Assembly (NCBI RefSeq): GCF_947331435.1
Contig: NZ_CAMZOF010000004.1
Span: forward strand, 124,001 to 188,000
Reading direction: 5' to 3'
Origin: Pelagibius sp. Alg239-R121
GTDB lineage: Bacteria; Pseudomonadota; Alphaproteobacteria; Kiloniellales; Kiloniellaceae
DNA: 64,000 nt
A program made the translations under genes and the position numbers. The notes beneath the pieces were generated by a model. That model did not search any database and was not told the DNA's origin. It saw only the letters and a list, made by a program, of their open reading frames with translations. Each line of letters starts with the position of its first letter. The stretch's first letter is position 1. This document shows, one piece after another, positions 1 through 64,000 of the stretch.

Positions 1-131
1 AACTTGCCGTAGTCGAAGCCATGAAGATGGAAAACCTGCTGCGTGCACAACAGGACGGTGTGGTTGCCGCGATCAAGGCGGCGCCGGGCGAGAGCCTCAG
101 CGTCGACCAGATCATCATGGAATTCGAGTGA
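1..131 (+). CDS. pccA: Propionyl-CoA carboxylase alpha subunit, C-terminal end (partial)
   Basis: Only the last 42 codons are present, read in the frame that starts at base 3 and stops with TGA at 129-131. They contain the biotin attachment motif EAMKMEN, in which the second Lys is the biotinylated one, followed by a typical biotinyl-domain end (DGVVAAI...APGESL...MEFE). In this family the alpha subunit carries biotin carboxylase and the biotin carrier, and the beta subunit transfers CO2 to propionyl-CoA. The EAMKMEN core and MEFE ending fit alphaproteobacterial PccA best, but another acyl-CoA carboxylase (methylcrotonyl- or acetyl-CoA) cannot be excluded from so short a piece. Confidence 0.8.
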   Translation, partial: LAVVEAMKMENLLRAQQDGVVAAIKAAPGESLSVDQIIMEFE

Positions 132-356
132 TGACTGCACTCTGCTGAAGCGTATGTCAGGCATTGGGTAAGAGACACTGAGTTTTGGAATTGAAAGTAG
201 CGCGCCCTCTCGTTTGTTGAGCTCTGACCCCGGAGCACTTGAAGGAGAAGCTTATGGAAATATTGAGGCCTTTCTATTTTTAGCAAGACTGCAATGACTG
301 CCACGGAACACCGTGCCGTGTTATCATTAGATCGTCTCTAGAGGACGGAGGTTGTC

Positions 357-383
357 ATGCCCGACGACAAAACGCTGACATGA
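357..383 (+). other. Possible 8-codon leader peptide (MPDDKTLT)
   Basis: A strong Shine-Dalgarno GGAGG at 347-351 lies 5 nt before ATG 357, which opens an 8-codon ORF ending in TGA at 381-383. That stop overlaps the ATG at 380 of the next gene as ATGA. The good ribosome site therefore belongs to the mini-ORF, and the downstream gene may be translated by coupling. A frameshift that cut off the real N-terminus would look the same. Confidence 0.4.
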
Positions 384-1123
384 GTATGGCTTTACCGTTA
401 ACTGGCTTTCCGCTTGCCACTTGGGGCGCGACGCCAATCACCTTCAACGAACGTGTGGCAACTCACAGGCTAGGTTTGCTTGACGTTCACTTTGGTAGGA
501 ACTGGTCACCAGAGCATGTCATACCCTTTCTCTATCGTGAACACGTTAACAATGAGTACGGTAACTATGGTCCGCGCGCCTTTGATATCAATCATCGGGG
601 CGGAACCGTTGCCGAGAAACCGTGGGAGGAATGGAAGAAAAATCCACAGGCCTTGCAGGACAGTGGATTTGTTACGTTTTTCAATGACTTCAACAATACT
701 CCTCCCGCTCACAAGAAATACGGTCCGGGGTCTGTAGTCGGTCAGAATATCCCTTTAGAAGGAGTGCACAAATACAGCCAAACAGATCACCATGGGCAGA
801 TCGAGGTCACTGCTGATAACAAGGGCAAGGAAATTGGCTACGTTGACATCCCCGTTCTAAGCCAATTTGGGATGCGGTGGTCAAAAACAGCGCTGGAGTG
901 GACGAGACAAAAAATGCATGGGATGGTTCATTTCCATCTCGAGGGACTTGGCGATATTCAAGCCATTATCGGACGAGAGCCTGATCTGGCATTTGGCTAT
1001 AATATCACAGCTCGAGAGCTTCGATATCTACAACGAAACTGGCAGAACTTCCGACTCCTAACGTGCTTCTACAACGGATATGACGCTGAGTACAAAGCCA
1101 TTCAAGTTAATTGCCCGTGGTAA
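380..1123 (+). CDS. Hypothetical protein, AT-richer than neighbours
   Basis: This 247-residue ORF matches no family I recognise. It has no signal peptide or membrane segment and is rich in aromatic residues, Asn and His (for example HFHLEGLGDI near residue 195 and a C-terminal NITARELRYLQRNW stretch). Codon third positions are visibly less GC-biased than in the genes around it, which suggests recent acquisition. The start at 380 overlaps the stop of a mini-ORF; ATG 386 is an alternative. It stands alone, with nothing co-oriented close downstream. It is probably a real gene because it is long, fairly low in GC and has a coherent soluble-protein composition. Confidence 0.55.
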   Translation: MSMALPLTGFPLATWGATPITFNERVATHRLGLLDVHFGRNWSPEHVIPFLYREHVNNEYGNYGPRAFDINHRGGTVAEKPWEEWKKNPQALQDSGFVTFFNDFNNTPPAHKKYGPGSVVGQNIPLEGVHKYSQTDHHGQIEVTADNKGKEIGYVDIPVLSQFGMRWSKTALEWTRQKMHGMVHFHLEGLGDIQAIIGREPDLAFGYNITARELRYLQRNWQNFRLLTCFYNGYDAEYKAIQVNCPW

Positions 1124-1302
1124 TGTAAATCGAACAGCTTAAGTGCAATCGACTGATGTCGGTCTGCACAGCGCAACTGATTTTGCATCCTTTGACAGCG
1201 ATGAAACGGCGTCACCGCGCGTGAATTTCAGTGACGGCATCCGAAAGCTACTCTTAATTTCACGACATTCGTGCTTGACCGAAGTGGTATCCAGATTGTC
1301 CG

Positions 1303-1893
1303 TTAGACCTTGGACAGCATGATTCGCTCCGTGCCCTGCGGTGACAGAACGAAAACCTCATCGTTGCCCTGACGCCGGGTCATGATCTGGGCCTGCGACC
1401 AGTTTGACAGATGACCGACAAGACAGCGGTTGACCATATCGTGGGCGACGACGCAAATGACCGGTCCATCATTCCGAAGAGCGTCGGACAGTTTTTCCTC
1501 GGCAAATGTGCTGATTCGCTGGACAACGTCGAGATAGCTTTCCCCATCGGGATAACGCCGGTTCCATTTATCCCCTTCGCGCCAGGCGGTCTTGCCCGGA
1601 AAAGCCTCTTCGATGTCGGCAAGCGTCATGCCTTCGCAGGCGCCGAAGCCACATTCTTTCAGCCTGTCGTCCGAGACCCTGTCTTTTCCAACCTGACGGG
1701 CAATCGTTTCAGCCGTGTCCCAGGCTCGGCCAAGCGGGCTGGCGTAGAGCTGATCAATGCCTGCATTTCTCAGAAAGGCTGCTGCTGCCTGAGCCTGGCG
1801 CTGGCCGAGATTGCTCAGCGGGGAGTCCTGTTGACCCTGAAACCGTTTTGCGATGTTCCATTCGGTTTGGCCATGGCGTACGACGTAGAGCAT
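1303..1893 (-). CDS. Histidine phosphatase family protein (phosphoglycerate mutase-like)
   Basis: The 196-residue protein begins MLYVVRHGQTEWN, the catalytic RHG motif of the histidine phosphatase superfamily, whose His forms the phospho-enzyme intermediate. Further family signatures follow: SPLSNLGQRQA, YASPLGRAWDTAE, a CGFGACEG-type segment and the second catalytic His in VVAHDMVNR. The length is normal for cofactor-independent-looking PhoE/GpmB-type phosphatases; the substrate cannot be inferred. The ORF stays open upstream to 1938, but those 15 codons lie in a dispersed repeat, so the Met at 1893, right before the motif, is the preferred start. Confidence 0.85.
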   Translation of the reverse strand: MLYVVRHGQTEWNIAKRFQGQQDSPLSNLGQRQAQAAAAFLRNAGIDQLYASPLGRAWDTAETIARQVGKDRVSDDRLKECGFGACEGMTLADIEEAFPGKTAWREGDKWNRRYPDGESYLDVVQRISTFAEEKLSDALRNDGPVICVVAHDMVNRCLVGHLSNWSQAQIMTRRQGNDEVFVLSPQGTERIMLSKV

Positions 1894-1898
1894 TCGCC

Positions 1899-1964
1899 CT
1901 CTACCTATCAAGTTTGGAGGTTGATCCACGTATTTCACCGATCAAGTGAAAACCGATCAGACTC
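1899..1964 (+). repeat. Dispersed intergenic repeat, copy A
   Basis: It starts CTCTACCTATCAAG and ends with the core TTCACCGATCAAGTGAAAA followed by CCGATCAGACTC (core 1934-1964). The TTCAC...GTGAA arms form a small inverted repeat. Three related copies occur at 2859-2925 (minus), 25340-25402 and 56082-56147. It lies directly upstream of the phosphatase start. Confidence 0.65.
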
Positions 1965-2048
1965 TCGAATCCCGGTGACATTGGGGTGATTTTGGGGTGA
2001 GACAACTGCGACGTTGCTTTCATAGAGTGGCGCATAGAAGCTTGCAAC

Positions 2049-2477
2049 ATGGAACAGCTTGATCTTCCAAGTGATGAAACCTGGTCCGAGCGGCGTTTTT
2101 GGTTCGAAGACCTGGAGAATGCAGCGGGGCAGAGCGGAGCACCTGCACCGAGCGAGCAGGCCTGTGCCCTGATGATTGATCTTCAGGCAGCCTTCTGTGC
2201 CGGCGCTTTCTCGGCGGTAGTGGTGTTGGCAGCAGCCATTGTGGAAGCGCAGGCCGGCAGGACGCCTGAAGACCCTCAACAACGCAAGGTGCGGCGCTGG
2301 CTGCAGGATTTGCGTAACAAGCTGGTTCATGAGGACCGGGAGTCACCAGTCATCACGGTCGAGGATCACTGGCTACGTCGTGGTGAATGGGAAACCGCGG
2401 CGCGCCGGTCCATTCTGCTGGCTTTTAACGCACTTTACCCGGATGCGGATTTGCCGGAAGAGGGGGAACTGGCGTGA
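2049..2477 (+). CDS. Hypothetical HEPN-like protein
   Basis: The 142-residue, mostly helical protein has a central hydrophobic helix (FCAGAFSAVVVLAAAIVEAQ) followed by RNKLVH at residues 89-94. That is an Rx4H motif as in HEPN RNase domains and in DUF4145-like proteins, where a 'GAY..AVVLAG..LE' helix precedes 'R..LVHE'. The HEPN assignment is therefore by pattern, not by clear homology. The stop overlaps the GTG start of acylphosphatase (GTGA), so the two are translationally coupled. No MNT nucleotidyltransferase antitoxin is nearby, which argues against a classic toxin-antitoxin pair. The upstream ribosome site is weak. Confidence 0.6.
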   Translation: MEQLDLPSDETWSERRFWFEDLENAAGQSGAPAPSEQACALMIDLQAAFCAGAFSAVVVLAAAIVEAQAGRTPEDPQQRKVRRWLQDLRNKLVHEDRESPVITVEDHWLRRGEWETAARRSILLAFNALYPDADLPEEGELA

Positions 2478-2758
2478 CGCCTGCCGTAAAAACATTACGG
2501 GCAGTGATTTCCGGCCGGGTGCAGGGTGTATGGTTTCGCGGTTGGACCGAGCGGCAAGCGCGCGCACGCGGGCTCGATGGTTGGGTGCGCAACTGTTCCG
2601 ATGGTACTGTCGAAGCAGTCTTCTCCGGTGCCGCCGACCAGGTAGATGAAATGATCGAGGATTGTTGGAAAGGACCACCCGCTGCCAAGGTTGCCTCGAT
2701 TCAACTCTACCGCGAAGAGCCATCGGTCGAGTCTGGATTTATTCATCTAAGACGCTAG
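2474..2758 (+). CDS. acyP: Acylphosphatase
   Basis: The 94-residue protein has the full acylphosphatase signature: GRVQGVWFR, with the phosphate-binding loop and catalytic Arg22, then GWVRNCSDGTVE with catalytic Asn40. It hydrolyses carboxyl-phosphate bonds such as acetyl or carbamoyl phosphate in the cytosol. The length is typical of the family (about 90-100). The start is GTG at 2474, which overlaps the TGA of the HEPN-like gene by 4 nt, so expression is probably coupled. Confidence 0.92.
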   Translation: MTPAVKTLRAVISGRVQGVWFRGWTERQARARGLDGWVRNCSDGTVEAVFSGAADQVDEMIEDCWKGPPAAKVASIQLYREEPSVESGFIHLRR

Positions 2759-2858
2759 ATGCCACAAGAAATACACGGAGTGGAAGTGACGTTATTCTGC
2801 TAGAGTTCGCTCCGGTCGGGAGATTAAGCCAGCTTATGGCGCGCATCTCTTCTCATTA

Positions 2859-2925
2859 GAGTCTGATCGTTTTTCACTGGTTCAGTGCAAAGCGTGAATC
2901 CGATTTATCTCATGTGCCTGGAGTA
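2859..2925 (-). repeat. Dispersed intergenic repeat, copy B
   Basis: Read on the minus strand, it runs from CTACTCCAGGCACATGAG through CGGATTCAC to CAGTGAAAAACGATCAGACTC. It shares the CGGATTCAC block and the 3' core with copy D at 56082. Next to it, 2926-2933 and 2952-2959 form an 8-bp inverted repeat (GAATCGCC/GGCGATTC) with an 18-nt loop. Confidence 0.65.
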
Positions 2926-3026
2926 GAATCGCCGGATTGACAGATCGCTTGGGCGATTCCGTCTAATCTTGGCCTGCTCTAGGGAAAAACCTTGTTCCGC
3001 GATGCATGCGCGAAAGGGTGTTTGTT

Positions 3027-3740
3027 ATGCTGTCCAGGTTCACAAAGGCTGCGGTGCTGGCGGTTGCCGTGGCTGCCTCGGGCATAGGTACGGCCAGTGC
3101 GGGGATTGTCACCGCAAGCGCCGTCATCGATGCCGATCAGGAAGTTCCAGGCAATGCTTCTACGGCGACCGGCACAGCGCTTTTCAGTTTCGACCGTGAC
3201 AGCGGCAACTATACTTTCCAGTTGAGTGTTTCCGGGGTAATCCTGACCGACATCACCTTTCCGGATGGTAATGGATTGGCTTTCGACGCCGCCGGCCCGG
3301 CACATCTTCATAACGCGCCAGTGGGCGTCAATGGCCCAATCGTCAGGACGTTCAATAATCAGATCCTTTACTCTGAGACCGGCGACGGCTTTTCCTTAAG
3401 CGCATTTGGTCCTTTGGCCAATGTTCTGACCGGCATCACTGCCGAGGCCTTTTTGAACCAACTTGCGTTGGGCAACATCTACGTCAATATCCATAGCTTT
3501 CCTGATTTCACTGGCGGCGAGGTCCGTGGCCAGCTCTTTGTGATCCCGGAACCGGCGAGCTTGAGGCTTCTCGGGATTGGAATTTTTGTGCTGTACAGCT
3601 CAGGGTTATTGCGGCGGCTGTCCAACCAAGCCACCTTCGTGCGTCTGATGCATCTGCGCTGGCTCGGATCGTATTGGTCTGTAACCGTGGGCGGCGCCAG
3701 GTCAATCCTCCGCTTAATTGCCATCGAAAAATGGCGCTGA
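3027..3740 (+). CDS. CHRD-domain protein with PEP-CTERM-like sorting signal and C-terminal extension
   Basis: The chosen start, ATG 3027, follows GAAAGGG by 8 nt and gives a clean signal peptide (MLSRFTKAAVLAVAVAASG...ASA); an ATG at 3006 adds 7 residues. The mature part is a CHRD domain (DADQEVPG, FSFDRDSGNYTF, HLHNAPVGVNGPIV, NIYVNIHS, GGEVRGQL), a secreted beta fold of unclear function. At residues 172-198 lies a PEP-CTERM tail: V-I-PEP, a hydrophobic helix, then LLRRL. In that family the protein ends just after the Arg cluster, but here the frame continues 39 more residues to 3740. A lost stop or frameshift is likely. No exosortase gene is visible. Confidence 0.8.
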   Translation: MLSRFTKAAVLAVAVAASGIGTASAGIVTASAVIDADQEVPGNASTATGTALFSFDRDSGNYTFQLSVSGVILTDITFPDGNGLAFDAAGPAHLHNAPVGVNGPIVRTFNNQILYSETGDGFSLSAFGPLANVLTGITAEAFLNQLALGNIYVNIHSFPDFTGGEVRGQLFVIPEPASLRLLGIGIFVLYSSGLLRRLSNQATFVRLMHLRWLGSYWSVTVGGARSILRLIAIEKWR

Positions 3741-3768
3741 GCAAACGGGTAATAGCTCATTATTTCGA

Positions 3769-3783
3769 ATATTCTAGAAATAT
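3769..3783. promoter_or_regulatory. Candidate ArsR-family operator upstream of arsR
   Basis: ATATTCTAGAAATAT is a near-perfect palindrome sharing ATTCTAGAA with the perfect palindrome at 4161-4180. A TTGACA hexamer at 3786-3791 follows at once, so a regulator bound here would cover a promoter -35 region. This fits autoregulation of the ArsR gene that starts at 3821. Confidence 0.5.
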
Positions 3784-3820
3784 AGTTGACAACGAATGGA
3801 AGGTCGGACAAATTAGCACT

Positions 3821-4138
3821 ATGGAAATTCTGCAAGCTGCACGCTGTCTCGATAAACTGGGCAACCCGACCCGGCTGGAGGTCTTTCGGCTTTTGGTGAA
3901 GGCAGGCCGGGAGGGGCTTCCTGTGGGTGACATCCAGGAGCACCTGGATGTCCCTGCCTCGACGCTGTCGCATCATATCTCTCATCTGGTAAATGCCGGC
4001 TTGGTGCATCAAGAGCGTGAAGGGCGAGTATTGCGCTGCCGCCCGGACTTCGAGTTGATGCAGGCCCTGATCGACTTCATGACTGAAGAATGCTGCGAAG
4101 GCGTGGAGCCAGCCCAACCCAAACGGGATGCCGGCTGA
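3821..4138 (+). CDS. ArsR-family winged-helix transcriptional regulator
   Basis: The protein of about 105 residues starts MEILQAARCLDKLGNPTRLEVFRLL and has the ArsR helix-turn-helix LPVGDIQEHLDVPASTLSHHISHLVNAGLVHQEREGRV. The frame is open upstream to 3674, but the usual family length and N-terminus favour ATG 3821. Near the C-terminus a CC pair (TEECCEG) could sense a thiophilic ligand such as As(III); no CVC-type motif is seen in the recognition helix. It sits 67 nt before a permease gene on the same strand, and similar palindromes precede both genes, so it probably represses both. Confidence 0.88.
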   Translation: MEILQAARCLDKLGNPTRLEVFRLLVKAGREGLPVGDIQEHLDVPASTLSHHISHLVNAGLVHQEREGRVLRCRPDFELMQALIDFMTEECCEGVEPAQPKRDAG

Positions 4139-4160
4139 CTCTTTTTTTGATTATATCATT

Positions 4161-4180
4161 CGATAATTCTAGAATTATCG
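4161..4180. promoter_or_regulatory. 20-bp perfect palindrome before the permease
   Basis: CGATAATTCTAGAATTATCG is a perfect palindrome between arsR (stop 4138) and the permease start (4206). It shares its ATTCTAGAA centre with the arsR-upstream site. It is a probable operator for the neighbouring ArsR protein. Confidence 0.6.
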
Positions 4181-4205
4181 TTGGAGACATCGAAGGAGAA
4201 ACAAG

Positions 4206-5249
4206 GTGACGGTTCTGGTGGAACGCATGATGGGGTTCGGCGGTCGTGTCTGGCGTTTGGACCGGGTCTGGCTGGCGCTGATTCTTTTGTTCGCCGTCTT
4301 GGCTGTCGCACTGCCGGCACAGGCAGTGGACAGTGTTTCTTTCGTCGCGGATGCCTTCCTTTGGATTGCGCCCTTTCTTCTGTTGTCGGTGTTATTGGCC
4401 GCTTGGTTGAAGGCGGCAGGCGCCGACCGGCTCATCGGGGCGGTCGTCTCCCGGTCTCCGGCAATGGGAATTCTTGTCGCGGCTGCGGCAGGATCGCTTT
4501 CCCCCTTCTGTTCCTGCGGCGTCGTGCCATTGGTTGCCGGTCTCTTGGCGGCCGGCGTACCCCTGCCGGTGGTCGCGGCTTTCTGGCTTTCGTCACCTCT
4601 AATGGATCCGGAGCAATTCATTCTGTTAGGCGCAACCATTTCGTTAGAGTTTGCAACGGTAAAGCTGGTCACAGCGTTTGGCCTGGGCCTTTTGGCAGGT
4701 TTTGCAACGCTCGCCTTACAGCGCGCAGGCGCTTTCGCCGATCCTTTGAAGGGAATCGCAACATGCGGCGGCTGCGGTTCGAAATCGCTTACCTCGACGG
4801 ATGGTGTGCGCTGGGCGTTCTGGCGGGAGAAGGAACGCTGGTCGGCATTTTCGGGTGAGGCGCGCGATGTTACGATGTTCCTCGCAAAGTGGCTGCTGTT
4901 AGCGTTCGCGATCGAGAGTTTGATGGTGGCCTGGATGCCACCGGACTTGATCGCGTCTTCCCTGGGCGCAGACCAGGGCCTGTTGGCGATACCGCTGGCT
5001 GCGGCCATTGGCGTGCCTGCTTATCTCAACGGATTTGCAGCGATCCCGCTGGTCGGTGAACTGATGGCGATGGGTATGGCGCCAGGTGCGGCAGTTACCT
5101 TCCTGGTTGCCGGTGGCGCGACCTCGATCCCGGCAGCGATGGCGGTCTATGCCCTGGTGCGTAAGACGGTGTTCGCCTGGTATCTGTTGTTGGCTTTCCT
5201 CGGCAGCTTGTTGGCGGGCTTCGGTTATCAGGCCCTGTTGTCACTGTGA
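4206..5249 (+). CDS. Predicted permease, ArsP_1/DUF318 family (metal or organoarsenical efflux)
   Basis: The 347-residue inner-membrane protein has about 8-10 hydrophobic helices. Family hallmarks are SPFCSCGVVPL in a membrane segment near residues 99-109, LSSPLMDPE, a central loop with a CGGCG cluster, and a repeat-like second half with AYLNGFAAIPL. The family includes ArsP (trivalent organoarsenical efflux) and the YraQ/SO_0444 group. The ArsR neighbour and the two cysteine clusters favour export of a thiophilic metal or metalloid; the exact substrate is not decidable. The start is GTG 4206 with AAGGAGA 9-13 nt before it. Confidence 0.82.
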   Translation: MTVLVERMMGFGGRVWRLDRVWLALILLFAVLAVALPAQAVDSVSFVADAFLWIAPFLLLSVLLAAWLKAAGADRLIGAVVSRSPAMGILVAAAAGSLSPFCSCGVVPLVAGLLAAGVPLPVVAAFWLSSPLMDPEQFILLGATISLEFATVKLVTAFGLGLLAGFATLALQRAGAFADPLKGIATCGGCGSKSLTSTDGVRWAFWREKERWSAFSGEARDVTMFLAKWLLLAFAIESLMVAWMPPDLIASSLGADQGLLAIPLAAAIGVPAYLNGFAAIPLVGELMAMGMAPGAAVTFLVAGGATSIPAAMAVYALVRKTVFAWYLLLAFLGSLLAGFGYQALLSL

Positions 5250-5261
5250 AACCGAGGCATA

Positions 5262-5597
5262 TCAGCCTGCGTAGAGAGTGAAAAGCTGTACCGACAAAAC
5301 GGCGAGATAGGTCGCAATTGCAGACCAGCAGATAAAGCGGGCGATCATCGTGACGCGATCGCCGGCCGTTGCTTTCGCTCCTGCCGGTCGGGGGGTGGCC
5401 GCCAAGGATACCCGCTGCGTCGCCGATGATCGCCGTTCCTGAAATATTTCCGATGCTGAGCCAGCGACTGTCTGCCGGCTGCGGCGCGAGAGCGACGGTG
5501 CGACCCTCGTGGCTGCTTGGCGGACGCATTTGCCTGCGATTTTCGGCAATGCGCTCAATGGCGAAGGGTAATGCGGCGCCAGACTGTTGCTCGACAT
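5262..5597 (-). CDS. Possible small membrane-anchored protein
   Basis: The 111-residue ORF on the minus strand has AAGGA 8 nt before its ATG. It has a basic Ser/Arg/Ala-rich N-terminal part and ends in one hydrophobic helix (FICWSAIATYLAVLSVQLFTLYAG). No family is recognised. It fills the only gap between the permease and the LysR gene, and a divergent AT-rich promoter-like region (5598-5717) separates it from the LysR gene, which supports it being real. The low-complexity composition and competing frames keep confidence low. Confidence 0.35.
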   Translation of the reverse strand: MSSNSLAPHYPSPLSALPKIAGKCVRQAATRVAPSLSRRSRQTVAGSASEIFQERRSSATQRVSLAATPRPAGAKATAGDRVTMIARFICWSAIATYLAVLSVQLFTLYAG

Positions 5598-5717
5598 CTC
5601 ATTGGTCCTTCAAATGAAGCTGTGTTTGGGTTCGAAAAGTGAACCTGACGAAAAGATAGCATTAAAAAAATGGATAGGAACTGGCAAAAAAAGTAGATCT
5701 GGTATACGTTATTTTTC

Positions 5718-6653
5718 ATGCTCGAATGGGATGGACTACGAGATTTCGTCGCTGTAGCTGAGGCGGGCAGTCTTTCTGCAGGTGCCAAACGCCTAAAGGT
5801 GAGTCAGCCAACTGTGTCCCGGCGCATTGGCGCTTTGGAGGCACACCTGAAGACCCGGCTGTTCGATCGGGTGCCGCGCGGGTTGGAACTGACCGAAGCC
5901 GGTGAAGACCTTTTGCAGCGGGTGCGGCGCATGGAACTGGAGGCGCTGGCGATCGAACGCTTTGCGCTCGGCACCGATGCAGCACCAGAGGGGGCGGTGC
6001 GCATCTCGGTCATCGAGCTCTTTGCGGAATGGCTGGCGGAGGAGTTTACAGCCTTTGCGAAGACCTATCCCAAGATTCGGATCGAGCTGATTGTCGACAA
6101 TGCTTCGGCCAATATGGTTCGGCGCGAAGCAGATATCGCAGTGCGGATGTTCCGGCCGGATCAACCAGACCTGGTGGCCCGGCGGGTCGGGGAGCACGGG
6201 TTGGGATTCTTCGCCGCACCCGGCTATCTTGCCGCACGCGGGACGCCAGCACGATTCCGGGATCTTCGCGAACATGACATCGTCGGATTTGACGAGGCGG
6301 CGATCGTCTCGAAAACAGCGAAAGCAATGGATCGTCTTGCCCCACGCGAGCGTTACGTCTTTCGTTCGAACGGGCTGATGGTCCAAGTGGCGGCGATGAA
6401 GGCAGGTATTGGCGTCGGTGGCACCTCCGCCTTTCTTGCCGAGAGGCAAGGCGGGCTGGTTCGGGTTCTTGCGGATAAAGCCAACATTATGCAGGAAATC
6501 TGGCTGGTTACTCACGTGGATCTGCGCCGTTCGGCGCGTATCCGCGCCACTATGGATTTCCTTGCGTCCGTCTTTGAAAAGAACCGGGCAGCGCTTGCGG
6601 GAGATTCGCATGTTGCGGATCACAGGACAGATGTCACTGACCCGGCTGACTAA
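5718..6653 (+). CDS. LysR-family transcriptional regulator
   Basis: The 311-residue protein starts MLEWDGLRDFVAVAEAGSLS. Its N-terminal helix-turn-helix (AGAKRLKVSQPTVSRRIGALE, about residues 18-40) and the following LFDRVPRGLELTEAG are classic LysR. A periplasmic-binding-like effector domain follows (VRISVIELFAEWLA... to ...IGVGGTSAFLAERQGGLVRVL). It resembles the group that lacks long C-terminal extensions. It sits 106 nt upstream of tctC on the same strand and may control the tctCBA transporter; LysR proteins are usually divergent from their targets, so this link is only inferred from adjacency. Confidence 0.88.
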   Translation: MLEWDGLRDFVAVAEAGSLSAGAKRLKVSQPTVSRRIGALEAHLKTRLFDRVPRGLELTEAGEDLLQRVRRMELEALAIERFALGTDAAPEGAVRISVIELFAEWLAEEFTAFAKTYPKIRIELIVDNASANMVRREADIAVRMFRPDQPDLVARRVGEHGLGFFAAPGYLAARGTPARFRDLREHDIVGFDEAAIVSKTAKAMDRLAPRERYVFRSNGLMVQVAAMKAGIGVGGTSAFLAERQGGLVRVLADKANIMQEIWLVTHVDLRRSARIRATMDFLASVFEKNRAALAGDSHVADHRTDVTDPAD

Positions 6654-6759
6654 AGTAGAAGCCGAAAAGGCCTAACGGCGTGGTCGTAAACCGGATTACA
6701 CTGCTCCAGCTTCCAAGACGGAAATCGAGAAGCGAAGCAATTCACTTCGGGAGGAAACA

Positions 6760-7740
6760 ATGCTGAATTCAATGACCATGGGCCGCATGGCTGGAGTAAT
6801 TCTGGGTGGTCTTGCGATGATTTTCGCAAGCACTGCTCAGGCTGAATGGCCGGAGCGGCCGATAACGCTGATTGTGCCTTGGGGTGCGGGTGGCGGTACC
6901 GACGCAACAGGCCGCATGATCGGCAGTCTTCTGGAAAAGGAATTGGGTCAGCCGGTCAATGTTGTAAACCGGACGGGCGGAAGCGGTGTTGTCGGGCATT
7001 CGGCAATCGCGAACGCCAAGCCTGACGGCTATACCTTGGGGGTCATCACCGTCGAGACGGGCATGATGCATTGGGCTGGGCTAACCGACCTCGATGGCAC
7101 GTTCTTCACGCCGGTTGCTCTCTACAATGCGGATCCAGCGGGCCTGCAGGTGCGGGCGGATTCGCCTTATAAAACAGCCGCCGACGCGATCGACGCCATC
7201 AAGGCCAACCCAGGTAAGTTCAAAGGCTCCGGTACCGGCCAGGGCGGCATCTGGCATCTGGCACTCGCGGGCATGTTGAATGATGCGGGGGTCGATCCGG
7301 CTGCGGCGCCATGGGTGCCCTCCAAAGGCGCAGCCCCCGGGTTGCAGGAACTCGCAGCAGGCGGAGTTGAGTTTGTGACCTGCTCGGTGGTCGAGGCAGC
7401 CGCTTTGATCGACGCCGGTAAGGTGCGGTCTCTTGCTGTGATGGGGGACGAGCGACTCGGCGCTTTCTCGGACGTGCCGACCTTGAAAGAATCCACCGGC
7501 CTCGACTGGAAGGTCGCGGCTTGGCGCGGTCTGGCCGGTCCGAAGGGGTTGCCGGGCGAGGTAACCAGCAAGCTGGTCCCGGCCTTTGAGAAGGTCTGGA
7601 ATTCGACCGAGTTTCAGGAGTTCATGAAGGGCCGCGGTTTCGGTTTGGTCTGGAAACCTGAAGCGGAATTCGCGACCTGGATGGCTGAAAGTGATGCCGG
7701 TCTTGGCTCTGTCATGAAAGCCGTTGGATTGGCTAAGTAG
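6760..7740 (+). CDS. tctC: Tripartite tricarboxylate transporter substrate-binding protein (Bug/TctC)
   Basis: The 326-residue periplasmic protein has a signal peptide that ends around STAQA-EWPERPI. The Bug-family signature follows: PITLIVPWGAGGGTDATGR, a ligand-carboxylate loop, then VVNRTGGSGVVGHSAIANAKPDGYTLG. In TTT systems it delivers a carboxylated substrate to TctA-TctB. The start ATG 6760 follows GGGAGGAAACA. The gene is first of the set tctC-tctB-tctA, and a 190-nt gap with a strong hairpin separates it from tctB. The substrate is unknown; Bug proteins bind many mono-, di- and tricarboxylates. Confidence 0.93.
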   Translation: MLNSMTMGRMAGVILGGLAMIFASTAQAEWPERPITLIVPWGAGGGTDATGRMIGSLLEKELGQPVNVVNRTGGSGVVGHSAIANAKPDGYTLGVITVETGMMHWAGLTDLDGTFFTPVALYNADPAGLQVRADSPYKTAADAIDAIKANPGKFKGSGTGQGGIWHLALAGMLNDAGVDPAAAPWVPSKGAAPGLQELAAGGVEFVTCSVVEAAALIDAGKVRSLAVMGDERLGAFSDVPTLKESTGLDWKVAAWRGLAGPKGLPGEVTSKLVPAFEKVWNSTEFQEFMKGRGFGLVWKPEAEFATWMAESDAGLGSVMKAVGLAK

Positions 7741-7865
7741 TGGAACTGGCCAAGTAAGCGAGTCGACCAGGCAAACGCCGGAAAATCGACCGGCATCGCC
7801 GCGCGGTTGCCATCGCGCATCACAGGAGCCGACTGGCCGTTGGTCAGGCTCTGAATCAACAGCGT

Positions 7866-7902
7866 ACGGCCGTTCTTGTTCGAAACGAGCAAGAACGGCC
7901 GT
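7866..7902 (+). promoter_or_regulatory. Strong hairpin between tctC and tctB
   Basis: 7866-7878 and 7890-7902 are a perfect 13-bp inverted repeat (ACGGCCGTTCTTG / CAAGAACGGCCGT) with further pairing in the loop. No U-run follows, so it is more likely an mRNA-stabilising or processing element, or partial attenuator, that keeps the binding-protein message more abundant than the permease message. It lies 28 nt before the tctB start. Confidence 0.6.
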
Positions 7903-7930
7903 TCCTACTCCTCGTAACCAAGAGCTCGGC

Positions 7931-8404
7931 ATGCGCGTCAACGACGCCGTTTTCGGCATTATCCTTCTGCTCTTTTCCCTGGCCGTTATCCTCTATAGCC
8001 AAAGCTTTCCGGCGACCCATGGACAGAGCTATGGGCCGGATCTTTTCCCGGTGCTGATCGCATTGGGATTAAGTTTATGCGGTCTTGCCCTGACTCTGCG
8101 TGGATGGATGTCGCGTGCGAGCGTTCCCTGGATAGAGTTCGGCGCCTGGGCTCAGGACCGGGGTAAGGTCATCACCTTCGCCCTAGTGCCTGTCGGCTTG
8201 ATTTCCTACGTCCTGGTGGCGGACTTTCTGGGTTTCATTCCCACGGCACTCCTGTTCCTTTTTGTACTGCTGCGCCGCTTTGCGGTCGCACCCGCCAAGG
8301 CGCTCGTTATCGCGTTTACTGCGACCTTGGTCATTCACACGATTTTTGTGCGTTTCCTCCTGGTGCCCCTGCCATGGGGCCTGTTGCAGCCGGTGGCCTG
8401 GTAG
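7931..8404 (+). CDS. tctB: Tripartite tricarboxylate transporter small membrane subunit
   Basis: The 157-residue inner-membrane protein has four hydrophobic helices, starting MRVNDAVFGIILLLFSLAVILYSQSFP, followed by the YGPDLFPVLIALGL motif typical of TctB. It pairs with TctA to form the membrane part of the transporter. The frame is open upstream to 7724, but that part covers the tctC-tctB hairpin and is not protein-like, so ATG 7931 is preferred. The ribosome site is weak. tctA begins 2 nt after the stop. Confidence 0.88.
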   Translation: MRVNDAVFGIILLLFSLAVILYSQSFPATHGQSYGPDLFPVLIALGLSLCGLALTLRGWMSRASVPWIEFGAWAQDRGKVITFALVPVGLISYVLVADFLGFIPTALLFLFVLLRRFAVAPAKALVIAFTATLVIHTIFVRFLLVPLPWGLLQPVAW

Positions 8405-8406
8405 CC

Positions 8407-9903
8407 ATGGATATCCTACTTACCGCCTTCAGTTTGGTCTTCACGCCCTATGTGTTGCTGGTGATGTTGGGGGCTGCAATCTTCGGCCTCTTTGTCGGTT
8501 CGATTCCTGGACTCACGGCAACAATGGCAACCGCGCTGTTGATTCCCATCACCTTTTTCATGGATCCGGTTCCGGCAATCGCTGCCATCGTGACCACAGT
8601 GGCAATGGCAATCTTCGCCGGCGATATTCCCGGTTGCCTGCTTCGTATCCCGGGCACTCCTGCTTCGGCGGCCTATGCAGACGAAGCCTACGCCATGACC
8701 GCCAAAGGGCAGGCGGAAAAGGCACTTGGCACGAGTCTGGTATGCGCGGTCATCGGTGGTCTGATCGGTTCGCTGGTGCTGGCAACCACGGCCCCTCTGC
8801 TAGCGGAGTTCGCGATACAGTTCAGCTCGTTCGAGTACTTCTGGCTGGCGTGCCTTGGGTTGAGTTGTGCGGTCATGATTTCGAGCGGGTCGATGATCAA
8901 AGGACTGGTTTCGCTGCTGCTGGGTTTGTTTATCTCGACCATTGGCATCGATATCACGGCAGGCTATCCGCGCTTTACCTTCGGCAACGTCGAGTTGATG
9001 GGCGGGATCTCCTTCATCCCCGCGATGATCGGAATGTTCGCAGTGTCGGAGGTTTTGCGTTACATCGCCTCCAACCATGAAAAGCTTGCCGTGCCTCAGC
9101 AGTCGATCGGGAATGTTTTCCGTGGCCTGGGACCGGTGCTTGGACGCTACAAGATCAACCTGCTGCGCGGCGGGGTCATCGGGACGGCGATTGGCATCCT
9201 GCCTGGTGCCGGTGCCGATATTGCCGCCTGGGTGGCCTACGCGCTCTCCAAAAAGTTTTCCAGGGAGCCGGAAAAGTTTGGAACCGGCCATGTCGAAGGA
9301 CTGGTCGACAGCGGTTGCGCCAACAATGCAGGACTGAATGGTGCATGGGTGCCCGCCATCGTTTTTGGAATTCCCGGCGACTCGATCACCGCTATCGTCA
9401 TCGGCGTGCTCTACATGAAAGGTATGAACCCAGGCCCCACGGTCTTTCTTAACCAGCCGGAACTGATCTATGCGGTCTTCGTGGCGTTTTTTGTCGCCAA
9501 TCTGGCGCTGTTGCCTCTAGGTTTCATGGCGATCAAGCTGGCGCGTCAGGTCTTGCGAATCCCGCAGCCGGTTTTGATGCCGATGATCTTGTTGTTTTGC
9601 CTGGTTGGTGCATTTGCCATCAATAACACCGTCTTCGGTATTACGGTGATGTTGGTTTTGGGTTTGCTGGCCTACGTCATGGAGGAGAACGGCTTTCCAA
9701 TTGCGCCGACCATTCTCGGCATCGTGCTGGGAACGATGCTGGAGGATAATTTTATGTCTTCCATGATCAAGGCGGATGGCGATCTTTTGGGCTTCTTCTC
9801 CAGGCCGATCGCCCTGGTTTTGGGTGTTGTGACCCTCACCGTCTGGTTCTTGCCGCCCGTAATTCGTGCTGTGCGTGCCGGAAGGAGCGGGAACGGAGGA
9901 TAA
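8407..9903 (+). CDS. tctA: Tripartite tricarboxylate transporter large membrane subunit
   Basis: The protein of about 498 residues starts MDILLTAFSLVFTPYVLLVM and is almost wholly hydrophobic, with 11-12 helices. TctA hallmarks are GSIPGLTATMATALLIPITF near residue 36, a second GILPGAGADIAAWVAYALSK loop, VDSGCANNAGLNGAWVPAIVFGIPGDSITAIVIGVL, and a C-terminal EENFMSS-like segment. It is the transport channel of the secondary, ion-driven TTT importer. ATG 8407 is preferred over 8374 because it follows the tctB stop at once and matches the family N-terminus. Confidence 0.93.
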   Translation: MDILLTAFSLVFTPYVLLVMLGAAIFGLFVGSIPGLTATMATALLIPITFFMDPVPAIAAIVTTVAMAIFAGDIPGCLLRIPGTPASAAYADEAYAMTAKGQAEKALGTSLVCAVIGGLIGSLVLATTAPLLAEFAIQFSSFEYFWLACLGLSCAVMISSGSMIKGLVSLLLGLFISTIGIDITAGYPRFTFGNVELMGGISFIPAMIGMFAVSEVLRYIASNHEKLAVPQQSIGNVFRGLGPVLGRYKINLLRGGVIGTAIGILPGAGADIAAWVAYALSKKFSREPEKFGTGHVEGLVDSGCANNAGLNGAWVPAIVFGIPGDSITAIVIGVLYMKGMNPGPTVFLNQPELIYAVFVAFFVANLALLPLGFMAIKLARQVLRIPQPVLMPMILLFCLVGAFAINNTVFGITVMLVLGLLAYVMEENGFPIAPTILGIVLGTMLEDNFMSSMIKADGDLLGFFSRPIALVLGVVTLTVWFLPPVIRAVRAGRSGNGG

Positions 9904-9955
9904 CCTTGGGTCGGTGCAAACGCAGGATATTGCTTCTTACTCTGTCGCGATCGAA

Positions 9956-9971
9956 TTTTCGTATTCGAAAA
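9956..9971. promoter_or_regulatory. Candidate GlpR operator upstream of glpR
   Basis: TTTTCG-TATT-CGAAAA is a 6-bp inverted repeat with a 4-nt spacer. It closely resembles the E. coli GlpR consensus core (TCGWWCGA within A/T flanks). Related TTTTCG half sites occur before glpD. It probably mediates autoregulation. Confidence 0.5.
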
Positions 9972-10040
9972 AATCACCTGATGCGTCTATCCTTCTTTTT
10001 CTGCTTCTTTTCGAACAAACATAGATGATTGATGGTCCCC

Positions 10041-10811
10041 ATGTTGAACCTGAGTCAACGGCAACAGCGTATTCTTGAAGTGGTTCGCAAGGAGGGTTTC
10101 GTTTCAATCGAATCCCTGGCGCAGCTTTTCGCCGTCACTGCACAGACGATCCGCAGTGATGTCAATCAACTGAGCGGAATGTCGCTGCTGCGCCGCTATC
10201 ATGGCGGAGTCGGGTTGTCTTCGTCTGTCGAAAACGAATCTTACGACAGCCGGCAAATCAAGAGCCTGAATGAGAAACGGCGCATTGCTGCGACCCTGGT
10301 CAAGCATATCCCAGCCCAGGCATCGCTGTTCATCAACATCGGCACCACGACTGAGGAAATTGCGAAGGCTCTGCTCAATCACAGAGATCTGCGCATTATC
10401 ACGAACAATCTCAATGTCGCCCGTATTCTCTCGGCCAACCCTAGTTTCGAGGTCATCATCGCAGGAGGGGTCGTGCGCAGCCGTGACCAGGGCATCACAG
10501 GGGAAGCCACCGTCGACTTCATCGATCAGTTTAAGGTCGATTTTGGGATTGTCGGGATTTCAGGAATCGACAACGATGGCACTCTGCTCGACTTCGATTA
10601 CCGCGAAGTGCGGGTTGCCAAAGCCATTATTCAAAACTCTCGGGCAGTCTTCATGGCGGCGGACTGGACCAAGTTCGGCCGCAACGCAATGGTCCGCTTG
10701 GGGCATGTCTCGCAGATCGACGCCTTTTTTACCGATCGACGCCCCGACAAGGAAATGTGCCGCATTTTGAGAGAAGCGGACGTCACTCTGCACATTCCAG
10801 ATGAGGACTAA
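10041..10811 (+). CDS. glpR: DeoR-family glycerol-3-phosphate regulon repressor
   Basis: The protein of about 256 residues starts MLNLSQRQQRILEVVRKEGFVSIESLAQLF, the DeoR-type N-terminal winged helix, and continues with AQTIRSDVNQLSG as recognition helix. The C-terminal sugar-phosphate sensor domain has FINIGTTTEEIAKALL, ITNNLNVARIL and VVRSRDQGITGEA. TTG 10029 and ATG 10032 are possible earlier starts; ATG 10041 matches the family length best. It lies directly before glpD and the glycerol ABC genes, so glycerol-3-phosphate is the likely inducer. Confidence 0.9.
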   Translation: MLNLSQRQQRILEVVRKEGFVSIESLAQLFAVTAQTIRSDVNQLSGMSLLRRYHGGVGLSSSVENESYDSRQIKSLNEKRRIAATLVKHIPAQASLFINIGTTTEEIAKALLNHRDLRIITNNLNVARILSANPSFEVIIAGGVVRSRDQGITGEATVDFIDQFKVDFGIVGISGIDNDGTLLDFDYREVRVAKAIIQNSRAVFMAADWTKFGRNAMVRLGHVSQIDAFFTDRRPDKEMCRILREADVTLHIPDED

Positions 10812-10860
10812 GCCCCAGGGCTGGATGCAGCGCGGCGTGCATTGAAATCGTTTTCATTAA

Positions 10861-10896
10861 TTTTCGTTTCTTTCGTTTTAGAGAATAAAATTTTCG
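10861..10896 (+). promoter_or_regulatory. TTTTCG half-site cluster before glpD
   Basis: Three half sites, TTTTCGTTT at 10861, TTTCGTTTT at 10871 and TTTTCGATT at 10891, lie in an AT-rich stretch about 100-135 nt before glpD. They match the half site of the palindrome upstream of glpR. This suggests one repressor, probably GlpR, controls both promoters. Confidence 0.45.
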
Positions 10897-10996
10897 ATTG
10901 TCAAAATCCAACCTTGCGAGTAGGCTTGAATTAACCAAGCTTTCGACAGCCGGGATCAACGGCGCGATACACTGAATTTGTGGGGAGAAACGTCTG

Positions 10997-12562
10997 GTGG
11001 CGCAGGAAAAGCCACTCGATGTCGCTGTTATTGGCGGCGGAGTCAACGGAACCGGAATCGCGCGGGATGCGGCGGGCCGGGGTCTGTCAGTTTTGCTTTG
11101 TGAAAAAAATGACCTGGGCAGCGGAACTTCTTCTGCCAGCACTAAGCTGATCCACGGCGGTCTTCGCTATCTCGAACAATATGAATTCCGGCTGGTGCGC
11201 GAATCCCTGATGGAGCGCGAAGTTCTGCTGCGTGCCGCGCCGCACATCATTTGGCCGATGCGTTTCGTCCTGCCGCATAACAAATCGCTGCGGCCGGCCT
11301 GGATGATTCGGCTTGGCCTCTTCCTCTACGATCATCTCGGTGGGCGAAAGCTGCTACCGTCTTCGTCAGGCGTGAAGCTGATAAATCATCCCTCCGGTGC
11401 GCCGCTCCAGGACGAGATGACCAAGGGCTTTGTCTATTCAGACTGTTGGGTCCAGGACGCCCGCCTTGTGGTGTTGAACGCGTTGGACGCACGTGAACAT
11501 GGCGCAGAAATTCTTACCCGCACCGAATGTCTCTCCGCACGCCGGGTGGACGATCTCTGGGAAGTCGAGCTTCGGGATTTGCTGAGTGGTGAAGCCCGCA
11601 CAGTCAAAGCGCGGGCTTTGGTGAATGCCGCCGGTCCTTGGGTCGCGTCGGTGCTCGAGCAGCGTGTTGGCTCGAACCGGGCGGCCGGTCTACGCATGAT
11701 CAAGGGCAGCCATATCGTTGTGCCGGCTATGTTCGATCACGATTTCTCCTATATTTTTCAGAATCCCGACGGCCGCATTGTCTTTGCAATTCCCTACGAA
11801 GGGAAGTTCACCCTGGTGGGGACCACTGACGTCGAATATGAGGGCGATCCGGCAGAGGTGGCGATTTCGGATGATGAGGTTTCTTATCTTTGCAGCGCGG
11901 TCAATCAGTATTTCAAGTCAGGTATAGCGCCGAAGGATGTGGTCTGGACCTATTCAGGTGTGCGACCTCTCTACGACGACGATTCGCAGTCCGCATCCAC
12001 AGTGACGCGGGATTACGTTCTGGACTTGGACGAGCAGGAAGGCGCCGCGCCGTTGCTGAATGTTTTCGGCGGCAAGATCACGACCTTCCGTAAACTGGCC
12101 GAGCATGCCATGGAAAAACTCTGTCCCTTGATCAACTGTACTGCGCCCGACTGGACGGATGGCTCGATTTTGCCCGGTGGAGACATTGGACGCGGGGGCA
12201 GGGAGACTGCAAACCAGAATGACGGACAGAGTAGCGTTGATTTCGACGGTTTCTTCGAACGCTTTGCCGCGCAGCATCCTTGGCTGCCGCGGGATCTCGC
12301 GTGGCGTTATGCGCGGAACTACGGCGCACGAGCCGCGATGGTTGTCGGCGATGCCAAAGATATTGGCGGTCTGGGCCGTGAGCTGGGCGACGGAATCTAC
12401 GAAGCGGAATTAAGTTACCTCGTCGAACAGGAGTGGGTCGTCGAAGCGGCCGACCTGCTATGGAGGCGGTCGAAACTGGGTCTGCATGTCTCGAACGAGA
12501 CGGTTGAAGAGATCAAGTCCTGGTTAGGACAAAACGGACTTTCCGGTCGCCGGGTCGGATAA
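10997..12562 (+). CDS. glpD: Aerobic glycerol-3-phosphate dehydrogenase
   Basis: The 521-residue flavoprotein has the FAD-binding N-terminus DVAVIGGGVNGTGIARDAAGRGLSV and GlpD signatures ASTKLIHGGLRYLEQYEFRLV and GVRPLYDDD. It oxidises glycerol-3-phosphate to dihydroxyacetone phosphate at the inner face of the membrane and reduces quinone. The start is GTG 10997 with GGGGAGAA before it. It leads an operon of glycerol transport genes and lies 185 nt behind glpR. The length agrees with alphaproteobacterial GlpD. Confidence 0.94.
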   Translation: MAQEKPLDVAVIGGGVNGTGIARDAAGRGLSVLLCEKNDLGSGTSSASTKLIHGGLRYLEQYEFRLVRESLMEREVLLRAAPHIIWPMRFVLPHNKSLRPAWMIRLGLFLYDHLGGRKLLPSSSGVKLINHPSGAPLQDEMTKGFVYSDCWVQDARLVVLNALDAREHGAEILTRTECLSARRVDDLWEVELRDLLSGEARTVKARALVNAAGPWVASVLEQRVGSNRAAGLRMIKGSHIVVPAMFDHDFSYIFQNPDGRIVFAIPYEGKFTLVGTTDVEYEGDPAEVAISDDEVSYLCSAVNQYFKSGIAPKDVVWTYSGVRPLYDDDSQSASTVTRDYVLDLDEQEGAAPLLNVFGGKITTFRKLAEHAMEKLCPLINCTAPDWTDGSILPGGDIGRGGRETANQNDGQSSVDFDGFFERFAAQHPWLPRDLAWRYARNYGARAAMVVGDAKDIGGLGRELGDGIYEAELSYLVEQEWVVEAADLLWRRSKLGLHVSNETVEEIKSWLGQNGLSGRRVG

Positions 12563-12633
12563 CCGGCTCTGGCAATCGACTGGTTGGGGGCCACGGTCTA
12601 ACGGCTGTGGAATAGCGGAGGAACTCGTTAAGT

Positions 12634-13752
12634 ATGTTAGAGCTGATCGATGTTGGTAAGCGGGTTGAAGGGCAGGATCACATCCGTGATGTGAACCTGA
12701 GCTTTGACGAAGGCTCGCTCAACGTTCTGCTCGGGCCAACGCTCTCGGGTAAGACATCGCTGATGCGTTTGATGGCCGGATTGGACAAGCCGACCTCCGG
12801 CGATATCCGGGTCAATGGAAACTCCGTGGTGGGCATGGCGGTCCAGAAGCGCAATGTCGCCATGGTCTATCAGCAATTCATCAATTATCCGACGCTGACG
12901 GTCTACGAAAATATTGCATCGCCAATGCGGGTGGCGGGTGCCGATGCGGCCAACATCGATCGCAAAGTGCGCGAAGCCGCAGCCCTCATGAAGCTGACCG
13001 AGTTTCTTGACCGTGTGCCGCTCAATCTGTCCGGTGGCCAGCAGCAGCGCACGGCCCTGGCAAGGGCGCTTGTCAAAGGCGCCGATCTGGTGCTGTTGGA
13101 CGAGCCGCTTGCCAATCTCGATTACAAGCTGCGCGAAGAGTTACGCGTGGAGCTGCCCCGGATCTTTGCCGAGACCGGGGCGATCTTCATTTATGCGACG
13201 ACCGAGCCGCATGAAGCGCTGCTGCTTGGCGGCAAGACGGCGAGCCTTTCGGAGGGCCGCGTCACGCAGTTCGGCCCCACCATCGAAGTCTACAATCGTC
13301 CGTCTGATTTGATCACCGCGCAGACCTTTTCCGACCCGCCCATGAACATCGTTCCCATGACCAAAACCGGCAGCGTTTTTGTCTTTGCCGGCAAGCAGGT
13401 GCCGGTATCCGGTGACCTCGTGAGACTGGCCGACGGTCCTTACAAGGTCGCGATCCGTCCACACCACCTGATGCTGCATGCGCCTGCCGGGGAATCTCTT
13501 GAGTTGGAGGTGACCGTTTCGACCACAGAGATCACCGGCTCTGAAAGCTTTGTTCATGTGGAAACAATGGGTGAGCGCTGGGTAACACTCACACACGGCG
13601 TGCACAGGGTCGAAGTTGGCGATCGGATCTCAGTCTATCTCGATCCCCGGAGTTTTTTCGTTTTCGACAATCAGGACCGGCTGGTAGCCGCACCTTCGCA
13701 GGACATCCTCCCGCATGAGGATCTGGCCAGCGCAAGCGCGGGGCACGGGTGA
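12634..13752 (+). CDS. glpS: Glycerol ABC transporter ATPase GlpS, switch-His missing
   Basis: The 372-residue ATPase resembles the MalK/UgpC type with a C-terminal TOBE-like part. Walker A is GPTLSGKT (residues 34-41), the signature LSGGQQQR is intact (132-139) and Walker B is LVLLDE (152-157). The H-loop reads YATTEP (187-192), so the switch His found in most ABC ATPases is a Thr at 190. Its partner GlpT keeps that His but lacks the signature. AGGA lies before ATG 12634. The gene order matches the Rhizobium leguminosarum glpSTPQUV glycerol importer. Confidence 0.92.
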   Translation: MLELIDVGKRVEGQDHIRDVNLSFDEGSLNVLLGPTLSGKTSLMRLMAGLDKPTSGDIRVNGNSVVGMAVQKRNVAMVYQQFINYPTLTVYENIASPMRVAGADAANIDRKVREAAALMKLTEFLDRVPLNLSGGQQQRTALARALVKGADLVLLDEPLANLDYKLREELRVELPRIFAETGAIFIYATTEPHEALLLGGKTASLSEGRVTQFGPTIEVYNRPSDLITAQTFSDPPMNIVPMTKTGSVFVFAGKQVPVSGDLVRLADGPYKVAIRPHHLMLHAPAGESLELEVTVSTTEITGSESFVHVETMGERWVTLTHGVHRVEVGDRISVYLDPRSFFVFDNQDRLVAAPSQDILPHEDLASASAGHG

Positions 13753-13756
13753 AACA

Positions 13757-14830
13757 ATGGCTCAGATAACACTCGACAAACTCGCCCATTCCTATCTTCC
13801 CGATCCGAAAAGCGAAGCAGATTTCGCGCTGAAGGAAATCGATTACGTCTGGGAAGATGGCGGTGCCTACGCCCTGCTTGGCCCTTCCGGTTGCGGCAAG
13901 ACCACGCTGCTGAACATCATTTCCGGTCTGTTGGTGCCCTCGCGTGGGCGCATCGTTTTCGGCGAGGAGGATGTGACCCACTATGCGCCCGAGCAGCGCA
14001 ACATTGCTCAGGTGTTCCAGTTTCCCGTGATCTACGACACCATGACCGTCGCAGAAAACCTGGCCTTTCCGCTGGTTAACCGGCAGGTGCCGAGGGACGA
14101 GATCGACAAACGGGTCGCCGAGATGATCAAGGTCCTGGATTTGGGTGACAAGGCCAATCGCAAGGCGCGGGGCCTGACCGCCGACGAAAAACAGAAAATC
14201 TCTCTTGGGCGCGGCCTCGTGCGTTACGACGTGAACGCCATTCTTTTCGACGAGCCGCTGACCGTCATCGACCCTCATCTCAAATGGCAGCTGCGCACCA
14301 AGCTCAAGGAACTGCATCACGAGTTCGGCCACACCATGATCTATGTTACGCACGACCAGACGGAGGCACTGACCTTCGCCGACAAGGTGGTTGTGATGTA
14401 CGAAGGCGAGGTTGTGCAGATCGGTACACCGGAGGAGCTCTTTGATGAACCGGCCCATACTTTCGTCGGCTACTTCATCGGTTCACCGGGCATGAACGTT
14501 CTGCCCTGCGAGGTGGCTGGGAACCAGCTTCGGCTTGGCGGGCAGGACATTTCCTTGCAGCGTAGATATCAGCAGCTTGACGGGATTGTCGAGATGGGCG
14601 TGCGGCCTGAATTCGTCAGTCTTGCGGCTAATGGTGAGGGCGTGCCGATCTCGATCTCGGCGGTTGAGGATATCGGCCGCTTTAAGATCGTACGAGCCCA
14701 GCTTGAGGGCCGAAGCTTCAATGCCGTGTTGCCGGAGGGGGCCGAGATTCCAGCCGAGGCAACCGCGGTGATCGATCCGCAGCGGATCGGCATCTATCAA
14801 GATTCCCATCTCGTGCGTGGAGAAGTCTGA
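13757..14830 (+). CDS. glpT: Glycerol ABC transporter ATPase GlpT, degenerate signature motif
   Basis: The 357-residue ATPase starts MAQITLDKLAHSY at 13757, 4 nt after the glpS stop; the frame also allows 13715. Walker A is GPSGCGKTT (42-50) and the H-loop YVTHDQTEA (196-204) is intact. The signature LSGGQ is replaced by LTADEKQ (140-146), followed by KISLGRGLVR. Walker B is AILFDEPLTVIDPHL. Combined with GlpS, only one of the two composite nucleotide sites would have both an intact signature and an intact switch His. The role is ATP-driven glycerol uptake. Confidence 0.92.
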   Translation: MAQITLDKLAHSYLPDPKSEADFALKEIDYVWEDGGAYALLGPSGCGKTTLLNIISGLLVPSRGRIVFGEEDVTHYAPEQRNIAQVFQFPVIYDTMTVAENLAFPLVNRQVPRDEIDKRVAEMIKVLDLGDKANRKARGLTADEKQKISLGRGLVRYDVNAILFDEPLTVIDPHLKWQLRTKLKELHHEFGHTMIYVTHDQTEALTFADKVVVMYEGEVVQIGTPEELFDEPAHTFVGYFIGSPGMNVLPCEVAGNQLRLGGQDISLQRRYQQLDGIVEMGVRPEFVSLAANGEGVPISISAVEDIGRFKIVRAQLEGRSFNAVLPEGAEIPAEATAVIDPQRIGIYQDSHLVRGEV

Positions 14831-14833
14831 GCC

Positions 14834-15697
14834 ATGGTGAAGGTACAGAACAACAAAGCCTGGTTCATGGTCCTGCCGGTCCTTTTCATCGTGGCGCTCA
14901 ATGCCATTGTGCCATTGATGACCGTCGTCAACTATTCGGTTCAGGACACATTCGGAAACAACGTCTTCTTTTTCGAGGGAACGCGCTGGTTCAGTGAGGT
15001 CCTGGCTTCGGAGCGTTTCCACGGTGCGCTGCTGCGGCAGTTCTTTCTGACCGCCACCATTCTTGCAATCGAGATTCCGCTTGGTGTGGCCATCGCCCTT
15101 ACTATGCCACGCACAGGCTTTTGGGCCTCGGTCTGTCTGGTGTTGATGGCGCTGCCGCTGCTGATCCCCTGGAATGTGGTTGGGGCCATGTGGAACATCT
15201 ACGCGCTACCGGATATCGGCCTGTTGGGTTACGGCTTGAACTGGCTCGGTATTCCTTACGACTTCACCCAGCAGCCGGTTTCCGCCTGGTTCACCGTTAT
15301 CCTGATGGATGTCTGGCACTGGACCTCGCTGGTGGTGCTGCTGGCTTATGCCGGTCTTCAATCGATCGACGAAAACTATTACCGGGCGGCACAGATCGAC
15401 GGCGCCTCACGCTGGGCCGTGTTCCGTTTCATCCAGTTGCCGAAGATGAAGCATGTGCTGACCATCGCGATCCTGCTCCGTTTTATGGATAGTTTCATGA
15501 TTTACACGGAGCCCTTTGTGTTGACTGGTGGTGGTCCGGGCAACTCGACGACGGTGCTGTCGATCGATCTCGTGAAGGCGGCGTTGGGCGAATTCAATCT
15601 TGGGGTCGCCTCTGCAATGAGCATTATCTACTTCCTGATGACGCTGCTGGTCTGCTGGCTCTTCTATACCATTACCATGCAGGGAGAGAGAGAATGA
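14834..15697 (+). CDS. glpP: Glycerol ABC transporter permease GlpP
   Basis: The 287-residue inner-membrane permease is of the MalF type, with six or so hydrophobic helices. The cytoplasmic EAA loop reads YRAAQIDGASRWAVFRFIQLPKMK, which docks with the ATPases. It starts 3 nt after the glpT stop, and its own stop overlaps the glpQ start as ATGA, so the genes are tightly coupled. It belongs to the glycerol importer by position and family. Confidence 0.92.
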   Translation: MVKVQNNKAWFMVLPVLFIVALNAIVPLMTVVNYSVQDTFGNNVFFFEGTRWFSEVLASERFHGALLRQFFLTATILAIEIPLGVAIALTMPRTGFWASVCLVLMALPLLIPWNVVGAMWNIYALPDIGLLGYGLNWLGIPYDFTQQPVSAWFTVILMDVWHWTSLVVLLAYAGLQSIDENYYRAAQIDGASRWAVFRFIQLPKMKHVLTIAILLRFMDSFMIYTEPFVLTGGGPGNSTTVLSIDLVKAALGEFNLGVASAMSIIYFLMTLLVCWLFYTITMQGERE

Positions 15698-16494
15698 CCC
15701 GTCTCCGCTGGCTGGTGCCGACGCTCTACATCATCTTCCTGATGCTGCCGATCTATTGGCTGTTGAACATGTCGTTCAAGACCACCAACGAGATCCTGGG
15801 TGGTTTCTCATGGTTCCCCGCCGAATTCACCATCGAGAGCTACGTCAAGATCTTCACCGACCCGACTTGGTATAGCGGTTACATCAATTCGATCATCTAC
15901 GTCGGGCTCAACACGGTAATATCTGTCTCCTTCGCGCTGCCGGCTGCTTATGCTTTCTCGCGCTATCGTTTTGTCGGCGACAAGCATCTGTTCTTCTGGC
16001 TGTTGACCAACCGAATGGCGCCGCCGGCCGTCTTTGCATTGCCTTTCCTGCAGCTCTATTCGGCCTTGGAGCTCTTTGATACGCACTTTGCCGTCGCACT
16101 TGCGCATTGTCTTTTCAATATTCCTCTGGCGGTCTGGATTCTGGAAGGCTTCATCTCCGGTGTGCCGCGTGAGATCGATGAGACCGCCTATCTTGACGGC
16201 TATTCCTTTCCGCGGTTTTTCACAAAGATCTTCATGCCCCTGATCGGCAGCGGTATCGGCGTGACGGCGTTCTTCTGTTTCATGTTCTCCTGGGTAGAAC
16301 TGTTGCTGGCCAAGACGCTGACGTCGGTCGAGGCGAAACCGATCGCGGCTGTCATGACCCGGACGGCGAGTACCTCCGGCTATGAATTGGGGCTGCTCGC
16401 AGCGGCGGGTGTGTTGACTATCATCCCAGGTGCGATCGTGATTTATTTCGTCCGGAATTATATCGCCAAGGGCTTTGCGATGGGGAGGGTTTGA
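15694..16494 (+). CDS. glpQ: Glycerol ABC transporter permease GlpQ
   Basis: The 266-residue permease is of the MalG type, with a loop DETAYLDGYSFPRFFTKIFMPL as EAA motif and a typical N-terminus (LVPTLYIIFLMLPIYWLLNMSFKTTNEI). It forms the membrane channel together with GlpP. The start ATG 15694 overlaps the glpP stop by 4 nt. The symbol is that of the rhizobial transport operon and has nothing to do with the E. coli phosphodiesterase GlpQ. Confidence 0.92.
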   Translation: MTRLRWLVPTLYIIFLMLPIYWLLNMSFKTTNEILGGFSWFPAEFTIESYVKIFTDPTWYSGYINSIIYVGLNTVISVSFALPAAYAFSRYRFVGDKHLFFWLLTNRMAPPAVFALPFLQLYSALELFDTHFAVALAHCLFNIPLAVWILEGFISGVPREIDETAYLDGYSFPRFFTKIFMPLIGSGIGVTAFFCFMFSWVELLLAKTLTSVEAKPIAAVMTRTASTSGYELGLLAAAGVLTIIPGAIVIYFVRNYIAKGFAMGRV

Positions 16495-16496
16495 TC

Positions 16497-16778
16497 ATGG
16501 GTCTCTCGTGGATGGCCTGGACATGGCAGACAGGGGCCTTCTTTGGCGTCATTGCGCTGTTCCTGATCGGAATGAGTGTTTGGGAAATGGCGCGGCCCGG
16601 TGGCGATCCACGCCACGGTGTGCTCGGTTTGGATACGACCCGTGGCGACCGTCTGTTCATATCTTTGCTTACCAGCGCCTACGTCCATCTTGCATGGCTG
16701 GCGCTGGCGACGGGGCCGCTTTGGGTGGCAACGATCATTTCGGTTATCATTGCGCTCGCGATCTTTCGCTGGGTGTAG
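16497..16778 (+). CDS. glpU: Small membrane protein of the glycerol ABC operon (DUF2160-like)
   Basis: The 93-residue protein has two hydrophobic helices, one at the N-terminus (WMAWTWQTGAFFGVIALFLIGM) and one at the C-terminus (ATIISVIIALAIFRWV). A conserved-looking loop lies between them (RGDRLFISLLTSAYVHLAWLAL). A small DUF2160 protein at this position is usual in rhizobial glycerol operons, where it is called GlpU; its role is not established. ATG 16497 lies 2 nt after the glpQ stop. The stop TAG overlaps a strong AGGAGG that serves the next small ORF. Confidence 0.85.
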   Translation: MGLSWMAWTWQTGAFFGVIALFLIGMSVWEMARPGGDPRHGVLGLDTTRGDRLFISLLTSAYVHLAWLALATGPLWVATIISVIIALAIFRWV

Positions 16779-16786
16779 GAGGCCGT

Positions 16787-16903
16787 ATGGAGAATTTCGC
16801 CTTCGCTCCGGGCACGCGTGTGTCGGATATGCTGAAGGGCGCTGGCGAATCTTGCCGCATGGAGTGCGAATCTCCGACGCGGCGCACTTCGGGCCCGGTT
16901 TAA
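16787..16903 (+). CDS. Candidate small protein between glpU and glpV
   Basis: A 38-codon ORF starts MENFAFAPGTRVSDML and contains two Cys near its end (CRMEC). Its ATG lies 4 nt after a perfect AGGAGG (16777-16782) that overlaps the glpU stop codon. This is one of the best ribosome sites in the operon. It ends 33 nt before glpV. No family is recognised. It may be a real small protein, a leader that couples glpV translation, or a relic; the ribosome site and placement favour translation. Confidence 0.45.
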   Translation: MENFAFAPGTRVSDMLKGAGESCRMECESPTRRTSGPV

Positions 16904-16936
16904 CGGGCGGATTAAGACCTCAAGGGAGGAGGGAAA

Positions 16937-18667
<1,731 letters not shown>

Positions 18668-18713
18668 GTTTTTTAAGCTGATGTGCTGACTGCAGTTCGG
18701 TGCAGTCAAAAAG

Positions 18714-18746
18714 AAGAGCCGGGGTGTGTATCACTCCGGCTCTTTT
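18714..18746 (+). terminator. Rho-independent terminator after the glycerol operon
   Basis: A 12-bp stem (AAGAGCCGGGGT / ACTCCGGCTCTT, one G-U pair) with a 7-nt loop is followed by TTTTA. A smaller hairpin (GACTGCA-GTTCGG-TGCAGTC, 18688-18707) precedes it. It separates the glycerol operon from the convergent TRAP genes. Confidence 0.85.
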
Positions 18747-18871
18747 ACTGTCCGCGGAATGGTTGAGGTTTCCCGGTATTGAGAAAAACTTAGGACCTCA
18801 TTGGTCCAGCCAGCATTCCGAATGCTGGTGTCGTGTTCACGTGCTGACCCCAAGGCTGGTCAACTGCCGGG

Positions 18872-20233
18872 TCATTGTCCGTAAGCGACTTCCGGCAACC
18901 AGGTGACGATCTTGGGCCAGTTAAACACCACGCTAACAGCGATCATCTGTAGAATCACAAAGGGAATGACGCCTTTGTAGACTGTCGTTATCTCGATGCC
19001 TTTTGGTGCCACACCCTTCATGTAGAAAAGTGCGAACCCAACGGGCGGCGTGATGAATGATGTTTGCAGGCAGACGGCGAACATTACCGTAAACCATATC
19101 AAATCAACACCCAGGCTCTGCATTATCGGGGCAATGAGCGGCAAGATAATGAGCGTGATTTCGATCCAATCGAGGAAAAAGCCGAGAAAGAAGGCCGCGA
19201 TCAGGACGACGATAACGACCCCTTCCTTTTCAAACGGCAATCCGGTCAATGCAGATTCGATCACCTCGTCGCCACCAAATCCGCGAAGAACCAGAGAGAA
19301 TGCGGTTGCGCCGACGAACAGCGCAAAAATATAGGATGTCGTCTTCGTTGTTTCCCGGACAACGTCACCCAGTTCCCGAATTGATAGTCGTCCGCGGACG
19401 AGCGCCAGAAGCGCGGCACCGAGAGCCCCGACGCCTGATGCCTCAGTTGGTGTTGCAATGCCAAAGAAGATACTTCCCAGCACTGCAAAGATGAGGGCCG
19501 CGGGCGGAATAGTGGATCGCAAGACGTTGAGCAGAATACGTGGACTAACGGGTTCGGCATGTTCGGGGGCGGGGGCTGCCTTTGGCTGCACCCAGGCATA
19601 GACCAGGATGTAGACGGTATAAAGTAAACCCAAAAGCAATCCCGGGAACACGGCGCCCATGAACAGATCGCCGACCGAGATGCGAATTTGATCACCCATC
19701 ATCACCAGCATGATGCTGGGAGGAATGAGGATGCCCAAAGTCCCTGTTGCACAGACGACCCCGCAGGCCAACTCCGGACGATAGTTGTGCTTGAGCATTA
19801 AGGGGACGCCGAGAATTGCCAGCAACACTACGGCCGCGCCGATGATCCCAGTCGAGGCGGCGAGGAGGACACCGATGAAGATCACGGTGATCGCCAGGCC
19901 GCCACGCATACGCCCGAAAAGCTTTGAAAGGTCGGTCATAAGGTCTTCGGCGATGCCGGAGCGGTCGAGCATGATCCCCATGAAGATGAACATCGGGAGC
20001 GCCACCAGGACCCAGTTACTCATGACCGCGTAAATACGGTCCACAACAATGGAGCTGTATCCCCAGTCGACGCCGAAAAAGGTGTCGAGGTAAGTATCGG
20101 AGGCGACCGAGATCGCTGTGAAAATAACGGCCAACCCGCCCATCAGCCAGGCGACGGGATAGCCTACAAAGATCAAGGCGATGAACGACGCAAACAAAAG
20201 CAACGCCATAAAGTGATTGGCTTCAAATTCCAT
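18872..20233 (-). CDS. TRAP transporter large permease (DctM family)
   Basis: The 453-residue inner-membrane protein has about 12 helices. DctM features include YPVAWLMGGLA near the N-terminus, WVLVALPMFIFMGIMLDRSGIAEDLM, GVVCATGTLGILIPPSIMLVM, FFGIATPTEASGVGALGA and QTSFITPPVGFALFY. It is the ion-coupled transport subunit of a tripartite periplasmic transporter. It lies last in the minus-strand set dehydrogenase-DctP-DctQ-DctM, 9 nt after dctQ. The TRAP substrate is likely an organic acid, judged by the neighbouring enzymes. Confidence 0.93.
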   Translation of the reverse strand: MEFEANHFMALLLFASFIALIFVGYPVAWLMGGLAVIFTAISVASDTYLDTFFGVDWGYSSIVVDRIYAVMSNWVLVALPMFIFMGIMLDRSGIAEDLMTDLSKLFGRMRGGLAITVIFIGVLLAASTGIIGAAVVLLAILGVPLMLKHNYRPELACGVVCATGTLGILIPPSIMLVMMGDQIRISVGDLFMGAVFPGLLLGLLYTVYILVYAWVQPKAAPAPEHAEPVSPRILLNVLRSTIPPAALIFAVLGSIFFGIATPTEASGVGALGAALLALVRGRLSIRELGDVVRETTKTTSYIFALFVGATAFSLVLRGFGGDEVIESALTGLPFEKEGVVIVVLIAAFFLGFFLDWIEITLIILPLIAPIMQSLGVDLIWFTVMFAVCLQTSFITPPVGFALFYMKGVAPKGIEITTVYKGVIPFVILQMIAVSVVFNWPKIVTWLPEVAYGQ

Positions 20234-20242
20234 CCGAACCGC

Positions 20243-20839
20243 CTAACGATTGTTTTCTGTGGCCGGCGGCGGAGCGCCATTCGGCGAGCCGAGAACCATT
20301 GAGGTCGCCACTTTCACCAATCGCGAGATACCTGCGAGGCCAAGAAGGACAAAGCTGAAAAGTAAGAAGCCTTTTACGACCCAGCGAGCGGGTAAGCCGT
20401 TTGCTGAGGTAGAGCGTTCGCTGGTCGTCCAGGACAGCTCCACCAGTGGGACGGAATAGATGATGATGAAGAATACGAAAGGCAGAAACAGGAAGAGTAA
20501 ACCAATCATCTCGAACCACAATTTGCGCCGGTACGAGAGTTTATCGTGAAGAACGTCAACTCTGACATGACCATCGACGACAAAAGTGGAGGAAAGACCG
20601 ATCAACCAGCCGACAGCGTAGAGGTGCCACTGAAGCTCTTCAAATTCGATCATGCCCTGACTAAAGACATAGCGCAGTATGACGTTGGCAATGATGACAG
20701 TGAGAAGGGCGATCCAGGTCCAGTTGAATATTTCACTTACCAGCATGACCAGTCGATCAACCACGCGCGTGAAACTTGTTTCCCGCAGAACAAATTCGTG
20801 ATGATCGATGGATTCAACGATTTCCGTGATGTGGGTCAT
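20243..20839 (-). CDS. TRAP transporter small permease (DctQ family)
   Basis: The 198-residue inner-membrane protein has four hydrophobic helices. It carries the DctQ pattern NVILRYVFSQGMIEFEELQWHLYAVGWLIGLS and, after it, FVVDGHVRVDVL. The N-terminal 30 residues are hydrophilic (cytosolic) and the C-terminus is Pro/Asn-rich. It pairs with the DctM subunit. A 230-nt gap with a strong hairpin separates it from the upstream binding-protein gene. Confidence 0.9.
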   Translation of the reverse strand: MTHITEIVESIDHHEFVLRETSFTRVVDRLVMLVSEIFNWTWIALLTVIIANVILRYVFSQGMIEFEELQWHLYAVGWLIGLSSTFVVDGHVRVDVLHDKLSYRRKLWFEMIGLLFLFLPFVFFIIIYSVPLVELSWTTSERSTSANGLPARWVVKGFLLFSFVLLGLAGISRLVKVATSMVLGSPNGAPPPATENNR

Positions 20840-20986
20840 GATCTTTCAGAAGGACCATTTGTTAAACGATCGGAATTTTATCATCTTATACCAAGGACCC
20901 TATAAACAATCTTTGTGAGCCATTGTTGGTGCTCCTTGGCACTATGAAGCGAACTGTATAGGTCAGCGAATTCAGAGAGTTGATGG

Positions 20987-21015
20987 TCCTGCAGCCGGAA
21001 AGCCCGGCTGCAGGA
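20987..21015 (-). promoter_or_regulatory. Strong hairpin between dctP and dctQ
   Basis: 20987-20998 and 21004-21015 form a perfect 12-bp stem (TCCTGCAGCCGG / CCGGCTGCAGGA) with a 5-nt loop. No U-run follows on the minus strand. It probably stabilises the dctP message or partly attenuates readthrough into dctQ-dctM, as in the tctC-tctB gap. Confidence 0.6.
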
Positions 21016-21069
21016 AGTGGTTACGAATAGATTTTAGCAGGTCTGAATACCGCTACCGGTCATCAGTGT

Positions 21070-22158
21070 TTAATTGAAATCGCGCGGGAGGTATCCCCAC
21101 TCTTTCCAAACTTGATACTGGGCGTGGAATGCTTGCTGCGATTCCCAGACGCGTTTGAAGTCGGCATCCTTGGCGGCTTCCTGAGTCATGACTTTTTGGG
21201 TCACTCGCTTCAATTCTTCGATAACGCTATCCGGCAGCTTCGCGGCCGTTACGCCTTTTTCTTCGAAGCTGTTGATCTGTGCGCCCTGCAGTGCTTCTCC
21301 CTTGGTGATGGCCCGCATTGTTGCGGCCGTGCAGCCCATTTCGAACAGTGCGCGGTCCGCATCGGATAGGCCGTTCCAATTGTCGAGATTGACCAAGAGG
21401 TGCGTCGACGTTGATGGCTGGTGCCAACCCGGGAAGAGGTTGAACTTGGCGATCTTGTGAAAGCCGAGAACTTCGTCAATGGCAGGCATGGAGTACTCGG
21501 TTGCGTCGAGAGTGCCTTTTTCGAGTGCGGCAAAAATCTCGCCCCCTGCCATCAAGGTTGCCGAAGCACCGATTTCGTTCAGCACCATTCCGCCGAGGCC
21601 GGAAAAGCGAATTTTCAGGCCCTTGAGATCGTCAAGCGACGTGATGGGCTTCCGATACCAGCCGGCTGTTTCTGGCCCAATCGTGCTGCAAAGCAAGGGG
21701 TGGACATTGCGTTTGTGGTAGATGTCAGCGGCCAGGGAGGCGCCTTCACCTTCAAACCACCAGGCGGCATACTCCCAGGGTTCCATGCCGAAGGGAACCG
21801 CGGAGAACAGCACAGCGGAAGGGATGCGTCCCTGATCGTAGGCAAGATAATTGTAGGCCGCTGGCAGGTTGCCGTTACTGATAGAAGGCGTGATTTCCAG
21901 GGGCGGAACGATTTTCCCAGGCTCGAACACTTTCAGTTTGATCCGGCCCGCAGTCGCCTTGTCGAGGGTCTTGGCCAGATAAGCGATGGGGTCGCCGAGT
22001 GCCGGCCAGCCGGTGTTAAAGGTGGATTGAACTTTCCAGCGAATTTTTTCTTCGGCGTTTGCCGTCTCAGATGATGCAGCTGAAAAACCAATGACCGCAG
22101 CACTGATTGCCGCAATTGTACTCACCCTAAACACGCCTGATTTGGATTGTTTGCTCAT
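21070..22158 (-). CDS. TRAP transporter substrate-binding protein (DctP family)
   Basis: The protein of about 362 residues has a signal peptide ending near TANAEEKIRW. Its DctP fold shows WKVQSTFNTGWPALGDPIAYLAKTLDKATAGRIKLKVFEPGKIVPP, WYRKPITSLDDLKGLKIRFSGLGG with the carboxylate-binding Arg, and GTLDATEYSMPAID. This resembles the TakP/sodium-alpha-keto acid group of DctP proteins (inference). The ribosome site AGGAGG lies 8 nt before ATG 22158, which is better than GTG 22161. It sits 73 nt after the dehydrogenase gene. Confidence 0.92.
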   Translation of the reverse strand: MSKQSKSGVFRVSTIAAISAAVIGFSAASSETANAEEKIRWKVQSTFNTGWPALGDPIAYLAKTLDKATAGRIKLKVFEPGKIVPPLEITPSISNGNLPAAYNYLAYDQGRIPSAVLFSAVPFGMEPWEYAAWWFEGEGASLAADIYHKRNVHPLLCSTIGPETAGWYRKPITSLDDLKGLKIRFSGLGGMVLNEIGASATLMAGGEIFAALEKGTLDATEYSMPAIDEVLGFHKIAKFNLFPGWHQPSTSTHLLVNLDNWNGLSDADRALFEMGCTAATMRAITKGEALQGAQINSFEEKGVTAAKLPDSVIEELKRVTQKVMTQEAAKDADFKRVWESQQAFHAQYQVWKEWGYLPRDFN

Positions 22159-22234
22159 CACTTAAGCCTCCTTGTTTATGGGACGAATTATTGTTTTTTA
22201 AAATCTGCATGCGCCTCTCCGGCGCGGTGCTCCG

Positions 22235-23413
22235 TTACGATGCGGTGCTCCACGCCTGCCGATACAGATCTATGATCTCATCTTTTGTAGGCACTCGCGG
22301 ATTCAGGTTTGGTGCTCCGGACCGAAGGGCATCTTCAGCCATTTGACCCAGGGCGTTTTCAAATTCCCGGCGGTCGATGCCAAAGGCCTCGATGGAGGGG
22401 ACTTCGAGGTTTTTGTTGTAGGCGTAAAGGCCCTGGACCAGTTTTCGCGCCGCCGTTTGGTCATCGTCGCCGGTCGAAGCAAACCCGATCGCCCGACCGC
22501 AGTCGGCGTATCTTGGTGTCGCACTCTCCAAGGAGAATTCTGTGACCATTGGAAGCAACATGGCGTTGCTAAGGCCATGCGGAACATGAAACAGGCCGCC
22601 GAGTGGCCGGCTCATTGCATGGACAAGACAGATCGAAGCGTTCGAAAAGGCTAGACCGCCCAGTGTCGCCGCGAACATCAGGCCTTCGCGTGCTTCACGA
22701 TCTCCGCCATCGGCGTAGGCGCGATCGAGAAGCTTTCCTACCAGGCGCATGCAGTCCAGCGCCATACGGTCCGAATACATCGAGCGCTTTTGACTGATGT
22801 AGGCTTCAATGCCGTGAGTCAGGGTGTCCAGTGCGTTGTCGGCTGTAAGACGTTTCGGTTTAGAGAGTGTGAAGTCATAGTCGACGATCGCCGCGGTGGG
22901 CACGAATGCTTCGCCGCGACAGGAAATTTTCTCGCGCGTCGCCGCGTGGACAAGAACGGTATGATGAGTGACTTCCGATCCGGTGCCCGCAGTCGTCGGT
23001 ACGGCGATCATCGGTAATCCAGGTTCGTTGAACTCGGCAGGCGGTCGATAGTCGAAAATGTCTCTGCTGTAGCGCGACATGACGGCGACCGCTTTTGCCG
23101 TATCGATCGGGCTGCCGCCTCCGACACCGATGACGCAGTCATGCTTGCCGGCTTCGAGTTTGCTTAGGGCTGCGAGCACGACTTCATCGGTTGGATCCGG
23201 GACGGTTTCATCGAAGATGCCACAGGCAATACCCTGATTGATGAGTGCGGACTGGACTTTTGCCACATGCCCTAGCTCGACCATGGTCTTATCGGTGATG
23301 ATCAACGGCGAACTGATCTTCCCGATAGCGCTTAGAATATCGGGTAGGCATGAGACGCTTCCCTCACCGATTTGCAGGTATCGGGGCGTACAAACTCTGA
23401 CCGTCTTTCGCAT
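22235..23413 (-). CDS. Iron-containing alcohol dehydrogenase
   Basis: The protein of about 392 residues starts MRKTVRVCTPRYLQIGEGSV. It has the group III features GGGSPIDTAKAVAV (NAD-binding), PTTAGTGSEVT, and the metal-binding D/H residues in DALTHGIEAY and HAMSRPLGGLFHVPHG. The frame extends to 23476, but GGGGAGA precedes the paired ATGs at 23416/23413. It oxidises an alcohol to an aldehyde with NAD. Divergent from the CoA-acylating MmsA and next to a TRAP transporter, it could act on a hydroxy acid such as 3-hydroxypropionate (like DddB); this is inference. Confidence 0.9.
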   Translation of the reverse strand: MRKTVRVCTPRYLQIGEGSVSCLPDILSAIGKISSPLIITDKTMVELGHVAKVQSALINQGIACGIFDETVPDPTDEVVLAALSKLEAGKHDCVIGVGGGSPIDTAKAVAVMSRYSRDIFDYRPPAEFNEPGLPMIAVPTTAGTGSEVTHHTVLVHAATREKISCRGEAFVPTAAIVDYDFTLSKPKRLTADNALDTLTHGIEAYISQKRSMYSDRMALDCMRLVGKLLDRAYADGGDREAREGLMFAATLGGLAFSNASICLVHAMSRPLGGLFHVPHGLSNAMLLPMVTEFSLESATPRYADCGRAIGFASTGDDDQTAARKLVQGLYAYNKNLEVPSIEAFGIDRREFENALGQMAEDALRSGAPNLNPRVPTKDEIIDLYRQAWSTAS

Positions 23414-23524
23414 CATGTCTCCCCATCCACACAGCATTCTTTTTGTTTCTTTAGGCGCCAAATTTCCGGCTGCCAATATTGCTCGTGTGCGGAAACGATA
23501 GCGGGCATTCAGTCATAATGTCAA

Positions 23525-23551
23525 TTAAATGATAAAAATTTTCTCATTTAA
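23525..23551. promoter_or_regulatory. 27-bp near-perfect palindrome in the divergent promoter
   Basis: TTAAATGA-T-AAAA-A-TTTT-C-TCATTTAA is symmetric around 23538 with a single mismatched pair (T33/C43). It lies between the iron dehydrogenase (minus) and mmsA (plus), and is the likely site of the IclR regulator encoded just downstream of mmsA. Confidence 0.6.
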
Positions 23552-23614
23552 CGTTTCTAAAAATCAGAAAGATTGTTATAAATTGCCTGATCTTTAAAAC
23601 GCGGAGGGGCGAAA

Positions 23615-25111
23615 ATGATAAGAATTGGGCAGCTGATAAACGGTGAGAAATCGACCAGTAGTGATAGCCGGACAGGTCCGGTGTTCAACCCTGCGACAGG
23701 CCAGCAGATTGCCGAGGTCGAACTCGCGAGCACCGCTGATGTCGCAGAGGCAGTTACCGTCGCTGACGCGGCGTTTATCGAGTGGTCCGGTCGCACGCCT
23801 ATCAATCGGGCGCGTGTCATGTTCTGTTACAAACAGCTGCTCGAGGAGCACGCACACGAACTTGCGGAGCTGGTTTCGCGCGAACACGGCAAAACGCTGC
23901 CCGACGCCCTTGGATCTGTGAAACGCGGCATAGAGATCGTGGAGTTCGCCTGTGGTATCCCTCAGCTGCTGAAGGGCGAGTATTCCGCGAATGTCGGAAG
24001 CGGGGTCGATAGCTTCAATATGCGCCAACCTCTTGGTGTCTGCGCCGGCATTACACCATTCAATTTCCCTGCCATGGTACCGCTGTGGATGTTTCCGGTA
24101 GCGCTTGCCTGTGGCAACAGCTTCATACTGAAGCCATCGGAGAAGGATCCGAGCTGTCCTCTGCGAATGGTCGAGTTGGCGCATGAAGCGGGCGTGCCGC
24201 CTGGAGTCCTTAATGTTGTCAATGGCGATAAGGAAGCGGTCGATGCCTTGCTGCAGGATCACCGTGTGAAAGCGGTCAGTTTCGTCGGCTCCAGCCCTAT
24301 CGCCCAATACATCTATCACCAGGGGGCTGCCAACAACAAACGGGTGCAGGCGCTTGGTGGCGCGAAGAACCACATGATTGTTATGCCCGACGCCGAAACC
24401 GACCGCACCGTCGATGCCTTGATCGGCTCTGCCTTCGGTTCTGCAGGAGAACGGTGTATGGCAATTTCAATCGCCGTTTGTGTCGGCGATAAGACCGCGG
24501 ACAGGATCCGCGATGGTTTGCTCGAAGCAACATCAAAACTGAATGTTGGGCCCTATACGGACCCTGACGCAGATTACGGTCCGCTCAACACCAAAGCTCA
24601 TCTGAACAAGGTGTTGGGATACCTTGATAGCGGTGAACAGGAGGGGGCAAAGCTGGTCGCTGACGGACGTGATATTTCGCTGCAGGGATATGAAGAGGGT
24701 TATTTCCTTGGACCCTGCATCTTCGACCACGTCAAGACTGACATGACAATCTACAAAGAAGAGATTTTTGGTCCTGTTCTCGGGATTGTGCGAACCGACG
24801 AGTACGGCGAAGCTCTCTCGATGATCAACAATCATGCGCTTGGTAATGGTGCCACTCTATTTACCAGCAATGGTGGTGTGGCCCGTCATTTTCTGGAGCG
24901 CGCGAACATCGGCATGGTCGGAGTCAATGTCCCGATTCCCGTACCGGTGGCATATCACAGTTTTGGCGGGTGGAAGCAGTCTCTCTTCGGAGATCACAGC
25001 ATGCATGGCCCCGAAGGCGTTCGCTTCTATACCAAGCTGAAAACGGCGACGTTGACGTGGCCGGCAGGGGAAAATGCCGGTCCGGAGTTCTCGATTCCGG
25101 TTCTCTCGTAA
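23615..25111 (+). CDS. mmsA: CoA-acylating (methyl)malonate-semialdehyde dehydrogenase
   Basis: The 498-residue aldehyde dehydrogenase fits MmsA/IolA: GVCAGITPFNFPAMVPLWMFP, LKPSEKDPSCP, SFVGSSPIAQYIY, LGGAKNHMIVMPDA (no usual catalytic Glu, as in the family) and GSAGERCMAIS with catalytic Cys281. It converts methylmalonate semialdehyde to propionyl-CoA or malonate semialdehyde to acetyl-CoA, using NAD and CoA. The start ATG 23615 follows GGAGGG. Divergent from the iron dehydrogenase, it could complete the oxidation of a hydroxy acid to acyl-CoA. It is followed by a repeat-rich gap and an IclR gene. Confidence 0.94.
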   Translation: MIRIGQLINGEKSTSSDSRTGPVFNPATGQQIAEVELASTADVAEAVTVADAAFIEWSGRTPINRARVMFCYKQLLEEHAHELAELVSREHGKTLPDALGSVKRGIEIVEFACGIPQLLKGEYSANVGSGVDSFNMRQPLGVCAGITPFNFPAMVPLWMFPVALACGNSFILKPSEKDPSCPLRMVELAHEAGVPPGVLNVVNGDKEAVDALLQDHRVKAVSFVGSSPIAQYIYHQGAANNKRVQALGGAKNHMIVMPDAETDRTVDALIGSAFGSAGERCMAISIAVCVGDKTADRIRDGLLEATSKLNVGPYTDPDADYGPLNTKAHLNKVLGYLDSGEQEGAKLVADGRDISLQGYEEGYFLGPCIFDHVKTDMTIYKEEIFGPVLGIVRTDEYGEALSMINNHALGNGATLFTSNGGVARHFLERANIGMVGVNVPIPVPVAYHSFGGWKQSLFGDHSMHGPEGVRFYTKLKTATLTWPAGENAGPEFSIPVLS

Positions 25112-25303
25112 CGTTGGAATGAATTACTGCCCATAAGGTCTGATCGGGCTGTTTAAAGAGAAGCCCTGTCGAGGGTATCTCATTGATACTAGAGAAACCG
25201 ACGGATAATCAGAATCAGTTACCCGTTGATAAGTTGCTTTCTTTCATACGGTTAGAGCATCTTTGAGGCGTCAGGCCTGACGCGTAACTCTCTGGAGTAC
25301 GAT

Positions 25304-25330
25304 CGTTCTTGACTGTTTCTGTCAAGAACG
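25304..25330 (+). repeat. Hairpin CGTTCTTGAC / GTCAAGAACG
   Basis: A perfect 10-bp inverted repeat with a 7-nt loop (TGTTTCT). Eight of its bases (CGTTCTTG / CAAGAACG) also form the inner stem of the hairpin at 7866-7902. There is no U-run, so terminator function is doubtful. Confidence 0.5.
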
Positions 25331-25339
25331 TGAAACGTC

Positions 25340-25402
25340 CTCTAACTGTATGGTGTCGAGTCTGGTCTTCTTTCATCGATTCGGTGAAAGGCGATCAGAC
25401 TC
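25340..25402 (+). repeat. Dispersed intergenic repeat, copy C
   Basis: It begins CTCTAACTGTATGG and ends with the core TTTCATCGATTCGGTGAAA followed by GGCGATCAGACTC. It matches copies A, B and D in the 5' CTCTA motif and the 3' core. It lies 33 nt before the IclR start. Confidence 0.65.
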
Positions 25403-25435
25403 CAAAGAACTAGAAACTGATGAATAGAGCGGTAG

Positions 25436-26197
25436 ATGAGCGACAAATCCAAGCGTACTTCGCCGAAAAGAATACTCGATATTCTTGAGGCTATAAGCCT
25501 GAAACCGGACACCACTACCGCGGCAGGTTTGTCAAAGTCGCTGGATATTCCCTTGCCCACCGTTTACCGGCAGTTGGAAACCTTGAGCGAGGAAAAGTAT
25601 ATCGTCCTTAGTCCGTCGGGATCGTTCATTCCGGGTGCCCGGATGCGGGCTCTCGTCCTCAACAGTCTGGCATACGAGCCGCAAGTGACCCGCCGCCGGG
25701 CCATCATGAGAAAGCTCTCGGGCGAACTCGAAGAAACCGTCAATCTGTCGGTCGCCGACGGTGCCAAGCTCGTTTACTTCGACCGGTTTGAATCTCATTG
25801 GCCGGTGCAGATAAACCTGCATGTCGGTGATCCGTTGCCGCTGCATTGCTGTGCATCCGGCAAGCTCTATCTCAGTTCCTTCAAGCGTGATGCTGCGCTT
25901 GAAGTTTTTCGCAACATCCGGCCTGAGAGACGGGCACCAAATACGATCACGACCCAGAAGAAGTTCTCCGAAGAACTCGAGGCAATTGCTGCGCGTGGTT
26001 ATGCCCTCGACGACGAGGAATGGTTTGAAGGTATGGTTGGAGCTGCCGTTCCAATCCTCAACAAAGAGGGGAAGCTGTGCGCCTGCCTGTCGACACATGC
26101 TCTTACGACGCGCAAAAGTGTCGACGAAGTTGACGCAAATATTTCCTATATGCTCAGTGCCGCGAAATCATTGGAGCACATGTTATTTGCTGACTAA
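25436..26197 (+). CDS. IclR-family transcriptional regulator
   Basis: The 253-residue protein has an N-terminal winged helix (RILDILEAISLKPDTTTAAGLSKSLDIPLPTVYRQLETL) and an IclR effector domain with VADGAKLVYFDRFESHW, LPLHCCASGKLYLS and YALDDEEWFEGMVGAAVPI, which match the family pattern. It follows mmsA on the same strand, 324 nt away. It most likely controls the mmsA / dehydrogenase-TRAP promoters through the palindrome at 23525. The ligand is unknown. Confidence 0.9.
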   Translation: MSDKSKRTSPKRILDILEAISLKPDTTTAAGLSKSLDIPLPTVYRQLETLSEEKYIVLSPSGSFIPGARMRALVLNSLAYEPQVTRRRAIMRKLSGELEETVNLSVADGAKLVYFDRFESHWPVQINLHVGDPLPLHCCASGKLYLSSFKRDAALEVFRNIRPERRAPNTITTQKKFSEELEAIAARGYALDDEEWFEGMVGAAVPILNKEGKLCACLSTHALTTRKSVDEVDANISYMLSAAKSLEHMLFAD

Positions 26198-26518
26198 CTC
26201 TTCGGTAAATCAGCGCAGGAAAAATTGCCTGCCCCGATCAAGCTAGACAGGAAGCGGCTAGCGTTCGTTCGTGGGTATCGTTTCAACTTCTTGCCCTTGC
26301 CTTTTTCTTTCTCTCCAGACTCTGTCTGATCTGAACCAACTCAAACGCCTCTCGACGAAATCCCACAGCCGCATTACTCTGAGCACGATCTGATGGCGAG
26401 CAGAAGGGCGGGCGGCTGAAGCTTTGGCCTATGACATGCGGATTGCTGTGTCGGGGAAGCTGAGGTCCAGCCAAAAAGCCGGAATTCGCTTTTGGAATAA
26501 CGGGGAGATATTCAAGAA
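26198..26518. other. Gap before the NMT1-type ABC operon
   Basis: A small hairpin (GCAGG-AAAAATTG-CCTGC, 26215-26232) may end the IclR transcript. The rest, up to the GGGGAGA ribosome site at about 26502, holds no credible ORF and no riboswitch that I can recognise; in particular the TPP-riboswitch core is absent. Confidence 0.5.
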
Positions 26519-27556
26519 ATGTTTAAAATCAATCGCTTGCGTGCGTCTGTACTGACCGCGGCCTGTCTTATGGTTGCGGCTCCAATGGTTTCAACACCGG
26601 CCTGGGCTGAACTGGACATCAAATTCACCCTCGACTGGAAGTTTCAGGGGCCGACGGCGGCGTTCCTGGTGGCGGCCGATAAGGGATACTATGCCGAGGA
26701 AGGCCTGGATGTCTCCATCGACAGCGGCAATGGCTCGGCAGGTGCGGTGACCCGGGTTGCCAGCGGTGCTTATCAGATGGGCTTTGCCGACATTAATGCG
26801 CTGGTCGATTTCAACGCCCAGAACTCCGGCCAGTCCGTCAAAGCCGTGATGATGGCTTACGATGCACCGCCATTCTCGCTTTTCACTCTGGCCAAGAACA
26901 ACATCAAGACGCCTGCGGATCTCGCTGGCCGCAAGCTCGGCGCGCCGGTGTTCGACGCCTCCTACAAGCTATTTCCTGCTTTTGCCCATGAAACCGGGAT
27001 CGACGAGAAGGCGGTCGAACGGGTCAACATGAGCCCGGCCCTGCGCGAGACCATGCTGGTTCAGGGAGAGGTCGATTTCATCTCGGGGCACTATTTCTCC
27101 TCGATGCTGGACCTGAAAGCCAAAGGCGTGGCCGAAAAAGACATCAAGTATTTCCTCTACGCTGATTTCGGTATGGACTTTTACGGTAATGCCGTGATCG
27201 CCTCGGGGAATTTCATTTCCGATCATCCCGAGGCCGTCTCCGGCTTTATCCGGGCCACCGTGCGTGGCTGGAAGGACATCATCGCCGATCCTCAGGGCGC
27301 TATCGAGATCGTAGCCAAGAGCGATCCGCTGATCGACAAAAAGCTGGAGCTGGAACGGCTGCAGCTGGCACTCGACGTCAATGTGCTGACGCCGCATGTG
27401 CTGAAAGCCGGCATCGGCGATGTCGACGAAGCCCGCTTGAAGAATTCCATCGCCCAGCTTGCCTTGGCTTATGGTCTGACGGCGACGCCGGAACCCTCGG
27501 CTGTCTGGACCTCGAAGTTCTTGCCGCCGGCAGAGGAGCGGATGTTGTCGCGTTAA
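26519..27556 (+). CDS. ABC transporter substrate-binding protein, NMT1/THI5-like (SsuA/TauA superfamily)
   Basis: The 345-residue periplasmic protein has a signal peptide ending near TPAWA-ELDIKF. NMT1-like features are FTLDWKFQGPTAAFLVAADKGYYAEEGLDVSIDSG, where GYYAEEGL is the family hallmark, and LAGRKLGAPVFDASYKLFPAF. It binds a small, still unknown ligand; relatives take up thiamine pyrimidine precursors, taurine, sulfonates or similar compounds. It is first of a three-gene ABC set, followed by ATPase and permease. GGGGAGA precedes the ATG. Confidence 0.9.
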   Translation: MFKINRLRASVLTAACLMVAAPMVSTPAWAELDIKFTLDWKFQGPTAAFLVAADKGYYAEEGLDVSIDSGNGSAGAVTRVASGAYQMGFADINALVDFNAQNSGQSVKAVMMAYDAPPFSLFTLAKNNIKTPADLAGRKLGAPVFDASYKLFPAFAHETGIDEKAVERVNMSPALRETMLVQGEVDFISGHYFSSMLDLKAKGVAEKDIKYFLYADFGMDFYGNAVIASGNFISDHPEAVSGFIRATVRGWKDIIADPQGAIEIVAKSDPLIDKKLELERLQLALDVNVLTPHVLKAGIGDVDEARLKNSIAQLALAYGLTATPEPSAVWTSKFLPPAEERMLSR

Positions 27557-27608
27557 CAGGGCGCGTTGATCCGTTCGAATCCTTGGCATTTAACCGGCGG
27601 TAATTTTT

Positions 27609-28400
27609 GTGACGGCCTTCGTTGAACTCGACCAGGTCACCATGACCTATGGCGGCGCCGGGAGTGACACCACCCCGGCGGTTGCCGACGCTTCCCTGAC
27701 GATCAACCGCGGTGAATTCGTTGCCATGGTCGGTCCGTCGGGCTGTGGAAAATCTTCGCTGCTAAAAATAGTATCCGGCCTGATGCCTGCAGATGAAGGC
27801 ATCACCCGCGTTGCCGGGGAGGCGGTGATACGGCCGCTGACCATGGTCGGCATGGCGTTCCAGAATGCGACGCTTCTACCCTGGCGGACGACACTGGAAA
27901 ACGTCTTGCTGCCGCTGGAAGTCAGCCGGACCCACCGCGCCACCTTCCGGCGTAAAAAGGCGGAGCATATAGAGGCGGCACGGTCTCTGCTCAAGACGGT
28001 CGGACTGGAAGGCTACGAAGACCACGCGCCTTACGAGCTTTCAGGAGGTATGCAGCAGCGTGCATCGCTCTGCCGGGCACTGATTCATGCGCCGGATCTC
28101 CTTCTGTTGGATGAACCCTTTGCGGCTTTGGATGCCTTTACCCGCGAAGAGCTCTGGGGCGTGCTGCAGGATCTTTGGATGCAGCGGAAGTTCACCGTGA
28201 TCCTGGTCACCCATGATCTGCGCGAAGCGGTCTATCTGGCCGATCGGGTCTATGTGGTCAGCAAACGCCCGGGGCGCATTGTTTATGAACGGCCTGTCCC
28301 TCTGGCGCGGCCCCGCACGCTGGAATCGACCTTCGATCAGGGCTTCGTCGATCTTGTGCATAAGCTCCGCGATCACATCGGCGAGGTGCGTGCGTCATGA
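27609..28400 (+). CDS. ABC transporter ATPase (SsuB/TauB-like)
   Basis: The 263-residue ATPase has Walker A GPSGCGKSS, an AFQNATLLPWRTTLENVLLPLEV Q-loop region typical of nitrate/sulfonate/taurine ABCs, signature LSGGMQQRASLCRALIH, Walker B LLLLDEPFAALD, and an intact H-loop VTHDLREAVYLAD. It starts with GTG at 27609. Its stop overlaps the permease start (ATGA), and it powers the NMT1-type importer. Confidence 0.93.
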   Translation: MTAFVELDQVTMTYGGAGSDTTPAVADASLTINRGEFVAMVGPSGCGKSSLLKIVSGLMPADEGITRVAGEAVIRPLTMVGMAFQNATLLPWRTTLENVLLPLEVSRTHRATFRRKKAEHIEAARSLLKTVGLEGYEDHAPYELSGGMQQRASLCRALIHAPDLLLLDEPFAALDAFTREELWGVLQDLWMQRKFTVILVTHDLREAVYLADRVYVVSKRPGRIVYERPVPLARPRTLESTFDQGFVDLVHKLRDHIGEVRAS

Positions 28401-29158
28401 TCACACCTATCAAACTGGCACCCTGGCTTGCCACCTTCGGGCTCTTTGCTGTTTGGGAACTGGTCTGCCGGCTCTTCTCGGTACCGGAGTTCATCCTGCC
28501 GGCGCCCAGCGCGGCCATTGCTGCGCTGATCGAATACTGGCCGGCGATCTGGCAGAACGCCTTTTATACCTTCTGGGTGACGATGGTCGGGTTTGCGCTC
28601 GCGGTCGTCTTCGGGCTGGCGCTTGGGCTGGTCACCGGCGCTTCCGCGCTGGTCTATTCGGCGATCTATCCGCTGCTGGTCGGCTTCAACTCCATCCCAA
28701 AGGTGGCGATCGTGCCGGTCCTGGTGGTCTGGTTCGGCATTGGTACGATCCCGGCGATCCTGACCGCCTTTACCATCTCATTCTTTCCGATCGTGGTGAA
28801 CGTCGCGACCGGCCTGGCGACCCTGGAGCCCGAGATCAGGGACGTCATGCGCTCGCTGGGTGCGCGCAAAATCGACATTCTGCTGAAGGTTGGGGTTCCG
28901 CGCTCGATGCCCTACTTCTTCGCGTCGCTGAAGGTCGCGATCACGCTCGCCTTTGTCGGCACGGTCATCTCGGAGACGGTGGCTGGTAATGGCGGTATGG
29001 GACACCTGATGTTGACCGCGTCTTCCAGCTTCCGCGTGCCGCTGGTTTTCGCCGGCCTACTGGTTATCGCCGCCATGGGCGTGGGCATGTACGCCATCTT
29101 CGCCCTCGTTGAACGGCGCTTCGTCGGCTGGGCCTTCCGCGGCGGCGATACCGGGTGA
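28397..29158 (+). CDS. ABC transporter permease (SsuC/TauC-like)
   Basis: The 253-residue inner-membrane protein has five or six helices. The EAA loop reads DVMRSLGARKIDILLKVGVPRSMPYFFASLKVAITLAFVGTVISE, a standard pattern in this permease group. It overlaps the ATPase gene by 4 nt and overlaps the downstream CIA30-like gene as GTGA, so all are probably one transcript. Confidence 0.93.
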   Translation: MITPIKLAPWLATFGLFAVWELVCRLFSVPEFILPAPSAAIAALIEYWPAIWQNAFYTFWVTMVGFALAVVFGLALGLVTGASALVYSAIYPLLVGFNSIPKVAIVPVLVVWFGIGTIPAILTAFTISFFPIVVNVATGLATLEPEIRDVMRSLGARKIDILLKVGVPRSMPYFFASLKVAITLAFVGTVISETVAGNGGMGHLMLTASSSFRVPLVFAGLLVIAAMGVGMYAIFALVERRFVGWAFRGGDTG

Positions 29159-29808
29159 TAACACCTTGGCGGGACAAATCGCACCCGGCTCTGCATAGAC
29201 GGTCCTGCGCCAAGATAATTCTGGCCGCGTGCCTAATCGGGCCTATCTTGTTGCGTTCCAAGTCAATCAACGCAAAAGCCAAGGATGCGCGGACCGATGA
29301 CATGCTGATCGACGATTTTGGCGATCCCAATCTGATCTCAAAATTGGGCACGGCTTGGCGCGGTGTCAGCGATCAGGTCATGGGCGGGATCTCGCAGGCT
29401 TTGGTTACCCGCGAGAGCGTTGATGGAAGGGACGCTTTGAGGTTGAGCGGAGATGTCCGGCTCGACAACGACGGTGGCTTTGTTCAAGCGGCGCTCGACC
29501 TATCGCCTGAGCGCAGCAGCTTCGATGCCTCGGGCTTCTCCGGACTGCGGGTTACGGTACGCGGCAATGGCGAGCGTTATTCGTTGCATCTACGCAGCAC
29601 CGATAACGTCCGGCCCTGGCAGTCCTATCGGGCTCAATTCGTAGCCGGCCCTGACTGGGAGACTCTTGAGTTCCCCTTCGCATCTTTCACACCTTACCGG
29701 CTCGAAGCGCCTCTGGATATCACCCGGCTGCGGCGCATAGGCTTGGTGGCCATCGGGCGCGCTTTTTTCGCAGATCTTGCAATCAGTGAACTTACTTTCT
29801 ACCGCTAA
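29155..29808 (+). CDS. CIA30-family protein (complex I intermediate-associated protein 30-like)
   Basis: The 217-residue protein has from about residue 50 the CIA30 beta-sandwich pattern: MLIDDFGDP, TAWRGVSDQVMGGISQ, LRLSGDVRLDNDGGFVQA, GLRVTVRGNGERYSLHLRS, and WQSYRAQFVAG. The GTG start at 29155 overlaps the permease stop; the first 50 residues include one short hydrophobic stretch (IILAACLIGPILL). In eukaryotes the family helps assemble respiratory complex I; bacterial members are poorly understood. The coupling to an NMT1-type transporter is unusual. A shorter start at ATG 29302 is possible. Confidence 0.8.
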   Translation: MITPWRDKSHPALHRRSCAKIILAACLIGPILLRSKSINAKAKDARTDDMLIDDFGDPNLISKLGTAWRGVSDQVMGGISQALVTRESVDGRDALRLSGDVRLDNDGGFVQAALDLSPERSSFDASGFSGLRVTVRGNGERYSLHLRSTDNVRPWQSYRAQFVAGPDWETLEFPFASFTPYRLEAPLDITRLRRIGLVAIGRAFFADLAISELTFYR

Positions 29809-30284
29809 ACAGAGTTCAGCAACCATAAGAACGCGGTCAGGATCGTCGCGTAGGAAACCCAGGCGGCGTAGGGTATAAACAAGATCCCGGCGATTCTATC
29901 CTGGCGCCAGAACAAGACCGTGTTCAGGATGATTGCGAACAGCAGAATTACGATTTCGACCAGCGACCAGCCTATTTGCTGCAGCCCGAAAAAGAGGAAC
30001 GACCAGAGGAGGTTCAATGCCAACTGAAGGCAGAAGACCACCAGAGCCTGTCGGCGGGTGTGAGACGCTGCCTGGCGCCAAACACGCCAGCCGGCAATCG
30101 CCATGAAGAGATAAATCGTTGTCCAGACCGGTGCGAAGACCCAGTCCGGCGGGCTGAGCACGGACCTTTCAAGCGTCTGATACCAGGTGCTCACCGATGT
30201 CGCGGTGATTGCGCCGCCAAGAGCTGAGACGGCAAAACAGAGCAGCAGGAACGCTGCAAGACCGAACCCATCACGGCGTGTCAT
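29805..30284 (-). CDS. tspO: TspO/MBR family protein
   Basis: The 159-residue membrane protein has five predicted helices and TspO signatures: LSPPDWVFAPVWTTIYLFMAIAGWRVWR, NLLWSFLFFGLQQIGWSLVEI and PYAAWVSYATILTAFLWLLN. TspO binds tetrapyrroles and affects oxidative-stress and photosynthesis-gene responses in some alphaproteobacteria. It overlaps the upstream phosphatase gene by 4 nt on the minus strand, so the two are coupled. Its stop also overlaps the end of the CIA30 gene on the other strand by 4 nt. Confidence 0.9.
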   Translation of the reverse strand: MTRRDGFGLAAFLLLCFAVSALGGAITATSVSTWYQTLERSVLSPPDWVFAPVWTTIYLFMAIAGWRVWRQAASHTRRQALVVFCLQLALNLLWSFLFFGLQQIGWSLVEIVILLFAIILNTVLFWRQDRIAGILFIPYAAWVSYATILTAFLWLLNSV

Positions 30285-30886
30285 TCTGTTTCAATCCTTC
30301 CGGCCGCCAACAAACCGCCATCTCCAATCCGCTGCAGGATCACCATCTCGCCCGAGCGGGGATAGATCCCTGTCAGCGCTGTGATATTGACCTGATGCGT
30401 GACCAGGACGATCGGGCCTTCAAGGGGCTGGGCGATCAGCCAGTCTTTCAGGGCCTGTGTTGCTGCAGCGCGCCGGTCAGGATGGCTGAAGAAGGAATTG
30501 AGGCTGGCCAGTTCTTCCACCGGCCCTAATCCCAGAAGCTTTGCGGTTTCCAGGCAGCGGCACCACTGACTTGAAAGCACCCGCGCGGACGCGATACCTG
30601 CGGCGCGAAAGCGCGCGCCGATCCGCGCCGCCTGTGCGCGTCCTTCGTCGGAGAGATTTCTCTGCGTGGCGCAGTCCCTCAAGGCAAAGTTACTGGGATC
30701 GCCCGTGCCGGGCGCCGTGGCATGACGCATAAGCACAACATGCCGTTCCGAAGCGAGTGCCTGCCACAGCTTAGTCTCGTGGGCCGACTGGTTCACTGCC
30801 TCGCCGGCCGCATATCCGTACGATGTCGCAGCAAGCAACAGACCCAGTGCAAAAAGGATGGTGTTCACCGCACACCCCAAAAGCAA
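30281..30886 (-). CDS. Secreted histidine phosphatase family protein
   Basis: The 201-residue protein has an N-terminal hydrophobic signal (LFALGLLLAATSYGYAAG), then VVLMRHATAPG (the catalytic RHA variant of RHG), RDCATQRNLSDEGRAQA, SSQWCRCLETAKLLG and VTHQVNITALTG with the second catalytic His. It is a probable periplasmic phosphatase; the substrate is unknown. It is co-translated with tspO (ATGA overlap). The protein is shorter than acid phosphatases such as Agp and belongs to the Ais/LpxT-unrelated small group, by my reading. Confidence 0.82.
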   Translation of the reverse strand: MLLGCAVNTILFALGLLLAATSYGYAAGEAVNQSAHETKLWQALASERHVVLMRHATAPGTGDPSNFALRDCATQRNLSDEGRAQAARIGARFRAAGIASARVLSSQWCRCLETAKLLGLGPVEELASLNSFFSHPDRRAAATQALKDWLIAQPLEGPIVLVTHQVNITALTGIYPRSGEMVILQRIGDGGLLAAGRIETE

Positions 30887-31205
30887 TCATGACATCTGTC
30901 GGCCTTTCTCACGTGCCAGGATCTTGGACAAACCCAAACCGATTCTTGACCTGGGCCGGGCTCAATACACGTGGATCGGTTAAACATCACAGATACCTTT
31001 TTTCATCAGACGTCATTGAACTTACGCCGAGAATACACCGCCGGATCAGAATTTTGACGCATTTAGCAATCAGGCCTTGGGTCGAGAATTGACCGTGTTA
31101 GATATCAAAAGCGTGTCACTGGTGTGAAAAGTCTTTGCCTCTATTTGAAAAGGCGGATTTTCTATCCGCAATGATCGAATGGAAACCAGGATGGAAGCGA
31201 CGCCG
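30887..31205. other. Gap between divergent phosphatase and GST genes
   Basis: No credible ORF. It holds the divergent promoters and one 6-bp hairpin, GCGGAT-TTTCT-ATCCGC (31153-31169), about 37 nt before the GST start. Confidence 0.4.
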
Positions 31206-31853
31206 ATGTATCAGCTCTATTACTACCCCGGAAACGCCAGTATCACGCCGCACATGTTGTTGGAGGAGATCGGAGCACCCTACGAATTGCAGTTCGTTGA
31301 CCGGACCAAGAACGCCCATAAGTCTCCGGAATACCTGGCGTTGCATCCCAGTGGCCTGATCCCTTTGCTGATCGAGGGGGAAGGGGAGGACAGGCTGGTT
31401 CTGCACGAGACGGTCGCTGTCTGCCTGCATATTTTGGACAGCAATCCGAATTCGGGTTGGACTCCTGCACTCGGCTCACTCGAACGCGCGCAGCTCTATA
31501 AGTGGCTGTGCTACATGACCAACACTATGCAGTCGACCTATCTGACTTATTTCTACGGTCACCGCTACACCACTGACGAGGCTGGGATCGAGGCGGTGGC
31601 TGCGGCTGCGGAAACACGTCTGAACGGCAGTTTTGACATTCTGGAGGCGGCGCTGGAGGGTAAGTCCTATCTGCTCGGCGAGCAGATCAGTGTCTGTGAC
31701 CTCTATCTCCTGATGCTCTCGCGCTGGGGCCGCGGCATGACCCGGCCGCCGCGCAGTTTGGCCAATATCGGTGCGCTTCTGGAGCGTGTTATGGAACGTC
31801 CGGCAGTCAAGCGGACGTTGGAACAGGAAGGCATTGAGGCGCCTTACGTTTGA
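31206..31853 (+). CDS. Glutathione S-transferase family protein
   Basis: The protein of about 215 residues starts MYQLYYYPGNASITPHMLLEEIGAPYEL, a thioredoxin-like GST N-domain; the Ser/Tyr of that first turn would contact glutathione. The motif NPSGLIPLLI-like HPSGLIPLLIEG (cis-Pro loop), ETVAVCLHIL and a helical C-domain with YLLGEQISVCDLYLLMLSRW follow. Alternative upstream starts exist at 31179 and 31191. It is alone on its strand. Its substrate is unknown. Confidence 0.88.
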   Translation: MYQLYYYPGNASITPHMLLEEIGAPYELQFVDRTKNAHKSPEYLALHPSGLIPLLIEGEGEDRLVLHETVAVCLHILDSNPNSGWTPALGSLERAQLYKWLCYMTNTMQSTYLTYFYGHRYTTDEAGIEAVAAAAETRLNGSFDILEAALEGKSYLLGEQISVCDLYLLMLSRWGRGMTRPPRSLANIGALLERVMERPAVKRTLEQEGIEAPYV

Positions 31854-31876
31854 GCCGGCGCGGTTCGAACTGCATT

Positions 31877-34282
31877 TTAAGCTGAATTTGCAAATGCGCC
31901 GCCGGTAGATGCGTTGCGCTGGATAATACGCCCATTGGGAAAGCTCAAGATGACTTCTGTGCCGGCTCCTGGCCGGCTTTCGATGGCCAGATGTCCGCCG
32001 TGCAGCTCGACCAGAGACTTGGACAGGGGTAACCCCAGCCCAGTGCCTTCGTACTTACGACTCAGCGAACTTTCGACCTGGCCGAATGGGGTTAGGGCTT
32101 TGGCGATGTTCTCCGCGGTCATACCGATACCGGTGTCGGCGATCGTGATCCTATAGATGTCGCTGGTCTGAGGTGGTGTGGAGGTGTCGCTTGTTAGCGT
32201 CACCGTGATCCGTCCGCCGGCGGGCGTGAATTTCAGGGCGTTGGATAGGATGTTCAACAGGACCTGGCGCAGCATGCGCTCGTCGGCCAGCAGATAGGGC
32301 ATATCCTTTGCCGCCTTAACCTCGAACGCGACTTCATCCGCGTTTGCAGTAGCCTTTACAATATTAAGGCAGGCGCCAAGCACGTCCTTGACGTCGGTCG
32401 GGTCCTCGATCAGCTCCAGGCGTCCGGCCTCGACTTTCGAGAGATCCAGAATGTTGTTGATGATGCCCAAAAGATGGGTTGCGCTGGTCCGGATGTCGCG
32501 GGCGTAGTCGCCGTAGCGGCTGTCGCCCATATCGCCGAACATCTGATTTTCGAGAATCTCGGCAAAGCCGATCACAGCGTTTAGCGGGGTACGCAGTTCA
32601 TGGCTCATGTTGGCCAGGAACTCGGATTTCGCCCGGTTCGCGGACTCGGCTTCTTCCTTGGCCATCTGCAAGGCCTCTTCCGCCTGCTTCCGTTCGGTGA
32701 CATCGATGCCCATGGCAACGCAGTAGGCAACCTTGCCGGCCTCGTCGCGCAGGGCAGTGTTCGACCATTCGATCAGCCGCTGTTCGCCGCTCCTGCAAAC
32801 CCAGTGGTTTAAATGGGTATTTGGATAGACGCCGAAACGCAGGCTGCGTAGCATGCCCTCGAGGCCTTCACGGTCGTGGTCGGGAATGACGAAATCGTAT
32901 ATCGGCCGTCCTTCGACTTCGGCTAGGTTGTAGCCTGACATCTTTTCACAGGCTTTGTTGAAGCGGACAACCCGTCCTTCCATGTCGATCACGCAAATCA
33001 GAGCGTCCGCAGTATCCAGCATGGCAACTACGAATTCTCGTTCGCTGCGCAGCGTCTCGTCTGCTCGCCGCCGCTCGGTGATGTCCGTGATGGTGCCCTG
33101 GTAACCGAGCATTTTGCCATCTTCGCCACGGATGACGTGTGCGTTCTCGCTGATCCAGAAACGTTCACCGTTGCCCAGGCGCCGGACTTCGGAAACGAAA
33201 TTCTCGACCCGGTCATTCCTGTTGAGCAACTGCAGGAATTCGCTGCGGCGATGCCGGTCGACATACCAGGTCGTCGGCTTGGCATTGATCGCGCTCAGTA
33301 GTTCCGTTTCCTTGGTGAAGCCGTTCAGCTTGACGATGGTCGGATTACAGCTGATGCAGGTGCCGTCGGGCAGACTGCGGTAGATACCTTCCGTGGCATT
33401 TTCAAAGAGGCCGCTATAGCTCTCCTCGACAGCCCAGAGAGCCTCCTGGCGCAAAGCAATCAGCCGGAGCAGGTAGGCCAGACCGACGGACAGGATCAGC
33501 CCGAGCACCAGGATGACAATATCGGCATCCATGGATTGGGCGGCCACCGAGGCTGGACCGGCTGTCAGAAAGAGGGTCCAGGTCCTGTCGAGCAGCTCTA
33601 TCCGTTGCTCGGTCGTGAAGGCGCCGTTGTTGGTTGGCGTTCCCCGGGCATAGACTGTCTGATCGCCGTCCATGACTGTGATCTGATAGTCACTCCTCAT
33701 GACTTGGGCGAGCGCATTCTCCAAAAGCGGCTCGATCCGGAAGACGCCGTTCAGGTAGCCTTCCAGCTTGCCGTCCCGGATCAAGGGGTAATAGGTCGCG
33801 AAGCCTTTGCCACCCTGGAGCAGCGTGATCGGACGGGTTGCCAGATCCTGGTTCGCTTCGGCGGCACGTCGTAACAGAAGACTGGCGAAGGGGTGTTCGG
33901 CCAGATTCGCCCCCTTGGCCGGGCCGTTGTCCGCTTCGGGGGCGACCCATTGGATGATACCTTCGGGATTGACCCAATTGACCGCCTGGAAGCCCGAAAA
34001 CTGTTGCTGGAGGGATTCAATCGTTTCCACGAAAGCTTCGGGGCTGTTGATCTGACGCCTCATCCAGAGATTTCGAAGATGTTCGATGATGCTCAGGTGA
34101 TCGGTGACGTGATTTTTGAGCTGCCCGGCGGTCTGTTGGCCGATCAAATTGACTTCATTGCGGATGGCGGCTGCCTGATTGTAGGAGAGAAACCAGGAAA
34201 TACCCAAAACCGCTGAGGCCAAGCAGAGGAAAATGGCCAGCGGGAAGTAGAGGGAGAGGGTTTTGGGTCGTGATATCTTCAT
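31877..34282 (-). CDS. Membrane sensor histidine kinase with CHASE and two PAS domains
   Basis: The 801-residue protein has an N-terminal membrane helix (about 10-30), an extracytoplasmic CHASE domain (near FSGFQAVNWVNPEGIIQWVAPE, 95-117), a second membrane helix around 254-272, then PAS domains at about 285-400 and 420-535, a short coiled coil, HisKA with MSHELRTPLN (phospho-His561) and an HATPase domain with [17 protein letters not shown] and GTGLGLPLSK. It has no receiver domain, so a separate response regulator is expected; none is adjacent. It is divergent from imuA. The signal is unknown. Confidence 0.92.
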   Translation of the reverse strand: MKISRPKTLSLYFPLAIFLCLASAVLGISWFLSYNQAAAIRNEVNLIGQQTAGQLKNHVTDHLSIIEHLRNLWMRRQINSPEAFVETIESLQQQFSGFQAVNWVNPEGIIQWVAPEADNGPAKGANLAEHPFASLLLRRAAEANQDLATRPITLLQGGKGFATYYPLIRDGKLEGYLNGVFRIEPLLENALAQVMRSDYQITVMDGDQTVYARGTPTNNGAFTTEQRIELLDRTWTLFLTAGPASVAAQSMDADIVILVLGLILSVGLAYLLRLIALRQEALWAVEESYSGLFENATEGIYRSLPDGTCISCNPTIVKLNGFTKETELLSAINAKPTTWYVDRHRRSEFLQLLNRNDRVENFVSEVRRLGNGERFWISENAHVIRGEDGKMLGYQGTITDITERRRADETLRSEREFVVAMLDTADALICVIDMEGRVVRFNKACEKMSGYNLAEVEGRPIYDFVIPDHDREGLEGMLRSLRFGVYPNTHLNHWVCRSGEQRLIEWSNTALRDEAGKVAYCVAMGIDVTERKQAEEALQMAKEEAESANRAKSEFLANMSHELRTPLNAVIGFAEILENQMFGDMGDSRYGDYARDIRTSATHLLGIINNILDLSKVEAGRLELIEDPTDVKDVLGACLNIVKATANADEVAFEVKAAKDMPYLLADERMLRQVLLNILSNALKFTPAGGRITVTLTSDTSTPPQTSDIYRITIADTGIGMTAENIAKALTPFGQVESSLSRKYEGTGLGLPLSKSLVELHGGHLAIESRPGAGTEVILSFPNGRIIQRNASTGGAFANSA

Positions 34283-34644
34283 TGGCTTTGAATGTGCCGT
34301 TTTCTCTCTAACAAATTGTTTTATCGTATTTTTCAGGCGATTTTTTCGACGCGCTCTCTTCTCGGTGCTAGCGTCGGAAATGACTGTTATCCCAAATGAC
34401 CGTTCTTTATAGGGGACAAACTCTTTCCCGATTCATAACGCTCACCTGATAATGCGCATCTGGCTTTCAATTTAGAGTTGCCACCATACGCTTCTGATCC
34501 CCGCATCTTCCTGATGCCCCTTGTTCTGTATAGGCCGTCTTCCTGAAAGGAGGATTTTCCAATCCAGGGTTTGTTGACTCTCATGACAAAGAACATGTAG
34601 AACAAAACAAGAACACATGAAATGAACGAGAGCTTAGCGACGGA
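34283..34644. other. Divergent promoter region of the kinase and imuA
   Basis: No credible ORF. The imuA side holds TTGACT (34574-34579), an 18-nt spacer and TAGAAC (34598-34603), with a LexA box overlapping the -10 hexamer and following it. Confidence 0.5.
34600..34614. promoter_or_regulatory. LexA (SOS) box upstream of imuA
   Basis: GAAC-AAAACAA-GAAC matches exactly the alphaproteobacterial SOS box (GTTC-N7-GTTC on the other strand). It lies 30 nt before the imuA ATG and overlaps the presumed -10 hexamer. A further GAAC at 34591 precedes it. Confidence 0.85.
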
Positions 34645-35601
34645 ATGTTTCGTTCGAAATACCTGCGAAAAACTCCAGACGCGCCACCAGCTGGCGAAAC
34701 AGTGGCCAGACTGGCGGCTTTGCGCGAAGAGCTTCGTAAGATCGAACAGAGCGATTGGAACAGAAAAACCGGCGAGACCATTGAATTGGGCCTTCCGGAA
34801 ATCGATAACCTGTTGTCCGGGGAAGACTTTTCCCAAGACAGGGAGACCCTGCAATCAAAAGAGGCGGTTTTCGGCCTGCGGAGAGGCTGTTTGCATGAAC
34901 TCTCAGGGGAAGGGGCCGAAGCTTTCGCCGCAATTCTCTCCGGCCGTTTGAAGGGTCCGGTGCTTTGGTGCGCAGATGCGCTGGCAGGGAGCGATCTTTA
35001 CCCGCCGGGGCTCACGGCTTTCGGACTGGATCATCGGCGTTTGATCATCGTGCGCTGCCATAAACCGCGGGAAACTCTCTCTGCCATGGAAGACGGCTTG
35101 CGGTGCCGTGCCTTGGCCGCCGTCGTCGGTGAACTATCCGCCCGGATCGACCTGACGGCCAGCCGCAGGCTTCAACTGGCGGCAGAGGGCAGTGGCGTGA
35201 CCGGGTTTCTCGTCAAATCGGCCTGGCGGGACCAAATCTCGAAAAGTCAGCCTATCAGTCGAGCCACGGGAAAGAGAAAGGCCGGCGGAATCGCAGAAGA
35301 AACTGGGACCGAATGGGGGCAGAAAGCCGGTGAAACCGAGCGTTTCTCCGCGGCGACACAGGAGAAAGATCCCAGTGCGGCCTTCTCCCGCTGGTCGGTC
35401 GGTGCTGCCAGAAACGGCAGTGGTGCTTCAGGGGCACTGGTGGGAGGCATGACCTGGCGGCTTTCTTTGCTGCGCTGCCGGAATGGCGGCAGTGGTGCCT
35501 GGACGGTGAAATGGGATGCAAAGACGTATCGTTTCTCTTTGGCTGCCGAGACTGCCGACGGACAGGTTGATCCGTCGTCAGGGCAGCGCCTGGTGGGATA
35601 A
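34645..35601 (+). CDS. imuA: ImuA, SOS mutasome protein
   Basis: The 318-residue protein begins with a short tail, then LAALREELRKIEQ and a reduced RecA-like fold (LGLPEIDNLL, GCLHELSGEGAEAFAAILSGRL, VLWCADA, LIIVRCHKPRETLSAMEDGLRCRALAAVVGEL). In alphaproteobacteria ImuA, ImuB and DnaE2 form the damage-induced error-prone mutasome. The LexA box upstream shows SOS control. The reading frame overlaps imuB by 86 nt. Between residues 200 and 280 lies a low-complexity Gly/Ala/Glu-rich insertion. Confidence 0.92.
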   Translation: MFRSKYLRKTPDAPPAGETVARLAALREELRKIEQSDWNRKTGETIELGLPEIDNLLSGEDFSQDRETLQSKEAVFGLRRGCLHELSGEGAEAFAAILSGRLKGPVLWCADALAGSDLYPPGLTAFGLDHRRLIIVRCHKPRETLSAMEDGLRCRALAAVVGELSARIDLTASRRLQLAAEGSGVTGFLVKSAWRDQISKSQPISRATGKRKAGGIAEETGTEWGQKAGETERFSAATQEKDPSAAFSRWSVGAARNGSGASGALVGGMTWRLSLLRCRNGGSGAWTVKWDAKTYRFSLAAETADGQVDPSSGQRLVG

Positions 35602-37108
35602 GGCGCTTGCGGTGACGGCAGAGACCGGGAACCGCATCGTCATTTCCGCTGTAACGCAGATTGCGGAAACTTCCGGAATCGCGCCGGGCATGACTCTGGC
35701 CGATGCCCGGGCTGTGTTGCCGGATCTTTTGACCTTACCATCAGATGGCCGGGCAGATGCTGCTATGATGGAACGCCTGGCGCGCTGGTGCGGCGCCTAT
35801 ACGCCTTGGGTTTCCCTGGATGGGCTCGACGGTCTTTGGCTGGACGTGACCGGCTGCGCCCACCTGCGCGGCGGTGAGCAGGCTTTGCTGGACGATCTGT
35901 TGGACCGGCTGGGCGGTTACGGTTTTGCCGTTCGCGGTGCGCTGGCCGATACGCCCGGTGGCGCCTGGGCCTTTGCCCGTTGCGGAGAGAATCGGAGGGT
36001 GATTCCCCGGGGACAGGCGAAAGAGGCCCTGGCGTCCTTGCCGGTTGCGGCCTTGCGGTTAGATCCGGAGACTCTGTCGAAATTGTTTCGCCTTGGCCTG
36101 CGGCGGATCGGGGATCTCTATGCCGTGCCGCGAATTTCCCTGGCCAATCGTTTCAGGCTGGAGGTTGTGCAGCGCCTGGACCAGGCGCTGGGACGGACGG
36201 CGGAGCCGATTGCCCCGCGCAGTCATGAGCGACCTTTTCGTGTGCGGATCGCTTTTCCCGAACCGATCGTTCTGGCCTCGGACATTGCCGAAGCACTGAA
36301 ATTGCTGTTGCAGCGGCTTTGTATGCGGTTGCGGCAGGAGCAGTACGGCTGCCGCCGGCTGGAGTTCCAGTGTCATCGTGTGGATGGCAACACCCAGCGG
36401 CTGACAATCGGCACGGCCCGCCCGATGCGGGATCCGAAACAACTGGCCCGGCTGTTTGCCGAACATCTGGGGCAGCTTGATCCGGCCTTCGGCTTCGAGG
36501 CTCTGGTCCTTGCGGCAGAAGGCGTGGAACCGCTGGGTGCTACGCAGGAAGTGATTCTTGTGGGGGCGGACCTTGCTGATGCCGCGTCCGGGGAAAACGG
36601 CACGGCCCCTCTGATCGACCGTTTGGGCAACCGGCTGGGATTCGAGCGGGTACAGAAGCTGCTGCCGGTTGCCAGCTATCTGCCCGAGCGCGCCTATCGG
36701 GCGGTGTCGGCGTCCGAGGCCGGGGTTCCTGCTAATATATCTGTTGATGGGGCAAGCGCTGCGGCGTCCTCAACCCCGATCGCGTCCTGGCCATTGGACA
36801 AGCCGCGGCCGGCCCGTCTTTTGCGAAGACCGGAGCGGATCGAAACCATTTCTCTCCTGCCGCCGGGCGAACCCGGAATGCCGCCGGCCGTCTTCCTGTG
36901 GCGCCGGATCCGACACAAGGTCCGTGCCGCTGAAGGTCCGGAGCGCTTGACACCAGAGTGGTGGCGGGGGGATGCCGGTTGGGCAAAGGGAGCTCGCGAT
37001 TATTGGCGGGTCGAGGATGACATCGGACGGCGCTTCTGGCTGTACCGTGAAGGCCCATTGCGGGCCGGCGTGCCCGTGGCATGGTTTCTCCATGGGCTCT
37101 TTGCGTGA
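35516..37108 (+). CDS. imuB: ImuB, Y-family polymerase-like mutasome subunit
   Basis: The 530-residue protein starts MQRRIVSLWLPRLPTDRLIR, without the catalytic acidic residues of active Y-family polymerases, as is known for ImuB. SLDGLDGLWLDVTGCAHLRGGE and the helix-hairpin-helix RLGLRRIGDLYAVPRISLANRF are family marks, and a little-finger-like domain follows. It links DnaE2 to the beta clamp. It overlaps imuA by 86 nt in another frame; dnaE2 follows within 60 nt. Confidence 0.92.
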   Translation: MQRRIVSLWLPRLPTDRLIRRQGSAWWDKALAVTAETGNRIVISAVTQIAETSGIAPGMTLADARAVLPDLLTLPSDGRADAAMMERLARWCGAYTPWVSLDGLDGLWLDVTGCAHLRGGEQALLDDLLDRLGGYGFAVRGALADTPGGAWAFARCGENRRVIPRGQAKEALASLPVAALRLDPETLSKLFRLGLRRIGDLYAVPRISLANRFRLEVVQRLDQALGRTAEPIAPRSHERPFRVRIAFPEPIVLASDIAEALKLLLQRLCMRLRQEQYGCRRLEFQCHRVDGNTQRLTIGTARPMRDPKQLARLFAEHLGQLDPAFGFEALVLAAEGVEPLGATQEVILVGADLADAASGENGTAPLIDRLGNRLGFERVQKLLPVASYLPERAYRAVSASEAGVPANISVDGASAAASSTPIASWPLDKPRPARLLRRPERIETISLLPPGEPGMPPAVFLWRRIRHKVRAAEGPERLTPEWWRGDAGWAKGARDYWRVEDDIGRRFWLYREGPLRAGVPVAWFLHGLFA

Positions 37109-37164
37109 TGCGGGGGGATGTCGGGCCTGATGCAGCCGGGGATAGAGACCGGGAGCAGAGTAAG

Positions 37165-40100
37165 ATGAAATCGCGCACGGAAGCACCTGTTGGCTATGCC
37201 GAGCTCGATGTTCTGTCGAACTTCACTTTTCTGCAAGGGGCATCCCATCCGGCCGAGTTTGTGCTGAAGGCCGCGGCGTTGGGTCTACAGGCGATCGGGA
37301 TCGCCGACGTTAACAGTCTGGCCGGTGTCGTCCGGGCTCACGTCGCCGCCAAGGAGGCTGGTCTGCGGTTGGTTGTCGGGGCCCGCCTGCGCTTCCAGGA
37401 TAGTGCCGACTTACTGGCTTTTCCAATGGATCGTGCGGCTTATGGTCGGCTTTGCCGTCTGCTGACCCTGGGGCGCCGCCGGGCGGAAAAGGGCGACTGT
37501 GTTCTCTATCGCGACGATCTGGCGGACTGGCATGAGGGATTGCTGTTCGTATCCATCCCGCCGGAGAACCTGGAAGCGCAGGTCCACGAAACCAATGAAG
37601 TTTTCCCGCGCTATCGTGCTGAATTGCAGGCCTGGAGGGAGCTCTTTCCCGACTGTCTTGATGGGGGGCGTCTTTATCTCGCTGCACGGTATCGCTATCA
37701 GGGTGACGATGCGCGGCGCCTGCGCCGGCTGTCGGATCTGGCAGTTGATCTCAGTGTTCCGATGCTGGCGACCAACGGTGTCATAATGCATGGACCCGCG
37801 CGCCGGCCGCTGGCGGATGTTCTGAGTTGTATCCGAGAGAAGTGTACGATCGATACGGCCGGTTACCGGGTGCTCGACAATGCCGAGCGTCACTTGAAGT
37901 CGGCGTCGGAGATGGGGCGTCTGTTCCAGGATTATCCGGAGGCTCTGGCATGCAGTCTTGAGATCGTCGAGCGCTGCAGTTTCAATCTCGACGAACTGCG
38001 TTACGACTATCCGGACGAGATCACCAGCGAGGGCCGGAGCCCGCAGGAGGAGTTGGAATACCTGACTTGGAAGGGCGCGCGGCGGCGCTATCCGGGGCGG
38101 GTTCCGGAAAAGATCCGCAAGCAGCTCGAACATGAACTGAATCTGATCGGTCAGCTTTCCTACGCACCTTATTTTCTAACCGTCTACGACCTGGTTCGCT
38201 TCGCGGAATCCGTGGGCATCCTCTGTCAGGGGCGCGGCTCGGCGGCCAATTCGGCGGTCTGCTTTTGCCTGGGTGTTACAGAAGTCGATCCGGACCGCAC
38301 TGATCTGCTGTTCGAGCGTTTCATCAGCAGTGAACGGAATGAGCCTCCGGACATCGACGTCGATTTCGAGCACGAGCGCCGGGAAGAGGTCATCCAGTAC
38401 ATCTACGAGAAATACGGACGCGCCCATGCCGGCTTAACCGCGACTGTGATTCATTACCGCACGCGCGGGGCGATCCGGGATGTCGGCAAGGCCATGGGTC
38501 TTAGCGCGGACTCCATCGCGGCCCTGGCGACCCAGGCTTCCGGCTGGTCGCGTGATGGACTGGTCGACGAACGGGTGCGGGAGATCGGCTTGAACCCGGG
38601 AGATTCCCGTCTGCGCCTCGCCCTGGATCTTGCTGCGGAGATCACGGGTTTTCCCCGGCATCTTTCGCAGCATGTCGGCGGCTTTGTCATGACCCGTGGC
38701 CGGCTGGACGAACTGGTGCCGGTCGAGAACGCGGCCATGGAGGACCGTACGGTTATCCAGTGGGACAAGGATGATCTGGATGCTCTGGGAATTCTGAAGG
38801 TCGATGTGCTGTCGCTTGGGATGCTGACTTGTCTGCGCAAGGGTTTGCAACTGATCCGCCGGCACTACGGCGCGAGTTACGAGCTCAGTTCAGTGCCCGG
38901 CAAGGACACGGCCGTTTACGACATGCTCTGCCGCGCCGACGCAATCGGTGTGTTTCAAGTCGAAAGCCGGGCGCAGATGAATTTCCTGCCGCGCATGAAA
39001 CCGCGCAACTTTTATGATCTGGTCATCGAGATCGCCATCGTCCGCCCGGGACCGATACAGGGTGACATGGTGCACCCCTATCTGCGCCGCCGGAACGGCG
39101 AAGAGAAGGTGCATTATCCTTCCGAAGAGCTGCGCCAGGTTTTGCAGAAGACACTCGGTGTGCCCCTGTTTCAGGAGCAGGCCATGTCGATCGCCATGGT
39201 GGCGGCCGGCTTTACCGCCAGCGAAGCCGACAAGCTGCGCCGGGCCATGGCGACCTTCCGCAACAGCGGGACGATCCACACCTTCCGGGAAAAGATGATT
39301 CAGGGCATGATCCAGCGCGGCTACGAGGAGGACTTCGCCGAACGCTGCTTCCGGCAGATCGAAGGCTTCGGCGAGTACGGCTTTCCCGAGAGCCACGCAG
39401 CAAGCTTCGCGCTGTTGGCCTATGTTTCAGCCTGGATGAAATGCCGTTATCCGGCTGCCTTTGCCTGTGCTCTGTTGAACAGCCAGCCCATGGGGTTCTA
39501 CGCGCCGGCTCAGATTATCCGCGATGCGCGGGAACACGGTGTCGAAGTGCGCCCGGCCGACGTCAATCATTCGGACTGGGACTCCACCCTGGAGACCGGC
39601 GGCACGACCGATAGCGCAGGCCTGGGCATGGCGTTGCGGATCGGTCTGCGCCAGATCAAAGGCCTGTCGCAGGATGACGGTGATTGGCTGGTGGCGGCTC
39701 GTGGTAACGGCTACACGGACCCCCTGGCAATCTGGCGGCGGGCGGGGTTGTCGCCGCGTGCCCTGGATGTGCTGGCGCGTGCGGATGCTTTCTCTTCCAT
39801 GACGCTGGACCGGCGTCAGGCGCTCTGGCAGATCAAGGGGCTGGGGGAGGCACCACTGCCGCTGTTCGCTGCTGCCGGGGAGGAAGATCGCGGGCCCGAA
39901 CCTTCCGTGGCTCTGCCGACCTCTTCGCTTGGGGAAGAAGTGGTGGAGGATTATGCTTCGTTACGGCTCTCCCTCAAGGCGCATCCTATGGCTCTGCTGC
40001 GCGAACAGCATCCTGACTTTGCCGCTCTCACGGCATCTGACCGCCTGTTGGATGTTCCGGTGGACGCCCGGATCGTGGTCTCGGGACTGGTTCTGGTGCG

Positions 40101-40497
40101 TCAACGCCCCGGCAGCGCCTCGGGGGTTATCTTTATTACGCTGGAGGACGAGACCGGTGTTTGCAACGTGGTGGTCTGGCCAAAGACTTTCGAACGCTTC
40201 CGGCGCGCAGTGGTCACGACCCGGCTGATGCGGGTGACGGGACGTCTGCAGCGCGAGGGAATCGTGGTTCATCTGGTGGCCGATAAGATCGAAGATCTGT
40301 CGTTTCTGCTCGACCAATTGGGCGATGGGACGGATTTTCAGTCGGAACTCTCGCCTGCCGACGAGTTCAAAAACCCCGTACTGTCCTCCTTGAATCCTCG
40401 GGGCCTGACACATCAGGGTAAAACGAGGCCTGTCCCCCGACCACGGCATCCACGCGATCAGGCCAAGGTGTTGTTCCCGTCAAGGGACTTTCACTAG
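37165..40497 (+). CDS. dnaE2: Error-prone DNA polymerase DnaE2
   Basis: The polymerase of about 1110 residues starts MKSRTEAPVGYAELDVLSNFTFLQGASHPAEFV, the PHP domain. The C-family polymerase core has GRGSAANSAVCFCLGVTEVDP and PDIDVDFEHERREEVIQY with catalytic Asp residues, and GPIQGDMVHPYLRRRNG. An OB-fold follows near the C-terminus. DnaE2 copies past damaged DNA together with ImuA and ImuB. ATG 37165 is preferred; an ATG at 37108, overlapping the imuB stop, would add 19 residues. Confidence 0.94.
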   Translation: MKSRTEAPVGYAELDVLSNFTFLQGASHPAEFVLKAAALGLQAIGIADVNSLAGVVRAHVAAKEAGLRLVVGARLRFQDSADLLAFPMDRAAYGRLCRLLTLGRRRAEKGDCVLYRDDLADWHEGLLFVSIPPENLEAQVHETNEVFPRYRAELQAWRELFPDCLDGGRLYLAARYRYQGDDARRLRRLSDLAVDLSVPMLATNGVIMHGPARRPLADVLSCIREKCTIDTAGYRVLDNAERHLKSASEMGRLFQDYPEALACSLEIVERCSFNLDELRYDYPDEITSEGRSPQEELEYLTWKGARRRYPGRVPEKIRKQLEHELNLIGQLSYAPYFLTVYDLVRFAESVGILCQGRGSAANSAVCFCLGVTEVDPDRTDLLFERFISSERNEPPDIDVDFEHERREEVIQYIYEKYGRAHAGLTATVIHYRTRGAIRDVGKAMGLSADSIAALATQASGWSRDGLVDERVREIGLNPGDSRLRLALDLAAEITGFPRHLSQHVGGFVMTRGRLDELVPVENAAMEDRTVIQWDKDDLDALGILKVDVLSLGMLTCLRKGLQLIRRHYGASYELSSVPGKDTAVYDMLCRADAIGVFQVESRAQMNFLPRMKPRNFYDLVIEIAIVRPGPIQGDMVHPYLRRRNGEEKVHYPSEELRQVLQKTLGVPLFQEQAMSIAMVAAGFTASEADKLRRAMATFRNSGTIHTFREKMIQGMIQRGYEEDFAERCFRQIEGFGEYGFPESHAASFALLAYVSAWMKCRYPAAFACALLNSQPMGFYAPAQIIRDAREHGVEVRPADVNHSDWDSTLETGGTTDSAGLGMALRIGLRQIKGLSQDDGDWLVAARGNGYTDPLAIWRRAGLSPRALDVLARADAFSSMTLDRRQALWQIKGLGEAPLPLFAAAGEEDRGPEPSVALPTSSLGEEVVEDYASLRLSLKAHPMALLREQHPDFAALTASDRLLDVPVDARIVVSGLVLVRQRPGSASGVIFITLEDETGVCNVVVWPKTFERFRRAVVTTRLMRVTGRLQREGIVVHLVADKIEDLSFLLDQLGDGTDFQSELSPADEFKNPVLSSLNPRGLTHQGKTRPVPRPRHPRDQAKVLFPSRDFH

Positions 40498-40846
40498 AGA
40501 CCTTACGTGCAAAGTTAAAATCACACGATGGTTCCGGCTAAACATGAGGATCCGCTTTAAAAATATATGGCTAGAGTAGATCCACCTCGGCGACAGATTG
40601 CCAAAGACGATTAGGCCTATCCGGGATCTATCTAGGTTGAGGCCTCCTATTCCTTGATGGCCTTGATCGTAATTTGGGCGACAAGATTATGAGTTCTGGG
40701 AACCACGTTCTGGGAACCACGTTCTGGACAGCGTCGCTTCGTCAGTCCAATTCTGGCAGAGGCACGATGCATCAGCGTCGCTCCTAACTTCTTGCCAGAA
40801 AACACAATTTTGTCGTCAAGATCGTCAAGGAATAGGAGTTCCCAAC
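40498..40846. other. Gap between convergent dnaE2 and LysR genes
   Basis: No credible ORF and no standard terminator. The only structure is the short tandem repeat at 40693-40727. Confidence 0.5.
40693..40727 (+). repeat. 14-bp tandem repeat, 2.5 copies
   Basis: GTTCTGGGAACCAC occurs at 40693-40706 and 40707-40720, then GTTCTGG at 40721-40727. Each unit contains the inverted pair GTTC-TGG-GAAC. The copies are identical, so the expansion is recent. Confidence 0.75.
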
Positions 40847-41752
40847 CTAGCTTCGGGAGCCCATGGCTGTGCGGGCCGTGCGGATAAAGGATTTGACGGC
40901 TTCGGAAGACTCTGACTTTCGACAGGCGAGCATGATCGGGGCCAAGAGCGGCGGGTCGCATTCGACAGGCCGGTACACCACCCCCTCCGAATGAGCGGCG
41001 CCTAGTGACTGCGGAACGAAACTCACGCCCAGGCCTGCGGCAACCAGATTGAGGGCGGAACCTACTCTTGGCGCCTCTTGCACGATTTGCGGCGTGAGGC
41101 CGGCACTGGCATAGGCCGCTATGATGCGGTCATAAAGGCCGGGGCCAGAGGATCTGCGATAGAGGATCAAGGGCTGATCGGACAGCGCCGCCAATTCGAT
41201 CGGTTTGGAACTACCGATTGAAAGCGGATGATCTGCCGGCACCGCAAGATGCATAGGCTCTTCCAACATTTGATGGATCCGGACACCCTCCACATAAGAC
41301 GTATTAGACCTTACGAAGGCGGCATCGAGTTTGTTGTGGGCAATGTTGTTGATCAGCTCCGTGGAGCCATCCTCTTCGAGCGACAGAGCGATTTCAGGAA
41401 AAGCTGTCCGGTAAGAACGAATTGCTTTCTTGGTTGCCGCATGGAAGATCACGGAACTGGTGAAGCCGATCGCGATGTTGCCTTGTTCTCCGCGCGCCAC
41501 TCGCTTGGTTTTCGAAACGGCTTCTTCCAATCCAGCCAGCAATCCGCAAACATCTGCATAGAAGGCTGCGCCAGCGTCGGTAAGTTCGACACCTCTCGAA
41601 CGGCGGTGAAACAGTTTTACCTTCAGTTCGGTTTCGAGCGCTTTGATCTGAAGACTAAGCGGCGGTTGTTGAATTGAGAGCCGTTCCGCCGCTCGGGTGA
41701 TGTGCCCTTCTTCGGCGACGACCTTGAAATATCTGAGGTGGCGCAATTCCAT
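40847..41752 (-). CDS. LysR-family transcriptional regulator
   Basis: The 301-residue protein starts MELRHLRYFKVVAEEGHITRAAERLSIQQPPLSLQIKALE, the HTH pattern of the BenM/CatM-CbbR side of the LysR family. LFHRRSRGVELTDAG and an effector domain with IGFTSSVIF and LVAAGLGVSFVPQSL follow. Its target is not clear: the divergent neighbour is an unknown gene, and the intergenic region of about 225 nt is AT-rich and would carry its site. Confidence 0.9.
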   Translation of the reverse strand: MELRHLRYFKVVAEEGHITRAAERLSIQQPPLSLQIKALETELKVKLFHRRSRGVELTDAGAAFYADVCGLLAGLEEAVSKTKRVARGEQGNIAIGFTSSVIFHAATKKAIRSYRTAFPEIALSLEEDGSTELINNIAHNKLDAAFVRSNTSYVEGVRIHQMLEEPMHLAVPADHPLSIGSSKPIELAALSDQPLILYRRSSGPGLYDRIIAAYASAGLTPQIVQEAPRVGSALNLVAAGLGVSFVPQSLGAAHSEGVVYRPVECDPPLLAPIMLACRKSESSEAVKSFIRTARTAMGSRS

Positions 41753-41977
41753 GTCATATCTTTTTTATATGAATCATCGATATTTCATACAATGGAACAA
41801 ATGCACTGGCAGGTCTAGAGTGTGATCGTCCTTGATCGCAGTCATCATGGCCGTGAGCCGCCCTCAAACACTATGAAAGAGAGGCCAGCTCACGTTTTCC
41901 ACGACTTTAATGAAAAGCAATGGCCCTAGGCTTTGACTACACCGCCCATGGAGCCACTGAAAATCCACGGTATTGCT

Positions 41978-42505
41978 ATGAATAGACAGATGGAAAATCA
42001 AAAAAACACGGCCAAGACCCACGTGGGGCCCGAACGCCTTTTCACCGAAGTCGTAAAAAGCGTGGTTCGTCATCTTGGGGTCGCGTTGGCTGCTGTGAAC
42101 TGGCTGCGAAACGGGCATGGCATGGTGCTGGCAGGCTATGAAATCGAGCGGCAACTCAGGCTGGCTGCATCACAGGGGCAGGAAGAAGCTGTCGACCGGA
42201 CGGCGCTCCTTTGGCAGAGTTACGGGAAGTATGGCGTCACATTTAACAAGCCCGAAATTGGATTGCGACGTGAGGCGGGAAGGAAAAAGACAATGGTCAC
42301 GACGATTGAAGAATGTGTGAGCCTGGCGCGCGCCGAGTTGAAAGTGGCCAAGGGAAAGTTGACAAAAGAGATCAGAAACTATCCGACTCCCATTGCCGGC
42401 TGCGATTGTCAGTTCAACCATCTTCTTTCGGAGCGAACTCGGGTATCGGAAGCCCTGCGGGCGCTCGATCTGGATATTCATACACCGAGCCCAAAACGGC
42501 TTTAA
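41978..42505 (+). CDS. Hypothetical protein divergent from the LysR gene
   Basis: The ORF of about 175 residues (start ATG 41978; earlier TTG/ATG at 41933/41948) has no signal peptide or membrane helix and is rich in basic and polar residues. A short helix-prone stretch ARAELKVAKGKLTKEI and a Cys-containing patch (GCDCQF) lie near the end. No family is recognised. It faces the hybrid kinase gene tail to tail with a gap of 60 nt. Divergence from the LysR gene suggests, weakly, that it is regulated by it. Confidence 0.5.
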   Translation: MNRQMENQKNTAKTHVGPERLFTEVVKSVVRHLGVALAAVNWLRNGHGMVLAGYEIERQLRLAASQGQEEAVDRTALLWQSYGKYGVTFNKPEIGLRREAGRKKTMVTTIEECVSLARAELKVAKGKLTKEIRNYPTPIAGCDCQFNHLLSERTRVSEALRALDLDIHTPSPKRL

Positions 42506-42565
42506 CCTCTGGGGTTTGGTTCGAACCGAGAGATATGAATTCTCGAGGCGAGCTGGCGAAGCTCC

Positions 42566-45460
42566 TCAATCCGAACCCGTTACTCCATTTGCCATGTTTC
42601 GCCTGGATTGTCCCCAGACAGCCAGCTTTTCATGCAGGGCCTTCGGATCAATCGGCTTTGGCAGATAGTCATCCATGCCGGCATCGATGCAGAGTTTTTG
42701 GTCACTGGCCAGCGCATTTGCTGTCATGGCGATGATCGGTGTCTTGGCTCTGTCGTCTGCGAGCTTACGGATTTCCCGCGTGGCTTCCAGGCCGTCCATC
42801 TCTGGCATCTGCATATCCATCAGGATCACGTCGTAGCTTTCCGCTACAACGGCTTCGACGCCTTCCTTTCCGTTCACAGCAATATCGACCTCGTGCCCGG
42901 CTTTGCGAAGCAGGGTCATTGCGAGCAGCTGATTGATCTTGTTGTCTTCCACCACCAACAGGCGCAACGCGCGCTTTCGGTCCGCTTCGCGTTTCGCTTC
43001 GTGAGACGCGTCGGTTGAGCTCCGTTTATCGCCCCTTTTGCTGAGCAGAGAAAAGACGAAGTCTCGCAGGGCATTGCAATGAAGCGGCTTGTAAAAGGTC
43101 TCATCGAAGCGATCGTGAGTCGAGGCAAGCACTTTGCCGACCGCGGCTTTGGGTAAGACCAGCAGCATATTCATATCGCTGGCTTCCGGACAGGCCTTGA
43201 TGTCCTCGCTCAAGGTGCCCACGCTCTCGTCCTGTGACAGGGCACCAATCAACGTGAGCCAGTAACGACCTTTGCGATCCGGGGCGGTAAGGATCTGAAG
43301 TGCACTTTCACTGTTGTGCGTTACATCTACGGAAAGCCCGAGAGATTCGAGCTGCTTGCGGTAATTGTCGCCCGCGACCCTGTTACTCTCGATGACGAGT
43401 ACCCGCCGGCTGGAGGCTTCTTCCAAGCGGTCTTCTGCAGCTAAAGGAGTTTTTGTTTCAGCCTGCTTGAAGGACAGCGTTACGGTGAAAGTGCTACCGC
43501 CGCCTTCGGTGCTTTCCAGTTCCACCTGACCGTCCATGAGTGTGATGATCTGCTTGCAAATTGCCAGTCCGAGGCCGGTGCCCCCGTAACGGCGGGTCGT
43601 CGAAGCGTCGGCCTGAGTAAAGCGATCGAATAGTTTTTCGTGGATCTCCTCGGGGATACCGATGCCCGAATCCTGAACCGAAAACAGCAACGTAATGTTA
43701 GTTTCCCCGCTGCTCCCGTCCACTGAAGGGGAATTGAGTTCCACGCCAAGGCTTACGCCACCTTCTTCAGTAAATTTCAGAGCGTTGCTGAGGAGGTTGA
43801 GCAGCACCTGTCGCAGACGGCCTGCATCGCCGATCAGCTTTCTCGGCACTCCCTGTCCGATCCAGGCCGCCAGATCGATATGCTTGGAGTCGGCCCGAGA
43901 ATACATGAGGTCGATGATGCTCTCGATCAGGCTGTACAGGTCGAATTCGACGGTTTCGATGTCCAGCTTGCCGGCCTCAATCTTTGAAAAATCAAGAATG
44001 TCGTTGACGATTTCCAGCAGGGCATCGCCTGACTTTTGGATCGTCTCAGCGTAGAGCCGCTGTTCGTCGCTGAGTGCCGTGTCGAGCAAAAGGTTCGCCA
44101 TTCCCAGAACGCCGTTCATCGGAGTTCTGATCTCGTGGCTCATGGTTGCCAGAAAATCCGACTTGGCGCGATTGGCTGCTTCGGCCTGATCGCGTGCGAC
44201 GGCAAGCTCTTGCGCCAGGTTGGCGAGCTCCTTTGCCTGCCCTTCCAACTGAGTCTGGGCGAGTTTCTGGTTGGCGATCAGGTCGCGCTGCTTGAATTCT
44301 TTTTTGCGGAGCTCGCGTTCCTGTTCCCGGATCTTGGTAATTTCCATCCCGATACTGACGATACCGCTGTCGGACGTCCGGACCTCTGTCATGAGGAACG
44401 ACCGGCCATCCGCCAGATTGAGTTCCATGGTGCCGCTTGCCTCGCGATGGATCTTAATCCGCTGCTGAACCCATTCCTCCTTGTTCACTTGGCCGGGATC
44501 GATGTTCTGCGCGTCGACATTTGCACGCACAACATCTTCGAAGGGGACCCCGGGTTTCAGCACTTGGGGCGCGCGTGCGATAATCTCTTTGTATCTGCTG
44601 TTGCACAGTACCAAACGGTCCTCGGCATCCCAGAGCACAAAGATTTCGTGCATGCTTTCGATGGCGTCGAGCAGCCGTTGTTCTGCCATTTTCAGCTGCG
44701 TGATATTGGTTCTGATGCCGACCCTTCCACCGTCGCGAGTGGCTCGTTCGTCGATCCTGATCCATCTTCCGTCCGCGAGCCGCTGCTCAACGCTTTCACT
44801 GGTTGAACGATGAAATTCCATCCGCTCAGCGATCCACAGTTCGCTTGCGATTTCATCGTTTGGGTCGACCGCATATTCACCTTGCGCAACCCCGTAGCGG
44901 ATAATTTCTTCGAACGTCCGGCCCGGCGTCATCATGACCGCTGATTTCGGATACATCTTCTGATAGTTCGTGTTACAGACCAGCAGGTGGTCTTCCCGGT
45001 CGTAGAGTACGAAGCCCTCGGTTATGGCTTCAATGGCTTCGCTCAGCAGCGACTCCGTTCGCCGAGCCTCCGCGGCGGCCCGATCGGTGGCGGTATGATC
45101 CCAGCCAACGCCCCTGAAGCCCTGGAAACTGCCGTCTGGTGCAAAGATCGCCTGAGCAGACTCGCAGAGATGCCGCTGGTTGCCTTTTGGACTGATGTAA
45201 CCGAAGCGGGACGTGCGAAAGGACTGCCGCTTGGCGAGCCTCAGAATGTGTTCCGCCAAGCCCTCGCCGGTCTCAAGACCTTGATTTTCCACCAACTCGT
45301 GAAGGGATTTTCCTAAGCAGTCTTGCGTTTCAATTTCGAAAAACCGTGGCCATTCTTCCGAGACAAACGTCAATCTGAGATCGGCATCGCATTCCCAAAC
45401 CCAATCGGAAATGGCAGACGCGAATTCGAGAATATCGGGTCGGGCGTCACCGGTCTTCAC
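42566..45460 (-). CDS. Hybrid sensor histidine kinase with three PAS-like domains and two receiver domains
   Basis: The 964-residue cytosolic protein has an N-terminal PAS (about 10-130) and two PAS_7-like domains (about 140-260 and 265-380), then a coiled coil, HisKA with [10 protein letters not shown] (phospho-His442), HATPase ([35 protein letters not shown]), a degenerate receiver ([15 protein letters not shown]...) and a canonical receiver ([27 protein letters not shown] with phospho-Asp882, TANAL, KP). The first receiver lacks the phospho-Asp (Gly in LTLIGALS). No transmembrane helix is present. The partner output is unknown. It is divergent from the SDR gene. Confidence 0.92.
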
Positions 45461-45812
45461 AAGTGGCTCGCTTTTTTCATGCCTGGTTTAAAACTCTGGG
45501 TCTCGTCACTCTTCGTCACACAATTCTGTCAGTTCTTTGCTGGTTGTTCTCCGGCCTATCTTACTGTGGATAAGCTCTATCTGATTGCTTTTCCTAAAGT
45601 GGTTATTCCTGCACTACACAACCATGTGTATTATTTGGCCTTTCGTACGCTATACAAAAACACCCTACAAAGCTCGCCTAGACTATATTTGATGAGTGAT
45701 GGTAAACGACTACTGAATAACAAGCGACTCTCGTAATATTAGCTTGCCTTGGGATTTTTCCAGTCGGGCGGGATCCTTTATCCTTACCGGGGCATTCAGG
45801 GAGAAAATCGAT
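45461..45812. other. Divergent promoter gap between the hybrid kinase and SDR genes
   Basis: AT-rich, with no credible ORF. A minor inverted repeat ACACA-ACCA-TGTGT lies near 45616-45635. The SDR frame is open back to 45744, but that part looks non-coding. Confidence 0.4.
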
Positions 45813-46571
45813 ATGGGACGGGTCGAAGGGAAGGTCGCCTTGGTTACGGGGGCGGCGTCGGGCCTGGGCGCGGCAACGGTTGCCCTGCTTGTGGCCGAAG
45901 GTGCCCGGGTCGTTGCCGGAGACCTGGAAGTTGAAAAGAGCCTGAGCGCGTTTCAGGGTCTGGGCGATAAGGTGTTTTCGATCCGCCTGGATGTCACTTC
46001 AGAGAGTGATTGGATCGATGCCATTGAAAAGGTGCTCAATCACTATGGCCGGTTGGATATTCTGGTCAATTCGGCCGGAATACTTCTGATGAAGGATGTG
46101 GAAGCAACCAGCCTTGAGGACTGGCGCCGGGTAAGCGCTGTCAACCTGGATGGTACTTTTCTCGGCTGTAAGTATGGCATCGGCGCCATGAAAGAGGCCG
46201 GTGGCGGGTCGATTATCAATCTCTCCTCAGTTTCCGGCTTGGTCGGAGGACATAATCTCGCGGCCTATAATGCCAGTAAGGGTGGCGTTCGGCTCTTGAC
46301 CAAATCGGTTGCTTTGCATTGTGCGCGCAAGGGTTATGGAATTCGCTGCAATTCGGTCCACCCCACTTTCGTGGAAACGCCGATGCTCGATGCACTCCTG
46401 GAGACGGCCGAAGACCCCGCCGCGGCGCGCGCGTCTCTGACCCGGCAGGTGCCGCTTGGACGCCTTGGGCGGTCGGAAGACGTCGGAAAAATGATCCTAT
46501 ACCTTGCGTCTGACGAATCGGCCTTCGTGACCGGCAGCGAGATGGTGATTGACGGCGGGGCGACAGCATGA
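45813..46571 (+). CDS. Short-chain dehydrogenase/reductase
   Basis: The 252-residue classic SDR has the cofactor motif TGAASGLGAA, GDLEVE with an acidic residue that favours NAD(H), NSAG, the catalytic Ser in NLSSVSG and YNASKGG with Tyr and Lys. The ending VTGSEMVIDGGATA is typical. AGGGAGAA before ATG 45813 selects this start over 45744. The stop overlaps the next gene as ATGA. With a phosphotransferase partner it may act in hydroxyacyl metabolism. Confidence 0.92.
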   Translation: MGRVEGKVALVTGAASGLGAATVALLVAEGARVVAGDLEVEKSLSAFQGLGDKVFSIRLDVTSESDWIDAIEKVLNHYGRLDILVNSAGILLMKDVEATSLEDWRRVSAVNLDGTFLGCKYGIGAMKEAGGGSIINLSSVSGLVGGHNLAAYNASKGGVRLLTKSVALHCARKGYGIRCNSVHPTFVETPMLDALLETAEDPAAARASLTRQVPLGRLGRSEDVGKMILYLASDESAFVTGSEMVIDGGATA

Positions 46572-47626
46572 CGTCAGAGGATCCAGAACTACGTGAAACC
46601 CGTCCCGACGAGCGGCTTGAGCTTTCCCGGCTCGAGCCCTTCCTGCGCGCCCAATTGCCCGGGGCCGAGGGTGAGATTTCCGTGCTGCAATTCGGCGGCG
46701 GCCACGCCAATCTGACCTACATGATCTCGATTGGGCAGGACGAGTGGGTTCTGCGCCGTCCACCGCTCGGACCGGTCGCGCCCGGTGCGCATGATATGAA
46801 ACGCGAGCACCGGGTTTTATCGCGGCTTCACGAAGTCTTTCCTTTGGCACCGCGGTCATTCCTACTATGCGAGGATCGAGCCATCATCGGTGCCGATTTT
46901 CAGATTATGGAACGCCGTCGCGGTATTGCCGTTCGCGCGCTGCTGCCGCCGGACTATGGTGCTTTTCCGGATCTCAAGCGCCGTATTGGCGATATGCTGA
47001 TCGATACTCTGGTCGAGCTCCATCAGGTTGATCCGGCGGCTGTAGGTCTGCAAACCCTGGGTCATCCGGAAGGCTTTTTGCAAAGACAGTTGGATGGTTG
47101 GGCCAGACGCTGGAAGGCCGCCAAGGACCGTGATCTCGAAAGCGTCGATCATCTCGTGAAACGGCTACAGACGGATTTGCCGTCAAGCCAGGTGGCCACG
47201 TTGGTTCACAACGACTACAAGCTCGACAACATGTTGCTTGACCCGTCGGATCCGGCCAAGCCGACGGCGTTGCTCGACTGGGACATGTGCACACGCGGTG
47301 ACCCCTTGAGCGACCTTGGCCTGCTACTGAACTACTGGGCTGAGCCTGGCGACGACCCGGCCTGCCATAGCGTTTCGGCCATGCCGACCTGGACAGGCGG
47401 ATTCCCGAGCCGCGAGGATGCAGTCGACCGCTACGCCAGGCTGAGCGGACTCGATCTCTCCGCCTGGCGCTGGTATCACGCCTTCGGCATCTTCAAGATG
47501 GTTGTGGTGATCCAGCAGATCTATATCCGCTATCTGCGCGGTCAAACCGCCGACTCGCGTTTCGCGGCATTCGGCGACAAGGTCGTTGCTATGGCCGCGC
47601 ATGGATTAGCGGTTGTGGAGGCCTGA
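46568..47626 (+). CDS. Phosphotransferase of the APH/ACAD10-11 N-domain family
   Basis: The 352-residue kinase-like protein shows a Gly-rich-like turn (LQFGGGHANLTYMI), the invariant Lys equivalent in EWVLRRPPLG, the catalytic loop VHNDYKLDNMLLDPSDP and DWDMCTRGDPLSDLG as the metal-binding motif. In ACAD10/11 and in LvaA of the levulinate pathway, relatives phosphorylate the hydroxyl of 4-hydroxyacyl-CoA. The coupling to an SDR fits such a route, by inference. The substrate may also be unrelated. Confidence 0.85.
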   Translation: MTSEDPELRETRPDERLELSRLEPFLRAQLPGAEGEISVLQFGGGHANLTYMISIGQDEWVLRRPPLGPVAPGAHDMKREHRVLSRLHEVFPLAPRSFLLCEDRAIIGADFQIMERRRGIAVRALLPPDYGAFPDLKRRIGDMLIDTLVELHQVDPAAVGLQTLGHPEGFLQRQLDGWARRWKAAKDRDLESVDHLVKRLQTDLPSSQVATLVHNDYKLDNMLLDPSDPAKPTALLDWDMCTRGDPLSDLGLLLNYWAEPGDDPACHSVSAMPTWTGGFPSREDAVDRYARLSGLDLSAWRWYHAFGIFKMVVVIQQIYIRYLRGQTADSRFAAFGDKVVAMAAHGLAVVEA

Positions 47627-47665
47627 CTGCCGCACGCGCCCGCCCGCCCTCATTCATCATTGAGT

Positions 47666-47710
47666 GAGACACATAAAGCCAAGCGTATAGGCAAGATTGT
47701 GTCTCGTTTT
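47666..47710 (+). terminator. Probable terminator after the SDR-phosphotransferase pair
   Basis: GAGACACA (47666-47673) pairs with TGTGTCTC (47698-47705) and is followed by GTTTTATT. The loop is long (24 nt) with a small inner GCC/GGC stem, so the structure is imperfect. Confidence 0.55.
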
Positions 47711-47924
47711 ATTCGACCATGGTACTACAACCAGTACGCTGATTGTCTGTTGCGGTCGCGTCGCGAATTTGTGAGCATTTCATCCAAGTCGCAGAGGGCA
47801 TAGGTGTATTTTCGGCCTTCGACCTAGCCTGGGGTTTCAAGTTTTAGTTCGCTGCGCGCATATCGTTTCGGATCTAGCGATGCAGGCCGTTGGATTGTCC
47901 CACAAGCATCCATAGGAAGAAGGC

Positions 47925-48926
47925 ATGCAAGATACCGCCGTCGAGATCGACCGAAACGCCGCTCCCGACGCAGATACCAGTCGTCAGATCGCGTCGCTAT
48001 CTCAGCATCTTTCAAGTGGCTTGATTGGCCGCTCGCCTCTCGTCGAACGCCTTCTGATCGGTCTGCTCACCGGCGGACATCTGTTGATCGAGGGGGCGCC
48101 GGGATTGGCGAAGACCCGCGCGGTCAAGCTGTTGTCCCAGGGGGTCGATGCCTCCTTTGCCAGAATTCAGTGCACTCCGGACCTCATGCCGGCGGATTTG
48201 ACCGGCACGCCCGTGTTCAGGCCTGATCGGGGCGAGTTCGAGTTCGTGCGCGGACCAGTGTTTCATTCGCTCGTGCTGGTCGACGAGATAAATCGCGCAC
48301 CGCCCAAGGTTCAGTCTGCTTTGCTGGAAGCAATGGCCGAACACCAAGTCACAGCGGGCGGTGCGACTTATCCGTTGCCAGACCCCTTCATGGTCGTTGC
48401 CACTCAAAACCCGATCGAACACGAAGGCACCTTTCCTCTACCGGAGGCGCAACTCGACCGTTTTTTGCTGCATGTGGTGCTTGATCTTCCCGATGCAGTG
48501 GCCGAGCGCGAGATCCTGGATCTGGTTGAGCGGGAGACGACGGTAACGCCGGCTCCGGATGTCGATCAACTCAGCCCGGAGATCCTGCATCAGGCCCAGG
48601 CCGCGGCGATGCAGGTGCATCTCGCACCGGCTTTGAAAGACTATATCGTGCGCTTGGTCACTGCGACCCGGGATCCGGAAATCGCACCTGATGTGCGCCG
48701 CGCTATTGAGCACCCCATTTCACCACGTGGCACACTTGCGCTTGCCGCCGCTGCCAAGGCACACGCCTATCTGGCCGGCCGCGATTATGCAGTGCCGGAA
48801 GATGTCGTTGAACTTGCAACCGATGCGCTGGCCCATCGGATCGTCCTGACTTGGCGTGCAGCCGCAGACGGTGAGACCGCACGCAATCTGGTGCATCAGC
48901 TGCTCAAGCAGGTTCGGCCTCTTTGA
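47925..48926 (+). CDS. MoxR-family AAA+ ATPase
   Basis: The 333-residue ATPase has Walker A GAPGLAKT (57-64), the RIQCTPDLMPADLTGTPVF segment, Walker B LVLVDEINRAPPKVQ (D120/E121), a sensor 1 region VVATQNPIEHEGTFPLPEAQLDRF and a C-terminal lid with HPISPRGTLALAAAAKAHAYL. MoxR proteins act with von Willebrand A proteins as chaperone-like remodelers. AGGAAGAAGGC precedes ATG 47925. It leads the Bat-type operon; DUF58 follows directly. Confidence 0.93.
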   Translation: MQDTAVEIDRNAAPDADTSRQIASLSQHLSSGLIGRSPLVERLLIGLLTGGHLLIEGAPGLAKTRAVKLLSQGVDASFARIQCTPDLMPADLTGTPVFRPDRGEFEFVRGPVFHSLVLVDEINRAPPKVQSALLEAMAEHQVTAGGATYPLPDPFMVVATQNPIEHEGTFPLPEAQLDRFLLHVVLDLPDAVAEREILDLVERETTVTPAPDVDQLSPEILHQAQAAAMQVHLAPALKDYIVRLVTATRDPEIAPDVRRAIEHPISPRGTLALAAAAKAHAYLAGRDYAVPEDVVELATDALAHRIVLTWRAAADGETARNLVHQLLKQVRPL

Positions 48927-48927
48927 T

Positions 48928-49860
48928 ATGGATACGCTTAGCGGACTCCAGGAACCTGACCCCTTAGCCGTTCCAGGAGTGACGGCCGATACCGAAGCCC
49001 TGCTGAAGCTGCGCCATCTGGTCCGGAATATTCCGGAGCGCCGCCTTGCGCCAACCGGCATGCCAGGTGGATTCATGACCCGGCGGCGCGGGCGGGGGCT
49101 CGAGACGATCGATATCCGGGTCTTTTCCTATGGTGATGATGTCCGGCATGTCGACCATAATACGACGGCGCGCACCGGCGTCACTCATGTGCGGACTTTT
49201 CACGATGAGCGGGAACGCACGGCCCTGCTGATCGCCGATTTCCGGCCCGCGATGCTCTGGGGGACTCGCCGCGCGCTGCGCTCGGTTGCCGCCGCTGAGG
49301 CTCTGTCCTTGACCGGCTGGCGTGTCAATGAAGCCGGCGGCCGGGCAGGGCTGATAGCTTTCGGTAGCGGGGCACCGGTCTTTGCTGCGGCGCGCGGGCG
49401 CGAACGGGGTATGGTCGCAGTAATCGGTGGGCTTGCCGCCGCGCATCGCGATGCACTTGCGACGGCGGCGGAAAGTCGAGACCTGGAAGATCAACCGCTC
49501 GAAGTCGCACTGGAAATGGCGGCCGGACTGGTGCCTGCAGGTGGCTCGGTTTTTCTGGCCACAGGTCTGGACAATCCAGGCAAGGGTTTTGACGCACTTG
49601 CCGTGGCGCTCAATCGCCGCGCAGCGCTCACGGTACTGCTGGTCACCGATGCCTTTGAACGCAGGGCACCTGCCGGTTCCTATCCTTTCATCTCCGGGCA
49701 AGGCCGGATCCGCTGGGCTTTGATTGGCGGCGAAAAGCGTGAGGCCGCCAAGGACCGGCGGATCGAACATCTGACCCGGCTCGGTATCGTGGTCGTACCG
49801 GTAGACGCAAGTGCTGGCCCCGAAGTGATGGCTGACGATCTGGCCAGAGGTCTGGAGTAA
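48928..49860 (+). CDS. DUF58 domain-containing protein
   Basis: The protein of about 310 residues starts MDTLSGLQEPDPLAVPG (ATG 48928, 1 nt after the moxR stop). The DUF58 pattern VFSYGDDVRHVDHNTTARTG, then VRTFHDERERTALLIADFR, is followed by a VWA-like C-terminal fold. The family is found next to MoxR in most bacteria and probably bridges MoxR to membrane VWA partners; the precise function is unknown. It lacks obvious membrane helices, unlike many longer DUF58 proteins. Confidence 0.9.
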   Translation: MDTLSGLQEPDPLAVPGVTADTEALLKLRHLVRNIPERRLAPTGMPGGFMTRRRGRGLETIDIRVFSYGDDVRHVDHNTTARTGVTHVRTFHDERERTALLIADFRPAMLWGTRRALRSVAAAEALSLTGWRVNEAGGRAGLIAFGSGAPVFAAARGRERGMVAVIGGLAAAHRDALATAAESRDLEDQPLEVALEMAAGLVPAGGSVFLATGLDNPGKGFDALAVALNRRAALTVLLVTDAFERRAPAGSYPFISGQGRIRWALIGGEKREAAKDRRIEHLTRLGIVVVPVDASAGPEVMADDLARGLE

Positions 49861-49864
49861 ACCC

Positions 49865-50341
49865 ATGGCCGAGCCGTTGACCGCGGAAACCGCGAAAGCT
49901 CTTTCCCAGCTCAGGGACATACATCTTCCGGAACTGTCGGAGGCCGGCATTCTTGCAGATTGGGCCGCCGGCGCATCGCTAGGCTTGCTGGCCGCAGTGT
50001 TTCTCACGCTGCTGGGAGGTGCGGTTCTCAGGAAGTTGCCGTCTCACCGCAAGAACGCTCTCGTTGCACTGACGGCCAGCCGCACTCTGGAACCTGCCGA
50101 GCGGCTGCTCGCCCAGGCGAAGATCCTGCAGGCGATCGCACTGCAGGAGGACCGAAAAGGAGACCAGAATGCCACGGACCGGCATTGGTCCATGACTTTT
50201 GAACAGCGCTTACCCGGTCATTTTTTTACTGCTGGTGCCGGCATGTCCTTGCGCGACGATCTCTACCGGCCTGAACCCCGCACGGACCCAGAGGCGATTG
50301 ATCGGGAGATCCTGCGCCTGCTCAAACGGCGGCGGGGCTGA
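49865..50341 (+). CDS. DUF4381 domain-containing membrane protein
   Basis: The 158-residue protein has an N-terminal segment LSQLRDIHLPELSEAGILADWAAGASLGLLAAVFLTLLGGAVLR, with a single membrane helix near residues 33-53, and a cytosolic C-terminal helical part rich in Arg and Glu. The RDIHLP motif at the membrane entry is typical of DUF4381 proteins, which lie between DUF58 and VWA genes. Its role is unknown. It starts 4 nt after the DUF58 stop. Confidence 0.85.
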   Translation: MAEPLTAETAKALSQLRDIHLPELSEAGILADWAAGASLGLLAAVFLTLLGGAVLRKLPSHRKNALVALTASRTLEPAERLLAQAKILQAIALQEDRKGDQNATDRHWSMTFEQRLPGHFFTAGAGMSLRDDLYRPEPRTDPEAIDREILRLLKRRRG

Positions 50342-50346
50342 CGACC

Positions 50347-51303
50347 ATGTTCGATTTCGCAACACCGCTCGCGTTCCTGCTGTTGCCCTTGCCGATTCTG
50401 GCAGTGCGATTGCTGCCGCCCCTATCGGGTGCAAGCGGTGCTATATCGGTGCCAACGAGTATCGCTGTCGATCTTGGTCAGACCGGAAGTGCAGGTCTCG
50501 CGGTTGCCGGACGAAAGCTGCTTCCGATTATCCTTTGGGTGGCACTGGTCGTGGCCATCGCAGGGCCGCGTCTCGTGGTTCAGAGTCCCGCTCTGCCGGC
50601 GTCGGACCGGGACATCGTGCTCGCCTTGGACCTGTCCGGCAGCATGGAGCGTAAGGATTTCGAGCTGGATGGCGAACCTGCCCGGCGGCTCGATACGGTA
50701 AAACGCGTTGCGGTCGATTTCGTTCGTGGCCGCGCAGGCGACCGGGTTGGTTTGGTCATCTTTTCCGAAAAGGCTTTTTTTGCCACGCCCCTGACGTACG
50801 ACGTCGAGGCTGTCGCGCACAGCGTCGAAGAAGCGACGATCGGCATTGCCGGCCGTTCCACGGCAATTAGTGACGGTTTAGGGTTGGCACTCAAGCGACT
50901 GGAGGCTTCGGCATCGAAGTCGCGGGTCGTGATCCTGCTGTCCGACGGTGTGAATACCTCCGGCAATGTCGAGCCGAAGGACGCAGCGACGCTTGCCAAG
51001 GATTTGGGAATCCGTGTTCACACCATCGCAATGGGGCTGCATGCGACCACGGACGAAGGCCATAACCGGGATGCCGTCGATGCCGAAACCCTGCAGGCGG
51101 TTGCCGAACTCAGCGGCGGCACGAGTTTTCGCGTCCGCACTACCGCTGACCTCGAGGCTGTTGGTCGTTCGATCGACATGATGGAATCGAACCGGAACGT
51201 GGCCCCCGCGACGCAGATTTATCGCGACTTTTGGATCTATCCGGCGGGACTTGCTTTTCTGCTCGCCCTTGCGCTCGTCTTTACTGGTCGGAGACAGGCA
51301 TGA
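50347..51303 (+). CDS. VWA-domain membrane protein (BatA-like)
   Basis: The 318-residue protein has two N-terminal hydrophobic helices (about 7-25 and 57-74), a von Willebrand A domain with a full MIDAS motif DLSGS (95-99), and a C-terminal helix (about 294-312). GRSTAISDGLGLALKRL and VILLSDGVNTSGN are typical BatA segments. It belongs to the Bat set (aerotolerance in Bacteroides and envelope-related functions elsewhere). It overlaps the next gene by 4 nt. Confidence 0.9.
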   Translation: MFDFATPLAFLLLPLPILAVRLLPPLSGASGAISVPTSIAVDLGQTGSAGLAVAGRKLLPIILWVALVVAIAGPRLVVQSPALPASDRDIVLALDLSGSMERKDFELDGEPARRLDTVKRVAVDFVRGRAGDRVGLVIFSEKAFFATPLTYDVEAVAHSVEEATIGIAGRSTAISDGLGLALKRLEASASKSRVVILLSDGVNTSGNVEPKDAATLAKDLGIRVHTIAMGLHATTDEGHNRDAVDAETLQAVAELSGGTSFRVRTTADLEAVGRSIDMMESNRNVAPATQIYRDFWIYPAGLAFLLALALVFTGRRQA

Positions 51304-52226
51304 TCGAGATTTTCGATATCATGCTTTTACGCCCTCAGTGGTTGCTCGTCGTGCCACTGGTCGCTGTTGTCGGCTACTACTTTGTGCCCCGCGTGACAGC
51401 TCTTGCCGGTTGGGACCGTGCCATTGACCCGGCTCTTCTGGCTGCGCTTGAGCGGCTCGGCCGGGTCGTGCCCGGCTCTGGCCGCCGGAACTGGTTTCCC
51501 GCTGCGACGGCGATGCTGATTGCGTTTGCATTGATTGGTCCGGCAAACGAGGTAAGGGAAGGGGCCAGTTTTCGCAATCTTGACGGTTTGGTCGTCGTCA
51601 TGGATCTGTCCCGTTCGGTGACCGAAAGCACACGGTTGGGTGAAACGCTCGCGGCTGCCCGGCAGATGATCGATCAGGCAGGGACGAGACCGGTCGCGCT
51701 GGTCGTCTACGGCGGCGATGCCTACTTGGCCTCGGCTTTTACGAGCGATCATCGGGCATTGGGAACAACCATTGCGGTTCTGGACAGCGAGACGATCCCA
51801 GATGCCGGCAGCCGCCCAGAACGCGGTTTGGCTTTTGCACGCCGCTCGCTTGTAGACGCGGACATCGTCGCAGGCGATGTCGTACTGGTGACCGACGGCG
51901 GCGGCCTTGGCGATGCCGCGTTTCGAGAGGCCGATGCTATTGCTCGGCTTGGCAGCAGGGTTTCCGTTGTTTTTGCACCATCGGCCGAAGCAAGCACGAA
52001 CTCATCGCCACCGGACCAAGGATTGGTCGAAGCGCTGGCGAGGAGTGGCGGTGGGCGCGTTGCCGATGTTCTCGATCCGGCGACCATTGTCGCGCTGACG
52101 GACGAAAGCGCTTCGGCACGTTTGGCCGATGGTGATTTCGCAACCTTGGCCTGGCAGGACTATGGCCGTTTTCTGCTGCTGCTGGCATTGATCCCTGCAC
52201 TTGCCCTCTTCCGGCGGGGAGGATGA
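51300..52226 (+). CDS. VWA-domain membrane protein (BatB-like), altered MIDAS
   Basis: The 308-residue protein starts MIEIFDIMLLRPQWLLVVPLVAVVGYY at ATG 51300 and has N-terminal and C-terminal membrane helices around a VWA domain. The MIDAS core is DLSRS (102-106), which keeps DxSxS but replaces the usual Gly with Arg. The second VWA protein of Bat operons typically carries such changes. VLVTDGGGLGD follows the core. It is coupled to the genes on both sides. Confidence 0.88.
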   Translation: MIEIFDIMLLRPQWLLVVPLVAVVGYYFVPRVTALAGWDRAIDPALLAALERLGRVVPGSGRRNWFPAATAMLIAFALIGPANEVREGASFRNLDGLVVVMDLSRSVTESTRLGETLAAARQMIDQAGTRPVALVVYGGDAYLASAFTSDHRALGTTIAVLDSETIPDAGSRPERGLAFARRSLVDADIVAGDVVLVTDGGGLGDAAFREADAIARLGSRVSVVFAPSAEASTNSSPPDQGLVEALARSGGGRVADVLDPATIVALTDESASARLADGDFATLAWQDYGRFLLLLALIPALALFRRGG

Positions 52227-52227
52227 G

Positions 52228-52875
52228 ATGAGGCGGATTCTTATTTTGTCGTTTCTGGTCGTGCTGACGGCGGCCGGTTCCATTGCGCTTGATGGAATGG
52301 CTCCTTTCGGCCGGCTTGCACTCTCTCTCGGCTATCCCGCGTTTGCCGCACCGCTTTTGGATGACCCTTTCTGGAAGGGCGTCGCGCTTTACCGCCAGGG
52401 CCGCTACGAGGAAGCCGTGACGGCCCTGCGTGCTGCGGGTCCGTCGGGATACTATGACCGGGGAAACGCGCTGGTACATGCCGGCCGTTTCAACGAAGCG
52501 ATTGAGGTCTACGACGCGCATATCTATAGGATGCCACACGATGACGATGCCCACGTCAATCGCGCTTTGATCGTGGATCTCGTCGGCGTAATCGGCGACG
52601 GTTCAACCACGGACGGGCGGGTGACTGACGCACTGGTGGCGGGCGAAGAATCGGAGGAGGAGGCAGAGAAAACCGACGCGATGTCCGAGGCTTGGAACCG
52701 CTGGCGGGATAACGGCCGCAGGACTTTCGTGGATCAAGCCGTGATTGCCAGCCGGCAATGGCTTGCGACCCTGACGGACGAGCCCGGCCTCTATCTCAAA
52801 CTGCGGCTTGCGGCCGAGCACAAGCGGCGCTTTGAACGCGGCATTGCGGTGGCGCCGGAGAGTGACACATGGTGA
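52228..52875 (+). CDS. TPR-containing membrane protein (BatC-like)
   Basis: The 215-residue protein starts MRRILILSFLVVLTAAGSIAL, a signal anchor, and has a TPR-like segment (LYRQGRYEEAVTALRAAGPSGYYDRGNALVHAGRFNEAIEVYD, about residues 53-96). The C-terminal part is charged. BatC-like TPR proteins follow the VWA pair in Bat operons. ATG 52228 lies 1 nt after the previous stop, and its own end overlaps the next gene by 7 nt. Confidence 0.82.
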   Translation: MRRILILSFLVVLTAAGSIALDGMAPFGRLALSLGYPAFAAPLLDDPFWKGVALYRQGRYEEAVTALRAAGPSGYYDRGNALVHAGRFNEAIEVYDAHIYRMPHDDDAHVNRALIVDLVGVIGDGSTTDGRVTDALVAGEESEEEAEKTDAMSEAWNRWRDNGRRTFVDQAVIASRQWLATLTDEPGLYLKLRLAAEHKRRFERGIAVAPESDTW

Positions 52876-54143
52876 GCCGTTTTCCGTTCCTTGTCGTCGC
52901 CACCTGCTGGATCATAACGTTTTGTGGTTTCGGCGGTGCCTTGTCGGCGCAGGAGATTTCGGACGCTTTCGGGGGCTTCGCCGAGGTGCTGGTGGAGCCT
53001 ATGCCTGAGACGCCGTACGAACAGGAAATGGTGTTGATAAAGATCCGCGGAATCTATGCCAGTAAACCCGCGCGCCACAGTCTTGAACAGCCCATTATTC
53101 TGAACGCCGGCTGGATGCAGCTGGGCAGTGACAGCTGGACCGATGCCGTGCATGACGGTAAAGCGGTAAACGCGTTCGAGCGTATTATGGCCATCTTTCC
53201 ACAGAAGGCCGGACAGATCGAGATTGGCGCCTTCGAGCATCGCATGACCTTTCACGCTCTTGACGGAAGCTGGGTTGAACGGGTGCTCCGATCGGATCCG
53301 GTAATAATCGAGGTGCGGCCGAAACCCGTGACCAAGGAGTGGTGGTTGCCTGCGCGCGGACTGACGGTCACCGACAGTTGGGATCGCGCCCCCGATCAAC
53401 TCGGGCAGGCGGAATTGGCCCACAGGACTGTGACGCTCGAGGTGCGTGGCGTGGGGCCCGAACGCTTGCCGTCTGCACCTGACATGCGTTCGCCCGGTAT
53501 CATGTCCTTCAGCGATCCCGAGGAGCGCAGCCATGAACTCACCCCAGAAGGACCGGTGTCGCGGGTAACCTGGCGTTGGACGGTCCGGTCCATCACCTCG
53601 ACGCCGGCGATCATAGAAGCGGTGCGCATTCCTTGGTTCAACACCATGACGCGCACGGCTGACGAAGTGATGCTCGCGGAACAACGCGTCAGCCTCGCCG
53701 GCGAGGAAGCCGTGCAAGCGGCTCCCGAGACCTTGATAACAACGACGGCCGCTTTCGCTCTTCCTGTCGGTTTACTGATCGGCGCGCTTGCGGGCCTCGC
53801 TATGCTGATTCCCGGTCTGCGCTTGAGAACCCGGGCCGAGTTGGCTGGCCTTCTGCGCCCCTTGACCCGGGATCCAATGGTCAGGGAACTGCGTCGGGCA
53901 GCTCGGTCAGGTGATGCCGCAAGCGTCCGGTTCGTTGCGCATCGGTTGCTTCAAAGCGATCGGGAGGCGGGCCGGGAAGGGAGGTCGGATCCTGACACTC
54001 AGGAGGGGCTTGCCCGTCTGGATCGTGCCTTGTTTGCATCGTCGCCAACCGCAACGTCGGATGTCGATCTTCGCGCTTTGGTTCAAGGCCTGTTGCGCAG
54101 CAGAGCATCTGGCAGGTGGTTTCGGCCCGGAAGCTTGCTATAA
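52869..54143 (+). CDS. BatD-like periplasmic protein
   Basis: The 424-residue protein has a signal peptide (CWIITFCGFGGALSAQE), a long beta-rich periplasmic part (with EVLVEPMPETPYEQEMVLIKIRGIY at the start, as in BatD), and one membrane helix near residues 292-315 followed by a cytosolic basic tail. It completes the MoxR-Bat set. It overlaps the TPR gene. The Lin0512 gene follows after 86 nt, so the transcript may continue. Confidence 0.85.
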   Translation: MVSRFPFLVVATCWIITFCGFGGALSAQEISDAFGGFAEVLVEPMPETPYEQEMVLIKIRGIYASKPARHSLEQPIILNAGWMQLGSDSWTDAVHDGKAVNAFERIMAIFPQKAGQIEIGAFEHRMTFHALDGSWVERVLRSDPVIIEVRPKPVTKEWWLPARGLTVTDSWDRAPDQLGQAELAHRTVTLEVRGVGPERLPSAPDMRSPGIMSFSDPEERSHELTPEGPVSRVTWRWTVRSITSTPAIIEAVRIPWFNTMTRTADEVMLAEQRVSLAGEEAVQAAPETLITTTAAFALPVGLLIGALAGLAMLIPGLRLRTRAELAGLLRPLTRDPMVRELRRAARSGDAASVRFVAHRLLQSDREAGREGRSDPDTQEGLARLDRALFASSPTATSDVDLRALVQGLLRSRASGRWFRPGSLL

Positions 54144-54229
54144 CGTCTTTCTGGAACAGGATCGTTCTTGGCGGAACCAGTCACGAACTTTACTTCCATC
54201 ACACATGGTTTCTTTCAGGATTTCCCGAA

Positions 54230-54580
54230 ATGGCATTAAAGAGAATGGCGGTCGAGTTCGGCATGGGCACCGATCTGCATGGCGAGGACTACACCAAGGC
54301 AGCAGTGCGTGCGCTGCGGGATGCGCTTTGGCATAACTCCCTGAACGTGGCCGATGCGCTCGGCTTTCCGCGTGAAGCCATGATCGTCGAGGTGATGATC
54401 GGTGTGGCAAAACCGGATGCGGTCAACAAAGATGAGGTGGCCGCCGTGCTGCCTTACGGCTCCGCGACAGTAAAAGTAGAAGAAGGCGGTCTTGACGTCA
54501 CCCGGGCCGGCGGTTCGGGACGGACGGTCGTGGCCAATGCCGCTGCCATCGTCTACTTCGATATTGCGGAAGGAATTTAG
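54230..54580 (+). CDS. Lin0512-family protein, first copy
   Basis: The 116-residue protein starts MALKRMAVEFGMGTDLHGEDYTKAAVRALRDAL, which is the family hallmark (GMGxDLHGxDxTKAA). It has Ile/Val-rich strands and an NxGVxKP-like stretch (VMIGVAKPDAV). The function of the family is not known to me. The frame is open to 54116, but the family N-terminus favours ATG 54230. A paralogue follows 3 nt after its stop. Confidence 0.88.
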   Translation: MALKRMAVEFGMGTDLHGEDYTKAAVRALRDALWHNSLNVADALGFPREAMIVEVMIGVAKPDAVNKDEVAAVLPYGSATVKVEEGGLDVTRAGGSGRTVVANAAAIVYFDIAEGI

Positions 54581-54583
54581 GTC

Positions 54584-54952
54584 ATGACCGTCAAACGCTT
54601 GATCCTGGAAATGGGCACCGGCAACGACCTCTATGGCGAGGACTACACCAAGGCCGCCGTGCGTGCTGTGCAGGATGCGCTGCATCATTCCTCTCTCACC
54701 CTGTTCCGCTCCTTAAAGCTGGAGCACGATGCCATGCAGGTCACGGTCAACATCGGGGTTCAGAAACCGGAGTGCGTGGACGTCGACAAGGTGAAGCAAC
54801 AGATACCTTTCGGCACCGTCACGGTCGTCGCCGTCAAGGGCGGCCTGAACATACCTGATCCCGAAAACGATATCCTCTCCGTAGTGGCGACCGCCGGCGT
54901 GGAAGCCCACCTGGATATCCCAGATGGAAAATTCAAGCTGGCCGACTCGTAA
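54584..54952 (+). CDS. Lin0512-family protein, second copy
   Basis: The 122-residue protein starts MTVKRLILEMGTGNDLYGEDYTKAAVRAVQDAL and is clearly paralogous to the gene before it (same N-terminal motif, same NIGVQKPECV strand). The two differ in many positions, so they are old or diverged duplicates, possibly subunits of one heteromeric protein. The gap to the aldo/keto reductase is 28 nt, which suggests one operon. Function unknown. Confidence 0.88.
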   Translation: MTVKRLILEMGTGNDLYGEDYTKAAVRAVQDALHHSSLTLFRSLKLEHDAMQVTVNIGVQKPECVDVDKVKQQIPFGTVTVVAVKGGLNIPDPENDILSVVATAGVEAHLDIPDGKFKLADS

Positions 54953-54980
54953 TTCGCCGTCCAGGGAGGTAGTGAGAGAC

Positions 54981-55973
54981 ATGCAGAAACGTGAACTTGG
55001 AACAGGTGGACCCAAGGTTAGTGCCATCGGATTGGGTTGCTGGAGTTTCGCCGGTGCCTACGGGCCCACCGATACGGCTGAAACACATGCCACTCTGGCC
55101 AAGGCACTGGATCTGGGCATCGATTTTCTCGACACCGCCAATGTCTACGGCAATGGTGTATCGGAACAGGCCATCGGCGCTTTCATCAAAGACAATCCAG
55201 GCCGCTTCAAGATCGCGACTAAGGGAGGGATCAAACGCGATCCCGAGACAAAGGTGCGCAGCTTCGACAATGGTCCAGAGCATCTGCGTATGATGCTGGA
55301 GCGCTCACTGGGGTATCTCGGTGTCGATTACGTCGATCTTTACTACATTCACCGGCGCGAAGCGGAGCGCCCGATCGAGGAGGTCATGGAGACCCTGCTG
55401 CGCTTCAAAGAGGAAGGTAAAATCGGCGGGATCGGCTTTTCGGAAATCTCTCCCTCCTCCCTGCGCCGCGCGCAGGCGGTCGGTCCGGTCATGGCCGTGC
55501 AGAACGAGTATTCGCTCTGGGCGCGCATGCCCGATATGGGCCTGATCCATGCTTGTAAGGAGCTCGGTGTGGCCTTCGTTCCTTTCTCGCCACTCGGCCG
55601 TGGGGTTTTTGCCGATCAATCGCCTGATCCCACGACCTTCCCGGCGGGCGATTTCCGTAAGAACAACCCGCGCTTCCTTGAGCCTAATTACAGCGCCAGC
55701 CTGAAGATCATCGATGTTTTCAAGCGCTACGCCGCCGATCGGGGCGTGACCTCCGTCGCATTGGCCCTGGCCTGGACTCTCTACCAGGGCAACCATCTGA
55801 TCCCCATTCCAGGTACCCGTTCACCAGCACATCTGGAAGACCTTGCCACCGCCGCGACGATCACTCTAACCCCGGACGATCTGGTCGAAATCGAGCGAAT
55901 CCTGCCGCGCGGATTTGCTCACGGCGACCGCTATTCCGATGCTCAGATCGTCGGCGTCGAACGCTATTGCTGA
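54981..55973 (+). CDS. Aldo/keto reductase
   Basis: The protein of about 330 residues starts MQKRELGTGGPKVSAIGLGCWSFAGAYG. It has the AKR tetrad: Asp and Tyr in DFLDTANVYGNG, Lys in KIATKGG and His in YYIHRRE. The C-terminal LALAWTLYQGNHLIPIPGTRSP is the NADP-binding segment of the family. GGGAGGTAGTGAGAG precedes ATG 54981. It is likely the last gene of the transcript with the Lin0512 pair. The substrate is unknown. Confidence 0.92.
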   Translation: MQKRELGTGGPKVSAIGLGCWSFAGAYGPTDTAETHATLAKALDLGIDFLDTANVYGNGVSEQAIGAFIKDNPGRFKIATKGGIKRDPETKVRSFDNGPEHLRMMLERSLGYLGVDYVDLYYIHRREAERPIEEVMETLLRFKEEGKIGGIGFSEISPSSLRRAQAVGPVMAVQNEYSLWARMPDMGLIHACKELGVAFVPFSPLGRGVFADQSPDPTTFPAGDFRKNNPRFLEPNYSASLKIIDVFKRYAADRGVTSVALALAWTLYQGNHLIPIPGTRSPAHLEDLATAATITLTPDDLVEIERILPRGFAHGDRYSDAQIVGVERYC

Positions 55974-56081
55974 GAAGCTTCTCGGTTTCCATGTGCAGCT
56001 AAGCAGACCCAGTGAAGATCCACTTTGCTGCCGGCTCCTTTGCGGCCACTCGGATGACAGCGGCCAAGAGTGTGAAATGCT

Positions 56082-56147
56082 CTCTAACTACATGAGTAGG
56101 AGGCGGATTCACATCGCTCACTAATTAAGTGAAAAACGATCAGTCTC
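56082..56147 (+). repeat. Dispersed intergenic repeat, copy D
   Basis: It starts CTCTAACTACATGAGTAGG, includes CGGATTCAC, and ends with TAAGTGAAAAACGATCAGTCTC. It is most similar to copy B at 2859-2925 (read on the minus strand). Confidence 0.65.
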
Positions 56148-56261
56148 AAACCGGTCCTAGTGATAAAGCCGAGACAGAGCTCGTCGCGCGTTTGACGTGG
56201 TTCAACCACAGAATTTCACTGTTACCACCGGCTCAAACATTCGCATAATCTTCTCGAAACA

Positions 56262-56279
56262 TCATGCAAAAATGCATGA
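56262..56279. promoter_or_regulatory. Palindrome TCATGCA-AAAA-TGCATGA
   Basis: A 7-bp inverted repeat with a 4-nt spacer in the gap upstream of the giant protease gene. Possible regulator site; no family assigned. Confidence 0.35.
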
Positions 56280-56319
56280 CCATCATGTGAATTTTCCTGT
56301 TCAAGTTGTGATTAAAAAA

Positions 56320-56333
56320 ATGTAAGCTTACAT
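56320..56333. promoter_or_regulatory. 14-bp perfect palindrome ATGTAAGCTTACAT
   Basis: Perfectly symmetric, in an AT-rich stretch directly before a small ATG at 56334. Possible operator of an unknown regulator. Confidence 0.4.
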
Positions 56334-56480
56334 ATGAAAAAAACACCTCCAGGGCTGCTAAATCAGGTCTGGATCAGGCGGTTGATGCTGGGTGTTGCCG
56401 GTCTGGCTTGTTCTTTTTTTCAGGGCAGGTTCGCTCTTGGTCGACGCGGGCGAGAGTGTAAGAAATAATCTAACAAGCTG

Positions 56481-56497
56481 ATAAATAGACTATTTAT
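56481..56497. promoter_or_regulatory. Palindrome ATAAATA-GAC-TATTTAT
   Basis: A 7-bp inverted repeat with a 3-nt centre, in the same gap. AT-rich; it may be an operator or simply promoter-like sequence. Confidence 0.3.
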
Positions 56498-56955
56498 ATC
56501 TGGACTCGACCAACGGATTCAAGCGGTGGATGAGGGCAAGGTTCCGTCTGACGTTGACATGCGACAGGTACGGCCTTTTCCACATGAGCTTACCTGTCGA
56601 ATTTGAATGAGGTGGAAGGGTTCCACCAGAGAGTTTGCTTTTCACCGGGTCAGTCCGTTCTCTTTGGTTGCAACAATTGTCCGGGTTGTTACTGGCGCTG
56701 AAGGCGACTTGTCGGCTCCTGGTAGAGAGAGCTGCCGTTGTTGGGGTTTGGCTGCTCAGAAGGATCCCGATCACCGTCGCAAGTGATTTAGAGGGCGAGT
56801 TTGTCAATGCCGGATTGTGCTGCGGTTATTGGGAGTTCCGCGGTGAAGGAGTGCGAGGAAAAAGCGGCGTTAGTTAAGAAACGCGGGGCACCCGCCAGCC
56901 TGTTTGAATCCTGTTCGCGCATGGCTGCAAACACCGAACCCATGAGGTCCTAACA

Positions 56956-59900
56956 ATGCTTGTTTCCAAAACGAGGCGTCTTAAGCGCCAAGAGAATTGT
57001 ACTTCTAAAATGAGCGGCGGCAAACGCTTGGTGTCGCTCTCGATAAAAGGCCTGCCGCAGGTTTATGCGCGCACGCTCTGGGCGGTTGATTCCAGCGCCA
57101 CGACGATTTGGTTTGTTGAGGGGCGAGAAGTTCACCGTTATCGCATTCATCGTAAAAGTGACTTTCCTTATGCGGAAAAGGTCTGCTCTACCGAACTGCC
57201 AGGCGAGGTAAGCAAGATTGTTACCGCAGAAGATGGTGCGTTCTTTGCCGTTCTCGACCGTGATTGCGAGACTTGGGAAATTGTCGAAATCGGTGATGCG
57301 TCAAGCCGGGCCGTGAAGCGGCTTGATAGAGAACCTACCGCGATTGCGGCGACCCGACGTAGCCTTGTTTTCGTGACTCCCGGACAGGGGCTTGATCGAC
57401 CTGAACTGATAGTTCTCGGCCGGCGCGACGGCCGCGTGGCAAGGCGCCTGCCTCTTGCGTCAGAAAATGTGCGCATACGGGTTGGTGCCGGAGACGAAGT
57501 GCTTATTGCTGAACAGGGCGGCCGTCTGCGGTATGTCGATACGTCCAGACGCGAAGATAATTGTGGGCGAGATCCCGTTCCGCCCAGAACGCCGCCGGGG
57601 CAACCGGACGATTGTGACAAATGCCACGCTGGCTGTGGCTGCCGGTGCAAACCGCCCCGCCGACCCGGCGGGCATGACGAAGTGCCGGGTGATCCGCCGA
57701 GACAACCGAACGATCCGGACGGGCAGTGCGTTCCCGGTGATGACGGCGTGCCGGATCGCTGCTGGGTGACGACCTATTTGAACGGCAAGGTGATCCGCAT
57801 AAACATATGCGAGCCAACGGATCCAACCTGCGTGGCAACGACCGGTTTTCAGGTGCGCCGCATCGACCGGACAAGACGTGCGCTCATCGCGACATCTGAC
57901 GATGGCCGCCGTCGTGCGGTCCTTGAGTCGGATACACTGCGCGTCCTTCACCAAACGCGTACAGATCAGGCCGCCGTTGCCATGGCGTCGGCAGCTGCCG
58001 CGGATGCCCTTTTTCTGCAGACCGAAGCCGGTGAGATCCAACTGCTGGATGCGGCACCGCTCCTGAGCTTGGATGTCGCTGCACCCGTTACTCGCTCAGC
58101 CGTTCATGACGGCGAGAGCCCGGTCACTCAGTACAGCCGGGATGGAGTTCAGGTCGGCCTGCGGACGGTTCTGATAATACCGGTACTGGAGCCGGGACAA
58201 GCCTACACCGGCAACACCGATGAGATCGCCGACTATTATGAGATGCAGGATATATTGGCGCGGGTGCAGGATTTCTATGAAGAAGCAACCTATGACCAGC
58301 AGCCCGATCACTTTGGTTTAAGCGTTCGGTTCCTTTGGTTCGGAGCTCATACACCAACGGTCTACACCGGACCACCGGTGCGAATCGAAAAGCCGTTGAA
58401 AGAATATTGGGGTCCTGCATGGGACCCGGGCCACATCAAGAGCAGCGTTGATGTTCCGATGACAGGCCTGATGTTGGGTTTTTCCGGGGATGAACGCCTT
58501 GAAATAACCTGCGAGCCCTCGCCTGAAGAAACCTATGATCCGTTGAACTTTACGATCCGTTTTCCCGCTGCAAGCTATCGAAGCCGGATCTCGAATGGCA
58601 CACCGGCAGTTACTTATCAGGCGTCTCTTATGCCGGCGCGAGCAATCGCTGTCGATGGCGTTGACAGGCAAGGAGCGAACTTCTTTATTTCGGTCGATAC
58701 GTCGATCCTTTCCGGACAGACAGTCCTCGAACTGACGCGTCTTGAACTCATCGGTTCGACCGATCCGCTGGAGGCTCTTGCTGATGTACTGGAAGAGCTG
58801 CTGGAGAGCGCAGAGCCGGGGTTGTTCCAACGCCCATCGGTCGTTTGGCATGACGACGGTGATGAAACCGGCATGCTTCATGTCACATTGCTCTTTGCCG
58901 ATGCGCCTGGCGGGGTCGCTCCGCGCGTCACGAACTTCAACATTGACGATCTGCTAAATCATGTCGGTAGTGGATCGACTGCAGCAACCTTTTCGATTCC
59001 TGGGGATGAAGGCACGCTTCAGTCTTATCTGCGTCGCAACGTGACTGATGCCCATGTGAGGAATTCGGAGTTTGGGCCGGATCTGTCGGAGTCCTATTTC
59101 GACCTCGACAACAACTGGCAACCCTGGGTGCGCTTGGAAGCCGGTGTGCTCGAAACACGAATAAGCTTATCCACAAAGCATGGACGCGATCCGGCTGTCA
59201 TCCGTTTCGACAATCAGATCGGGCTGGATCAGATCGGCATGGATATGCCTGTTGAAGGGATCGGCGCAGATGCCTCCTACAGCGGGGGCGGTGGCCCAAA
59301 ATTCGAAAACAATGACCTGTTTGACGATGTCTATACAGCGATGATCGACGCCGCAATCGATAGCTGGGCCGGACCGGCAGAGGCCGCCATCGACGCAATC
59401 AACAGGCGATTTAACTGCATCGGACTTGAGCAATTTCCTTTCGAATGCGCATTCGATCTCATTCACTCTGTTGTTGTGACTCCCGTCTACCCCGGCCCGC
59501 CGTTTAGCGGAACGAGCACGGAACCGGATTTGGTGAATGGTGAACGCGGCGCGTCAAAAGGCACGACGATGTCGGATCTCAAGGCCGAAGAGCGCGCGAA
59601 GCCGGTGCTGCCGATTTCATCGAATCGCCGCAAAATCATTATGAAAATTGCAGTAGACAGCGCGACAGACTCTGACCGCGCGAGCCGAAGTGCTGGGACG
59701 CTCGCGCACGAACTCGGCCATGCCTTGTTGGGCCTTCCCGATCTTTACAGCGGAGGCAGTTTCCGTTCGGACGTGCGCTACATGGGCGGGCATTGCCTGA
59801 TGGGTGACAGCGGTTCTTTTGCTCATTTCTGCGCTTACAACAAACGCATCAAGGGTTGGCTTGATGATGATGCAATCCTTATCCTGGATCGGCCCTCGGG

Positions 59901-61536
59901 TGAGGAAGAAATCGATCAGGAAGTTGTGCTTATTCAGTTGGAGCATTGGGATCCGACTTTCGACGCCGCGACGTTAGATGCGATTGCGCAAACTGCGTTG
60001 AGCGGCATGGCTCCGGGTACGCCGGTTAAGGCAGCGGTTTATCTGCGGCTCGGAGGTGACGGCCGGCAGTTTGATATTCTCGAGTTGCGCGGACCTGGAC
60101 AGCGGTTTTCCAACGGCATCACGCCGCCGCGCGTCGTCGTCAGCAATGCCATTGACCCTGACGACGACAGCCGTTATTCCGACATCGAGGTCGAGGGCGC
60201 TGGAACGACCGAAGACGTGCTGGAGCGTTACCGTAGAAAAGTGCACCTGCTATCCAGCGCATTGCGAGAGACGACAATCGGCACTGCTGATGCGACTTAC
60301 GATTTTGCTTCGGATCCGGAGTTTCCCGAAGTTGGGCTGACGGTCCAACTGCTGGAATGGGGGACCGGGTCGACGTCATCCGGAAGTTTCTCTATTGCCC
60401 GGTTGCAAATCGCTTGGGAGCGCGGGGCGGCCATCAACCTGGGTTTCAAAGATGCGACCCCTGACTGGCAAAGCCCGGACATCGCCGTCATCCGGCCGGA
60501 AGACATAGATGACGCTGGGAATTTCGAATTTCCCGAAGATCAGGAGGACGTTGAGTATTTCCGGATACCGCCGGAAGGCGGCGCGTCGTTACCTCACGAG
60601 ATTGCCGTGAAGGTGTGGAACTTTGGTGATGCGACGGCCGAAAACGTTCAGATCGGGTTGATCCGGCGAAGGCCGAAAGGCGGCGGTGGTGGCGATTGGG
60701 AGAACGACGCTGAGTTTTTGGAAACGCTACCCGACCCGGTGCCGCCATCGACGGATCAGTCCCCGCCAATCATTTCCTTTGATTGGGAAGTCGAAGAAGA
60801 CTCTGAAACTCATCTTTGCTTTCGTGCGCAGATTGGAGATCGCGATGTTCCCCGGAACAATGACGGGGTTGCGCTGGCCTCGGATGACACGGATGCGTCC
60901 AACGACTGGGCACAGCAAAACGTGTTCGAATTCGAAGCCGAAGCCGACAGTCCTCCTGATCCCGTTGAGTTTACGTTCGAGGTCAATAACGCGGGGTCAT
61001 ACGTCGAGGATGTCTCGGTTGTGCCTGCTGGTCTCGATGCCGGGGCAGTGGTGAAGGTTACGCCGGACCGGATGAGAATTGCGCCGAGGTCGCGCGGTTA
61101 CTTTCGCGTTCGGGCTGAGTTGAGCGAGCGTTTGCTCTACGCGAATTGCGGAAAAGACATCGATTTCCGGCTGGAGGTCCTGCGGCTGGAAGATCACGCG
61201 CAGGAGCGCTGGGGCGCATCGCGCTACGTCATCAAACCGAGATTCAGAACCGAAACCGTCTTAAACGGCGGATTAATGCCGGAACGGCTGACACTCTTCG
61301 GTCATGTTAGCCCCGATGTGGGCGCGCAGGATGTGTTGCTGCAGATTCAGCGTGTCGGCCGCCCGACAGTTTGGACGAGAGTGCCGCTTGGCCCCGCGTC
61401 GACATTCGATTTCGAAATTGAAGACGACTTTCCGGCCAATGAAGAAGTTCGCGCCGTCGCTTACTTTGACGGCAGCTTCGAGCATGCGAAATCTCGCTCA
61501 AAGCCAGTATCGTTGACCTGGCAGGTACAAGGGTAA
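56956..61536 (+). CDS. Giant M6-like metalloprotease with beta-propeller-like N-terminus
   Basis: The 1526-residue protein starts MLVSKTRRLKRQ. Residues about 30-200 and 270-390 have repeated short beta-strand blades (propeller-like), interrupted by a Pro/Gly/Asp/Cys-rich insertion at about 200-273 with eight Cys. The protease part begins near 405 with VLIIPVLEPGQ, then VQDFYEEATYDQQPDHFGLSV, as in M6 peptidases, and has the zinc motif HELGHALLGLPD (H918, E919, H922, D929). RYMGGHCLMGDSG follows, with the Met-turn-like Met. The C-terminus has CARDB-like domains (near 1212 and 1340). No signal peptide is visible, which is odd for this family. ATG 57010 is another possible start. Confidence 0.75.
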   Translation: MLVSKTRRLKRQENCTSKMSGGKRLVSLSIKGLPQVYARTLWAVDSSATTIWFVEGREVHRYRIHRKSDFPYAEKVCSTELPGEVSKIVTAEDGAFFAVLDRDCETWEIVEIGDASSRAVKRLDREPTAIAATRRSLVFVTPGQGLDRPELIVLGRRDGRVARRLPLASENVRIRVGAGDEVLIAEQGGRLRYVDTSRREDNCGRDPVPPRTPPGQPDDCDKCHAGCGCRCKPPRRPGGHDEVPGDPPRQPNDPDGQCVPGDDGVPDRCWVTTYLNGKVIRINICEPTDPTCVATTGFQVRRIDRTRRALIATSDDGRRRAVLESDTLRVLHQTRTDQAAVAMASAAAADALFLQTEAGEIQLLDAAPLLSLDVAAPVTRSAVHDGESPVTQYSRDGVQVGLRTVLIIPVLEPGQAYTGNTDEIADYYEMQDILARVQDFYEEATYDQQPDHFGLSVRFLWFGAHTPTVYTGPPVRIEKPLKEYWGPAWDPGHIKSSVDVPMTGLMLGFSGDERLEITCEPSPEETYDPLNFTIRFPAASYRSRISNGTPAVTYQASLMPARAIAVDGVDRQGANFFISVDTSILSGQTVLELTRLELIGSTDPLEALADVLEELLESAEPGLFQRPSVVWHDDGDETGMLHVTLLFADAPGGVAPRVTNFNIDDLLNHVGSGSTAATFSIPGDEGTLQSYLRRNVTDAHVRNSEFGPDLSESYFDLDNNWQPWVRLEAGVLETRISLSTKHGRDPAVIRFDNQIGLDQIGMDMPVEGIGADASYSGGGGPKFENNDLFDDVYTAMIDAAIDSWAGPAEAAIDAINRRFNCIGLEQFPFECAFDLIHSVVVTPVYPGPPFSGTSTEPDLVNGERGASKGTTMSDLKAEERAKPVLPISSNRRKIIMKIAVDSATDSDRASRSAGTLAHELGHALLGLPDLYSGGSFRSDVRYMGGHCLMGDSGSFAHFCAYNKRIKGWLDDDAILILDRPSGEEEIDQEVVLIQLEHWDPTFDAATLDAIAQTALSGMAPGTPVKAAVYLRLGGDGRQFDILELRGPGQRFSNGITPPRVVVSNAIDPDDDSRYSDIEVEGAGTTEDVLERYRRKVHLLSSALRETTIGTADATYDFASDPEFPEVGLTVQLLEWGTGSTSSGSFSIARLQIAWERGAAINLGFKDATPDWQSPDIAVIRPEDIDDAGNFEFPEDQEDVEYFRIPPEGGASLPHEIAVKVWNFGDATAENVQIGLIRRRPKGGGGGDWENDAEFLETLPDPVPPSTDQSPPIISFDWEVEEDSETHLCFRAQIGDRDVPRNNDGVALASDDTDASNDWAQQNVFEFEAEADSPPDPVEFTFEVNNAGSYVEDVSVVPAGLDAGAVVKVTPDRMRIAPRSRGYFRVRAELSERLLYANCGKDIDFRLEVLRLEDHAQERWGASRYVIKPRFRTETVLNGGLMPERLTLFGHVSPDVGAQDVLLQIQRVGRPTVWTRVPLGPASTFDFEIEDDFPANEEVRAVAYFDGSFEHAKSRSKPVSLTWQVQG

Positions 61537-61563
61537 CGACGATCCTGAGGCCGGCCTAGCGAG

Positions 61564-61604
61564 GGACGATCGTTTTACTTTGAGTCGAAGCAAAACGATC
61601 GTCC
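61564..61604. terminator. Bidirectional hairpin between convergent genes
   Basis: GGACGATCGTTTT (61564-61576) pairs perfectly with AAAACGATCGTCC (61592-61604); an inner CTT/AAG extends the stem after one mismatch. It lies between the protease (plus) and the catalase-like gene (minus) and probably ends both transcripts. Confidence 0.7.
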
Positions 61605-61669
61605 ACACGAGGGCAGTCTGAGTTCTGCCCATTTCGTTCGTGTTGCTGGCTTGACTACTCTTCTTGCTG

Positions 61670-62728
61670 CTATTCGGAGCGCCTACCGAAGGACACACCA
61701 TAGGCTGGGTTGCGGATGGCCAGGATCGGGTCGTCGGTTGGCCCGATTCCCGTCGGCAGATTGTTGGGATCGAAGACGAAGCCGGTACAATCATCGTCCG
61801 CACCTTTCTCGACGACCCGGTCGATCACCAGCCGGCCAACATTGACCTTGCGGCGGGAGTCCGGCCAGACGGCAGTTGGATCGTTGAGCGGATCACCGAC
61901 CTCCGCGACCTGCAGCGAGATCTCCCATTGGGCGGGCCCGCGCACCAGGCGGTCACGCAGTTCCTGTTCAAGGAAGCTGTCGGGGAAGGTTTCTTCCTGC
62001 TCCTTGGTCAGGCCCTCGAAGCCGCCGACCGGCTCGACGCTCCAACGTGCTGCACGTTCTTCTACCCCATGATCCTCGAAGAGAAAGGCATGGGTCGAAA
62101 AGTAAGGTGCGGTGGCGTAGCTCGCAGGAGGCGGGGTTTTGGAGACGTAGTTCAAGTGCGCCATGACGTTGGGATTGGCTTCGTTAAAGGCCTTAATCTT
62201 GGCCGGGTCTTTCTGGCCCGTCGCCGGGTCGGCGGTGCGGACCTTCAGAAACTCGACGAACTGTGCGGGGTTGGCGGCAAAGAAGACCGGCGCAGAGATC
62301 ATCACCAGATCCAGCTCTTCTTCATTCGGCAGATGAAAGCGAACGCCGAGGCCGCGTACGGAACGCCCTTTGTCGGAGGCTTTCGGATTGCCGCCACCGA
62401 TCGAGAAGCGGGCGGTCACCGGCATCGCGGAACCTTGGAACAATGGCGTGGTCGAGAAGTCCCTGCCGTGCGGGGAAGGGATGAACTGGCCTGCGGCACA
62501 AAAACCCTTGGCATGGGAGCTACGTTCTTTCGCATGCCGGCCAAAGACGCCGTTCAGTGCATTGATCGTGTCTTCCGGGCTGGGTTGGGCATCGGCTGCC
62601 TGGGCGAAAGAGGCTGGGCTGGTGAGAAGTGTCATGGCGAGGAGTCCTGCTGCAAAGGTTCCGATTGATCTAGTGGTGCCTGACGCCGGTCTGGCGTGTG
62701 CTGGGCGGTCTGCGTGCGATTTCCGCAT
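61670..62728 (-). CDS. Periplasmic catalase-family peroxidase
   Basis: The 352-residue protein has a signal peptide (SIGTFAAGLLAMTLLTSPASFAQA) and a shortened catalase fold: distal His72 in SSHAKGFCAAGQF, RGLGVRFHLPNEEELDLVMISAPVFFAANPAQFVEFLK, and the proximal heme Tyr343 in NPAYGVSFGRR. SrpA/KatA-type small catalase relatives act as heme peroxidases and are often exported. GGAAGGGAG precedes the ATG. It is divergent from the Cys-rich regulator at 62880; 151 nt with a palindrome lie between. Confidence 0.9.
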   Translation of the reverse strand: MRKSHADRPAHARPASGTTRSIGTFAAGLLAMTLLTSPASFAQAADAQPSPEDTINALNGVFGRHAKERSSHAKGFCAAGQFIPSPHGRDFSTTPLFQGSAMPVTARFSIGGGNPKASDKGRSVRGLGVRFHLPNEEELDLVMISAPVFFAANPAQFVEFLKVRTADPATGQKDPAKIKAFNEANPNVMAHLNYVSKTPPPASYATAPYFSTHAFLFEDHGVEERAARWSVEPVGGFEGLTKEQEETFPDSFLEQELRDRLVRGPAQWEISLQVAEVGDPLNDPTAVWPDSRRKVNVGRLVIDRVVEKGADDDCTGFVFDPNNLPTGIGPTDDPILAIRNPAYGVSFGRRSE

Positions 62729-62787
62729 GATTGCTCCCTTCCGGATTTCTGTGGTGGCGAGACGCTATCACATATAAAAACAATAAC

Positions 62788-62803
62788 AACAATTAATATT
62801 GTT
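62788..62803. promoter_or_regulatory. Palindrome AACAAT-TAAT-ATTGTT
   Basis: A 6-bp inverted repeat with a 4-nt spacer, flanked by further symmetric sequence (ATAAC...GTTAT), in an AT-rich divergent promoter between the catalase-like gene and the regulator. It is the likely binding site of that regulator. Confidence 0.5.
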
Positions 62804-62879
62804 ATAATTATCATTTTTCATTGAATTTCAAGCGATATGGATATAAATAATTGGAGAATAAGAGAAAACGGGTGAAGCC

Positions 62880-63479
62880 ATGTCCACGAAGGACGATATC
62901 CTTTCGCTGTTGCGGCGCGAATCGCTGACTGTTACCGAACTTTCAGCCCGGTTGGACGTTACCCGCAATGCGGTGATCGTGCCCCTGCGTCAGCTTGAAG
63001 CTGACGGCTTGATCCAAGGCGCCGAGCGCCGGGACAAGAGAGTGGGGAAACCGGCGCTTGAATACACTGCCGTGGCGGGCCGGGAGGATGTAGCGTCGCG
63101 CGCCTATCCACCTTTTGCCGAACTCTTACTGCAAACGCTGCCCGAACATCTCTCGCGCGATCAGATCAGCCGCTTGATGCAGCAGGTCGGCCGGAAGATG
63201 GCCACCCATCTGGACGCGGATGCAGAAGCAGGCTTCTCCGAACGCCTTAAGGCGGCGACCGATTTTGCCGACAGCGTCGGCGCCGAGACTGTGGTTGAGG
63301 AAACGGGTGACGGCGCGGTAGTGCGCAGTTATAGCTGTCCGCTCGGGCGGGCCGTCCGTCAGGAGGCTTGCGTATGCTCAGTCATCGCCGCTTTCTTCGC
63401 CGAGGTGACGGACGCCGAGGTTGACGAGCAGTGCGATCGGGGCGAGAAGCTCTTTTGCAAGTTCGTGATCACTGAGTAA
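62880..63479 (+). CDS. Winged-helix regulator with C-terminal cysteine cluster (SufR-like pattern)
   Basis: The 199-residue protein has an N-terminal winged helix (MSTKDDILSLLRRESLTVTELSARLDVTRNAVIVPLRQLEADGLIQ) and a C-terminal ligand domain with five Cys: C153, C164, C166, C185 and C193. SufR-type regulators hold an Fe-S cluster with a similar C-x10-12-C...C...C arrangement in CPLxxV...C...C...F. It faces a catalase-like peroxidase gene across a palindromic promoter, so control by oxidative or Fe-S status is plausible, by inference. Confidence 0.82.
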   Translation: MSTKDDILSLLRRESLTVTELSARLDVTRNAVIVPLRQLEADGLIQGAERRDKRVGKPALEYTAVAGREDVASRAYPPFAELLLQTLPEHLSRDQISRLMQQVGRKMATHLDADAEAGFSERLKAATDFADSVGAETVVEETGDGAVVRSYSCPLGRAVRQEACVCSVIAAFFAEVTDAEVDEQCDRGEKLFCKFVITE

Positions 63480-63499
63480 CCGGCGTCAAGGAGTAGGGC

Positions 63500-64000
63500 A
63501 TGGCGCGTGGCTGGACCATGCATCAGGTCGATGCTTTCACCGATCGGATCTTCGCTGGCAATCCGGCTGCAGTGCTGGTGCTTCCGGATTGGCCGCAGGC
63601 CTGGCCCGAAGACGGTCTGCTCTGTTGTATTGCCGAGGAAAACAACCTCGCCGAGACCGCCTTTGTCCGCCGTCGTGGCGAGGTCTGGGATCTGCGCTGG
63701 TTCACACCGGTTGCGGAGGCGGCCTTCTGTGGTCACGCGACCTTGGCGACTGCCCACACTTTGGCCGAAGAATTTAAGTTAGCCGGCGACTTCTCTTTCG
63801 AAACCCAGGTTGGGCCTATCCATGTAAGTCGAAACGGCGGAAGCTACCGTCTCGATATTCCGTGTTTTCCTCCGGAAGCGCTGGGGGCTGTGCCGGCGCC
63901 GTTCGAAGAGATCTTCCCGACCGGTTATATTGCTGCCTTTCGCAACTTCGAAAATCTTTTCGTCGCGTTGCCGGACGAGGCGGCGGTACGCAGCTTCTTG
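63500..64000 (+). CDS. PhzF-family isomerase-like protein (partial)
   Basis: The frame runs from ATG 63500 (AAGGAG at 63488-63493) to the window end without a stop, 167 codons. MHQVDAFTDRIFAGNPAAVLVLPDW, EENNLAETAFV with the catalytic Glu, LRWFTPVAEAAFCGHATLATAH and IPCFPPEALG match the N-terminal domain of PhzF proteins, where the usual motif reads NLSETTF and FCGHAT. Most PhzF relatives are not in phenazine synthesis but are isomerases or epimerases of unknown substrate. It lies 20 nt after the SufR-like regulator, perhaps co-transcribed. Confidence 0.9.
   Translation, partial: MARGWTMHQVDAFTDRIFAGNPAAVLVLPDWPQAWPEDGLLCCIAEENNLAETAFVRRRGEVWDLRWFTPVAEAAFCGHATLATAHTLAEEFKLAGDFSFETQVGPIHVSRNGGSYRLDIPCFPPEALGAVPAPFEEIFPTGYIAAFRNFENLFVALPDEAAVRSFL

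Follow-up and report, generated by a model that had tools for sequence, protein, structure and literature searches.

A large M6-like metalloprotease with no visible signal peptide in Pelagibius sp. Alg239-R121: a putative known active site in an unfamiliar protein frame

Enzymes of peptidase family M6 are best known as secreted proteins. In Pelagibius sp. Alg239-R121, a stretch of 64,000 nucleotides (contig NZ_CAMZOF010000004.1, positions 124,001 to 188,000 of the forward strand), hereafter referred to as the window, carries a gene for a protein that has an M6-like zinc site and in which no signal peptide is visible. What kind of protease is this, and where would it act? The protein places a known active site in an unfamiliar frame and, likely, in an unusual location. 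The best explanation, to which we give a probability of about 0.5, is a zinc endopeptidase of the metzincin type, large and encoded by a single gene, with an M6-like site. It would not use the Sec route and probably works in the cytoplasm, and its gene would be accessory and probably mobile, with a role most likely in conflict or defence. By analogy, it is likely an ordinary zinc endopeptidase in its chemistry.

The gene and its presumed translation signal are as follows.
56944 to 56948, forward strand: Shine-Dalgarno-like GAGGT, 7 nucleotides 5' of the ATG, from the sequence
56956 to 61536, forward strand: M6-like metalloprotease gene of 1526 codons, from the frame, the profile match and a homologue

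The open reading frame of 1526 residues that the earlier note had placed here was confirmed. Upstream of M1 the frame stays open for just 16 codons, up to a TGA, and none of these codons is ATG, GTG or TTG; a start further upstream with a signal peptide is thus ruled out. A full-length homologue was found in a genome of another family of the same order (G023), with an identity of 59% from residue 1 to the end and of 60% over residues 28-1526. The differences between the two genes at the first, second and third codon positions are 0.32, 0.24 and 0.62, respectively, highest at the third position and exceeding chance; the gene is real. The dN is 0.35 and the dS is 3.07, a value that is near saturation and that was not computable in 3 of the 10 regions compared. 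Judged from these sequences, both genes look to be under selection at the protein level. With a GC3 of 0.601, the gene falls below all 15 other window genes compared, which range from 0.620 to 0.764. Two promoter-like and three terminator-like sites lie 5' of the gene, against 0.7 and 1.0 in shuffles, and one terminator-like site lies 3' of it, at 61611-61630, against 0.4; these counts carry little information. An Rfam search gave no match.

The catalytic half can be described by three features.
59311 to 59985, forward strand: M6-like catalytic half, residues 786-1010 (TIGR03296 match at 908-975; hhalign 98.2%, 3.1e-14)
59707 to 59748, forward strand: HELGHALLGLPDLY, with putative ligands H918, H922 and D929, putative catalytic E919, and Y931, the roles being assigned by analogy with M6 and with the IgA protease in the available part of PMC12237041
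59794 to 59802, forward strand: Met-turn C947-L-M949, with C947 and M949 kept in the homologue, aligning with the CLM of two M6 proteins, L003 and L008

The numbering of H918, E919, H922 and D929 in HELGHALLGLPD, as read earlier, is correct. Counting of the residues gives the zinc motif HExxHxxxGxxD, in which the Asp stands one position further from the second His than in the classical HExxHxxGxxD, and it rules out the classical form. All nine active-site positions checked (H918, E919, H922, G926, D929, Y931, C947, M949 and C959) are kept in the homologue, while the GW at 967-968 is replaced by RW. In a search of NCBIfam, the only match was TIGR03296 (M6), over residues 908-975, with an E-value of 3.9e-12 and 46.7 bits; the homologue scored 44.5 bits (E 1.8e-11). 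Neither protein reaches the curated cut-off of 110.8 bits. When profiles were compared with each other, four M6 proteins aligned to residues 911-975 at 97.4% and E 1.3e-11, and five M6 proteins, in a comparison limited to residues 780-1030, at 98.2% and E 3.1e-14; in these alignments the Met-turn and the helix after it also align. The Pfam check that the earlier note had proposed gave nothing significant: no family, PF05547 included, matched the whole protein at E-values up to 10, and PF05547 matched a fragment with E 0.18. Searches of the PDB with the protein, with the pair, and with the four-protein M6 profile gave no significant match. The single-sequence AlphaFold2 models, of residues 1-480 (strand-rich) and 380-1170, have mean pLDDT values of 41.0 and 35.8, too poor to interpret, and they speak neither for nor against a zincin fold; the second model has, at low confidence, a helix over 907-924 that resembles an active-site helix.

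With the M6 family of MEROPS, or thuringilysins (immune inhibitor A; TIGR03296, PF05547), the window protein shares the active-site helix, a GLPDLY motif, and the Met-turn LMG with the segment that follows it. It differs in a distance from the second His to the Asp that is longer than in the HExxHxxGxxD form, in a score below the family cut-off, in the lack of a significant Pfam match and of a visible signal peptide, and in its unfamiliar flanks. The five M6 proteins used for comparison are themselves diverse at this site. L009 has exactly HExxHxxxGxxD, L004 has the short form, and L033 is ambiguous; in L003 (891 residues) and L008 (764 residues) the Asp stands at the same distance as in HExxHxxxGxxD, with the Gly missing. 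These last two proteins resemble the window protein in this distance, in the C-L-M Met-turn and in a start that does not look like a signal, and L003 in addition shares a Cys in the helix that follows this turn. The similarity to this type extends over about 65 residues, with 37% identity to L003 and 38% over 64 columns of the four-protein profile.

The IgA protease (IgAse) of T. ramosa, which we take to belong to family M64, was also compared. Membership of M64 was rejected, as the match was not significant, with E-values of 0.26 (phmmer) and 0.12 (profile) over 34-36 residues only. The available part of the IgAse study (PMC12237041, 2025) calls HExxHxxxGxxD a unique zinc motif, and describes an Asp as the third ligand, a Tyr nearby, and a Cys two residues before the Met of the Met-turn. 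The window protein has the same motif, and it shares the Tyr at Asp+2 and the Cys at that position. However, the zinc-binding Glu that follows the Asp in IgAse is a Leu here, and IgAse carries a signal peptide according to the same source. The string HExxHxxxGxxD also occurs in papers about CLCA proteins and about metallopeptidases of gut bacteria. By curated score the protein is outside clean M6 membership, and, as far as sequence comparison goes, it is outside M64 too.

The remainder of the protein, from residue 396 on, is less easily placed.
58141 to 58365, forward strand: residues 396-470, which may be the N-terminal half of an M6 domain, with DFYEEATYDQ from 439 (p 0.047; p 0.18 in another register)
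58366 to 59310, forward strand: residues 471-785, a candidate for a domain inserted into the M6 domain, from the distance between DFYEEAT and HExxH, with boundaries set by eye
59986 to 60450, forward strand: residues 1011-1165, 73% identity to the homologue, no family (p 0.37 against M6; 0 Pfam families)
60451 to 61533, forward strand: residues 1166-1526, conserved tail with an identity of 61% and, further on, of 74%, whose likeness to Ig/CARDB is by eye

The segment DFYEEATYDQ, noted before as lying upstream of the active site, is present with its first residue at 439. In the comparison with five M6 proteins, the upstream half aligned with p 0.047 and in the M6 register, DFYEEATYD lying over DYFRDNS, while with four M6 proteins the register differed and p was 0.18. 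The similarity to M6 is not significant in the middle region (p 0.8) or after the active site (p 0.37). Because of these flanking values, we claim M6 similarity for about residues 880-1000, and what the other regions offer is suggestive. The earlier reading of the protein as an M6-like protease therefore stands for the active-site half, through TIGR03296 and the profile-profile comparisons, and is suggestive for the upstream half. DFYEEAT at 439 lies 479 residues before HExxH at 918 in the window protein and 478 in the homologue, compared with 116-143 in the five M6 proteins. If DFYEEAT is indeed the M6 element, 336-363 extra residues would split the M6 domain. Here L003 and L008 are unlike the window protein, having ordinary M6 spacings (116 and 126) and P-domains instead of the tail. 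No relative of residues 471-785 was detected beyond the pair, there being no Pfam family in the window protein and one chance-level Pfam match (E 0.083) in the corresponding region of the homologue. By eye, FDILELR...VVVSNAID within residues 1011-1165 takes the place of YFIVENR...GLAIWHVD of M6, at the p of 0.37 given above, which is not significant. The Ig/CARDB-like character that had been ascribed to the tail was not borne out by Pfam, which gave 0 families for either protein at E-values up to 10.

The N-terminal part consists of four segments of very different conservation.
56956 to 57555, forward strand: residues 1-200, basic (pI 9.8), fast-evolving, probably β-rich, propeller-like by appearance only, 33% identity to the homologue
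57556 to 57711, forward strand: residues 201-252, variable loop rich in Cys and Pro, 42% identity
57712 to 57855, forward strand: residues 253-300, conserved Cys segment with C258, C269, C285 and C292, 69% identity
57856 to 58140, forward strand: residues 301-395, variable region, 33% identity

The identity of 33% in residues 1-200 and 301-395 compares with 59-74% from residue 396 on. The Cys/Pro-rich stretch of the earlier note is real, with 8 of the 20 Cys residues of the protein located within residues 200-275. In the loop, C203, C229 and C231 are conserved in the homologue, and C220, C223 and C227 are not; within residues 253-300, DPDGQCVPGDDGVPDRCW is identical in both proteins. In all, 14 of the 20 Cys residues are kept in the homologue, including the closely spaced pairs 258/269, 285/292, 821/831 and 947/959. 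The propeller blades proposed for the N-terminal part are unproven. Internal repeats were not above chance in the four regions searched, their scores being reached by 6, 17, 13 and 28 of 60 shuffles, and with the values for residues 1-400 (6/60) and 1-200 (17/60) they lend the blades no support. The best Pfam hint of a propeller, PQQ_2, had an E-value of 0.12 in the window protein, with none in the homologue.

The scaffold is rare, and it was seen in two of the bacteria searched. In two overlapping sets of genomes of the order, 3 of 58 and 3 of 61 had a match, which correspond to the own genome, the G023 homologue and a genome with a motif-only match (G030); among the 60 genomes of the order other than its own, one has a full-length relative. 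Samples of the class and the phylum gave a match in 2 of 385 and 2 of 398 genomes, the own genome and one motif-only match each, and contained no full-length relative. With the tail alone as query, 1 of 329 genomes matched (the own genome), and with the protease region 3 of 318, the own genome and two short or weak matches. These four sets evidently excluded G023, and they are therefore samples. At E 0.01, the whole protein had no match among 72,556 plasmid or 50,697 phage records. Three protein fragments searched against plasmids at E 10 gave none, none (residues 397-1015) and five chance matches (E 3-9), and no relative was found in viral contigs. A scan of a collection of genome contigs with two exact peptide patterns, a method that may miss distant relatives, returned 221 stretches and one M6-motif relative. 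TIGR03296 itself matched in 9 of 289 genomes of the class, 2 of them above the cut-off. In a limited literature search, the available parts of PMC12237041, PMC3890501, PMC8195603 and PMC7159879 gave no description of this architecture.

The site of the gene is defined by two further features.
55975 to 61662, no strand: stretch unmatched in three sister species (no blastn match at E 1e-3 in the stretches from G001, G002 and G003)
56065 to 56147, no strand: dispersed palindromic repeat, lying between genes upstream of the protease gene and not part of it, with 12 other matching places in the own genome

The gene is present in one of the four genomes of the genus, and is absent from G001, G002 and G003. 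In comparison with G002, homology ends at 55974, at the end of an aldo/keto reductase gene, and restarts at 61663, in the catalase-HTH block; at the corresponding site of G002 lie two frames, of 367 and 261 residues, that are unrelated to the gene. Beyond the reductase, the first homology in G001 and G003 is a piece of 56 bases that corresponds to 63419-63474, and neither of these two genomes has a catalase match anywhere at E 1e-60. The site between the aldo/keto reductase and the catalase-HTH block is variable. Other copies of the repeat, which is about 80 bp long, have 71-80% identity to it, and an alignment of eight copies has a palindromic core; by sight it looks like an element of the REP or MITE type. 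The eight neighbours scanned encode two Lin0512 proteins, an aldo/keto reductase, a catalase, an HTH protein, a PhzF-like protein, an aromatic lyase and a phosphatase, and from their sequences they are ordinary metabolic or regulatory genes. The two Lin0512-family genes form a tandem pair at 54116-54952 of the window. Further upstream, at 47925-54143, there is a row of genes for a MoxR-type AAA protein, DUF58, DUF4381, two VWA proteins, a TPR protein and one protein with no Pfam match, which looks like an ordinary operon of the Bat type.

The surroundings of the homologue in G023 are of another kind. By sight, an IS3-like transposase frame lies just upstream of it and IS66-like frames downstream. 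Within about 15 kb are genes for a protein that is trypsin-like by sight (Nal1_C E 1.8e-4, below cut-off), a 187-residue unknown protein, APH, HopA1/LanC, caspase-TPR, patatin, calcineurin-like, SMC-like and OLD/GajA-like proteins, and a 398-residue protein with no Pfam match that is by sight an α/β hydrolase. This dense run (L010 3840-9841 and L011 5091-16603) is a candidate defence or conflict island. No gene family is common to the window neighbours and the scanned neighbours of the homologue, and the HopA1/LanC protein gave no match in the genome of the window, in a search run without a positive control.

As had been stated earlier, no signal-like start was seen at M1 or M19, by eye and by hydropathy, and the eight neighbours scanned include no secretion gene. 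The start of the homologue is at the corresponding position, and it likewise has no signal-like stretch. A membrane segment is unlikely because the most hydrophobic 19-residue window has a Kyte-Doolittle mean of 1.26. The earlier argument that this is odd, M6 enzymes being secreted, is weakened, since L003 and L008, which score above the TIGR03296 cut-off (170.4 and 161.6 bits), have no signal-like start by eye either, the true start of L003 being uncertain; L004, L009 and L033 do have one. L003 and L008 combine P-domains, the lack of a signal-like start and the longer His-to-Asp spacing, the last shared by L009, so that intracellular-looking M6 proteins may form a small separate class. Because no feature seen in the sequence would export the protein and M6 proteins without a visible signal exist, its most likely site of action is the cytoplasm of the producing cell. 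The 14 conserved Cys residues count against this, as several are close together and could form disulphides, which would suit export. Export that bypasses Sec (through type I in the absence of RTX arrays, through type VI or by cell lysis), with digestion of extracellular or rival-cell proteins, would also agree with the secreted habit of M6, with the signal-like starts of three of the five M6 proteins and with the acidity of the whole protein (pI 4.7). Against it stand the lack of a visible Sec-type signal, the lack of a secretion gene among the eight neighbours scanned, and the lack of an RTX array, each of the two proteins having a single GGxGxD match within a glycine run; we regard this alternative as rather unlikely.

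The protein could otherwise belong to a defence or conflict island, as a protease that stays inactive until its N-terminal module senses an invader and that then cleaves proteins of the cell or the phage. This is a narrower form of the best explanation, with which it overlaps, and in this specific form we consider it unlikely. The defence-like surroundings of the homologue, the rapid divergence of the N-terminal part and the accessory site of the gene are consistent with it, and the available parts of PMC7159879 and PMC8195603, on conflict systems, mention effectors with metallopeptidase or inactive zincin-like domains, which are rare. However, nothing in the sequence or setting of the protein ties it to those systems, no PADLOC family matches it, no partner gene is common to both loci, and IS-like frames stand between the homologue and its neighbours at the only such locus. 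A pseudo-protease or structural protein that has retained its zinc site would account for the long unfamiliar regions and for an NCBIfam score so far under the cut-off, but with nine of nine active-site positions kept in both proteins we find this very improbable. The boldest reading, a new peptidase family with a zinc site intermediate between M6 and M64 (HExxHxxxGxxD plus a Met-turn Cys), a large inserted domain of its own and a fast-evolving N-terminal sensor, acting as an intracellular effector of mobile conflict, seems doubtful to us.

We thus return to the cytoplasmic M6-like endopeptidase as the preferred reading, and infer its catalysis, domain roles, cytoplasmic action, mobility and conflict role as follows. 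Made without a visible Sec or Tat signal, the protein would act in the cytoplasm of the cell that produces it. By analogy, H918, H922 and D929 would hold a zinc ion that polarises a water molecule, which E919 would use to attack the peptide bond; M949 would form the floor of the Met-turn, and Y931 may help to stabilise the transition state. The cleft is probably shaped or covered, and the substrate chosen, by residues 471-785 together with the tail 1166-1526. For the fast-diverging N-terminal module (1-395), whose Cys core is conserved, the probable task is to sense a partner or to position it. The gene is accessory and probably mobile, with a role most likely in defence or in conflict between elements. 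In favour of this reading count the presence of the gene in one of four genomes of the genus, the variable site, the lowest GC3 and the IS-flanked homologue. An accessory, perhaps conflict-related role is proposed because of the one neighbourhood in G023 and the fast divergence of the N-terminal part; against the conflict role count its dependence on that one locus, the ordinary window neighbours and the absence of a PADLOC family.

What is new here is a known type of enzyme in a new arrangement, within a scaffold that is otherwise unfamiliar. If the protein is an intracellular M6-type protease, a family best known as secreted would enter the cytoplasm, and, if its proposed role is true, a metzincin would join the few metallopeptidases proposed as effectors of bacterial conflict. 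The motif HExxHxxxGxxD, unique to IgAse according to the available part of PMC12237041, is present in L009, a protein with an M6 domain, and this bears on the relation between M6 and M64.
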